From an uncultured Veillonellaceae bacterium (GTDB taxonomy: Bacteria > Bacillota > Negativicutes > Selenomonadales > Selenomonadaceae), in the NCBI GenBank assembly GCA_900315575.1, contig OMZR01000023.1, forward strand, positions 1 through 34,882: DNA of 34,882 nucleotides. The letters run 5' to 3'. Of this stretch, positions 1 through 34,882 are shown piece by piece. A program made the position numbers and the translations under genes. The notes below the pieces were generated by a model. That model did no database searches. It was not told the DNA's origin and was given only the letters and a program-made list of their open reading frames with translations. Position 1 is the first letter of the stretch. Every line of letters begins with the position of its first letter.

Positions 1-225
1 GGCCGCACCCATCAGATCCGCGTCCACCTCGCGAGCCTCGGCTGCCCTCTGCTCGGCGACGACCTCTACGGAACGCCAGACGCGCGCATCGCGCGCCAGG
101 CGCTCCATGCCGCGCAGCTCTCCTTCCGCCATCCCATCACGCACGCGGACTGCTGTATCAACGCGCCGCTGCCGCCGGATATGCAGGCAATTATCACTTC
201 TTCTTTCCCGTTTGCAAGCATTTGA
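1..225 (+). CDS. RluA-family pseudouridine synthase, C-terminal part (truncated by window edge)
   Basis: Frame 1 is open from the first base to a TGA at 223-225 and gives 74 residues. It opens with GRTHQIRVH, a strongly conserved motif of RluA/RluC/RluD pseudouridine synthases, followed by a GDDLYG segment and a [11 protein letters not shown]-type segment, both usual in the C-terminal third of the family. These enzymes isomerise uridine to pseudouridine in rRNA or tRNA. The catalytic aspartate and any S4 domain would lie upstream of the window, so the exact member and its RNA target cannot be told. It reads in the same direction as fba, but fba has its own promoter about 50 bp downstream. Confidence 0.88.
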
Positions 226-275
226 CGGATTCCGAGAAAATTTGCACAAGGCCTATACACCTGTCCCGCGTTCTA

Positions 276-284
276 TGATATAAT
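276..284 (+). promoter_or_regulatory. Extended -10 promoter of fba
   Basis: TGATATAAT is a perfect extended -10 (TG-N-TATAAT). No good -35 lies at 17 bp, which fits an extended -10 promoter. It gives an untranslated leader of about 110 nt before the chosen fba start. That leader holds two small potential hairpins, 301-326 (ACCTC/GAGGT with flanking GGA/TCC) and 325-338 (CCTG/CAGG). No known riboswitch class was recognised there. Confidence 0.6.
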
Positions 285-399
285 GAAATAAGTTCATAAA
301 GGAACCTCTGATGAAATGAGGTGTCCTGAATTTACAGGGTACCGAATGAATCAGTGGTTTCTGACGGTTGAACACAAATTACTAGGGGGTAATGTAAAA

Positions 400-1398
400 A
401 TGCCATTAGTTGGAACAAAAGAAATGTTCAAGAAGGCTTACGAGGGCGGCTACGCCATCGGCGCTTTCAACATCAACAACATGGAGATCGTCCAGGGAAT
501 CACGGAAGCTGCTGCTGAGCTGAAGTCCCCGGTCATCCTCCAGGCATCCGCTGGTGCCCGCAAGTACGCAAAGGGCCCGTATCTCCGTCACCTCGTCGAG
601 GCTGCCCTCGAGGTCAATGACATCCCTGTCGCCCTGCACCTCGACCACGGCCCGGACTTCGAGACGTGCAAAGCCTGCATCGATGACGGTTTCACGTCCG
701 TCATGTATGATGGCTCCAAGTATGAGTTCAAAGAGAACATCAAGCGCACGCAGGAAGTCGTTGCTTATGCACATGAGCATGGCGTCGTTGTCGAAGCTGA
801 GCTCGGCAAACTCGCCGGCATCGAAGATGATGTAAAGGTCGCTGCTCACGAGGCAGCTTACACGCAGCCGGAAGAGGTTGAGGAATTCGTTCGTGAGACG
901 GGCGTTGACTCCCTCGCTATCGCAATCGGCACGAGCCATGGCGCATTCAAGTTCAAACCGGAGCAGTGCACGCGCAATGCTGACGGCGTTCTCGTACCGC
1001 CTGAGCTCCGCTTCGACATCCTCGCTGAGATCGAGAAGAAGATCCCTGAGTTCCCGATCGTCCTGCACGGTGCTTCCTCCGTCATCCCGAAGTATGTCAA
1101 GATCATCAACGACAACGGCGGCAAGCTCGATGACGCTGTCGGCATCCCCGAGGATCAGCTCCGCAAGGCAGCGAAGTCCGCGGTCTGCAAGATCAACATC
1201 GACTCCGACCTCCGTCTTGCCATGACGGCTGGCATCCGCGAGCATTTCATGGCTCATCCGGAGCATTTTGATCCGCGCCAGTACGTCGCAGATGGCCGCA
1301 CGTACATCAAGGAGCTCGTCGAGCACAAGATCAAAGACGTCCTCGGCTCCGACGGCCGCGCCGACGAAGTCATGGCTCTCGTCAACGCCAACAAATAA
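400..1398 (+). CDS. fba: Class II fructose-1,6-bisphosphate aldolase
   Basis: Cytosolic glycolytic/gluconeogenic enzyme that reversibly cleaves fructose-1,6-bisphosphate to dihydroxyacetone phosphate and glyceraldehyde-3-phosphate, using a divalent metal. The 332-residue product begins MPLVGTKEMFKKAYEGG. It carries the class II signatures: HLDHGPD with the metal-binding histidine, EAELGKLAG, GTSHGAFKF, VLHGASS and KINIDSDLR. Length is usual for the long class II form. The ATG at 400 is preferred because AGGGGG lies 10 bp upstream (384-389) and family members begin at this point. An in-frame ATG at 316 would add 28 unlikely residues. The gene appears monocistronic, with its own promoter (276-284) and terminator (1430-1457). 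Its wording is more AT-rich near the start than in the body, as expected for a highly expressed gene. Confidence 0.96.
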   Translation: MPLVGTKEMFKKAYEGGYAIGAFNINNMEIVQGITEAAAELKSPVILQASAGARKYAKGPYLRHLVEAALEVNDIPVALHLDHGPDFETCKACIDDGFTSVMYDGSKYEFKENIKRTQEVVAYAHEHGVVVEAELGKLAGIEDDVKVAAHEAAYTQPEEVEEFVRETGVDSLAIAIGTSHGAFKFKPEQCTRNADGVLVPPELRFDILAEIEKKIPEFPIVLHGASSVIPKYVKIINDNGGKLDDAVGIPEDQLRKAAKSAVCKINIDSDLRLAMTAGIREHFMAHPEHFDPRQYVADGRTYIKELVEHKIKDVLGSDGRADEVMALVNANK

Positions 1399-1429
1399 TC
1401 GACGCGCATTCGCGTTTCGGTCATAACGA

Positions 1430-1457
1430 AAGCCGCTCCTGCACGGGAGCGGCTTTT
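1430..1457 (+). terminator. Rho-independent terminator of fba
   Basis: The stem AAGCCGCTCC (1430-1439) pairs with GGAGCGGCTT across a short loop and is followed by a T run. It lies about 30 bp after the fba stop, between convergent genes. On the minus strand the trailing T run is shorter, so it serves mainly fba. Confidence 0.88.
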
Positions 1458-1471
1458 TGCATGCCGATTTT

Positions 1472-2395
1472 TTATTGCAGCGCTTCTTTCAACGTCTCCA
1501 TGTTTTTCCGCATCGCCTCGAGATACGCATCTTTCGCATCTGGCGTCGCCTCCCCCGTCACGACGGGGTCAAGGCTGTAGAGCTTCGCACCGGTTTCGCG
1601 CGCGATGGTCTCGGCGGCGGCGGGCGAATACTGCGGCTCGGCGAACAGCACCTTGACGGGGAGCGCCTTCACCTGCTCGATTGTCGTCTCGAGCTCGGCT
1701 GGCGTCGGGTCAGCGCCGGGCTCGCGCTCGATGACGCCAAGGATGTGCAGGCCGAACTCTTCGGCGAAGTACGGAAACGCCTCGTGGAACGTCACGATGT
1801 CCTTGTGCGGCACGTCGTCAAGCGTCGCATGCATCTCCGTCTTGAGCGCTTCGAGCTTCGCGAGATACGTTTCTGCATTCGCCTCATACTGGTCGGCATG
1901 CGCTGGGTCGGCCTCTTTGAGCTGATCGCGGATGTTTTTGACCTGCTCGATGTCCTTCGTGATGCTGAGCCAGACATGCGGATTCGCCTCGCCGTCTTCT
2001 TCCATGAGTTCAATGCCGCGCGAGGCGTCGATGACGGTCATGCCTTCCTGCATCTTGATGACCTTGTCGAGGAAGCTCTCCATGCCCGCGCCATTGACGA
2101 CGAAGGCGTCGGCTTTTTCGAGCGTCTTCATGTCCTCCGTCGTGAGCTGGTAGTCGTGCAGGCAGCCTGTCTGCGGCTTCGTCATGTTCGTGACCGTCAC
2201 GCCCTCGACGCCGTCCGTCAGGTTGATGACATCGATGTACATCGGGTAGAACGACGTCACGATGTGGAAGGTGCCATCCCCCGCTTTCTGCGTTTGCGCG
2301 GCCGGTGCTCCGCCGCAGCCGGCGAACAGCAGGCAGGCCGCCAAAATGGCGGCGCCCAGAACGGCCCAGATGTTTCTGTGTTTCGTGGTTTTCAA
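1472..2395 (-). CDS. Metal (Zn/Mn) ABC transporter substrate-binding lipoprotein, ZnuA family
   Basis: A 307-residue cluster A-I (ZnuA/TroA-like) binding protein. Residues 1-27 form a lipoprotein signal ending in a LFAGC lipobox, so the mature protein should be anchored to a membrane by lipidated Cys27. Ligand-type residues sit in the usual order: His in GCLHDYQLT, His in NPHVWLS, His in TFHEAFPYF, and an acidic residue in SLDPV near the C-terminus. The protein would deliver zinc or manganese to a membrane permease. The start is TTG, with GGAG 9 bp upstream. No ATPase or permease gene is adjacent, which is unusual for this family. The upstream region has a palindromic operator candidate (2419-2435). 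Metal specificity cannot be settled from sequence alone. Confidence 0.88.
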   Translation of the reverse strand: MKTTKHRNIWAVLGAAILAACLLFAGCGGAPAAQTQKAGDGTFHIVTSFYPMYIDVINLTDGVEGVTVTNMTKPQTGCLHDYQLTTEDMKTLEKADAFVVNGAGMESFLDKVIKMQEGMTVIDASRGIELMEEDGEANPHVWLSITKDIEQVKNIRDQLKEADPAHADQYEANAETYLAKLEALKTEMHATLDDVPHKDIVTFHEAFPYFAEEFGLHILGVIEREPGADPTPAELETTIEQVKALPVKVLFAEPQYSPAAAETIARETGAKLYSLDPVVTGEATPDAKDAYLEAMRKNMETLKEALQ

Positions 2396-2418
2396 GCGTT
2401 CACGCTCCTGTCTTTTTG

Positions 2419-2436
2419 ATGATAGCTTCTATCATA
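2419..2436 (-). promoter_or_regulatory. Operator-like palindrome overlapping the -10 of the metal-binding lipoprotein gene
   Basis: ATGATAGCTTCTATCAT (2419-2435) is a perfect 7-bp inverted repeat with a 3-bp centre. On the minus strand it overlaps TATGAT (2436-2431), a plausible -10 whose transcript would run into the lipoprotein gene. No strong -35 was found. A repressor bound here would block this promoter. Its place ahead of a metal-uptake gene suggests a Zur-, MntR- or Fur-type site, but the sequence does not identify which. Confidence 0.5.
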
Positions 2437-2444
2437 CCACAGTT

Positions 2445-2473
2445 TTGCGGAAAAAGCAGATTTCTGCTAGAAT
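2445..2473 (+). promoter_or_regulatory. Promoter of the ketopantoate reductase-like gene
   Basis: TTGCGG (2445-2450), a 17-bp spacer and TAGAAT (2468-2473) with an extended TGC just upstream. The spacer holds a second dyad, AGCAGA-TT-TCTGCT (2455-2468), which could be a regulator site. This promoter diverges from the metal-binding lipoprotein gene. Confidence 0.6.
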
Positions 2474-2518
2474 GGAGACAGATTTTTCGATTTCTGAACG
2501 TTGATAGGAGGGGTTTCG

Positions 2519-3445
2519 ATGAAGTTTGCAATTCTCGGCGCTGGCGGCACAGGCGGCTGCGTGGGCGGCTACCTCGCGCATGCGGGCAATGACGTGACGT
2601 TCCTCGCGCGCGGCGCGCACCTCGCGGACATGCAGAAAAACGGCCTGACGATTCATCGCAGCGAGGGCGGCGACATTCATGTGGCGGATGTCAAAGCCTG
2701 CACGGCAGATGCGTATCAGGAGACACCCGACGTCCTGTTCGTCTGCGTCAAATATTACAGCATCGACGACGCCATCGCGCTCGCGCGGCGCGTGGCCGGA
2801 CCGGACACGCTCGTCATCCCGATTCTCAACGTCTTCGGCACGGGCGAAGTGATGCAGAAAGAACTGCCCGACATCACGTGCCTCGATGGCTGCATCTACA
2901 TCTGGGCGCTCCGCGAAGCGCCGGGCGTCATCCGGCAGGACGGCAAGATCCTGCGCGTCTTCTATGGCTTCCGTCCGGGGCAGGATGACCGTCTCGCACC
3001 AAAAGCGCAGGAAGTTGAAAAGATTTTGCGCGATGCTGGCATCCATGCGCATTTTTCCGACGACATCCGCCGCGATGCCTTGCAGAAATTCGCCTTCGTC
3101 TCGCCGATGGGCGCGGCCGGGCTCTACTGCCATGCCGTCAGCGGCGACATGCAGCCGGGCGGACGTGCGCGCGAAACATTCGTCGAGCTCATCCGCGAGG
3201 TCAAAGCGCTCGGCGAGGCCATGGGCGTAAAGTTCGAGCGCGAACCCGTCGAGGCGGGCAAGAAGCTCATGGACGCGTCGTCAAAAGACCTCACGACGTC
3301 CATGCAGCGCGATGTAGCGGCTGGCGGGGCGTCGGAGTTTGCGGGGCTTGTCGATCGGGTCGTAGGGCTCGGAAAGAAGTATCATGTCGAAGTGCCGATG
3401 TACGAGAAGATCAGTGCGTGGGGGAAAGAACAGCAAATCAAATAA
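2519..3445 (+). CDS. panE: 2-dehydropantoate 2-reductase family protein
   Basis: A 308-residue NADPH-dependent reductase of the ApbA/PanE family. PanE reduces 2-dehydropantoate to pantoate in pantothenate and coenzyme A synthesis. The N-terminus MKFAILGAGGTGG is the Rossmann nucleotide-binding loop, and FLARG follows at the usual place for the NADP-phosphate-binding arginine. The C-terminal helical domain begins near residue 170 and includes DALQKFAFVSPMGA with a conserved lysine. ATG at 2519 is chosen because AGGAGGGG lies just upstream; a TTG at 2501 is in frame but lies on the ribosome binding site. No panB or panC is nearby, and the family includes paralogues acting on other 2-oxoacids, so the substrate is likely but not certain. 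Confidence 0.82.
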   Translation: MKFAILGAGGTGGCVGGYLAHAGNDVTFLARGAHLADMQKNGLTIHRSEGGDIHVADVKACTADAYQETPDVLFVCVKYYSIDDAIALARRVAGPDTLVIPILNVFGTGEVMQKELPDITCLDGCIYIWALREAPGVIRQDGKILRVFYGFRPGQDDRLAPKAQEVEKILRDAGIHAHFSDDIRRDALQKFAFVSPMGAAGLYCHAVSGDMQPGGRARETFVELIREVKALGEAMGVKFEREPVEAGKKLMDASSKDLTTSMQRDVAAGGASEFAGLVDRVVGLGKKYHVEVPMYEKISAWGKEQQIK

Positions 3446-3504
3446 AAAACTTTCGATGCCCGCATTCATTAAAATCGCGCATCTCATTCTCCCATCTTGT
3501 GAGA

Positions 3505-3548
3505 CTCCCTCAGTCAGCTTCGCTGACAGCTCCCCCTAAGGAGGAGCC
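3505..3548. repeat. Short palindromic repeat of a type scattered in gut Firmicutes
   Basis: Begins CTCCCTCAG, then GTCAGC-TTC-GCTGAC (3513-3527, perfect 6-bp stem), then CTCC/GGAG pairing around CCCTAA. From memory, similar palindromes are dispersed in many copies in gut and rumen Firmicute genomes. A related composite lies at 17719-17770. It sits between panE and the MATE gene and encodes nothing. Confidence 0.6.
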
Positions 3549-3574
3549 AAAATCACGAAAGGAGGCATGCCTAT

Positions 3575-4912
3575 ATGTCTACCCGGAGCGTCAACATGCT
3601 CAGCGGGCCGCTCTATCGTGAGCTGCTCGCATTTTCTCTGCCGATTGCTGTCACGGCCATCTTGGAGCAGCTTTTTAATGCGACGGACACGATGGTGCTC
3701 GGCCGGTTCGAGGGCACGGCGGCCATGGCGGCCGTCGGCAACAATGTCACGATTATCAGCCTCATCGTTTCGCTGCTCTTGGGCATCTCGCTCGGCGCGA
3801 ATGTCGTCATCGCGCAGTACATCGGCGCACGGCGGCTGAAGGAGGCGACGCGCACCGTCCATACGGCGTTGCTCTTTTCACTGCTGCTGGGCCTCGTCGT
3901 CGCCATCCTCGGCCAATGGCCCGTGCGATGGGTGCTCAATGCGCTCGCCGTCCCGGCGGCCGTCCAGCCGACAGCAGAAATCTACCTGCGCATCTACCTC
4001 GCGGGCATGCCGTTCCTCTCGCTCTACAACTTTGCGGCCGCGATTCTCAGGAGCCGCGGCGACGCACAGACGCCTCTCTATGCCCTGATTCTCGCGAGCG
4101 TCCTCAACATCGCGCTCGACCTCGCATTTGTCCTCGTTTTCGGCTGGGGCACAGCCGGCGTCGCCATCGCGACCGTGCTCTCCTACCTCGTCTGCGCCGT
4201 CTGGCTGCTGCAACACATGGTGCACGCCGCTGGCATCCTGCACCTCGAGCTCGGCCTGCTGCGGCTCCATTTCGGCGAACTCGCCAAATGCTTGCGCATC
4301 GGCCTGCCCGCCGCGCTCCAGGGCATGGTCTTCTGCATCGCAAACCTCGTCATCCAGAATGCCATCAACAGCCTCGGCCCGGAAGTCATGGCAGCCTCAG
4401 CCGCGGCGTTCACGATCGAGATCAACATGTACTGCTTTTCCATTGGCATCCAGCAGGCATGCACGACATTCGTCGGGCAGAACTACGGCGCGCGCCAGTA
4501 CGCCCGCTGCCGCGAAGTCACGCGCGACTGCGTCGTGCTGAGCGCCGTCATCCTGATCGCACTCGCCGCCTTCATCTTTGTCTACATGCGGCAGATGCTC
4601 GGCTTCTTCTCGACAAATCCCGTCGTCATCGAAAACGCCGTCACGCGCATCGAATACGTCGTGCTGCCCGAAGTCCTCTGCGTCGGTTACGACATCTGCT
4701 CCGGCGCGCTGCGCGGCTATGGCGTCTCGCTCGCCCCGGCACTCGCGACGCTGATTTCCGTCTGCGGTGTCCGCCTCGTCGGCGTCTGGTGGTACTTCCC
4801 CATGCATCCGACGTTTGCAAACCTCATGGTGCTGTTCCCGATCAGCTGGCTCGTCGCCGACGTACTGATCATGTCGCTGTACCGGATGCATTTAAAGCAT
4901 CTGCGGTATTAG
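3575..4912 (+). CDS. MATE family multidrug/cation efflux transporter
   Basis: A 445-residue integral membrane protein with about 12 hydrophobic segments spread over its whole length, typical of the MATE (NorM/DinF-like) family. These proteins export cationic drugs or metabolites in exchange for Na+ or H+. Family features include ATDTMVLGRF near residue 33, GANVVIAQYIGARR near residue 83, and in the second half a matching VGQNYGARQYARC segment that marks the internal two-fold repeat. AAAGGAGG at 3558-3565 supports the ATG at 3575. It appears to be transcribed alone, with a repeat element upstream and a long hairpin downstream. Substrate unknown. Confidence 0.92.
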   Translation: MSTRSVNMLSGPLYRELLAFSLPIAVTAILEQLFNATDTMVLGRFEGTAAMAAVGNNVTIISLIVSLLLGISLGANVVIAQYIGARRLKEATRTVHTALLFSLLLGLVVAILGQWPVRWVLNALAVPAAVQPTAEIYLRIYLAGMPFLSLYNFAAAILRSRGDAQTPLYALILASVLNIALDLAFVLVFGWGTAGVAIATVLSYLVCAVWLLQHMVHAAGILHLELGLLRLHFGELAKCLRIGLPAALQGMVFCIANLVIQNAINSLGPEVMAASAAAFTIEINMYCFSIGIQQACTTFVGQNYGARQYARCREVTRDCVVLSAVILIALAAFIFVYMRQMLGFFSTNPVVIENAVTRIEYVVLPEVLCVGYDICSGALRGYGVSLAPALATLISVCGVRLVGVWWYFPMHPTFANLMVLFPISWLVADVLIMSLYRMHLKHLRY

Positions 4913-4937
4913 GTTAAAAGAAACAATCGTGGTCGCA

Positions 4938-5009
4938 GACGCAAAAGACCCTCCAACGGAATCCACGCTTTCCTGCTTAACGGATTCCTTATGGAGGGTC
5001 TTTTGCGTC
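4938..5009. repeat. Long hairpin with conserved bulged core; probable bidirectional terminator
   Basis: The left arm (4938-4964) and right arm (4982-5009) pair over 18 bp and then 7 bp, interrupted by an asymmetric internal loop (AC at 4956-4957 opposite TTA at 4989-4991). The loop is 17 nt. The A tract and T tract around the GACCCTCC/GGAGGGTC stem suit termination in both directions, between the convergent MATE gene and the exported-protein unit. The core TCCAACGGAA...TTCCTTATGGA recurs at 17463-17601 with different outer arms (see findings). Confidence 0.75.
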
Positions 5010-5030
5010 CGAAGATACTTTTTCATAAAT

Positions 5031-5555
5031 TTAACGATCATATGCAACAAATCGGAAACAGTTTGCCTGATTTTGATAGATATAAAATTCAACTGCGACT
5101 CGCCGATGGACATTCGATCCCCAGATACTTGCGGCCCCCGTGCTCATGGCTTTCGCATACGACAATGAAGAAATTTCTTGCTGCGTTAATCCTGAACAGA
5201 CACTGACGGCAAAAAGTGCCCTTGCCATTTCCTTTATCGCACGCGGGTCATTTACCCGCACACCAGAGACGACCACTTTTGACACATAGCCTGCTCGATT
5301 CGCAAAAATATAAATCATAGTTCCATCCCAAACAGTGATATACATATCATAGGGACTATCAGGAGAAGCTATCCCGATATGCGTCAAATCATCCAACCCG
5401 CTCGATTCATGCAATGCTGCAGCAACAATTCTAAGATTCTGATAGAACCGTTCCGCCCCCAAATCTGATAGCTGCACCATCTGTGCCGACGCCACCGAAG
5501 TGGAAAAAACGAAGCTGCAAAAAAGGAAAAGAAAAATGCGTTGAAGCCTCCGCAT
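5031..5555 (-). CDS. Hypothetical exported protein, third gene of small unit
   Basis: A 174-residue protein of unrecognised family. Residues 1-25 form a clear Sec signal peptide (MRRLQRIF, a hydrophobic core, then SVASAQ), so the mature protein should leave the cytoplasm. The rest is soluble-looking, with two cysteines (in VCSGL and NCFRF) that could form a disulfide. ATG at 5555 is chosen because GGGAGG lies 8 bp upstream; GTG codons upstream overlap that ribosome binding site. It is the last of three leftward genes with short gaps, and its base composition is clearly more AT-rich than its surroundings, as in the other two. No function is proposed. Confidence 0.7.
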   Translation of the reverse strand: MRRLQRIFLFLFCSFVFSTSVASAQMVQLSDLGAERFYQNLRIVAAALHESSGLDDLTHIGIASPDSPYDMYITVWDGTMIYIFANRAGYVSKVVVSGVRVNDPRAIKEMARALFAVSVCSGLTQQEISSLSYAKAMSTGAASIWGSNVHRRVAVEFYIYQNQANCFRFVAYDR

Positions 5556-5597
5556 GACCACCACCTCCCAAAGAATGAAATACTCTTTTGCTCATCT

Positions 5598-5996
5598 TCA
5601 CTTGCTACGAGCGTAATTGGCAATCCTTCTTATTTGTTCATACCCAATGGTTCCATTTGAAAAACTGAAATCACGTCCATCATAAAACTCTTTGGTCTGA
5701 TAACCAGCGCCATTATAAAAACGAACCTGCCCATACATTATGTTTACTTCATTTGCACCCAAATGAAAATGAATATTCACAATCGAACTTTCGTGATCGT
5801 GAATCCATACGCATTTTTCGTTTACGCCACCATCTCTGGAAATGGAATCAAACCATGCAGAATCGCCATCGAAAAACCATTGAGTCTCATCATCACTGAT
5901 CTCTGGCATCGAAATCCAATGCTCCGCCGAACCCACTGAGGAAGAACCAACCAAGAATATCAGCAGGGCAAAAACTATTTGACAGATTTTTTTCAC
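5598..5996 (-). CDS. Hypothetical exported protein, second gene of small unit
   Basis: A 132-residue protein with a signal peptide at residues 1-24 (MKKICQIV, a hydrophobic core, then SVGSA before EHW). The mature part is rich in aromatic and acidic residues, and its WFFDGDSAWF and KCVWIHDHE segments loosely recall the small beta-rich surface-adhesin E-like proteins; this is only a suggestion. The GTG at 5996 is preferred because GAGGTGG lies 5 bp upstream and the signal then begins MKKI. The ATG at 6014, also with a possible ribosome binding site, would add six residues (MKEVVV) before it. It lies 42 bp before the third gene and about 30 bp after the first. Confidence 0.65.
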   Translation of the reverse strand: MKKICQIVFALLIFLVGSSSVGSAEHWISMPEISDDETQWFFDGDSAWFDSISRDGGVNEKCVWIHDHESSIVNIHFHLGANEVNIMYGQVRFYNGAGYQTKEFYDGRDFSFSNGTIGYEQIRRIANYARSK

Positions 5997-6027
5997 GACA
6001 ACCACCTCTTTCATCACTTCGATCTCC

Positions 6028-6651
6028 TCACTGCACCATCTGGACGGTCAGCGGCAGCTGGATGGGTGCTCCTGTGATGCCGCCGCGCGCTTCAAGGTGC
6101 ATTTTGCTGAGGTCTGCATCCTGCGGTACATCATAGGCCACCGTGATACCGACAACGATGCCGGGATTGACTTTTCTCAGCATGGCTTTCTGGTTCTTGT
6201 CATCCACAGAAATTGCCATTTGTCCTTCATGGCTGTAGCTGTATTCCCGTCCTTCGTCGTCTTTCAGTTTGAAACTATTCGCATCCACGGTAATCGCATC
6301 TTTCTGTCCATTCGATACGACCATCGAAACGACGACGAATTTTCCCTGTGCCTCCGTGTGCGCGAAGCGATTCTGCCCCAAGCTCGGCACTTGCTCGATT
6401 TTGTAGATGGCCACGCCGACATTGGAGGTCACTCCGCCTTTCACCTTGCCAAGTCCTTGGACTTCGCACGTGTATTCTTCCATTTTCTGCTTTGCAGATG
6501 AACTCGAAGACGTCTGCTGGCTCGAAGAAAAAGCCCCACCATCCTGCTTCGCCACATGCGGCATCATCAAAACCGTAAAGAAACCCACCACCATTGCAAA
6601 AACAAACATCGCGACCACGCCCAAGCATCCAATCTTCAATGCTTTTTTCAC
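6028..6651 (-). CDS. Membrane-anchored DUF4352-like protein, first gene of small unit
   Basis: A 207-residue protein. A short cytoplasmic start (MKKALKIG) is followed by one hydrophobic segment at about residues 9-30, a Ser/Gln-rich linker, and a C-terminal domain from about residue 60. That domain matches the DUF4352 pattern: GKFVVVSMVVSNGQKDAITVD, then FKLKDDEGREY, then VNPGIVVGITVAYDVP. DUF4352 domains are immunoglobulin-like extracytoplasmic modules found in many Firmicute lipoproteins and membrane proteins; no enzyme activity is known. GTG at 6651 is chosen because AGGAG lies 9 bp upstream, whereas the ATG at 6660 directly abuts that AGGAG. It probably leads the three-gene unit. Confidence 0.78.
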   Translation of the reverse strand: MKKALKIGCLGVVAMFVFAMVVGFFTVLMMPHVAKQDGGAFSSSQQTSSSSSAKQKMEEYTCEVQGLGKVKGGVTSNVGVAIYKIEQVPSLGQNRFAHTEAQGKFVVVSMVVSNGQKDAITVDANSFKLKDDEGREYSYSHEGQMAISVDDKNQKAMLRKVNPGIVVGITVAYDVPQDADLSKMHLEARGGITGAPIQLPLTVQMVQ

Positions 6652-6680
6652 TTCGGCCATCTCCTTCGCACTTTATGCAA

Positions 6681-6708
6681 TTTCTATCTGTCTTTTATTT
6701 TACTACAA
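6681..6708 (-). promoter_or_regulatory. Possible promoter of the three-gene exported-protein unit
   Basis: On the minus strand, TTGTAG (6708-6703) is followed after 16 bp by TAGAAA (6686-6681) in an AT-rich stretch just upstream of the first gene. The match is fair and the spacing slightly short. Confidence 0.35.
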
Positions 6709-6743
6709 ATGACCCCCCGTAAAGACAAATTGACGAATAAAAG

Positions 6744-6778
6744 AAGCCAGAATCCATCCAAGCGATAGATTCTGGCTT
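6744..6778 (-). terminator. Terminator after the FliK-like gene
   Basis: AAGCCAGAATC (6744-6754) pairs perfectly with GATTCTGGCTT (6768-6778). On the minus strand the stem is followed by CTTTT, about 30 bp after the stop of the FliK-like gene. A TTTT also follows on the plus strand, so it may insulate both sides. Confidence 0.82.
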
Positions 6779-6807
6779 TTCTGCATGAAGTACGTCCGCA
6801 TGTCTTG

Positions 6808-8895
6808 TTATTCTCCCGGTGCGCCGACGGCGACGTCTTCGAGGTGGAGCTTCGAGCCGCGCATGCTGCGGCGGAGTTCTGGCACATGGTCGCGGAACTC
6901 TGCTGCTGTTTCTCGATTCGCGAAGAACAGTCGCATGTCGAGGTGCTCGTGTTCATAGACGCGGCAGGTGAGTTCGACGGCGCCGAGGTTTTCTGTCAGG
7001 ACGCAGAGGCGCAGCCACGTTTCTTTTTTGAGCGCACCCGTCTCCTTGTCCGGCTTTGTCTCGTCGTAAACATGGATATAGGCAGGATAACTCTTCTCAT
7101 TTTCACCGAGATAGAGCGGCATCATGAAATTCATCGAACGCTGGCCAGGCTGGATGGCATGGTCGCCCTCCATCGAGCCGCGCATGGAAAAGACGAATTC
7201 CACGAGATCCTTGCTCGCTTTCTTGAGCTGGCGCGCATTGAGCTTCTTCGCGACAGAGAGGTCGCAGAGCTGCATGAACGCCCAGAGGCGCGGCAGTTCC
7301 GGGATATCGTTCTGGAGCGCCGCCTGCTGCACTGTTGCAGGGATATTTTGCTGACAGAGGCGCAGGAGAGTCTCGAGCTGGCGCGATTCCTTCGTCGAAA
7401 GCGTCTGCCCCTGCCCGTCCACAAAACTCTGCAAAAGGTTGGCATCGGCCTGCGAGAGTGTGCCCTTCTGCAGGAACAGCCGCGCGAGATTCTTCAGCGT
7501 CTGCATGGATTCGGGCGTATTCTGCATGGGCTGCTGCATCAGGAGCTCTTTCGCCTCGCGTGCTGTCATCGTCAGGTTCTGATTTTCCTGCGCTCGCGGC
7601 ATTTGAGTCGCTTGCTCCTGCATGGGTGCCTGCTGGCTGCGCGCGGTTTGCTGGCCTGCCGCGGGCGCTTCTCCTTCTGCACTCTGCGCCTCCTGCGGTG
7701 CCTGCCCTGCCGTCTGTGCCTGCGGCTCTTCGGTCTGGTTAGCAGACTGTTGCAATACCTCACCTTGCTGACGTGTTGCCTGCACCGTATTTTGCATATT
7801 CTGGGCGTTGCCCGTCTGCGCGGCATTCTGCGGCTGACCTGCGGCCGCAGGCTGTCCCTCACTGCTCCCCTGAGCGACACCATTTCCATTCGAAGCCATC
7901 TGCGTCGATGCGCCGTTCTGAGTTGCACTCTGTCCCTGGGCAGCTTGACCTTGCGTGGCCTGTCCTTGCGCTGTCTGCCCCTGTGACTGCCCCGCAACCG
8001 TTCCGCCCTGCTGAACATTTGTGGCAGTTTGGGAAGTTCTCGCCGCATTCCCTGTGGCCGTCTGTTCCTGCGCATCCTGCTGGATTCCACCATTCTGTGT
8101 CTGCTGTCCTTGCGCGGTCTGTCCCGCCTGTGCCATGCCCTGCTGCGTAGTCTGTGCCGTTGTCTGCCCCTGCGCAGCCTGTCCTTCCTGCGCGGCAGAC
8201 TGGCCTGCCATCTGCACCCCGCTTTCTGCTCCAGCATCGCTGCGCGGCATGAAGTACTGCACGAGCTGCTTGAGAAATCCCATGGTATCGGATGCTGGCG
8301 CGGCCTGCCCCTGCCCTCCGGCCGTCTGCATCGAAGTGAGGAGCTGCTGGAGCGCCGCCGGGAGATCCTGCGGATCCTTGCCATTGATAAGGTCGAACGA
8401 TGCCTTAAGGAGCAGCACGGGCTCGAAGGCATTCCCGCCTGCCTCCTGCGTGACGGCTGCCTTGAGATTCGTCAGGAGCATCTGAAGGCCGTCACTGATA
8501 TTCACGTCATAGCCCTTTTCCGCCAGGGCGCTCATCTGCATCAGCGTCCGCGCGACCGTTGTGAGCTGCTCCATGGAAAACCGCTGGCTCTCCATCGTGC
8601 TGCCGAGGCCTTCGGCGAGCGTCTGGTCGAAAGAAAACGCTTGCTTCATGACGTTCTCGATGACCTTCTGCAAATCCTGCGGCATCTTCTCGACGTTTTC
8701 CATCTCTTCGGAAGAAATCTTCGAGAGGATGCCCGCCATATCGCTGACGGCATTTTCGATGGAAACGTTTGTCTGCGGTCGGAAACCGGACGGCGTGCTT
8801 TCGCCATCCCTGCGGTTGACACCATCGACGCCGCCCGGCGCCTGCGGGCGCGCAACGGGACGGACGCCATTGACGGCTGCTGTTTCAATCGGCAT
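6808..8895 (-). CDS. FliK-like protein (flagellar hook-length control C-terminal domain), YlqG-type
   Basis: A 695-residue protein in three parts: an acidic helical N-terminal part (about 1-225), a long low-complexity Gln/Ala/Gly-rich linker (about 227-437), and a folded C-terminal part. The last 90 residues (WLRLCVLTENLGAVELTCRVYEHE..., then RLFFANRETAAEFR) match the FliK C-terminal domain, which in flagella contacts FlhB to switch export specificity. No flagellar gene is nearby. It follows rbgA and rnhB, as ylqG does in Bacillus subtilis, so it is probably the orphan FliK-like paralogue rather than the real hook-length ruler. ATG at 8895 overlaps the rnhB end by 11 bp; a GTG at 8904 is an alternative. 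Role unknown. Confidence 0.72.
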   Translation of the reverse strand: MPIETAAVNGVRPVARPQAPGGVDGVNRRDGESTPSGFRPQTNVSIENAVSDMAGILSKISSEEMENVEKMPQDLQKVIENVMKQAFSFDQTLAEGLGSTMESQRFSMEQLTTVARTLMQMSALAEKGYDVNISDGLQMLLTNLKAAVTQEAGGNAFEPVLLLKASFDLINGKDPQDLPAALQQLLTSMQTAGGQGQAAPASDTMGFLKQLVQYFMPRSDAGAESGVQMAGQSAAQEGQAAQGQTTAQTTQQGMAQAGQTAQGQQTQNGGIQQDAQEQTATGNAARTSQTATNVQQGGTVAGQSQGQTAQGQATQGQAAQGQSATQNGASTQMASNGNGVAQGSSEGQPAAAGQPQNAAQTGNAQNMQNTVQATRQQGEVLQQSANQTEEPQAQTAGQAPQEAQSAEGEAPAAGQQTARSQQAPMQEQATQMPRAQENQNLTMTAREAKELLMQQPMQNTPESMQTLKNLARLFLQKGTLSQADANLLQSFVDGQGQTLSTKESRQLETLLRLCQQNIPATVQQAALQNDIPELPRLWAFMQLCDLSVAKKLNARQLKKASKDLVEFVFSMRGSMEGDHAIQPGQRSMNFMMPLYLGENEKSYPAYIHVYDETKPDKETGALKKETWLRLCVLTENLGAVELTCRVYEHEHLDMRLFFANRETAAEFRDHVPELRRSMRGSKLHLEDVAVGAPGE
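7585..8217. repeat. Low-complexity Gln/Ala/Gly-coding stretch inside the FliK-like gene
   Basis: Codes for imperfect tandem units of the type GQTAQ, GQATQ and GQAAQ within a linker of over 200 residues that contains few hydrophobic residues. Length is likely to vary between strains through repeat slippage. The linker is probably disordered. Confidence 0.75.
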
Positions 8896-9709
8896 GATGA
8901 CCACTTCTTTCTACAGCATCATTGAGTGCATCCCGCCAAGCCTTTGTCATCGCTACCGGCGAAAACGACATGCGATGAATCGGGCAAGGGCCATATTTTC
9001 GAAGAGCTGCCATGTGCTCTTCCGTGCCATAACCTTTATGATGCGCGAAACCGTATTCCGGGTACGCTTTGTCATACTGCATCATCAATCGGTCACGCGT
9101 GACCTTCGCGATGATCGAAGCTGCGGCAATCGACGCCGACTTCGCATCGCCCTTGATGATTGATTCCTCGGGCATCGGCAGTTTTTCGAGATGCACGGCA
9201 TCAATGAGGACTTTCTGCGGCATAGGGTCGAGGCCGAAAATCGCCTCGTACATGCCATTCATCGTCGCCTGATAGATGTTGACGCGGTCGATCGTCTTCG
9301 CATCGACAAGGACCGAGCTCACGGCGATGGCCTTTTCCTGGATTTCATCGTAAAGTTCTTCACGCACCTTCGGCGAAAGCTTTTTCGAATCATTGAGCTT
9401 CGGCAGGAACAGCCCGCGCGGCAGGATGACAGCCGCGACGGACACAGGCCCCGCGAGCGGGCCGCGCCCTGCCTCATCGACACCGGCAACAAGCTCATAG
9501 CCTTCGTCCGCCGCTGCATTTTCATACGCATAGAGCGCTGCCACGCGCTCGCGCTCGGTCTGCTCGCGTTCATAGCGCCGCACGAGCCGCGCTACGCCCT
9601 GCCGCGCGTCAAGACGGCAGGCTTCGATGAGGTCTTTCGAAATTTCCGTGCCATCTGCTGGAAAAAGCGCCGCTTCGACCTCGCGAATCTTCATGCCCGA
9701 TGTATCCAT
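8885..9709 (-). CDS. rnhB: Ribonuclease HII
   Basis: A 274-residue endonuclease that cuts the RNA strand of RNA-DNA hybrids and single ribonucleotides in DNA. The family motifs are in order: GVDEAGRGPLAGPV with the catalytic Asp-Glu, LNDSKKLS, VLIDAVHL, DAKSASIAAASIIAKVTRD, then HKGYGTEEH and YGPCPIHRMSFSPV. The first 70 residues form an N-terminal extension longer than in E. coli RnhB but usual in Firmicutes. ATG at 9709 is chosen because GGGGAGG lies 7 bp upstream, inside the end of rbgA. The rbgA stop and this ATG are one base apart, so the two are translationally close. Confidence 0.96.
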   Translation of the reverse strand: MDTSGMKIREVEAALFPADGTEISKDLIEACRLDARQGVARLVRRYEREQTERERVAALYAYENAAADEGYELVAGVDEAGRGPLAGPVSVAAVILPRGLFLPKLNDSKKLSPKVREELYDEIQEKAIAVSSVLVDAKTIDRVNIYQATMNGMYEAIFGLDPMPQKVLIDAVHLEKLPMPEESIIKGDAKSASIAAASIIAKVTRDRLMMQYDKAYPEYGFAHHKGYGTEEHMAALRKYGPCPIHRMSFSPVAMTKAWRDALNDAVERSGHHAD

Positions 9710-9710
9710 C

Positions 9711-10646
9711 TTACGGCCTCCCCTCGGCTGAATCTGCCGATGGCTCTTCCTGCTCCGGCTTGCTGTCCTCTTTCGGCACATCATCGAGCGTCACAAGGCC
9801 GAGCTTGCCAGCGCGGAACTCCGTCATCACGATGCGCACGGCCTTTTCCGTATCAACGACACCGCCCTTCACGAGACAGCCGCGCTTGCGGCCGATGAGT
9901 TCGAGGAGCTCATATCCCTTTTCTGGCAGCTCGCCTGTGAGCTTGAAACGTTCGGCCAGCCGCTCGGGATAGCTTCGGCGCAGCGTTTCGAGCAGCAGAC
10001 TCGCGACCTGCTCCTGGTCGTAAATGTCGTCGTTGATCGCGCCCGTGAACGCGAGCTTCAGGCCGACTTCCATGTCCTCGAACTTCGGCCAGAGGATACC
10101 CGGCATGTCCAGAAGGTCAAGATTCGCGCCAATCTTCACCCACTGTTTCGCGCGCGTCAGCCCCGGCGTATTCGCCGTCTTCGTCCGCGCCGCGCCTGCG
10201 AGGCGGTTGATCAGCGACGACTTGCCGACATTCGGGATGCCGAGAATCATGCAGCGTGCCGCGCGTCCGCGCCCGCCGTTCTTCACGAACTTCTCTGTCT
10301 TCGGCCGCGCGAGATCTTCCGCCGCCTGCGTGAGCTGCTTCATGCCCTTGCCCTTGTTCGCGTCAATAGCCACGGCACGGATGCCGCGTGCACGGAAATA
10401 CGCGAGCCACGCCTTCGTCGCGGCTGGGTCGGCGAGGTCAGACTTATTGAGCGCGATGACGCGCGGCTTTCCCTGAATGATTTCCGCAAGCATCGGATTC
10501 GCACTCGCCGCCGGGATCCGCGCATCCCGCAGCTCCACAACGACATCGACGAGCTTCAGGTTCTCCTCAATCAGCCGCTGCGCCTTCTTCATGTGGCCGG
10601 GGAACCATTGGAGGCTCGGCAGTTCCCTTTGTGTATCTCGTTCCAT
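9711..10646 (-). CDS. rbgA: Ribosome biogenesis GTPase A (YlqF/RbgA)
   Basis: A 311-residue circularly permuted GTPase that takes part in late assembly of the 50S subunit. The G motifs appear in the permuted order: G4 NKSD near residue 65, G1 GIPNVGKSS near 130, then a threonine-containing NTPGLT for G2 and G3 DMPG. The N-terminal WFPGHM signature is intact. The C-terminus has an acidic tail rich in Glu and Asp. ATG at 10646 has AGGA 9 bp upstream; an in-frame TTG at 10664 lies in the terminator-like leader and is less likely. It heads the rbgA-rnhB-FliK-like unit. Confidence 0.95.
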   Translation of the reverse strand: MERDTQRELPSLQWFPGHMKKAQRLIEENLKLVDVVVELRDARIPAASANPMLAEIIQGKPRVIALNKSDLADPAATKAWLAYFRARGIRAVAIDANKGKGMKQLTQAAEDLARPKTEKFVKNGGRGRAARCMILGIPNVGKSSLINRLAGAARTKTANTPGLTRAKQWVKIGANLDLLDMPGILWPKFEDMEVGLKLAFTGAINDDIYDQEQVASLLLETLRRSYPERLAERFKLTGELPEKGYELLELIGRKRGCLVKGGVVDTEKAVRIVMTEFRAGKLGLVTLDDVPKEDSKPEQEEPSADSAEGRP

Positions 10647-10662
10647 CCGTTCATTTCCTTTC

Positions 10663-10689
10663 AAAAAAATAGAAGCAAGCTTCTATTTT
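10663..10689 (-). terminator. Terminator hairpin between aroE and rbgA (possible attenuator)
   Basis: AAAATAGAAG (10666-10675) pairs perfectly with CTTCTATTTT (10680-10689) around a 4-nt loop that reads CTTG on the minus strand, and a T run follows at 10665-10663. A second copy of the left half (10698-10712) can pair with the same partner, so two alternative hairpins exist. It ends aroE transcripts but also lies inside the rbgA leader predicted from the promoter at 10736-10708. Confidence 0.8.
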
Positions 10690-10707
10690 CATAGACTGCT
10701 TGCTTCT

Positions 10708-10736
10708 ATTTTATCGAACGAACCCAATTCATGCAA
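10708..10736 (-). promoter_or_regulatory. Promoter of the rbgA operon
   Basis: On the minus strand TTGCAT (10736-10731), a 17-bp spacer and TAAAAT (10713-10708). The predicted start lies near 10700, upstream of a complete intrinsic terminator, so transcripts would have to pass it to reach rbgA. Confidence 0.55.
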
Positions 10737-10765
10737 CCATCTGACGGAGATTTGTCCACGCTTTC

Positions 10766-11662
10766 TCAATCCTGTACGTGGCTGCTGATGCTCGCGGCCT
10801 CCAGCTGCTCGCGCAGCACCGTCTTCATGACGCCGGTGTCGGCTTCCTTTCCGAACCAGAGCCGGAAAGCCGCCGCGCCCTGGAGGACGAGCATGTCCTC
10901 GCCGTTGAGCGTCGGATGGCCGAGCGCTGCGGCTTCGTGGAGAAAGCGCGTCTCTGCCGGCGTGTAGATGATGTCGTAGGCGAAAGCGCCGGGCTTGGCG
11001 CTGCGCCAGTCGACGGGCGGCTTGTTGTCGACGGCCGGCATCATGCCGAGCGGCGTGACATTGACGACGAGATCGGCATGCGAGAACGCGCCTTCGAAAT
11101 CCATCGCGCTCCAATGGATCGCCTTGAGCCGCGTGCCGAGCATGCTGGCCCGTTCGGCGAAGTCATCGATGAGGGCTTCCGCCTTCTCCGGATGGCGCAC
11201 GGCGAGCGTGACCTGCATGGCATGGGACTTCATGAGCCCCCAGAGCGCTGCGCGCGCCGCGCCGCCCGCGCCGAGCATGACGACTTCCTTTTCCGCCGGA
11301 TCGAAGCCAGCGTCCCGGAGGCCGCCGAGGAAGCCGAGCACATCCGTGTTGTACCCTTTGAGCACGCCGCCATCGTTGACGACCGTATTGACAGCGCCGA
11401 TGGCCGCCGCATCCTCGTCGATCTCATCAAGGTAGTTCATGATCGCCTGCTTATGCGGAATCGTGACATTCCAGCCGCGGAAATGCAGCGCGCGCAAGCC
11501 AGCCACGGCCAGCGGCAGCATCGACGGCTCGACGGCGAACGCCGTATAGACGGCGTCAACGCCCGCCTGTTCGATCGCCGCATTCTGCATGGCCGGCGAG
11601 AAGGAATGCGCGATGGGCCAGCCCATGACGCCGAGGTTCTGTGTGCTTCCTGTCACCCTCAT
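10766..11662 (-). CDS. aroE: Shikimate dehydrogenase
   Basis: A 298-residue NADPH-dependent enzyme that reduces 3-dehydroshikimate to shikimate in aromatic amino acid synthesis. Substrate-binding residues are in HSFSPAM (the S-x-S pair), NVTIPHK (catalytic lysine) and GYNTD. The nucleotide site is GAGGAARAAL with a following VRHPEKA. Near the C-terminus, GEDMLVLQGAAAFRLW matches the family. ATG at 11662 has GAGGTG 7 bp upstream. It is the last gene of the pheS-pheT-zapA-pncB-aroE run, 30 bp after pncB, so uncharged tRNA-Phe acting through the T-box probably controls it too. Confidence 0.96.
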   Translation of the reverse strand: MRVTGSTQNLGVMGWPIAHSFSPAMQNAAIEQAGVDAVYTAFAVEPSMLPLAVAGLRALHFRGWNVTIPHKQAIMNYLDEIDEDAAAIGAVNTVVNDGGVLKGYNTDVLGFLGGLRDAGFDPAEKEVVMLGAGGAARAALWGLMKSHAMQVTLAVRHPEKAEALIDDFAERASMLGTRLKAIHWSAMDFEGAFSHADLVVNVTPLGMMPAVDNKPPVDWRSAKPGAFAYDIIYTPAETRFLHEAAALGHPTLNGEDMLVLQGAAAFRLWFGKEADTGVMKTVLREQLEAASISSHVQD

Positions 11663-11692
11663 CTTTTTTCACCTCGCTTCATCCAAACAGAA

Positions 11693-13150
11693 TCAGCCAT
11701 GCTGCTTGCGGGTCTCGTACAAGAGACCCATTTTCATTTCATAGTAATCCGGCGTCATATCGAGGTAATGACGGTGCGGATTCTCAAAGCGCTGCTCCTC
11801 TTCCCAGATCTCGCTGTCGAGCTGCTTTTTGACATAGGCGCGGATCTCGTCGAGCTTCGGCAGCTCTTCCGTGCGCTTGCCGTCCTTGACATAGCAGCGG
11901 CGCAGATTCTTGATCGTGCAGCCCTCGAACGAGCGGTTCTTCCACGGCTTCACGGGATCGACGTAGCGGAACGGCTCGCTCATATCGATGGGCTCGCCGG
12001 AGAGTGCGAGCAGGTCGGCAACGGCATGGCCGTCGGCGTCATAGACGCGATAAAGGTCTTTGAGCCCCGGATTCGTAATTTTCTCGACGTTCTCCGAGAC
12101 CTTGATGCGCGGCGCGAATTCGCCGTTTTCTTCGACGGCGGCCAGCTTGTAAACCGCGCCGAACACCGGCTCCGACTTCGCCGTGATCAGGCGCTCGCCG
12201 ATGCCGAAACTGTCGATGCATGCGCCCTGCTGCAAGAGCGACGACACCGTGAACTCATCGAGGCTGTTCGACACGACGATCTTGCAGTCCGGCAGGCCCG
12301 CCTCATCGAGCATCTTGCGCACGCGCTTCGAGAGATACGCGAGGTCGCCCGAATCGATGCGGATGCCGACGAGGCGCTTGCCCATCGGCTCGAGGACTTC
12401 ATGCGCGACGCGGATGGCGTTCGGGATGCCCGAATGGATCACATCGTACGTATCGACGAGCAGCACCGTCGCATCGGGATACGTCTCCGCGTATTTCTTG
12501 AAGGACTCGTACTCGTTGCCATAGAACATGACCCAGCTGTGCGCCATCGTGCCGCTGATCGGGATGTCAAACATCTGGCCGGCGGTCACGGTCGCCGTAC
12601 CGACGACGCCGCCGATATAGGCCGCGCGCGCACCATACGTCGCGGCATCCATGTTGTGCGCACGGCGGGCGCCGAAATCGGAAACCGCGCGACCCGCCGC
12701 TGCCTTGCAGATGCGGCGCGACTTCGTCGCGATCAGCGACTGGTGGTTGACCTGCGCGAGGATCGCCGTCTCGACGAGCTGCGCGTCGATGAGCGGCGCG
12801 ACGACCGTCAGGATCGGCTCGTTCGGGTACATGACCGTACCCTCGGGCAGCGCGTAGATATCGCCCTTGAACTGGAAGTTGCGGAGGTAATCGAGGAATT
12901 CCTCGGAAAACATGTGCTGTGCGCGGAAATACGCGACATCTTCCTCGGAAAAGCGCATGTTCTCGACGTACTCGATGACCTGCTCGAGGCCGGCGAAAAT
13001 GGCGAAGCCGCCCTCGTCCGGATTCTTGCGGTAAAAGACATCGAACGCGACCTTCGCATCCTTGTCATTGCTCGCGAAATAGCCGTTCGCCATGGTCATC
13101 TCGTAGAAATCCATCATCATTGTGAGGTTTCGTTTGTCAAACTGTGTCAT
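11693..13150 (-). CDS. pncB: Nicotinate phosphoribosyltransferase
   Basis: A 485-residue enzyme that joins nicotinate to phosphoribosyl pyrophosphate, with ATP use, to give nicotinate mononucleotide in NAD salvage. The N-terminal MMMDFYEMTMANGYF, the central SGTMAHSWVM and GIRIDSGDLAYLSK segments, and KIVVSNSLDEF are characteristic. The length fits the longer Firmicute type. TAAGGAG just upstream of ATG 13150 overlaps the end of zapA (10-bp gap), so it is translated within the pheST operon. No other NAD gene is adjacent. Confidence 0.95.
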   Translation of the reverse strand: MTQFDKRNLTMMMDFYEMTMANGYFASNDKDAKVAFDVFYRKNPDEGGFAIFAGLEQVIEYVENMRFSEEDVAYFRAQHMFSEEFLDYLRNFQFKGDIYALPEGTVMYPNEPILTVVAPLIDAQLVETAILAQVNHQSLIATKSRRICKAAAGRAVSDFGARRAHNMDAATYGARAAYIGGVVGTATVTAGQMFDIPISGTMAHSWVMFYGNEYESFKKYAETYPDATVLLVDTYDVIHSGIPNAIRVAHEVLEPMGKRLVGIRIDSGDLAYLSKRVRKMLDEAGLPDCKIVVSNSLDEFTVSSLLQQGACIDSFGIGERLITAKSEPVFGAVYKLAAVEENGEFAPRIKVSENVEKITNPGLKDLYRVYDADGHAVADLLALSGEPIDMSEPFRYVDPVKPWKNRSFEGCTIKNLRRCYVKDGKRTEELPKLDEIRAYVKKQLDSEIWEEEQRFENPHRHYLDMTPDYYEMKMGLLYETRKQHG

Positions 13151-13160
13151 GACCTACTCC

Positions 13161-13415
13161 TTACTTGTCTTCGAGCAACTGCATGAGCTCGTCATAATCC
13201 TTCTTGAGATCGGCGTACTCGCTCGCCATCTGCAGCGCCGCGAGCACGGCGATCTTGCGCGTGTCGAGGCTGCGCGTCATCTTCGCGGCCGTCTTCATGC
13301 GCTCGTCCACGACGGCGGCGAGGCGCCGCAGCTCCTCGGGATCGCCATCGGTCTTGAAAGGATACGTATCGCCGAAAATCTCGACATTCACTTTCTGGCT
13401 CGGTTTCTTTTCCAT
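13161..13415 (-). CDS. zapA: Cell division protein ZapA
   Basis: An 84-residue protein of the ZapA family, which binds FtsZ and promotes bundling of the division ring. Core features are VNVEIFGDTYPFKTDGDPEELRR at the start (globular domain) and a C-terminal coiled coil from about residue 50 (IAVLAALQMASEYADLKKDYDELMQLLEDK). ATG at 13415 follows AGGTGA. It lies 10 bp after pheT and 10 bp before pncB. A zapA gene directly after pheT is common in Firmicutes, which supports the call. Confidence 0.92.
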   Translation of the reverse strand: MEKKPSQKVNVEIFGDTYPFKTDGDPEELRRLAAVVDERMKTAAKMTRSLDTRKIAVLAALQMASEYADLKKDYDELMQLLEDK

Positions 13416-13425
13416 GAAATCACCT

Positions 13426-15861
13426 TCAAGCGCGAAGCTCGGCAGCAAACGACTTCTCAACGGCCGCGACGATGTTCTGGAACGCCGTATCAGCCTCATC
13501 ATCCGTCAGCGTGCGGTCCTTGCTCTGGAACGTCAGGCGGAACGCGAGGCTCTTCTTGTCCGCTGCGATGTTCTTGCCCGTGTAGACGTCGAACAGCGTG
13601 ACGCCCGTGAAGTGCTTGCCGCCATTCTTCTGGATGACCTTCTCGATGTCGGCCGACTGTACATCCAGATCGACGAGCAGCGCGAGGTCGCGCTCGATGG
13701 CAGGATACTTCGGCAGCGATTCGAAATGGAATTTCTTGCCCGCGTATTTCATCAGCGTCTCAAGGTCCATCTCGAAGAGGTAGACTTTCTGCTTGATGCC
13801 GAAGTTCGCCGCCGCTTCCGGATGGAGCTCGCCGACGACCGCGATGACCTCGCGGCCTTTCTTGAAGAATGCCGTCTTGCCCGGATGGAGCGCGAAATGT
13901 TCGCCAGCCTCGACCGTGTATTTCGAGATGCTGAGGCGCGCAAAAAGCTGCTCAACGATGCCTTTCATGTCGTAGAAATCGACAATGTCGTTCGTCTGGT
14001 TCCACGAAGCCTCGTCGCGGCGCCCCGTGATGAGACCGACGATCTTGAGCTTTTCGTCCGGGAGCTCCGTCAGTGGCAGCTGCTTCGGATAGAACACCGG
14101 CGCGACATCAAAGAGCTTGAGGTCCATATTCTTACGCGAGAAGTTGCGCACGGCGTTCTCCATAATGCTCGTGAGCAGGCACGTGCGGACGAGCGGCGCC
14201 TCATCCGTCAGCGGGTTCATGATCGGGATGGCGCGGCGCAGCTCGCTGTCCTCCGGCACGCGCAGCTTGTCAAAGAGGTCCGTGCTCGTAAAGCTGAATG
14301 ACAGTTCCTCCGTCATGCCGAGCGAGACGAGGATATGCTTGACCTGCGTCTCGAACGCCTGCTTTTCGCTCTGATGGCCCTGCATCATGCGGCCGAACGG
14401 CGTCGCGGACACGATGTTGCCAAAGCCATAGATGCGCGCGACTTCCTCGGAGAGGTCGTCCATGCGCGAGCAGTCGTTGCGCCACGACGGAACCGTGACG
14501 TGGTAGCTCTCATTGCCCTTGTCCTCGACCTCGAAGCCGAGCTTCGTGAGGATGGCGACCATGTCCTTGCTGGAGAGTTCCGTGCCGAGGCGGCCGTTGA
14601 TCTGCGCGGCCGTGAAATCAATCGTCGTCGGCGCTTTCGGCGCTGGATAGCAATCGACAATGCCCTGCGTGACCGTGCAAGCGCCCATGTCCTGCAGCAG
14701 CTGGCAGGCGCGGTCGAGCGCGCGCGGCGTGTTCGTAACATCGACACCGCGCTCAAAGCGGCCCGATGCCTCGGAATGGAGGCCGCAGGCACGCGACGTG
14801 CGGCGGATGCTCGGACCATAGAACGAAGCGGCCTCGAAGACAACCGTCGTCGTCTTGTCCGTGATTTCCGTTTCGAAGCCGCCCATGATGCCCGCAAGGC
14901 CGGCTGGATGCTCAGCGTCGGCAATCACGAGTTCGTCACCCTTCGCGATGCGCGACGTGTCATCGAGCGTATGGAGGTTCTCGCCCGCTGCTGCGCGGCG
15001 CGCCGTCAGCTGGTGGCCCGTGATTTCATCGTAGTCATAGGCATGCATCGGCTGGCCGAGCTCGAGCATGACGAAATTCGTGACGTCGACGACGTTGTTG
15101 ATGGCGCGGATGCCGGCACCTTCGAGGCGCTCCTGCATCCAGGCCGGCGACGGGCCGATCTTGACGTTCTTGACGACACGCGCACTGAAGCGGTCGCAGA
15201 GATCATTTGCTTCGATGCCGACTTTTACGAGGTCAGCGGCTTTTGCTGCATCGTCCTCCTTGCAGGCAATCGCCGGCCATTTCGGCGTGTTGCCCGTCAG
15301 CACGGCGATCTCGCGCACGAGGCCGAGCACGCTGAAGCAGTCGCCGCGGTTCGCCGTGAGCTCGAATTCGAGGATGACATCGCTCTTGCCGAGCACGTCT
15401 TTCGCGGACACGCCGACCGGCGTGTCATCTGGCAGGATGTAGATGCCGTTGAGCTGGTCTTCCGTCATCTTCGACGTGTCGAGATGGAGCTCGCCCGCCG
15501 AGCAGAGCATGCCGTTCGACGGCAGGCCGCGCAACTTGCCTTTCTTGATATGGACGCCGTTTGGCAGATGCGCGCCGACCATCGCGACCGGCACGACCTG
15601 GCCCTGACGGACATTCTGCGCACCCGTGATGATCTGGATGAGGTCGGGCTTGCCCACATTCATCTGGCAGACCCAGAGGTGGTCGGAGTCCGGATGGCGC
15701 TCGATTTTCTCGATGCGGCCCGTCACGACGCTCTCGAGGCCCGCGTCCGCGCGGATGACGTTTTCCACCGGCACGCCGGCCATCGTGAAGCGGTCGGCCA
15801 GCTCTTCCGCCGTCCAATCGAAATCAATATAATCTTTCAACCACTGAATGGAAACTTGCAT
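13426..15861 (-). CDS. pheT: Phenylalanine-tRNA ligase beta subunit
   Basis: An 811-residue subunit of the alpha2-beta2 enzyme that charges tRNA-Phe. Domains run in the usual order: N-terminal MQVSIQWLKDYIDFDWTAEEL, tRNA-binding OB domain (about 40-150), the B3/B4 editing region (about 210-370) with GRFERGVD, a B5 domain (about 400-470), the catalytic-like core, and a C-terminal anticodon-binding FDX-ACB domain (about 715-811, PKYPAIERDLALLVD). Length is close to the Bacillus protein. AGGAG lies 10 bp before ATG 15861. It follows pheS after 23 bp. Confidence 0.97.
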   Translation of the reverse strand: MQVSIQWLKDYIDFDWTAEELADRFTMAGVPVENVIRADAGLESVVTGRIEKIERHPDSDHLWVCQMNVGKPDLIQIITGAQNVRQGQVVPVAMVGAHLPNGVHIKKGKLRGLPSNGMLCSAGELHLDTSKMTEDQLNGIYILPDDTPVGVSAKDVLGKSDVILEFELTANRGDCFSVLGLVREIAVLTGNTPKWPAIACKEDDAAKAADLVKVGIEANDLCDRFSARVVKNVKIGPSPAWMQERLEGAGIRAINNVVDVTNFVMLELGQPMHAYDYDEITGHQLTARRAAAGENLHTLDDTSRIAKGDELVIADAEHPAGLAGIMGGFETEITDKTTTVVFEAASFYGPSIRRTSRACGLHSEASGRFERGVDVTNTPRALDRACQLLQDMGACTVTQGIVDCYPAPKAPTTIDFTAAQINGRLGTELSSKDMVAILTKLGFEVEDKGNESYHVTVPSWRNDCSRMDDLSEEVARIYGFGNIVSATPFGRMMQGHQSEKQAFETQVKHILVSLGMTEELSFSFTSTDLFDKLRVPEDSELRRAIPIMNPLTDEAPLVRTCLLTSIMENAVRNFSRKNMDLKLFDVAPVFYPKQLPLTELPDEKLKIVGLITGRRDEASWNQTNDIVDFYDMKGIVEQLFARLSISKYTVEAGEHFALHPGKTAFFKKGREVIAVVGELHPEAAANFGIKQKVYLFEMDLETLMKYAGKKFHFESLPKYPAIERDLALLVDLDVQSADIEKVIQKNGGKHFTGVTLFDVYTGKNIAADKKSLAFRLTFQSKDRTLTDDEADTAFQNIVAAVEKSFAAELRA

Positions 15862-15884
15862 GTTGTTTGTTCTCCTTCACAAAA

Positions 15885-16916
15885 TCAGAACTGGCGCAGG
15901 AAGCGCATGTCGTTGTCGTAGAAGAGGCGCAGGTCATCGACGCCGTAGGACAGCATCGCGATGCGCTCGACGCCCATGCCGAACGCGAAGCCGCTGACGA
16001 CATTCGGATCGTAGCCGCTCATTTCGAGGACGTGCGGATGCACCATGCCGGCGCCGAGGATTTCGAGCCAGCCCGTGCCCTTGCAGACCTTGCAGCCTTT
16101 GCCGTGGCACATGACGCAGGAAATGTCGACCTCGGCCGACGGCTCCGTGAAGGGGAAGAAGCTCGGACGCAGACGAATCTTGACGTCCTCGCTGAAAATC
16201 TGATGCAGGAAGAGTTCGAGCGTGCCCTTGAGGTCCGCCATCGTGATGCCCTTGTCGATGACGAGGCCCTCGACCTGCGTGAACATCGGCGAATGCGTCG
16301 CATCATACTCGTCGCGGCGATAGACGCGACCCGGCGCGATCATGCGGATTGGCGTGTTCGGGTCGTTCTTCTGCATCGTGCGCGCCTGCACCGGCGACGT
16401 CTGCGAGCGCATGAGGATGTCCTCCGTGATGTAGAACGAATCCTGCATGTCACGCGCCGGGTGGTCTTTCGGCAGGTTCAGCGCTTCAAAGTTGAAGTAA
16501 TCTTTCTCGATTTCCGGGCCCTCCTCGACGGAGAAGCCCATGCGGAAGAAAATGTCCTTGATGCGCTCGAGCGTCAGCGTCAGCGGATGCAGATGGCCGA
16601 GCGGCTGCGTGCGGCCCGGCAGCGTGACGTCGATTTTCTCGCTTGCGAGCTTGTCCGCGAGCGCGCGCGCTTTGAGCTCCTCGTTCTTCTCGGCAATCAG
16701 CGCCTCGATCTGCGCCTTCGCCTCGTTGACGATCTTGCCGACCTTCGGGCGATCCTCTTTCGCAAGCGCCCCCATGCCGCGCAGGATGGACGTGAACTCG
16801 CCCTTCTTGCCGAGGAACTTGACGCGGATGTCATCGAGCTCCGAGAGATTCCCGGCCGCATGCTGGATGGCTTCGGCAGCTTGTGCCTTCAGCTGTTCGA
16901 TCTTTTCTTCCATCAT
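15885..16916 (-). CDS. pheS: Phenylalanine-tRNA ligase alpha subunit
   Basis: A 343-residue catalytic subunit of the class II synthetase. The N-terminal coiled coil (residues 1-85) includes [18 protein letters not shown]. Motif 2 lies in [22 protein letters not shown] and motif 3 in [15 protein letters not shown] cysteine cluster [17 protein letters not shown] lies between them, as in several Firmicute PheS proteins. The ATG at 16916 and the next codon are both possible starts; AGGAGG lies 12 bp upstream. Expression is controlled by the T-box leader, but a repeat-like element of about 160 bp separates that leader from this ribosome binding site. Confidence 0.97.
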
Positions 16917-16968
16917 AGAGAAAAACTACCTCCTAAAAAGGAATGAATAAAAACGCCGGTGGTTCCGG

Positions 16969-17131
16969 GGGAGCCAATGCGAAGAGACGTTCGTCTGGAT
17001 TGCCGCAGATTTTTCGTCCTATCAAGGAACCAAACCGCAAGGCGTAGCAGAGCTACGTCGAGGATTTGGTGACGCAGAGAGGACGGAAAAGATGCGACAA
17101 GACGGGCGGACGGATTTTCGCATTGGCTCCC
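16969..17131. mobile_element. MITE-like palindromic element in the pheS leader
   Basis: Bounded by perfect 15-bp terminal inverted repeats GGGAGCCAATGCGAA (16969-16983) and its complement (17117-17131). Inside are nested arms: TTTTCGTCCT (17011-17020) against AGGACGGAAAA (17080-17090), CCAAA against TTTGG, and GCGTAGC-AGA-GCTACGTC around 17042-17058. No coding capacity. An AATAAAAA 8-mer flanks it at 16946-16953 and 17134-17141, but that is low complexity and not clearly a target duplication. It lies between the T-box terminator and the pheS ribosome binding site. Confidence 0.65.
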
Positions 17132-17133
17132 TA

Positions 17134-17372
17134 AATAAAAAAGCTCCGTCCCCGCCATCATAGCAGGGGCGGAGACATGTCTTCGCGGTACCACCCTGAT
17201 TTGTTACTTTCTTTGAAAAGCCGTGCGCGGCCAGCGTCCGGACTACCACGCGCTTGGCGCTTCCCCCGGCTGCTCCGAAGGGAACTTCACAGCCCGCGCC
17301 ATCATCCCTTTCCAGCAACGGGACTCTCTTTCGACGCACGTGACGGCTACTTTCCTTCTTCATCACAAGTTA
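17134..17372 (-). promoter_or_regulatory. T-box leader controlling the pheST operon
   Basis: The minus strand carries the canonical T-box sequence AGGGTGGTACCGCG (17197-17184), which pairs with the acceptor end of uncharged tRNA. The terminator stem follows (17175-17143) with a T run at 17142-17137. The 5' part contains AGAGAG and a probable specifier region GTGAAG-TTC-CCTTCGG, with TTC (Phe) at 17284-17282, which agrees with pheS being the next gene. Uncharged tRNA-Phe would favour the antiterminator and raise transcription of pheS and the genes behind it. The T-box assignment is firm; the exact specifier position is inferred. Confidence 0.93.
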
Positions 17373-17378
17373 TGCTCT

Positions 17379-17407
17379 ATCTTACCACAGTTCGCGGGGG
17401 ATTTCAA
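17379..17407 (-). promoter_or_regulatory. Promoter of the pheS T-box leader
   Basis: TTGAAA (17407-17402), a 17-bp spacer and TAAGAT (17384-17379) on the minus strand, placing the start at about 17372 at the head of the T-box leader. Confidence 0.78.
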
Positions 17408-17462
17408 TGGAAAAGAAAGGATGAGGGCGCGCGGTCGCGGAGGTTGGCTTGCGGTCGCGGTC

Positions 17463-17601
17463 GGGCGGGGGCTTCCAACGGAAACAACGCTGACACGGCC
17501 TGCGAGGCTCGATGGTTTTTGAAGCGTTGAGTTCACATCGAGCTACCTCGATTTTTTCCGTTTCCTTACAGCTAAAAGTTTCCTTATGGAAGCCCCCGCC
17601 C
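17463..17601. repeat. Second bulged-core palindrome, with a pseudoknot-capable centre
   Basis: GGGCGGGGGCTTCCA (17463-17477) pairs perfectly with 17587-17601, then AC faces TTA, then GGAAAC (17480-17485) pairs with 17578-17583. This is the same core and asymmetry as at 4938-5009, with different outer arms. The central 92 nt hold CGAGGCTCGATG (17503-17514), which pairs with 17536-17550 except for a 3-nt bulge, and CAACGCT (17485-17491), which can pair with AGCGTTG (17523-17529) in that hairpin loop. Confidence 0.65.
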
Positions 17602-17718
17602 TCCCGAAGATATTCCGCAACTCGCGGACTCTGGGGCTATCCCTAGTTCGCGCTGGAAAAAAGAGGGGCGGATCAGCGCATCCAATCCATCTGTCGGGGA
17701 GCATATCTTCTCCAGCAG

Positions 17719-17770
17719 CCTCCCTCTAGAGGGAGGGGGACCGCGAAGCGGTGGTGGGAGTAGTAGGATG
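17719..17770. repeat. Short palindromic repeat, gut-Firmicute type
   Basis: CTCCCTCTAGAGGGAG (17721-17736) is a perfect palindrome, followed by CCGC-GAA-GCGG (17742-17752) and a G-rich tail. Repeats with this composite form are, from memory, widely dispersed in gut Firmicutes alongside the type seen at 3505-3548. It lies 50 bp from the priA stop. Confidence 0.55.
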
Positions 17771-17822
17771 CTGAAGCCTGACAAGCATGCAGAACGTTAT
17801 TAAAGTACTTCAGCAACATTCT

Positions 17823-20294
17823 TCACATCACCGTAATCGGATCAATGTCGATAGCAACGTCTGTTCGCAGGTGCAGTCCCTGCTCGCGCAGAAACTGACG
17901 GACGTCTTCAATATCAAGTGCCTTGATGAGGACAACGAAGCGATACGTACCGCGGAAGCAGGCAATGAGCGCGGGCGCGGGGCCGATGACGGTGTTTGTT
18001 TTCGGCGGCGTGCCGAGCGGAGTGGAGACGCCTCCGGGATAGCGCTGCTGGAACGCTTGGACGAAGGCGAGCGCGGACTGTTTCGCAGCGGTTTCGTCCG
18101 TGTTTTGGAACAGCAGCTTGACGAGGCGCGTGAAGGGAGGATAGCCCATGGCTTTTCGCAGAGCGATTTCTTTCTGGTAGAATCCCTCGTAATCCTGATG
18201 GATGCCGCACTGGACGGCGTAGTGCTCCGTATTATACGTCTGCACGAGGACGTGGCCGCGTTCGCCGCCCGCTGTGTGGCGGCCTGCCCGTCCGGCCGTC
18301 TGCGTGATCAGCATGAAGCAGCGTTCGGCCGCGCGGAAGTCGGGCCGGTTGAGGCTCGCGTCGGCGCTGATGATACCAACAGCCGTGACGTTCGGGATGT
18401 CGTGGCCTTTCGCGACCATCTGCGTGCCCAAGAGGATGTCGAACGCGCCGCGGCGGAAACGGCCGAGGATTTCCTGATGCGCGAACTTGCCGCCCGTCGT
18501 GTCGCGGTCCATGCGCTCGATGCGCGCTTCAGGCACGAGGGCGCGGAGCTCCTGCTCAAGCTTTTCCGTGCCCGAGCCGAAATACTTGATGTAGCGGCTG
18601 CCGCATTTCGGGCAGATGTCCGGCACGGGCTGGCGGATGTCGCAGTGATGGCAGAGAAGCAGCTTGCCGCCATGCTTCGTCTCGTGATAGACGAGCGGCA
18701 TGCCGCAGTCGGGACAATGGATGACCTCGCCGCACGAACGGCACATGACGAATGTCGAGTAGCCGCGCCGGTTCAGCATGATGATGAGCTGCTCGTGCGC
18801 CGCGATGGTCTTTCGGATCAGCGCTTCGAGCGGCCGCGAAATGATGTGGCGATTGCCCATGCGAAGCTCCTGCCGCATATCGACACACGAGACTTCGGGC
18901 AACGGGATGTCGCCGACGCGGCGGCGCATTGTGAGAAGCGTCAGCTCGCCCGTCTTGGCGCGGTGATACGTTTCGAGCGACGGCGTCGCGCTGCCGAGCA
19001 GCAGCACGGCATGATGCAGGTGCGCGAGCTCTTCGGCGACGACGCGCGCATGGTAGCGCGGCGACTCGTCCTGCTTGTAGCTCATGTCCTGCTCCTCGTC
19101 AAGGATGATGAGACCGACATCATCGGCGGGCGTGAAAAGCGCCGACCGCGCACCGATGATGATGCCCGCCTCCCCGCGCCGCACGCGGATGACGGCATCG
19201 TTGCGCTCGGCGAGCGTCAGGCGGCTGTGCATGACGATGATGTCACCGGCAAAATACGATTGGAACGCGCGCACGAGCTGGCCTGTCAAAGCAATCTCGG
19301 GCACGAGCACGATGACTTTGCGGCCGAGCTCGCGCACGAGACGCGCGAGCTCGATATAGACCTGCGTCTTGCCGCTGCCCGTGACGCCATAGAGCAGGAA
19401 ACCGTGGTACTCCCCCGCCTCCATTGACGGGCGCACAGCCTCGACCGCCTGCTGCTGTTCCGCCGTCAGCGTACGCGGTTCGTGGACGCGCGCGGCTCCT
19501 GCATAGCTGTCGCGCAGGATGCGGCGGCGGCGGATGACGGCGATGCCAGCCGCCGCGAGCTTCTTTGCCGCCTCAGCACGGATGACCTCGCTTTCAAGTT
19601 CCTTGAGGCTCGCCGTGCCATCATGCGCCGCGAGGTAACGCCAGAGCGCGAGCTGAGCGCGGCGGCGGGAAAACTCTTTTTCCCGTTCGGGTGTCAATGC
19701 TTCCTTCAAGACGACATAGCGTTCATACAGCGCGGCGTCGCGCTTTTCGGCCGCATACTCCTTCGTCAGCACATGGTAGCCTGTGAGCTTTTCGAGCATG
19801 GCAGGCAGTTCGTCCGCGAGCTCGGGCAGCGCCTTTCGGAGTGCGGCCCGCCGCACGGGCCCGTTTTCCGCCACATAGTCATAGAGCCTGCGATACGATG
19901 CCATGCCGAGCAGGACATGGCTTTCCTGTGATTCGTCCACGACGTATTCGACCGTGATTTTGACGCCGCTCTTGCCCGGCATGAAGAGCCGCATGATTTC
20001 TGCAAGCGAGCAAAGATAGAAATCAGCGAGCCACCGCGCGGCCTTGAGCAGCACGGGGGTGAACCACGCCTCTTCATCGACGCAAGCAAGGATGTCCTTG
20101 AGCTTGATTCCCGCAAGCTCCTCCGCGCTTTTTTCCGCCACAGAAACAACAAACCCTTCGACTTTCCGGCCGCCGAAGGGTACGAGGACGCGCCAGCCCG
20201 CTCCCACCTGCGCGAGGGTGTCTGGCACGCGATATGTATAGGGTTTTGCAATGCTCTTGACCGGCACATTGACGAAGACCTGCGCCGTCAGCAT
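17823..20294 (-). CDS. priA: Primosomal protein N' (replication restart helicase PriA)
   Basis: An 823-residue superfamily 2 helicase that reloads the replisome at stalled forks. The N-terminal DNA-binding domain covers about 1-100. Walker A is GVTGSGKT (303-310). Eight zinc-binding cysteines lie in CRSCGEVIHCPDC and CHHC...CPKC, followed by GSGTEKLEQEL and the C-terminal helicase motifs including QTAGRAGR. The Walker B region reads DEEQ (399-402) where PriA of E. coli and Bacillus has DEEH. GGAGG lies just before ATG 20294, and the gene follows comM after 30 bp. Confidence 0.96.
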   Translation of the reverse strand: MLTAQVFVNVPVKSIAKPYTYRVPDTLAQVGAGWRVLVPFGGRKVEGFVVSVAEKSAEELAGIKLKDILACVDEEAWFTPVLLKAARWLADFYLCSLAEIMRLFMPGKSGVKITVEYVVDESQESHVLLGMASYRRLYDYVAENGPVRRAALRKALPELADELPAMLEKLTGYHVLTKEYAAEKRDAALYERYVVLKEALTPEREKEFSRRRAQLALWRYLAAHDGTASLKELESEVIRAEAAKKLAAAGIAVIRRRRILRDSYAGAARVHEPRTLTAEQQQAVEAVRPSMEAGEYHGFLLYGVTGSGKTQVYIELARLVRELGRKVIVLVPEIALTGQLVRAFQSYFAGDIIVMHSRLTLAERNDAVIRVRRGEAGIIIGARSALFTPADDVGLIILDEEQDMSYKQDESPRYHARVVAEELAHLHHAVLLLGSATPSLETYHRAKTGELTLLTMRRRVGDIPLPEVSCVDMRQELRMGNRHIISRPLEALIRKTIAAHEQLIIMLNRRGYSTFVMCRSCGEVIHCPDCGMPLVYHETKHGGKLLLCHHCDIRQPVPDICPKCGSRYIKYFGSGTEKLEQELRALVPEARIERMDRDTTGGKFAHQEILGRFRRGAFDILLGTQMVAKGHDIPNVTAVGIISADASLNRPDFRAAERCFMLITQTAGRAGRHTAGGERGHVLVQTYNTEHYAVQCGIHQDYEGFYQKEIALRKAMGYPPFTRLVKLLFQNTDETAAKQSALAFVQAFQQRYPGGVSTPLGTPPKTNTVIGPAPALIACFRGTYRFVVLIKALDIEDVRQFLREQGLHLRTDVAIDIDPITVM

Positions 20295-20324
20295 GTTCTT
20301 TCCTCCAAAGAAAATCCTCCTGAT

Positions 20325-21857
20325 TCATTCGAGGCTCAGCCCGACATCGTTGCGGAGCTTGATCGCTTCGCCGATTTCGCGCGGGCCGATCGGACCGCCG
20401 CCCGCGAGGTCGGCAATCGTGCGCGCGACCTTGATGATGCGGTCATACGAGCGCGCGGAAAGATGCATCTTTTCAAATGCCGCCTGCAGCAGCTGCTGCG
20501 CCGTGTCCTCCAGCGGGCAGAGCCGCTGGATCATCGCGTGGTTCATCTGCGCGTTCGAATAGATGCCATACGTTTTCAGCCGTTCGTGCTGGATCTCACG
20601 CGCCGCTTCCACGCGGGCACGGATGGCAGACGACGGCTCGGCCTGCTCGCGCGAGGCGAGCTCCTTGTACTCGACGCGCGGCACGCGGATGTGGATGTCG
20701 ATGCGGTCTAAAAGCGGCCCCGAAATCTTCCGCGTGTAGCGCTTGATCTCCCCCGGCGTACACTCGCACGTATGACCGCCCGACTCGTCGCCATGGTAGC
20801 CGCACGGGCATGGATTCATCGCCGCAATCAGCATAAACGACGACGGAAATGTCAACGAGGCATGGACGCGACTCACGAGGATGGACCGATCTTCCAAGGG
20901 CTGGCGTAAGACCTCAAGTGTCGATTTGCCAAACTCCGGCAGTTCGTCGAGGAACAATACGCCATGATGCGCGAGCGTGACCTCGCCGGGACGTGGGATG
21001 CTGCCGCCGCCAATCATCGCCGTCATGCTTGTCGTGTGGTGCGGCGCACGGAATGGCCGCTGCGTCACGAGGCCGCCATCATGCGAGAGAAGACCTGCGA
21101 TACTGTAAATCTTCGTGACCTCGAGCGCTTCTTCAGGCGTCAGCGCGGGCAGGATCGAGCTCATGCGCCGCGCGAGCATCGTCTTGCCGCTGCCCGGCAC
21201 GCCGACCATCAACACATTGTGCCCGCCCGCCGCCGCGATTTCGAGCGCCCGCTTCGCGGCAAACTGCCCCTGCACGTCGGCAAAGTCATCCGTCCAGCCC
21301 GCCCCGCCCTCCGAAATTGGCCGCGCCTCGGCAGGTGCGAGCTCCTTTTCGCCCTTAAGGAACGCCACGAGCTCTGCGAGCGTCGCAACGGCATAGACCG
21401 TAAGTCCCTGCACGAGCAGTGCTTCATTCGCATTTGCAGGCGCGACGAAGATGGCACGGAACCCTTGCTCCTTGGCTGCGATTGCCATCGGCAGCACGCC
21501 CTGCACGGGGCGGCACTCGCCTTCGAGCGAAAGCTCGGCCGAAAACAGGCAGCCTTCGATTTTCTTTACAGGAAAAAGCCCATGCGCCGCGAGAAGTCCT
21601 ACAGCGATGGGCAGGTCGAGTCCGGGGCTGTCCTTGCGGATGTCAGCGGGCGCGAGGTTGACCGTGATTTTTTCCTGCTGGAGCTTGAGTCCCGAGTTCT
21701 TGATGGCTGTGCGCACGCGCTCTTTGCTCTCACGCACCGCCGTGTCTGGCAAGCCGACGATGTCGAACGCAGGCAGTCCGTACCCCGCATCGACTTCCAC
21801 GTCGATGATGAGCCCGTCCACGCCGAGCGTCGTCGCACCATACGATTTTGCAAACAT
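20325..21857 (-). CDS. comM: ComM/YifB family Mg-chelatase-like AAA+ ATPase
   Basis: A 510-residue protein of the YifB/ComM family. ComM of naturally transformable bacteria is a helicase that extends heteroduplex during recombination of incoming DNA; in other species its role is less clear. The N-terminal ChlI-like domain (about 1-170) starts MFAKSYGATTLGVDG and contains DIVGLPDTAVRESKERVR. Walker A is GVPGSGKTM, Walker B is VLFLDELPEF, and the C-terminal domain has SARSYDRIIKVARTIADL. ATG at 21857 has GGGAGG 6 bp upstream; an in-frame ATG 24 bp earlier lacks one. It follows yraN after 13 bp, a common pairing. Confidence 0.93.
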   Translation of the reverse strand: MFAKSYGATTLGVDGLIIDVEVDAGYGLPAFDIVGLPDTAVRESKERVRTAIKNSGLKLQQEKITVNLAPADIRKDSPGLDLPIAVGLLAAHGLFPVKKIEGCLFSAELSLEGECRPVQGVLPMAIAAKEQGFRAIFVAPANANEALLVQGLTVYAVATLAELVAFLKGEKELAPAEARPISEGGAGWTDDFADVQGQFAAKRALEIAAAGGHNVLMVGVPGSGKTMLARRMSSILPALTPEEALEVTKIYSIAGLLSHDGGLVTQRPFRAPHHTTSMTAMIGGGSIPRPGEVTLAHHGVLFLDELPEFGKSTLEVLRQPLEDRSILVSRVHASLTFPSSFMLIAAMNPCPCGYHGDESGGHTCECTPGEIKRYTRKISGPLLDRIDIHIRVPRVEYKELASREQAEPSSAIRARVEAAREIQHERLKTYGIYSNAQMNHAMIQRLCPLEDTAQQLLQAAFEKMHLSARSYDRIIKVARTIADLAGGGPIGPREIGEAIKLRNDVGLSLE

Positions 21858-21870
21858 CCAAAGCCTCCCA

Positions 21871-22233
21871 TCACATTTCAAACGCGCCCTCGATCTGACG
21901 AACCTTCCACGCGCCGGCCGTCATCGCATAGACCTCGATGACGTCGAAACGGCAGCGGCAGCCATCGATGTGCTTTTCAAGCAAGTACCACTGCGCCGTG
22001 CGGATGATCTTTCGCTGCTTGTAATAGTTCACGGCCTCGGCAGGCTTTCCATACGAGAGGCCCGTACGCGTCTTGACCTCGACGAAGACGAGCGTCTGCG
22101 CGTCCTGCCAGGCAATGATGTCGATCTCGCCGACTTTCGCGCGGTAATTGCGCGCCGCGAGCACATAGCCCTTCTTTTTGAGAAACGCGGCGGCTTCTTC
22201 CTCGCCTGCGCGTCCGAGCTGCTGCTTTTTCAT
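21871..22233 (-). CDS. yraN: UPF0102 family protein YraN
   Basis: A 120-residue protein with the UPF0102 nuclease-like fold. The motifs are GRAGEEEAAAFLKKKGY near the start, NYRAKVGEIDIIAWQ, then FVEVKTRTGLSYGKPAEAVNYYKQRKI. The Glu, Asp and Glu-x-Lys residues resemble those of Holliday junction resolvases and restriction-like nucleases; activity is not established. The start ATG overlaps the stop of the FlhB-like gene by 4 bp (ATGA), so translation is probably coupled. It precedes comM. Confidence 0.93.
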   Translation of the reverse strand: MKKQQLGRAGEEEAAAFLKKKGYVLAARNYRAKVGEIDIIAWQDAQTLVFVEVKTRTGLSYGKPAEAVNYYKQRKIIRTAQWYLLEKHIDGCRCRFDVIEVYAMTAGAWKVRQIEGAFEM

Positions 22234-22565
22234 GGCGTCGGCTCCTGCTTCTTCCGCTCGCCGCGCTCGCGGTCCATGCGGTAGACGTAGGCCATGACCT
22301 CGGCGATGGAGCGGTAGAGCTCCGGCGGGATCTCGCGGTCGAGCTCGAGTGCCATCAGCATGTTGACGAGCGTCTTGTTCTGGTAGATCGGCACCGTATG
22401 CTTCTGTGCCGCCGCGAGGATGTTCTCCGCGACATAGCCGCGCCCCTTCGCCGTCACGCGCGGCGCACGGTCGCGCTGCTGATCATACTGGAGCGCGACG
22501 GCCTTCTTCTCGGCATTCGGATCCGTCTCTGGCTCAATCGGCGGCGCCTTGCGGTCTGGTCTCAT
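22230..22565 (-). CDS. Stand-alone FlhB C-terminal domain protein (YlqH-type)
   Basis: A 111-residue protein matching only the cytoplasmic C-terminal domain of FlhB/YscU export-switch proteins: AVALQYDQQRDRAPRVTAKGRGYVAENILAAA, then a DREIPPELYRSIAEVMAYVYR tail. It has no membrane segments, and the NPTH self-cleavage motif of true FlhB is absent. In Bacillus the equivalent ylqH follows the FliK-like ylqG; here the two are about 13 kb apart. ATG at 22565 has AGGTGA 5 bp upstream; a GTG at 22574 is an alternative. It leads the yraN-comM-priA operon. Function unknown. Confidence 0.82.
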   Translation of the reverse strand: MRPDRKAPPIEPETDPNAEKKAVALQYDQQRDRAPRVTAKGRGYVAENILAAAQKHTVPIYQNKTLVNMLMALELDREIPPELYRSIAEVMAYVYRMDRERGERKKQEPTP

Positions 22566-22636
22566 TCCATTCACCTGATTCCGTTCTCTGGCCTTGATGT
22601 GCTTCCCTGCAACATTGTCCAGTTGCTTATTATTCC

Positions 22637-22665
22637 ATTATATCGGTTATGAAAAAAAGCGTCAA
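22637..22665 (-). promoter_or_regulatory. Strong promoter of the flhB-like - yraN - comM - priA operon
   Basis: TTGACG (22665-22660), a 17-bp spacer and TATAAT (22642-22637) on the minus strand. The -35 overlaps the stop codon of tadA, so no room is left for a terminator after tadA and some read-through is expected. Confidence 0.82.
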
Positions 22666-23147
22666 GAAGATGCACTGTTTTTTTGCACTTTTCTCTTTTC
22701 CCGCCGCTCGCGGAAGAATCGCTTCATGATGGCCGCACATTCCTCCTGCAAGACACCTGCTGTCATCTCGGGCGCATGATTCAGCGCGGGATGGCCCGGG
22801 ATGTTGAAGAGCGACTCGCAGGCGCCGGCCTTTGCATCCGTGCTGCCATAGACGACGCGATCGACGCGGCTCATGACGATGGCACCCGCGCACATCGGGC
22901 ACGGCTCGATCGTCACGTAGAGCGTGAGGCCTGAAAGCCGCCAGCGGCCGAGTGTTTCGCAAGCCGCACGGATGGCAATCATTTCAGCATGCGCCGTCGC
23001 ATCGTGCGTCGTCTCGCGCAGGTTGTGGCCGTGCGCGACAATCTCCCCCGCCTCGTTGACGAGTACGGCGCCAATCGGCACTTCGCCGATGTCATAGGCT
23101 GCCTGCGCCTCGCGCAAAGCCTCGCGCATGTAGTCTTCATCTGTCAT
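22662..23147 (-). CDS. tadA: tRNA-specific adenosine deaminase
   Basis: A 161-residue zinc enzyme that converts the wobble adenosine 34 of tRNA-Arg(ACG) to inosine. The zinc and catalytic motifs are HAEMIAIRAA (His and the proton-shuttling Glu) and EPCPMCAGAI (two Cys ligands). The product starts MTDEDYMREALREAQAAYDIGEVPIGAVLV, as usual for TadA, and ends in a Lys/Arg-rich tail. ATG at 23147 has AAAGGA 8 bp upstream; an ATG two codons earlier is too close to it. Confidence 0.95.
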   Translation of the reverse strand: MTDEDYMREALREAQAAYDIGEVPIGAVLVNEAGEIVAHGHNLRETTHDATAHAEMIAIRAACETLGRWRLSGLTLYVTIEPCPMCAGAIVMSRVDRVVYGSTDAKAGACESLFNIPGHPALNHAPEMTAGVLQEECAAIMKRFFRERREKRKVQKNSASS

Positions 23148-23177
23148 CTGCATCTTCCTTTCCCAGTTTCAAGCATG

Positions 23178-23213
23178 AAAGAAGCCTCCCTCGAACAGGA
23201 GGGAGGCTTCTTT
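23178..23213 (-). terminator. Terminator after the malate dehydrogenase gene
   Basis: A 15-bp perfect stem, 23178-23192 with 23199-23213 (GAAGCCTCCCTC/GAGGGAGGCTTC core), around a 6-nt loop. It lies about 30 bp past the mdh stop on the minus strand. The T run is short (TTT). Confidence 0.8.
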
Positions 23214-23245
23214 GCAAGTAAGCTGATAAAAATCAGCGGAGCGAC

Positions 23246-24214
23246 TTATTTCAGTGCATCGCCGAGCTTGGAGTTCGTGTTGCGAGCTGCCTGGACGGAC
23301 TCGTCGAACTTGGCTTTCTCGTCGCCTTCGAGCTTGTACTCGACAATCTTCTCTGCGCCGTCTTTGCCGAGGAGAACCGGAACGCCGATGCAGAGGTCTT
23401 TCTCGCCATACTCGCCATCGAGGTAGACGCAGCACGGAATGAGCTTCTTGGCATCGAGAGCGATGGCCTCGACCATGGCTGCAGCAGCAGCGCCCGGAGC
23501 ATACCAAGCGGACGTGCCGAGGAGCTTCGTCAGCGTAGCGCCGCCGACCTTCGTCTGGGCAACAGCCTCGTCAAGCTGCTCTTTCGTGAGGAGCTGCTTC
23601 ACAGGGATGCCGCGATACGTAGCGATGCTCGTCAGAGGAACCATCGTCTTGTCGCTGTGGCCGCCGATGACCATGCCGTCGATGTCCGTCGGAGTTGCCG
23701 GATAGCCAGCCTTCTGGAGAGCCTTGCTGAGGAAATAACGGAAACGGCTGCTGTCGAGCATGCCGCCCTGGCCGATGACGCGGTTGCGCGGAAGCTTGCT
23801 GTCTTTGAGCGTGAGGAACGTCATAGCATCCATCGGGTTCGAGATGATGATGAAGATGGCGTCCGGGGAATACTTGAGGGCCTGGTCGACAACGCTCTTG
23901 ACGATCTTTGCGTTGACGCCGATGAGGTCTTCGCGGCTCATGCCCGGCTTGCGCGGCATGCCGGAGGTGATGACGACGACGTCGGAGCCAGCCGTCGGAG
24001 CGTAGCCTTCCTCATCGCCGATCTTCGCCGTGACGCCCGTGACCGTCGTGTCGAAGTTCAGCAGATGTGCCGTCTGCATGATGTCCATAGCCTTGCCTTC
24101 GGAAACGCCTTCCTTGATATCGACGAGGACGACTTCGCTGGCAAAGTTCTTCTGCGCGAGGACGTTTGCGACCGTAGCACCGACATTACCTGCACCAACA
24201 ACTGTTACTTTCAT
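23246..24214 (-). CDS. mdh: Malate dehydrogenase, LDH-like type
   Basis: A 322-residue NAD-dependent 2-hydroxyacid dehydrogenase. The N-terminus MKVTVVGAGNVGA is the NAD-binding loop, followed by the acidic residue of VLVDI that favours NAD. The substrate loop reads MPRKPGMSR (Arg88, Arg94). An arginine at the first position marks malate dehydrogenase, whereas lactate dehydrogenase has glutamine there. Asn in SNPMD, Arg157 in DSSRFRYF and His186 in GGHSD complete the active site. The enzyme interconverts malate and oxaloacetate, which in Negativicutes fits succinate/propionate fermentation. AAGGAGG lies 11 bp before the ATG, and it has its own promoter and terminator. Confidence 0.92.
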   Translation of the reverse strand: MKVTVVGAGNVGATVANVLAQKNFASEVVLVDIKEGVSEGKAMDIMQTAHLLNFDTTVTGVTAKIGDEEGYAPTAGSDVVVITSGMPRKPGMSREDLIGVNAKIVKSVVDQALKYSPDAIFIIISNPMDAMTFLTLKDSKLPRNRVIGQGGMLDSSRFRYFLSKALQKAGYPATPTDIDGMVIGGHSDKTMVPLTSIATYRGIPVKQLLTKEQLDEAVAQTKVGGATLTKLLGTSAWYAPGAAAAAMVEAIALDAKKLIPCCVYLDGEYGEKDLCIGVPVLLGKDGAEKIVEYKLEGDEKAKFDESVQAARNTNSKLGDALK

Positions 24215-24335
24215 AATTCAAACAGCCTCCTTAAAGCTAGACGACGCATCTCTCAACTGAACCATGAGGAACGCTCCATCTTCTTCTGTCACGCGGCCGG
24301 CCTCTGAGCTCGGCCCTGTGATTTTCTACGTCTTG

Positions 24336-24364
24336 ATTATAGCAAACTGCCGTCGAAAAAGCAA
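24336..24364 (-). promoter_or_regulatory. Promoter of mdh
   Basis: TTGCTT (24364-24359), a 17-bp spacer and a perfect TATAAT (24341-24336) with TGC just upstream, on the minus strand. The leader to the mdh ATG is about 115 nt. Confidence 0.78.
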
Positions 24365-24406
24365 CGAAAAAATACACAATTTCTATTTTACCATCAATGG
24401 AGGTTA

Positions 24407-25279
24407 TCAGGTGGGCAGAACGAATTTTTTCACGCGCGCCGTGACGCCTGTAAAGATGCGGCCCGGAATGGCGAGGTCGCTTCCGAGGCCGCTCCCCATG
24501 TCGATCTCCGGGCGGTTCGTGCCGTGGAAATCCGTACCTGCTGTCGGCAGCAGGTCATAAGTTTCGATGAGATGCGCAGCAAAGGCGCGGTCGTCCTCCG
24601 TGTAGTTTGGATACCAGCATTCCATGCCGTCGAGGCCGAGCGCATGAAGTTCGGCAACGGTGGCCTCCTGCTCCGCACGCGTCATACCCTTGAGGCCGAT
24701 GCGCTTGTGGAAATGCGCGAGCGATGTGATGCCGCCCGCTTCGTGGATGATGGGCAGCGCTTCCTCGGGCTCGATGATGCCGTCGAGGCCGAGCGCATGG
24801 ACGGCCGGGTCGAGGTAGTTGTCCCAGAGCGGCTGCGCGTGCTCGTAGAGATGGAGCGAGACGAGATAGCGCATGATGGCATAACGGTCCGCGAGGCCGT
24901 AGGCAAAGCGCTCGACGTCCTCCATCGTGATCTTGATGCCGCGCGCGCGCACGAAAGAGACGATTTCATGAATCTTCGCCTCTTTCGACGCGCGCACTTT
25001 TTTGTAGAATTTCCGAAACGATGGATGCTCGCGGTCAAAGCCAAGGCAGACGATATGGAGCTTGCGCCCATGAAAGCGCACGGAAAGCTCCATCCCGGGC
25101 ACGAAGCCGAGGCCGAGCTCGCGCGCCGCTTTTTCAGCCGCCGCGTCGCCTGCGATGTTGTCGTGATCCGTCAGCGCAAAGGCCGAGAGGCCGCGCTTCT
25201 TTGCATACGCAGCAATCTCTTCCGGCGTCATGCTGCCGTCGGAGACGAGCGAATGGATATGTAAATCGGTATATGTCAT
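24407..25279 (-). CDS. PHP-domain phosphoesterase
   Basis: A 290-residue metal-dependent phosphoesterase of the PHP superfamily, similar to YciV/RnaM-type proteins that hydrolyse nucleoside bisphosphates or short RNA. The metal motifs are in order: DLHIHSLVSDG (HxH), FALTDHDN (DHD), PGMELSV, SLAHF and TDFHG near the C-terminus. The ATG overlaps the uvrC stop codon by 4 bp (ATGA), with GGAGA upstream. A longer reading frame runs upstream in the same phase, but only through uvrC coding sequence. It probably depends on translation from uvrC. Substrate not determined. Confidence 0.9.
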   Translation of the reverse strand: MTYTDLHIHSLVSDGSMTPEEIAAYAKKRGLSAFALTDHDNIAGDAAAEKAARELGLGFVPGMELSVRFHGRKLHIVCLGFDREHPSFRKFYKKVRASKEAKIHEIVSFVRARGIKITMEDVERFAYGLADRYAIMRYLVSLHLYEHAQPLWDNYLDPAVHALGLDGIIEPEEALPIIHEAGGITSLAHFHKRIGLKGMTRAEQEATVAELHALGLDGMECWYPNYTEDDRAFAAHLIETYDLLPTAGTDFHGTNRPEIDMGSGLGSDLAIPGRIFTGVTARVKKFVLPT

Positions 25280-27091
25280 GCATGCTCTCCTTTCCATGCG
25301 CGCTGTGCGGCGAAGAATTGGTAGACGGCTTCGGCGGCCGGACGGTTCATGCCCGGCGCCTGCGCGAGCTCGTCGATGCTCGCGGCCTTGATTTTGGCCA
25401 TCGTGCCGAACGTGCTCCAGAGCGATTTGCGGCGCGCGGGGCCGATGCCGACGATGTGGTCGAGCACCGAGACGAGATTGCGCTTGCCTCGCAGATTGCG
25501 GTGATATGTGATGGCGAAGCGGTGCGCCTCGTCGCGGATGCGCTCGATGAGGTAGAGCGCCTGGCTGTGGCGCGGCAGGACGACGGGGTCGCTCTCGCCC
25601 TCGCGGAACACGAGCTCGAACTGCTTCGCGAGGCCGACGACCGGCACGTCCTTGTGCCCCGCGCCGCGGATGATTTCCAGCGCCGACGAGAGCTGTCCCT
25701 TGCCGCCGTCGATGACGATGAGGTCTGGGAGCTCTGACTCTGGCTGGTCGCCATAGCGCCGCTGCGTGACCTCGCGCATCGAGAGGAAGTCGTCGGGCTT
25801 CCCTTCCGTGCTGTTGATCTTGAAGCGGCGGTAATCCGATTTCTTCGGCAGGCCGCCCTCGAAGACGACCATCGAAGCGACGGTCTCCGAGCCCTGGATA
25901 TGCGAAATGTCGAAGCATTCCATGCGGTTCGGCGGGTTCTTGAGCCCGAGATAGCGGCCAAGCTCCTCGACGGCGCCGAGCGTCTGCGCGTTCGTCTGCC
26001 GGATGCGCACGGCTTCGTCCGAGAGGAATTTCTCGGCGTTGCTGGCCGCCATCGCAACGATGTCGTGCTTCGTGCCGCGCTGTGGAACGAGCAGCTGCAC
26101 CTTCACGCCCTTCTTCTCTGCCAGCCATGTTTCGAGCAGTGAGACTTCCGCCAAATCCATCGGCAAAAGGATTTCGCGTGGAATGAACATTGCGCGATGG
26201 TAATACTGCTGCAAAAATGCTGCAAGCAAAGCCTCGTTCGACTCGTCCTCGCTCCCTTGCAACAGGAAGTGCTCACGACCGATCATTTTGCCCGAGCGGA
26301 TGAAGAAGACCTGCACGCAGACGCCGATTTCCGACCGCGCCATGCCGATGGCATCCTGATCGCCCGCACCCGTTACGATGTTCTGCTTCTCCGCGACTTT
26401 TCGGACGGCCGCAAGCTGGTCGCGTAGCCGCGCTGCGAGTTCGAAATGATAGGCTTCGGCCGCCGCCTTCATGCGATATTCCAGCTCTTTTTCGACGTCT
26501 GCTGTGCGCCCTTCGAGGAACAGCAGCACGGAGCGGATCATCGCGCCGTACTCCTCTTTTGTGACCTTGCCCACGCACGGCGCATTCGAGGCATGGCCGG
26601 TCTTGCAGCGTCTTGCAGTTCCGCAGCGGGAACAGCCGCCGCAGGAGCTTCAGGCTCTCGTGCACGGCCGTCACATTTGTATAGGGACCGAAGTAGCGCG
26701 CGCCATCTTTCAGAATACGATGTGTCAGAAAGACGCGCGGGAAATCATCCTGCAATGTGACCTTGACGTAGGGATACGACTTGTCATCCTTCAGGCTGAT
26801 ATTATAGCGCGGCCGGTGCTTCTTGATGAGATTGCATTCGAGGATCAGCGCCTCGACTTCGCTCGCCGTCATAATGAATTCGAAATCCGCGACCTTCGCG
26901 ACCATCGCGCGGACTTTCGGTGTGTGGTTGCGCTGGCTCTGGAAATACTGCCGCACGCGGTTCTTCAGCACGACAGCCTTGCCGACGTAGATGATCTTGC
27001 CCGTCACGTCCTTCATGATGTAGACACCGGGATTCTCGGGCAAGAGCTTCAGCTTTTCCCGGACGATTTCTGGAATGGGTCTTTCTTCCAT
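25276..27091 (-). pseudogene. uvrC: Excinuclease ABC subunit C, interrupted by a frameshift
   Basis: UvrC makes both cuts in nucleotide excision repair. The N-terminal frame runs from ATG 27091 through the GIY-YIG nuclease domain (NPGVYIMKDVTGKIIYVGKA) to RNCKTLQDRPCLE near 26585. The reading then continues one frame over with NAPCVGKVTKEEY, the UVR domain, the RNase H-like nuclease domain and the two C-terminal helix-hairpin-helix motifs (IVGIGPARRKSL, APGMNRPAAE). Family members normally have about six more residues (YHIxRC type) at this point, so roughly 20 nt appear to be missing. The rest looks intact and under selection, so a very recent mutation or an assembly fault is likely. Confidence 0.85.
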
Positions 27092-27120
27092 AAAAACGAA
27101 CATTCTCCATATAGCAAGAA

Positions 27121-27147
27121 ACGGCATGCCATTTGCAGGCGTGCCGT
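27121..27147 (-). terminator. Terminator after tRNA-Leu
   Basis: ACGGCATGCC (27121-27130) and GGCGTGCCGT (27138-27147) form a 10-bp stem with one mismatch on the minus strand, followed by TTTCTT. It lies 9 bp after the encoded CCA and precedes uvrC. Confidence 0.7.
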
Positions 27148-27155
27148 GAAATTTC

Positions 27156-27240
27156 TGGTGCGGATGAAGGGGGTCGAACCCATACGCCTTGCGGCACTGG
27201 ATCCTAAATCCAGCGCGTCTGCCAGTTCCGCCACATCCGC
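27156..27240 (-). tRNA. tRNA-Leu (anticodon UAG)
   Basis: The acceptor GCGGATG pairs with CATCCGC, followed by discriminator A and an encoded CCA (27158-27156). The anticodon stem CTGGA/TCCAG encloses the loop TTTAGGA, with TAG at positions 34-36. The variable arm is long, as in class II tRNAs, and the T arm GGGTTCGACCC is canonical. It has its own promoter. Confidence 0.96.
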
Positions 27241-27252
27241 AGGAACGCACTC

Positions 27253-27282
27253 ATTATAGCAGATGAAAAGAAGCTGCGTCAA
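27253..27282 (-). promoter_or_regulatory. Promoter of tRNA-Leu
   Basis: TTGACG (27282-27277), an 18-bp spacer and TATAAT (27258-27253) with TGC just upstream, on the minus strand, 12 bp before the mature 5' end. The -35 overlaps the stop codon of the cysteine desulfurase gene. Confidence 0.85.
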
Positions 27283-28463
27283 CCTTTCCCGCACGATCTA
27301 TGACGTCCGCGAATATCTTCTGTCGCACGACGGAGTGCTTCTACAAAAGCATGGATTTCTCCCTCCGTCGTCTGACGGCCAAGCGTCACACGCATAGAGG
27401 ACTGCGCGCGTGTATCGGAGATCCCCATGTTTTTCAGTACATGAGAAGGCTCCAGCGAACCTGCACTGCACGCACTTCCAGCAGAAACAGCAAAGCCCGC
27501 GAGGTCCAGCCGGATCAGCAGGGTATCACGGCGAATCTCCTCGATGCCGAAATTCAGTGTACCTGGAAGGCTGGCCGCTGCATCCACAGGCCCGTTGCGA
27601 AAGCTGCCAGGAATGGCAGCAATCCCATTCCAAAGAAGCTCTCGAAGCTGGCGCAGCCGCTCCTGCTCTGCCGCCATCTCCTCCTGCGCGATTTCCGCCG
27701 CGCAGCCGAGGCCGACGATGGCGGGGACGTTCTCTGTGCCCGCGCGCAGGCCGCGCTCCTGCTGGCCGCCGTGGATGAGCGGGTCCATGATGACGCCGCG
27801 CCGCAGGTACAGCACGCCGATGCCTTTCGGCCCATAGAGCTTGTGGCCGGAGAGCGAAAGGGCGTCGATGCCGAGCGCAGGGGCGTCGATGGGGAGATGA
27901 CCCGCCGCCTGGACAGCGTCCGTATGGAAGACGGCCCCATGGTCATGCGCGATGGCGGCAAGTTCGCGCACGGGCTCGATCGTGCCGACCTCATTGTTCG
28001 CCATCATGATGCTGACGATGCCGGCCTCCCTGCGCGCCGTGAAGCCCGCAGACAGCACGGCCTCGAGGTCATCCGGCGAGACGCGCCCCGCGCGATCGAC
28101 AGGCAGGTACGTGACGGGAAAGCCCTGCTTTTCGAGCCATTTGCACGTCCGCAGCACGGCCGGGTGCTCGATGGCGGATGTCACGATGCCGCAGGGCATG
28201 CCTTTCTCGCGCCGCGCGAACGCCATGCCTTTGAGCGCCGCATTGTCGCTCTCGCTGCCGCCACTCGTGAAAAAGATGTCGGAGGGCGATGCGCCCAAAA
28301 GCGCCGCCACCTGCCGCCGCGCGGCCTCGACATGACTGCGTGCCGTGCGGCCGGGGGCGTAGAGGCTTGAGGCGTTGCCGTAGACGTCGGCGAGCTCTTT
28401 TTCCATGACAGCGAGCACGCGCGGGTCAACAGGCGTCGTCGCGGCATAGTCCAAATAAATCAT
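27279..28463 (-). CDS. Cysteine desulfurase (NifS/IscS family)
   Basis: A 394-residue pyridoxal phosphate enzyme that takes sulfur from cysteine for iron-sulfur clusters and thio-modified tRNA. The N-terminus MIYLDYAATTPVDP is typical. The cofactor lysine lies in SLSGHKLYGPKG (about residue 208) and the catalytic cysteine in SAGSACSAGSLEPS (about 332). The short distance from SACSAG to the end fits the NifS-like group of Firmicutes. ATG at 28463 overlaps the stop of the IscR-type regulator by 4 bp; a GTG at 28472 is an alternative start. No scaffold gene (nifU/iscU) follows; the next gene is tRNA-Leu. Confidence 0.94.
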   Translation of the reverse strand: MIYLDYAATTPVDPRVLAVMEKELADVYGNASSLYAPGRTARSHVEAARRQVAALLGASPSDIFFTSGGSESDNAALKGMAFARREKGMPCGIVTSAIEHPAVLRTCKWLEKQGFPVTYLPVDRAGRVSPDDLEAVLSAGFTARREAGIVSIMMANNEVGTIEPVRELAAIAHDHGAVFHTDAVQAAGHLPIDAPALGIDALSLSGHKLYGPKGIGVLYLRRGVIMDPLIHGGQQERGLRAGTENVPAIVGLGCAAEIAQEEMAAEQERLRQLRELLWNGIAAIPGSFRNGPVDAAASLPGTLNFGIEEIRRDTLLIRLDLAGFAVSAGSACSAGSLEPSHVLKNMGISDTRAQSSMRVTLGRQTTEGEIHAFVEALRRATEDIRGRHRSCGKG

Positions 28464-28900
28464 CCCGCGCACCCCATGCGTTTCCGACCGTCGCCTTTGC
28501 AGAGGTCGGCGAGCGTGATGCTCGCGAGGACGTCGTTGATGCTATCGCAGACTTTTTCCCAGATGCCGCGCGTCACGCATTCGCTCGCGCGGGCGCAATG
28601 GGCGGCCTTCTCCCCTTCGAGCAGGCAGTCGACGAGGGCGATCGGCCCCTCGGCCGCCGTAATGATGTCGCAGATCGTGATGTCTTCCGGCGCACGCGCG
28701 AGTTCGTAGCCGCCCTGCGCGCCGCGCGTACTCGTGACGAGGCCGGCCTTGCGCATCGTGCCCATGAGCTGTTCGAGATAATTCTCGGAAAGGCCCTGGC
28801 TCACGGCGATGGTCTTGAGCGGCACGATGCCCTGCCCGTAATGCTGCGCGAGTTCGTAGAGCGCCGTGACGCTGTATCTTCCCTTCGTGGATAGTTTCAT
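28460..28900 (-). CDS. Rrf2 family transcriptional regulator, IscR-like
   Basis: A 146-residue regulator with the Rrf2 winged helix at the N-terminus (MKLSTKGRYSVTALYELA, then LSENYLEQLMGTMRKAGLV). Three cysteines in the C-terminal region (C92, C102, C108; spacing CX9CX5C) could bind an iron-sulfur cluster as in IscR, where the spacing is CX5CX5C. It likely senses cluster supply and controls the cysteine desulfurase gene that overlaps its stop. GGAGAA precedes ATG 28900, and its ribosome binding site overlaps the end of rarA. Confidence 0.9.
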   Translation of the reverse strand: MKLSTKGRYSVTALYELAQHYGQGIVPLKTIAVSQGLSENYLEQLMGTMRKAGLVTSTRGAQGGYELARAPEDITICDIITAAEGPIALVDCLLEGEKAAHCARASECVTRGIWEKVCDSINDVLASITLADLCKGDGRKRMGCAG

Positions 28901-28912
28901 GTGATTTCTCCT

Positions 28913-30256
28913 TCAGTACCGTTCCGGCCAGCAGCGGTGCAGGTACTCCCCCATCGCCTTTTCCCGCCCGATGTCGGTGGGTTTGTAGTAATGCGCCCGC
29001 GCCCTGACGAGCGCGTCGGGCAGGTACTGCTGTTTCGTGAAATGGCCTTCAAAGTCGTGCGGATAGACATACCCCTGCCCGTGGCCGAGCTTCGCGGCGC
29101 CCTTGTAATGCGAGTCGCGAAGGTGCAGCGGGACGCCGCCGCAATTCTTTCCCCTGACGTCGGCGAGCGCCGCGTCGATGCCGAGATAGGCCGCGTTGCT
29201 CTTTGGCGCCGAGGCGACGTAGGTGACGGCCTGGCCGAGCGTGATGCGCGCCTCGGGGAGGCCGACGAACTGCACGGCCTGTGCGGCCGCCATCGCGACG
29301 ACAAGCGCCATCGGGTCGGCGTTGCCGACGTCCTCCGACGCGCAGATGACGATGCGCCGCGCGATGAAATTGACATCCTCGCCGCCTGCGAGCATCCGCG
29401 CGAGATAATGGAGCGCCGCGTCGGGGTCGCTGCCGCGCATGCTTTTGATGAAGGCCGACGCCGTATCGTAGTGGTTGTCGCCCTTCTTGTCGTACGACTG
29501 GACGCGCTCGCCGACGATGCTCTCCATGAGTTCCTGCGTCAGAGCACCGCCCGTCGGCGGCAGCATGGCCGCCATCTCTTCGAGGAGATTCAGCGCCATG
29601 CGCGCATCGCCGCCTGCAAACTGGGCAATCGATGCGAGGACGCCATCCTCGGCCGTGAGATGCTGTGCGCCGAGGCCGCGCTCCTTGTCGCCCAAAGCCT
29701 GCTGTAGGATGCGGACAATCTGCCCGTCCGTGAGTTTCTGAAGCCGCACAACGCGCAGGCGCGACAGCAGCGCATGATTGACCTCGAAAAAAGGATTCTC
29801 CGTCGTCGCGCCGATCAGGACGAGCCGCCCATCCTCGACGTAGGGCAGCAGGACGTCCTGCTGGCTCTTGTTGAAGCGGTGGATTTCGTCGATGAAGACG
29901 ATCGTGCGCTTCTGGTAGTATTTGCGGTTCTCCTCGGCCTCTTTGACGATGGCGCGGATGTCGGCGATGCCCGACGCGACGGCGTTGAGTTTTTGGAACG
30001 CGCTGTGCGTGAGGCCCGCGATCATCTGCGCGAGCGTCGTCTTGCCCGTGCCGGGCGGCCCGTAGAAAATCATGGACGGCACATGATCCTGCTCCATCAT
30101 GCGCCGCAGGAACCGGCCGGGCCCGACGGCCTCCTGCTGGCCGATGAATTCCTCGAACGTCCGCGGCCGCATCCGCTGCGCCAGCGGCGCAAAACGGCTG
30201 GCCGCGCCGCCGTCTGAAGCCTCTGCCGCCGCAGCAAAGAGATCTAGATCTTCCAT
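28913..30256 (-). CDS. rarA: Replication-associated recombination protein A
   Basis: A 447-residue AAA+ ATPase of the RarA/MgsA/WRNIP1 family, which acts at stalled replication forks. Features include LAQRMRPRTFEEFIGQ, Walker A GPPGTGKTT, Walker B FIDEIHRFNKSQQD, sensor 1 GATTENP, and a C-terminal tetramerisation region with YGQGYVYPHDF-like GQGYVYPHDFEGHF. ATG at 30256 has GAAGGA 8 bp upstream, lying in the end of dut. A longer in-frame start at 30343 overlaps dut and lacks family similarity. Confidence 0.95.
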   Translation of the reverse strand: MEDLDLFAAAAEASDGGAASRFAPLAQRMRPRTFEEFIGQQEAVGPGRFLRRMMEQDHVPSMIFYGPPGTGKTTLAQMIAGLTHSAFQKLNAVASGIADIRAIVKEAEENRKYYQKRTIVFIDEIHRFNKSQQDVLLPYVEDGRLVLIGATTENPFFEVNHALLSRLRVVRLQKLTDGQIVRILQQALGDKERGLGAQHLTAEDGVLASIAQFAGGDARMALNLLEEMAAMLPPTGGALTQELMESIVGERVQSYDKKGDNHYDTASAFIKSMRGSDPDAALHYLARMLAGGEDVNFIARRIVICASEDVGNADPMALVVAMAAAQAVQFVGLPEARITLGQAVTYVASAPKSNAAYLGIDAALADVRGKNCGGVPLHLRDSHYKGAAKLGHGQGYVYPHDFEGHFTKQQYLPDALVRARAHYYKPTDIGREKAMGEYLHRCWPERY

Positions 30257-30260
30257 CGTG

Positions 30261-30719
30261 TCAGTCCTTCCCCGTCGACCCGAAGCCGCCGGTGCGCGCG
30301 GCGCCTGTGCCTGCCGTGTCGCCATCGACAGTGCGGTACGCAAAGAACATGCCCTGCGCGATGCGTTCGCCTTTTTTGACAGTGTACGCCTCGGCGCCCG
30401 CGTTGTAGATGGCGACCTGGATGTGGCCTTCGTTGCCGGGATTGTTGTAATAATCCGCGTCGATGACGCCGACGCTGTTGGCGAGCATGAGCTGGTGCTT
30501 TGCCGCGAGGCTCGAACGGATGGTCAGCAGCAGCACCTCACCGGGCTGCATATAGGCTTTGAGTCCGGTCGGCACGAGCGCGACGCGCCCGGGCCCGACC
30601 GCCGTGTCCTCTGCCGCCTCGATGTCATATCCCGCGCTCGCAGCCGTCCTGCGCTGCGGCAGATGGATGCCGCGCCCCGCATACGCTCCGACGATCTCGA
30701 ATCCTCGCTGTCTTTCCAC
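30261..30719 (-). CDS. dut: dUTP diphosphatase
   Basis: A 152-residue trimeric dUTPase that converts dUTP to dUMP and keeps uracil out of DNA. The five family motifs are present: ASAGYDIEA, TIRSSLAAKH, GVIDADYYNNPGNEG, KGERIAQGMF and RTGGFGSTG. The start is GTG, with GGAGG 8 bp upstream. A terminator (30738-30766) lies between hfq and this gene with only about 20 bp after it, so dut must rely on read-through or a promoter inside hfq. Confidence 0.95.
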   Translation of the reverse strand: MERQRGFEIVGAYAGRGIHLPQRRTAASAGYDIEAAEDTAVGPGRVALVPTGLKAYMQPGEVLLLTIRSSLAAKHQLMLANSVGVIDADYYNNPGNEGHIQVAIYNAGAEAYTVKKGERIAQGMFFAYRTVDGDTAGTGAARTGGFGSTGKD

Positions 30720-30737
30720 GCTCTCGACCTCCAGACG

Positions 30738-30766
30738 AAAAAAGCTCTCCCCCGCAGGGGAAAGCT
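30738..30766 (-). terminator. Terminator after hfq
   Basis: On the minus strand AGCTTTCCCC pairs with GGGGAGAGCT around a short loop and a run of six T follows (30743-30738). It lies just after the hfq stop and just before the dut ribosome binding site. Confidence 0.82.
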
Positions 30767-30774
30767 CCTCGGTT

Positions 30775-31053
30775 TCACGCTTCTTTCGGCTCTTTCGCCT
30801 TCTTCGGCTGCTCGCCCTTCTCCGCTTTCTCGCCCGTGAAGCTGCCGCTGATCGGGCGGGCCGGGGTCACGGTCGAGATGGCGTGCTTGTAAATCATCTG
30901 CTGCTTTCCCATCGAATCGATGATCACCGTGAAATTATCGAAGCCGCGGACATTTCCCTTGATCTGGAAGCCGTTGACGAGATGCACCGTCACGGGTACA
31001 TTCTCCTTGCGCACCTGGTTCAGGAAGCTGTCCTGCAAATTAATCTGTTTCAT
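30775..31053 (-). CDS. hfq: RNA chaperone Hfq
   Basis: A 92-residue Sm-like protein that forms a hexameric ring and helps small RNAs pair with mRNAs. The Sm1 region [21 protein letters not shown] and the Sm2 motif YKHAIST are intact, and the N-terminus [16 protein letters not shown] fits the family. A charged tail rich in Lys and Glu (from about residue 70) extends past the core. ATG at 31053 is the family start; AGGTGA lies 11 bp upstream. It follows miaA by 70 bp, the order seen in many bacteria. Confidence 0.96.
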
Positions 31054-31123
31054 AGCCAATGCAATCACCTCATAGCATCAAGAGCAACATAATTAGGAAG
31101 CACTTTCCGTCTCCCTTTTTCTC

Positions 31124-32071
31124 TTATACGCTATCTAGATTCGACCTTTTTTTGAAAAATCCTCTCACGTCGGAAAGAATCTCGTTCAAAAATTTTTCCG
31201 CAGGCGCCGTCGCATCGTACCAATGGATGTACTTCATGCGGCGGTACCATGTCAGCTGGCGTTTCGCGAAATGGCGCGTCGCCGTCTGGATGGCCGTGAT
31301 GGCCTCCTGCTCCGTGCAGTCCCCCGCGAGGAACGCCGCCGTCTCCTTGTACCCGATGCCCTGCATGGCCTGCATCCCGCGCGTGACGCCGCGGGCGAGC
31401 AGGCCGCGCACTTCGTCCGCGAGGCCGTCCGCCCACATTTGCCGCACGCGCTCGTTGATGCGGTCATAGAGCTCGGGACGCGGCCGCGTGAGCCCTGCGA
31501 CAAAGGCGTCGTAGGGTGGCTCGCCCTTTTCGCGCGAAATGGATTCGCCGCCAAGGTTTGCGACTTCGAGGGCCCGGATGACGCGGCGGACATTGTTCGG
31601 ATGAATGGTCTTCGCCGCCTCAGGGTCCGTGCGGCAGAGCAGGTCATAGACGGCCGCACCGCCCTCGATTTCCGCCATGCGCAGAAGCTTCGCGCGATAC
31701 GCGGGGTCGCTGCCCGTTTCGTTAAACACATACCCTTCGACGAGCGACTGGACATAGAGCCCCGTGCCGCCGACGAGGAACGGCATTTTCCCGCGCGCGG
31801 CCATCTCGCGGATGCAGGCGTCCGCCTCCTGCTGGAACTCCTGGACGCTATAGCTTTCCCACGGTTCGCGGATGTCGACGAGGTGGTGGACGATGCCCTG
31901 CCGCTCCTCTATGTCCGGCTTCGCCGCACCGATGTCGAAGCCGCGATAAATGAGCATCGAGTCGCCTGAGATGATTTCCGTATCAAGCGCCTTCGCGAGC
32001 TCGATAGAAAGCGCCGTCTTCCCGACCGCCGTCGGGCCGAGCAGCACGAGGAGTTTTGGTCTTGCTGTCAT
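31124..32071 (-). CDS. miaA: tRNA dimethylallyltransferase
   Basis: A 315-residue enzyme that adds a dimethylallyl group to adenosine 37 of tRNAs reading codons that begin with U. Walker A is GPTAVGKT at residues 10-17, followed by SGDSMLIYRGFDIGAAKP, VGGTGLYVQSL, HPNNVRRVIRALEV and QGIGYKE, all typical. The C-terminal part has TRHFAKRQLTWYRR. The ATG overlaps the stop of the upstream hydrolase gene (ATGA), with no strong ribosome binding site, so translation is probably coupled. hfq follows. Confidence 0.96.
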   Translation of the reverse strand: MTARPKLLVLLGPTAVGKTALSIELAKALDTEIISGDSMLIYRGFDIGAAKPDIEERQGIVHHLVDIREPWESYSVQEFQQEADACIREMAARGKMPFLVGGTGLYVQSLVEGYVFNETGSDPAYRAKLLRMAEIEGGAAVYDLLCRTDPEAAKTIHPNNVRRVIRALEVANLGGESISREKGEPPYDAFVAGLTRPRPELYDRINERVRQMWADGLADEVRGLLARGVTRGMQAMQGIGYKETAAFLAGDCTEQEAITAIQTATRHFAKRQLTWYRRMKYIHWYDATAPAEKFLNEILSDVRGFFKKRSNLDSV

Positions 32072-32739
32072 GCGAGCTCGATCGTTTCGCCCGGACGCAC
32101 GATGTCGACTTTCGCCGGCGTCATCGACTCCGTGACTTCCTTGTATTTCTCGACGTCCTGCGCGATGATCGGCCACGTATCGTAATGAATCGGGATGACA
32201 TGGCGCACACCGAGCCACTTCGCCGCGAGCGCCGCGTCCTCGAGGCCCATCGTGTAGTTGTCGCCGATCGGCAGCATCGCATAATCGAGCGGGTCTTTCC
32301 TGCCGATGAGCTGCATGTCGGAGAACAGCGCCGTGTCGCCCGCGAAATAGAGCACCTTGCCGCCCATGTAAATGACGAATCCGCAGGCGATGCCGCCGGC
32401 GACGCCGCTGCTGTGCTGCGCAAGCGTCATGCGCACCTTGCCGAACGGCAGATTGAGAGACCCGCCGAGGTTCATGCCGTGGAGCTTCGCGGCCGGGAGG
32501 TCGAGCAGGCCGAGCACCTCCGGCACGCCGACAACGTCTGCGCCCGTGCGTGCCGCGATGGCCTGCGCGTCACCGAAATGGTCGCCATGCGCATGCGAGA
32601 GCAGGATGGTGTCCGCCTCGACCTTATCGGCCGTGATGGCCGCCTTCGGATTCCCCGTCAGGAACGGGTCGGTCAGGACTTTGTGCGTGCCGTCATCGAG
32701 GCAGAAACAAGAATGTCCGTAAAAGCTGAATTTCAACAT
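32068..32739 (-). CDS. UPF0173 family metal-dependent hydrolase
   Basis: A 223-residue metallo-beta-lactamase fold protein. Metal ligands are in HAHGDH (near residue 70), QHSSG, GDT and IPIHYDTWP. The N-terminus MLKFSFYGHSCF matches the family. UPF0173 members are cytosolic hydrolases of undetermined substrate. AAAGGAG lies 8 bp before ATG 32739, and an extended -10 lies upstream. It is the first gene of the run through miaA and hfq. Confidence 0.92.
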   Translation of the reverse strand: MLKFSFYGHSCFCLDDGTHKVLTDPFLTGNPKAAITADKVEADTILLSHAHGDHFGDAQAIAARTGADVVGVPEVLGLLDLPAAKLHGMNLGGSLNLPFGKVRMTLAQHSSGVAGGIACGFVIYMGGKVLYFAGDTALFSDMQLIGRKDPLDYAMLPIGDNYTMGLEDAALAAKWLGVRHVIPIHYDTWPIIAQDVEKYKEVTESMTPAKVDIVRPGETIELA

Positions 32740-32764
32740 CGGAACGACTCCTTTCGGCTGCGAA

Positions 32765-32793
32765 TTGCCATCCGAAATCACAGATGATAAAAT
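32765..32793 (+). promoter_or_regulatory. Promoter of the thiamine pyrophosphokinase gene
   Basis: TTGCCA (32765-32770), a 17-bp spacer and TAAAAT (32788-32793). It interleaves with the divergent promoter of the UPF0173 gene, so the two may compete. Confidence 0.65.
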
Positions 32794-32804
32794 AAGATAC
32801 AACT

Positions 32805-32813
32805 ATTATATCA
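32805..32813 (-). promoter_or_regulatory. Extended -10 promoter of the UPF0173 - miaA - hfq unit
   Basis: TGATATAAT on the minus strand (32813-32805) is the same perfect extended -10 as that of fba. The -35 position (TTCCAT at 32833-32828) is weak. Confidence 0.6.
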
Positions 32814-32845
32814 CAGGAAACAATGAGATGGAAAGGGAGACCGTG

Positions 32846-33577
32846 ATGGAGATGCAGAAAACGTCGGAGCGAACGACCATCCATCTGCCGCAGGGAACGC
32901 TCGACTTTCATCGGCCGCTGCCGGAACGCGCGCGGCTGCTAGTGCTCGGCGGGCGCGCGCCCGCCGTCCCGTGGCTGCAGGAATGGAGGCGGGCCTGGCC
33001 ATCGGCGGACGTCTATGCCGTCGACCACGGCGTCGATGCCTGCCGCAGGGCGGGGCTCTCGCCGACGCTGCTGATTGGCGACGCGGACAGCGCGGTGCTG
33101 GAGAACTGGCGCTGGGGCGAAGCACGGGCCGCGCGCGTCGAGCGCCACCCCGTCGAAAAGGATTTCACGGACACGCAGCTCGCGCTCCGGCGCGCGACGG
33201 AGGGCGGGGCTGCCGTGCTGCTGTTGACGGGCGCGTTCGGCGGGCGGTTCGACCACGCGTACAGCACGATTTTTTCGGCCGCGCAGGTGCAGGTGCCCTG
33301 CGTGCTGGCTGACGAAAGGGAGTTCGTGGCCTACGTCCATGGCGGAGAGCGCCTCACGGTGGCCTTCCGGCAGCGGCCGAAGGCTCTCTCGCTGCTGCCG
33401 ATGACGGCCGAGGCCGAGGGCGTCACGCTTCAGGGCACGCACTGGCCGCTCACGGACGCCTCGCTCTGCCAGGGACAGCCGAACGCTGTCAGCAATGTGG
33501 TGGAAGAAGGGACGGACAGATGCATGCTCGACGTACGGGAGGGATGCGTCGCATTGTATGCGTGCTGGAAGGAATGA
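32846..33577 (+). CDS. Thiamine pyrophosphokinase
   Basis: A 243-residue enzyme that transfers pyrophosphate from ATP to thiamine to make thiamine diphosphate. Family motifs: VDHGVDACRRAGLSPTLLIGDADS, then HPVEKDFTDTQLAL, then LTGAFGGRFDH, and a C-terminal beta domain with SLLPM and VSNVV. The ATG at 32846 has GGGAG 6 bp upstream; an ATG at 32828 with a weaker GGA would add six residues. It is the only plus-strand gene of the last 28 kb. No other thiamine gene is adjacent. Confidence 0.88.
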   Translation: MEMQKTSERTTIHLPQGTLDFHRPLPERARLLVLGGRAPAVPWLQEWRRAWPSADVYAVDHGVDACRRAGLSPTLLIGDADSAVLENWRWGEARAARVERHPVEKDFTDTQLALRRATEGGAAVLLLTGAFGGRFDHAYSTIFSAAQVQVPCVLADEREFVAYVHGGERLTVAFRQRPKALSLLPMTAEAEGVTLQGTHWPLTDASLCQGQPNAVSNVVEEGTDRCMLDVREGCVALYACWKE

Positions 33578-33578
33578 C

Positions 33579-34400
33579 TCAGTTATGCCGCTGGCGGACG
33601 GCCTCGTAGAGGACGATGGCGGTGGAGACGGCGACGTTGAGGGATTCGGCGCCGCCGTACATCGGGATGTAGAGCGTTTCTGATGACGCGAGGAGGGGCT
33701 CTGAGACGCCCTGCCCTTCGTTGCCGAAGACGATGGCCGTCGGGCCGGTAAAGTCGGCCGCGTCATACGGGCGGGCCTTGGCGTCGAGCGCTGTGGCGTA
33801 GAGGCACAGGCCGCTTTCACGGGCAAAGGACAGGAATGCTTCCTCCGTGACGCCGCTGACGACGGGCAGGTGGAACAGCGACCCCATGGCCGCGCGGACA
33901 ACCTTCGGGCTGTAGATGTCCGTCGTGCCCTTGAGGAGGATGAGGCCTGCCATGCCTGCTGCATCGGCCGTGCGCAGGATGGTGCCGAGGTTGCCGGGGT
34001 CCTGGATGCGGTCGAGGACGACATAGCAGGGAGCGGCTGGGCTGGCGGCGGTTTTCGTGAGGCGGGCGAGGTCATCGAGGCTCCGCTTTTTCTGTGCGAG
34101 GACGAGCAGCAGGCCCTGCGGCGTCTGGGTGTCGCCGGCCTTCTGGTAGACGCTTTCGGGCACGAGGGCGACGGGGACGCCGTTTTCTTCCAGCTTTGCG
34201 ATGACGGCCGCCGCGCGCGGCTCCCCTGCCGCATGCGGCGTCACGAGTGCGTAGTCGATGTCCCAGTCCGAGGCCGCCGCCATCTCGGCGAGCCGCACGC
34301 CTTCGGCGAGGAACTTCCCCGTCTTTTCGCGCGCCATACGCTTCGCGAGCTGCGCGGCGAGCTTGATTTTCGGATTGGACGGACTTTCGATTTTTTGCAT
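33579..34400 (-). CDS. TrmH/SpoU family RNA 2'-O-methyltransferase
   Basis: A 273-residue SPOUT methyltransferase that uses S-adenosylmethionine to methylate a ribose of rRNA or tRNA. The N-terminal substrate-binding domain (about 1-105) begins with a PSNPKIK segment. The knot domain has motif 1 LDRIQDPGNLGTILRTADAAG, motif 2 IVFGNEGQGVS and motif 3 IPMYGGAESLNVAVSTAIVLYE. Its place next to rplT is common for the YsgA-like group in Firmicutes. ATG at 34400 has GGAG 13 bp upstream; a TTG at 34412 is an alternative. Its stop is one base from the convergent thiamine pyrophosphokinase stop. Confidence 0.93.
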   Translation of the reverse strand: MQKIESPSNPKIKLAAQLAKRMAREKTGKFLAEGVRLAEMAAASDWDIDYALVTPHAAGEPRAAAVIAKLEENGVPVALVPESVYQKAGDTQTPQGLLLVLAQKKRSLDDLARLTKTAASPAAPCYVVLDRIQDPGNLGTILRTADAAGMAGLILLKGTTDIYSPKVVRAAMGSLFHLPVVSGVTEEAFLSFARESGLCLYATALDAKARPYDAADFTGPTAIVFGNEGQGVSEPLLASSETLYIPMYGGAESLNVAVSTAIVLYEAVRQRHN

Positions 34401-34425
34401 GATTGAATCCAAACTCCATATATAA

Positions 34426-34462
34426 AAATTTGAGTCGAAGGATTTCCCTTCGACTCAAATTT
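34426..34462 (-). terminator. Terminator after rplT
   Basis: A perfect 16-bp stem: TTTGAGTCGAAGG and flanking A/T bases at 34426-34441 pair with 34447-34462 around a 5-nt loop. On the minus strand it continues into TTTTT. It separates rplT from the methyltransferase gene. Confidence 0.85.
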
Positions 34463-34482
34463 ATTTGATCCGTAATACCGGA

Positions 34483-34836
34483 TTACAGGCTCTCTTTCGC
34501 AACGTTGACGAGCTGCGTGAATGCGGCTGCATCGTTGATAGCGAGGTCAGCGAGCATCTTGCGGTTGACTTCGACGCCAGCCTTCGTGAGGCCGCAGACG
34601 AGACGGCTGTAGGAGATGCCGTTCGTGCGGGCCGCAGCGTTGATGCGGGCGATCCAGAGGCGGCGGAAGTTGCCCTTCTTTGCACGGCGGTCGCGGCGTG
34701 CATAGTAGAGCGCCTTCATGACGGTCTCGTTGGCTTTCTTGAACTGCTTGCTCTTGGAGCCCTTGTAGCCCTTGGCGAGCTTTAGGATCTTTTTATGACG
34801 ACGATGTGCCGTGACACCGACTTTGACTCTTGGCAT
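34483..34836 (-). CDS. rplT: 50S ribosomal protein L20
   Basis: A 117-residue, strongly basic ribosomal protein needed early in 50S assembly. It starts [26 protein letters not shown] and contains [25 protein letters not shown], both strongly conserved in L20. AGGAGG lies 8 bp before ATG 34836. The usual partners infC and rpmI would lie upstream on this strand, beyond the window edge; the remaining 46 bases hold only the upstream spacer. Confidence 0.98.
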
Positions 34837-34882
34837 AGTGGTTTCCTCCTATATGATAGTACTTTGTTTCTTTGGTGACTGG

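Follow-up and report, generated by a model that had tools for sequence, protein, structure and literature searches.

A MITE-like, structurally constrained hairpin element inserted between a T-box terminator and pheS

The window considered here, the whole analysed stretch of 34,882 nucleotides from an uncultured Veillonellaceae bacterium, carries on its reverse strand a reading frame which we take to be pheS, by resemblance and by the name given to it in a first-pass annotation of this DNA. It is preceded by a T-box leader and terminator and by a 163-bp palindromic segment (Table 1). The first-pass annotation had credited this segment with 15-bp perfect terminal inverted repeats and had placed it between the T-box terminator and the pheS ribosome binding site. 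Its coordinates proved exact, its ends are perfect reverse complements of each other, and the U-run of the terminator (17137-17142) and the pheS Shine-Dalgarno sequence flank it on its two sides, the latter at a spacing of 34 nt. In what follows, G000 denotes the window's own genome, G001, G002, G004, G005, and G006 denote its congeners, and L numbers denote loci.

Table 1. Features of the pheS leader region, in positions of the window
Feature	Position	Strand	Remarks
Mobile hairpin element, 163 bp	16969..17131	- (pheS-sense strand, carries CGTAGCTCTGCTACGCC)	RNA-like strand is +
Left terminal inverted repeat, 15 bp, perfect, GGGAGCCAATGCGAA	16969..16983	+	
Right terminal inverted repeat, 15 bp, perfect	17117..17131	-	reverse complement of 16969-16983
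Core hairpin CCGCAAGGCGTAGCAGAGCTACGTCGAGG with asymmetric internal loop	17035..17063	+	common to copies in other groups
Three 2x2 internal loops, GA/GA	16986..17114	+	read from predicted structure and family tally
Paired positions of the GA/GA loops	16986-16987/17113-17114; 16998-16999/17101-17102; 17008-17009/17091-17092	+	
pheS T-box leader (RF00230), whole model matched	17162..17372	-	68.3 bits
T-box terminator (stem-loop with U-run), immediately upstream of the element	17137..17174	-	from sequence; terminator also in relatives
pheS Shine-Dalgarno AGGAGG, outside the element	16929..16934	-	from sequence
pheS (presumed), 343 aa	15885..16916	-	

The T-box match has an E value of 1e-14 and lies below the Rfam gathering score for RF00230, which is 93; the leaders of four congeners score 68.0-76.8 bits, so that a default scan would miss the T-box of the window and its congener relatives alike. 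The terminator was not listed by a consensus scan. The arms of the element extend over 55 nt at 76% complementarity, and both of its strands are predicted to fold far better as RNA than their shuffled counterparts: the pheS-sense strand at -73.6 kcal/mol (z -9.0) and the + strand at -102.3 kcal/mol (z -14.9), with 0 of 200 shuffles as good in either case. At 163 bp, the element falls within the size range of miniature inverted-repeat elements (<500 bp with terminal inverted repeats) and is too short to encode a transposase; the open reading frames that cross it are mechanical.

The segment is a real insertion. A BLAST search of its own genome returned 20 matches, of which 17 places over 66-163 nt are left once the self-match of the query on its reverse strand and two matches of 21 nt are taken off; since L011 and L013 flank an N within one contig and are probably one copy, these correspond to about 16 loci. 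Among 41 genomes (its own and 40 relatives), 13 contain matches at E 0.001 or better, including all seven of the genus. At pheS itself, the leader is empty in G001 and G006, whose pheS starts are 98% and 97% identical to that of the window and where about 33 nt separate the terminator U-run from an identical Shine-Dalgarno sequence. Among the 24 pheS loci of relatives that were examined, a T-box motif is recognisable in 14, and the core of the element was found in none of these within 700 nt downstream of the motif or up to the contig end (L063 spans only about 230 nt). The leader of G002 is unreadable; its contig (L145) starts about 30 nt before the pheS start codon. Empty sites were likewise found in one or more congeners for seven other copies (at L003, L004, L006, L008, L009, L016, and L034). 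Other copies are shared: the L012 copy is common to G000, G001, and G006, with just 46 of 163 nt aligned in G002, and the L002 copy is common to G000 and G006. The junction at pheS is not clean, because the right flank differs from the empty allele, and the L008 site lies within a larger inverted repeat that is also present in its empty allele.

These observations bear out the insertion proposed in the first-pass annotation, which had asked for an empty site in related pheS leaders and for further copies with the same ends. As the pattern that would speak against an insertion, it had named the presence of this sequence at this position in every related species and its absence elsewhere; that pattern fails on both counts. 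The strong structure of the segment and its place in the leader of an essential gene might suggest that it belongs natively to this leader, as another regulatory hairpin of the T-box operon. This alternative is refuted by the empty sites and is scarcely credible, given its absence from every readable relative locus and its many copies elsewhere in the genome. Insertion into pre-existing hairpins as a rule was also rejected, as no hairpin was seen at the L016, L034, and pheS empty sites. By eye, a short hairpin is present at some other empty counterparts (the L005 and L015 sites, and the L043 site in G002), and some of these may be remnants. Carriage by plasmids or phages was rejected as well: plasmid and phage collections gave no match to the element at E 0.01, and IMG/VR no match with the exact core. 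Elsewhere in G000, a solo terminal hairpin (L261:1490-1530), apparently a remnant of the element, lies upstream of a presumably rpsO-like gene.

How the element moves is suggested by its flanks and by the company that it keeps. With ends placed by script at GG...CC, and after removal of copies with weak arms, without a GG...CC boundary, or near a contig end (Myxococcales copies being unscored), exact 4-bp target duplications were found around 11 of 18 copies in Synergistaceae (500 shuffles: mean 2.5, maximum 9) and around 6 of 36 in the Selenomonad group (500 shuffles: mean 0.47, maximum 4), above the shuffles in both groups. The six in the Selenomonad group are at L024, L036, L046, L147, and L207, from G004 and G005, and at L123. 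For the Desulfo/Geobacter group, 12 of 24 copies have exact 3-bp repeats, a number within the shuffled range (mean 8.9, maximum 14). In G000, exact 4-bp duplications are absent from all 12 scored copies; the pheS copy has TTAG on its left and CCCC on its right. By eye, L007 would show a CTTG duplication if its boundary were shifted by one base.

A candidate partner was found among DDE transposases. A DDE_Tnp_1 search of seven metagenome-assembled genomes (MAGs) gave matches in five. The Synergistaceae MAG G060 contains an intact 1.3-kb element (L343) with TTAA on both sides and ends GGAAACGCTGAATAAAT, whose 328-aa transposase matches the NCBIfam IS5 model NF033581 at 290.7 bits against a cut-off of 140. 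The same MAG holds a copy of the repeat (L086), so that partner and repeat occur together, and two further copies in this assembly (L122 and L130) have GGAACCGCTGATTAAAT as their ends and are flanked by TTAA on either side. The congener G001 holds an intact relative (L319), whose ends are GGAAACAATGATTTAATC and GGAATGCTGATTTAATC, whose flanks, TTAA/TTAG, are not identical, and whose transposase shares 60% identity with that of L343 over 314 aa; G006 holds a truncated relative of this type of insertion sequence (IS). In G000, an assembly in 221 contigs, six DDE_Tnp_1 matches were found, none of which resembles the IS5 partner. An end-pattern search of G000 (at most one mismatch) gave 26 matches against 2 for controls, most of them in known copies and one in the solo terminal hairpin at L261; of the five one-mismatch matches elsewhere, the four inspected showed no IS end. 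Nor was a parent IS seen by end similarity among 75 fetched stretches, where the matches included short core-less derivatives.

In diverged copies, the arms have lost their match to the IS ends. By eye, the repeat is unlike the IS except at its ends, which makes it a type II MITE as the review PMC10969869 uses the term. The label MITE-like given in the first-pass annotation thus holds for size, inverted repeats, duplications at the level of the family, and an IS5-family element with matching ends; it does not extend to a target duplication, which neither the pheS copy nor any of the 12 scored copies of G000 shows, or to a partner IS in its own assembly. A single-strand element of the REP/REPIN or IS200/IS605 kind would share the hairpin form, the strand asymmetry described below, and the many copies without clear duplication. 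We consider such an origin very improbable, as 4-bp duplications exceed shuffles in two groups and an element with a DDE transposase bears the same ends.

The core of the element has a far wider distribution than the genus. The exact core CGTAGCTCTGCTACGCCTKCGG is present in 75 stretches of the species collection, in carriers titled Selenomonas, Veillonellaceae, Synergistaceae, Desulfobulbaceae, other Desulfo- groups, Syntrophobacteraceae, Geobacteraceae, Desulfuromonas, Nitrospirae, and Myxococcales, as well as an Actinobacteria MAG, where nearly all carriers are MAGs, individual ones of which may be misbinned. A 27-base core pattern (at most two mismatches) matches 9, 7, 22, 10, 5, 1, 2, and 75 times in eight genomes, and its reversed control matches in none of the eight. 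On four contigs of one Deltaproteobacteria MAG (L084, L126, L135, and L140), the core lies within quite different ends, of the CTAGCCCGCATTATTCATGA type. The highest of the eight counts, 75, is that of the Myxococcales MAG G059 (L120, L241-L252, L287-L316); in the copies read there, an inner stem of about 4-5 bp varies between copies and stays paired. Searches of one literature collection with core strings and for palindromic mobile repeats, MITEs, and tandem GA yielded no description of the repeat, and among Rfam covariance models no family describes it, some matches lying far below the gathering score.

The element is also structurally constrained. Changes in its stems compensate each other in pairs, and RNA-like behaviour is seen on the strand opposite to the pheS sense. 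In an alignment of 19 Selenomonad-group copies in the pheS sense, both sides have changed in 35 of 58 pairs (shuffles 16.6, slides 15-16); for the opposite strand, the + strand of the window, the count is 28 of 54 (shuffles 11.4, slides 9-17). On that opposite strand, 95.1% of cells pair, against 38-48% in slides, and the covariation score is 0.322, against 0.042-0.098, a comparison in which the structure is favoured because it was derived from the same sequences. Covariation as expected of a functional structured RNA is thus seen above both shuffled and slid controls. In 111 of 114 distinct copies, it is the opposite strand that forms the more stable RNA (39/39 in the Selenomonad group, 27/29 in the Desulfo/Geobacter group, 20/20 in Synergistaceae, and 25/26 in Myxococcales). 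The ratio of A.C to G.U on the pheS-sense strand, counted after removal of columns with one wobble state in >40% of copies, is 134:36, 161:55, 60:23, and 11:2 in the same four groups, so that G.U is favoured on the opposite strand in all four. As the copies are related, these counts do not represent independent events; a tally by pairs in which the state occurs goes the same way (32 vs 16, 32 vs 20, 29 vs 12, and 8 vs 1). Tandem GA/GA accounts for 113 of 127 2x2 loops on the opposite strand in the Selenomonad group, 18 of 31 in the Desulfo/Geobacter group, and 10 of 24 in Synergistaceae; in Myxococcales, it occurs in 0 of 19.

Copies that share a locus were also compared between genomes. Between G000 and G001 or G006, the L012 copy has three changed pairs, all still standard, one of them through a change on both sides (three further L012 comparisons, L154, L155, and L168, with 44-64 nt aligned, are omitted from these counts). 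L021/L032 has six changed pairs, five of which are kept standard; L010/L210 has 18, of which 12 are kept and 6 lose the standard pair; and L002, L043, and L034 show no change.

Two accounts of these patterns compete with that of a transposed and structurally constrained repeat. The first is that arm complementarity is kept by palindrome correction, that is, by template switching in replication, with no selection involved. It requires no host function and would accommodate the many copies with near-perfect arms whose sequences differ from one another. Correction would not be expected to prefer G.U to A.C on a particular strand, yet all four groups show this preference, and the GA/GA mismatches persist uncorrected; we therefore regard this account as unlikely and infer that selection, rather than a mutational process, lies behind the compensating changes. 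The second is that the family consists primarily of structured RNA genes, expressed from the + strand and conserved for an RNA function, which have spread by means of borrowed IS5-type ends. The covariation above controls, the strand asymmetry, the GA/GA loops, and the occurrence of the core with different ends in MAGs labelled as several phyla all favour it. Weighing against it, no Rfam family describes the element, ends and copy numbers vary freely between genomes, and no + strand promoter-like site is present in 16800-17500, where the sole promoter-like site near the element is on the - strand. On balance, an RNA gene family in this primary sense also seems improbable.

Copies of the family recur in regulatory leaders. 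In G005 (L146:1085-1452), a copy with an exact TAAA duplication interrupts the T-box leader of pheS in the stretch that links stem III to the antiterminator, and the T-box model matches end to end around the insert at 70.8 bits. In G004, a copy immediately upstream of this leader is flanked by an exact TTGA duplication, and this TTGA starts, by eye, a -35-like hexamer. Together with the window's, the family is thus present at 3 of the 15 pheS loci whose T-box motif is readable, in three different places, a count noticed post hoc with no enrichment test behind it. A further copy in G000 (L005:1359-1711) lies within a peripheral stem-loop of a cobalamin riboswitch, which is uninterrupted in G001, G002, and G006 (90.5-97.3 bits) and scores 52.4 bits with the insert, the 5′ part of which is misaligned by the model; the sense transcript here carries the more stable strand. 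Two of the three congeners have a different short hairpin at this riboswitch loop. In G006, a copy (L043:1248-1656) lies directly downstream of the 6S RNA gene.

That riboswitch and the 6S RNA are the sole matches of an RNA scan at E 0.001 over 20 copy-bearing Selenomonad loci. Another 20 loci, three of them also in the former set, gave no RNA match at gathering score, a threshold that misses T-boxes of the pheS type, such as that at L036, and 19 loci of other groups gave no RNA match near the element. Insertions in structured leaders are apparently a minority, since these scans of copy loci gave few RNA matches. The riboswitch-class leaders that hold related copies otherwise look intact.

For the pheS transcript, the first-pass annotation had pointed out that a structured element downstream of the terminator and upstream of the Shine-Dalgarno sequence would be carried by every read-through mRNA and might alter mRNA stability or translation. 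The carriage follows from the arrangement, in which the element lies beyond the point of the T-box decision and ahead of the ribosome binding site; read-through mRNA carries it as a self-contained hairpin, in the form of its less stable strand. As the hairpin is past the terminator and the Shine-Dalgarno sequence is free, little effect on T-box control is expected, and the element is probably a tolerated hairpin at this locus. Cleavage by RNase III would be the likeliest consequence, by analogy with the cleavage of this kind that the review PMC10969869 reports for Correia repeats. Among copies co-directional with their neighbours, the less stable strand is in the host transcript in 17 of 25 and the more stable strand in 8 of 25 (from 35 copies in all, some orthologous, and with approximate gene calls), which hints weakly that the stable strand is avoided in host mRNA and does not fit a role there. 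The simple gene caller put L002 inside a gene; its actual place is just upstream of one.

The reading that we favour, and consider probable, is that of a non-autonomous MITE-like insertion, mobilised in trans, most likely by a DDE transposase of the IS5 family, structurally constrained, and most likely mild in its outcome at pheS. An IS5-family transposase would recognise ends of the type GGAA..C.CTGAT and duplicate 4 bp upon insertion; from their matching ends, transposases of the L343/L319 type may be those that move the repeat. In the read-through pheS mRNA, the self-contained hairpin probably loops out, and MITE precedents suggest that a mild outcome is the most likely, in which it is tolerated and possibly serves as a substrate of RNase III. 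The same tolerance would explain the relatives within a T-box linker and a cobalamin riboswitch loop. A more far-reaching reading, which we put forward tentatively as a possibility, is that of a widespread mobile RNA family: a conserved hairpin RNA of one strand, with tandem G.A motifs and an asymmetric core, which borrows IS5-type ends, is selected as RNA, can insert into T-box and riboswitch RNAs without disrupting them, and may be trimmed out of them by RNase III, so that it would serve regulatory RNAs as a mobile and removable part.

The usual view of bacterial MITEs is that they are decaying transposon ends. The family described here resembles type II MITEs of the IS5 family in its shortness, the lack of any coding likeness seen, its terminal inverted repeats, the 4-bp duplications around some of its members, and IS ends shared without the interior. 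It differs from them in its asymmetric core across distant groups, its covarying stems, and the RNA-like behaviour of one strand. A parallel exists in the intervening sequences of 23S rRNA, hairpin insertions that are tolerated in loops of a structured RNA; these lie in rRNA, and the present element is likened to them by tolerated hairpin insertion, not by excision. Like ERIC, Correia, and BOX, the family consists of structured dispersed repeats, and it is set apart from these by its different hosts; effects of RNases on mRNA are reported for Correia and ERIC in the review PMC10969869. The Chunjie MITE of Geobacter uraniireducens, inserted in an operon according to the same review, is 235 bp in length, as opposed to 163 bp; Geobacteraceae MAGs also hold copies of the present family.

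What lies upstream of pheS goes beyond an ordinary MITE: one strand is RNA-like, the core occurs under the labels of several phyla, and copies reside within structured leaders. In MAGs that bear labels such as Selenomonas, Desulfobulbaceae, Synergistaceae, and Myxococcales, one strand shows the features by which functional RNAs are recognised. If the RNA is not real, the family serves as a warning that mobile palindromes can yield covariation. If it is real, it becomes testable whether mobile hairpins add to regulatory RNAs, tune them, or are processed out of them.
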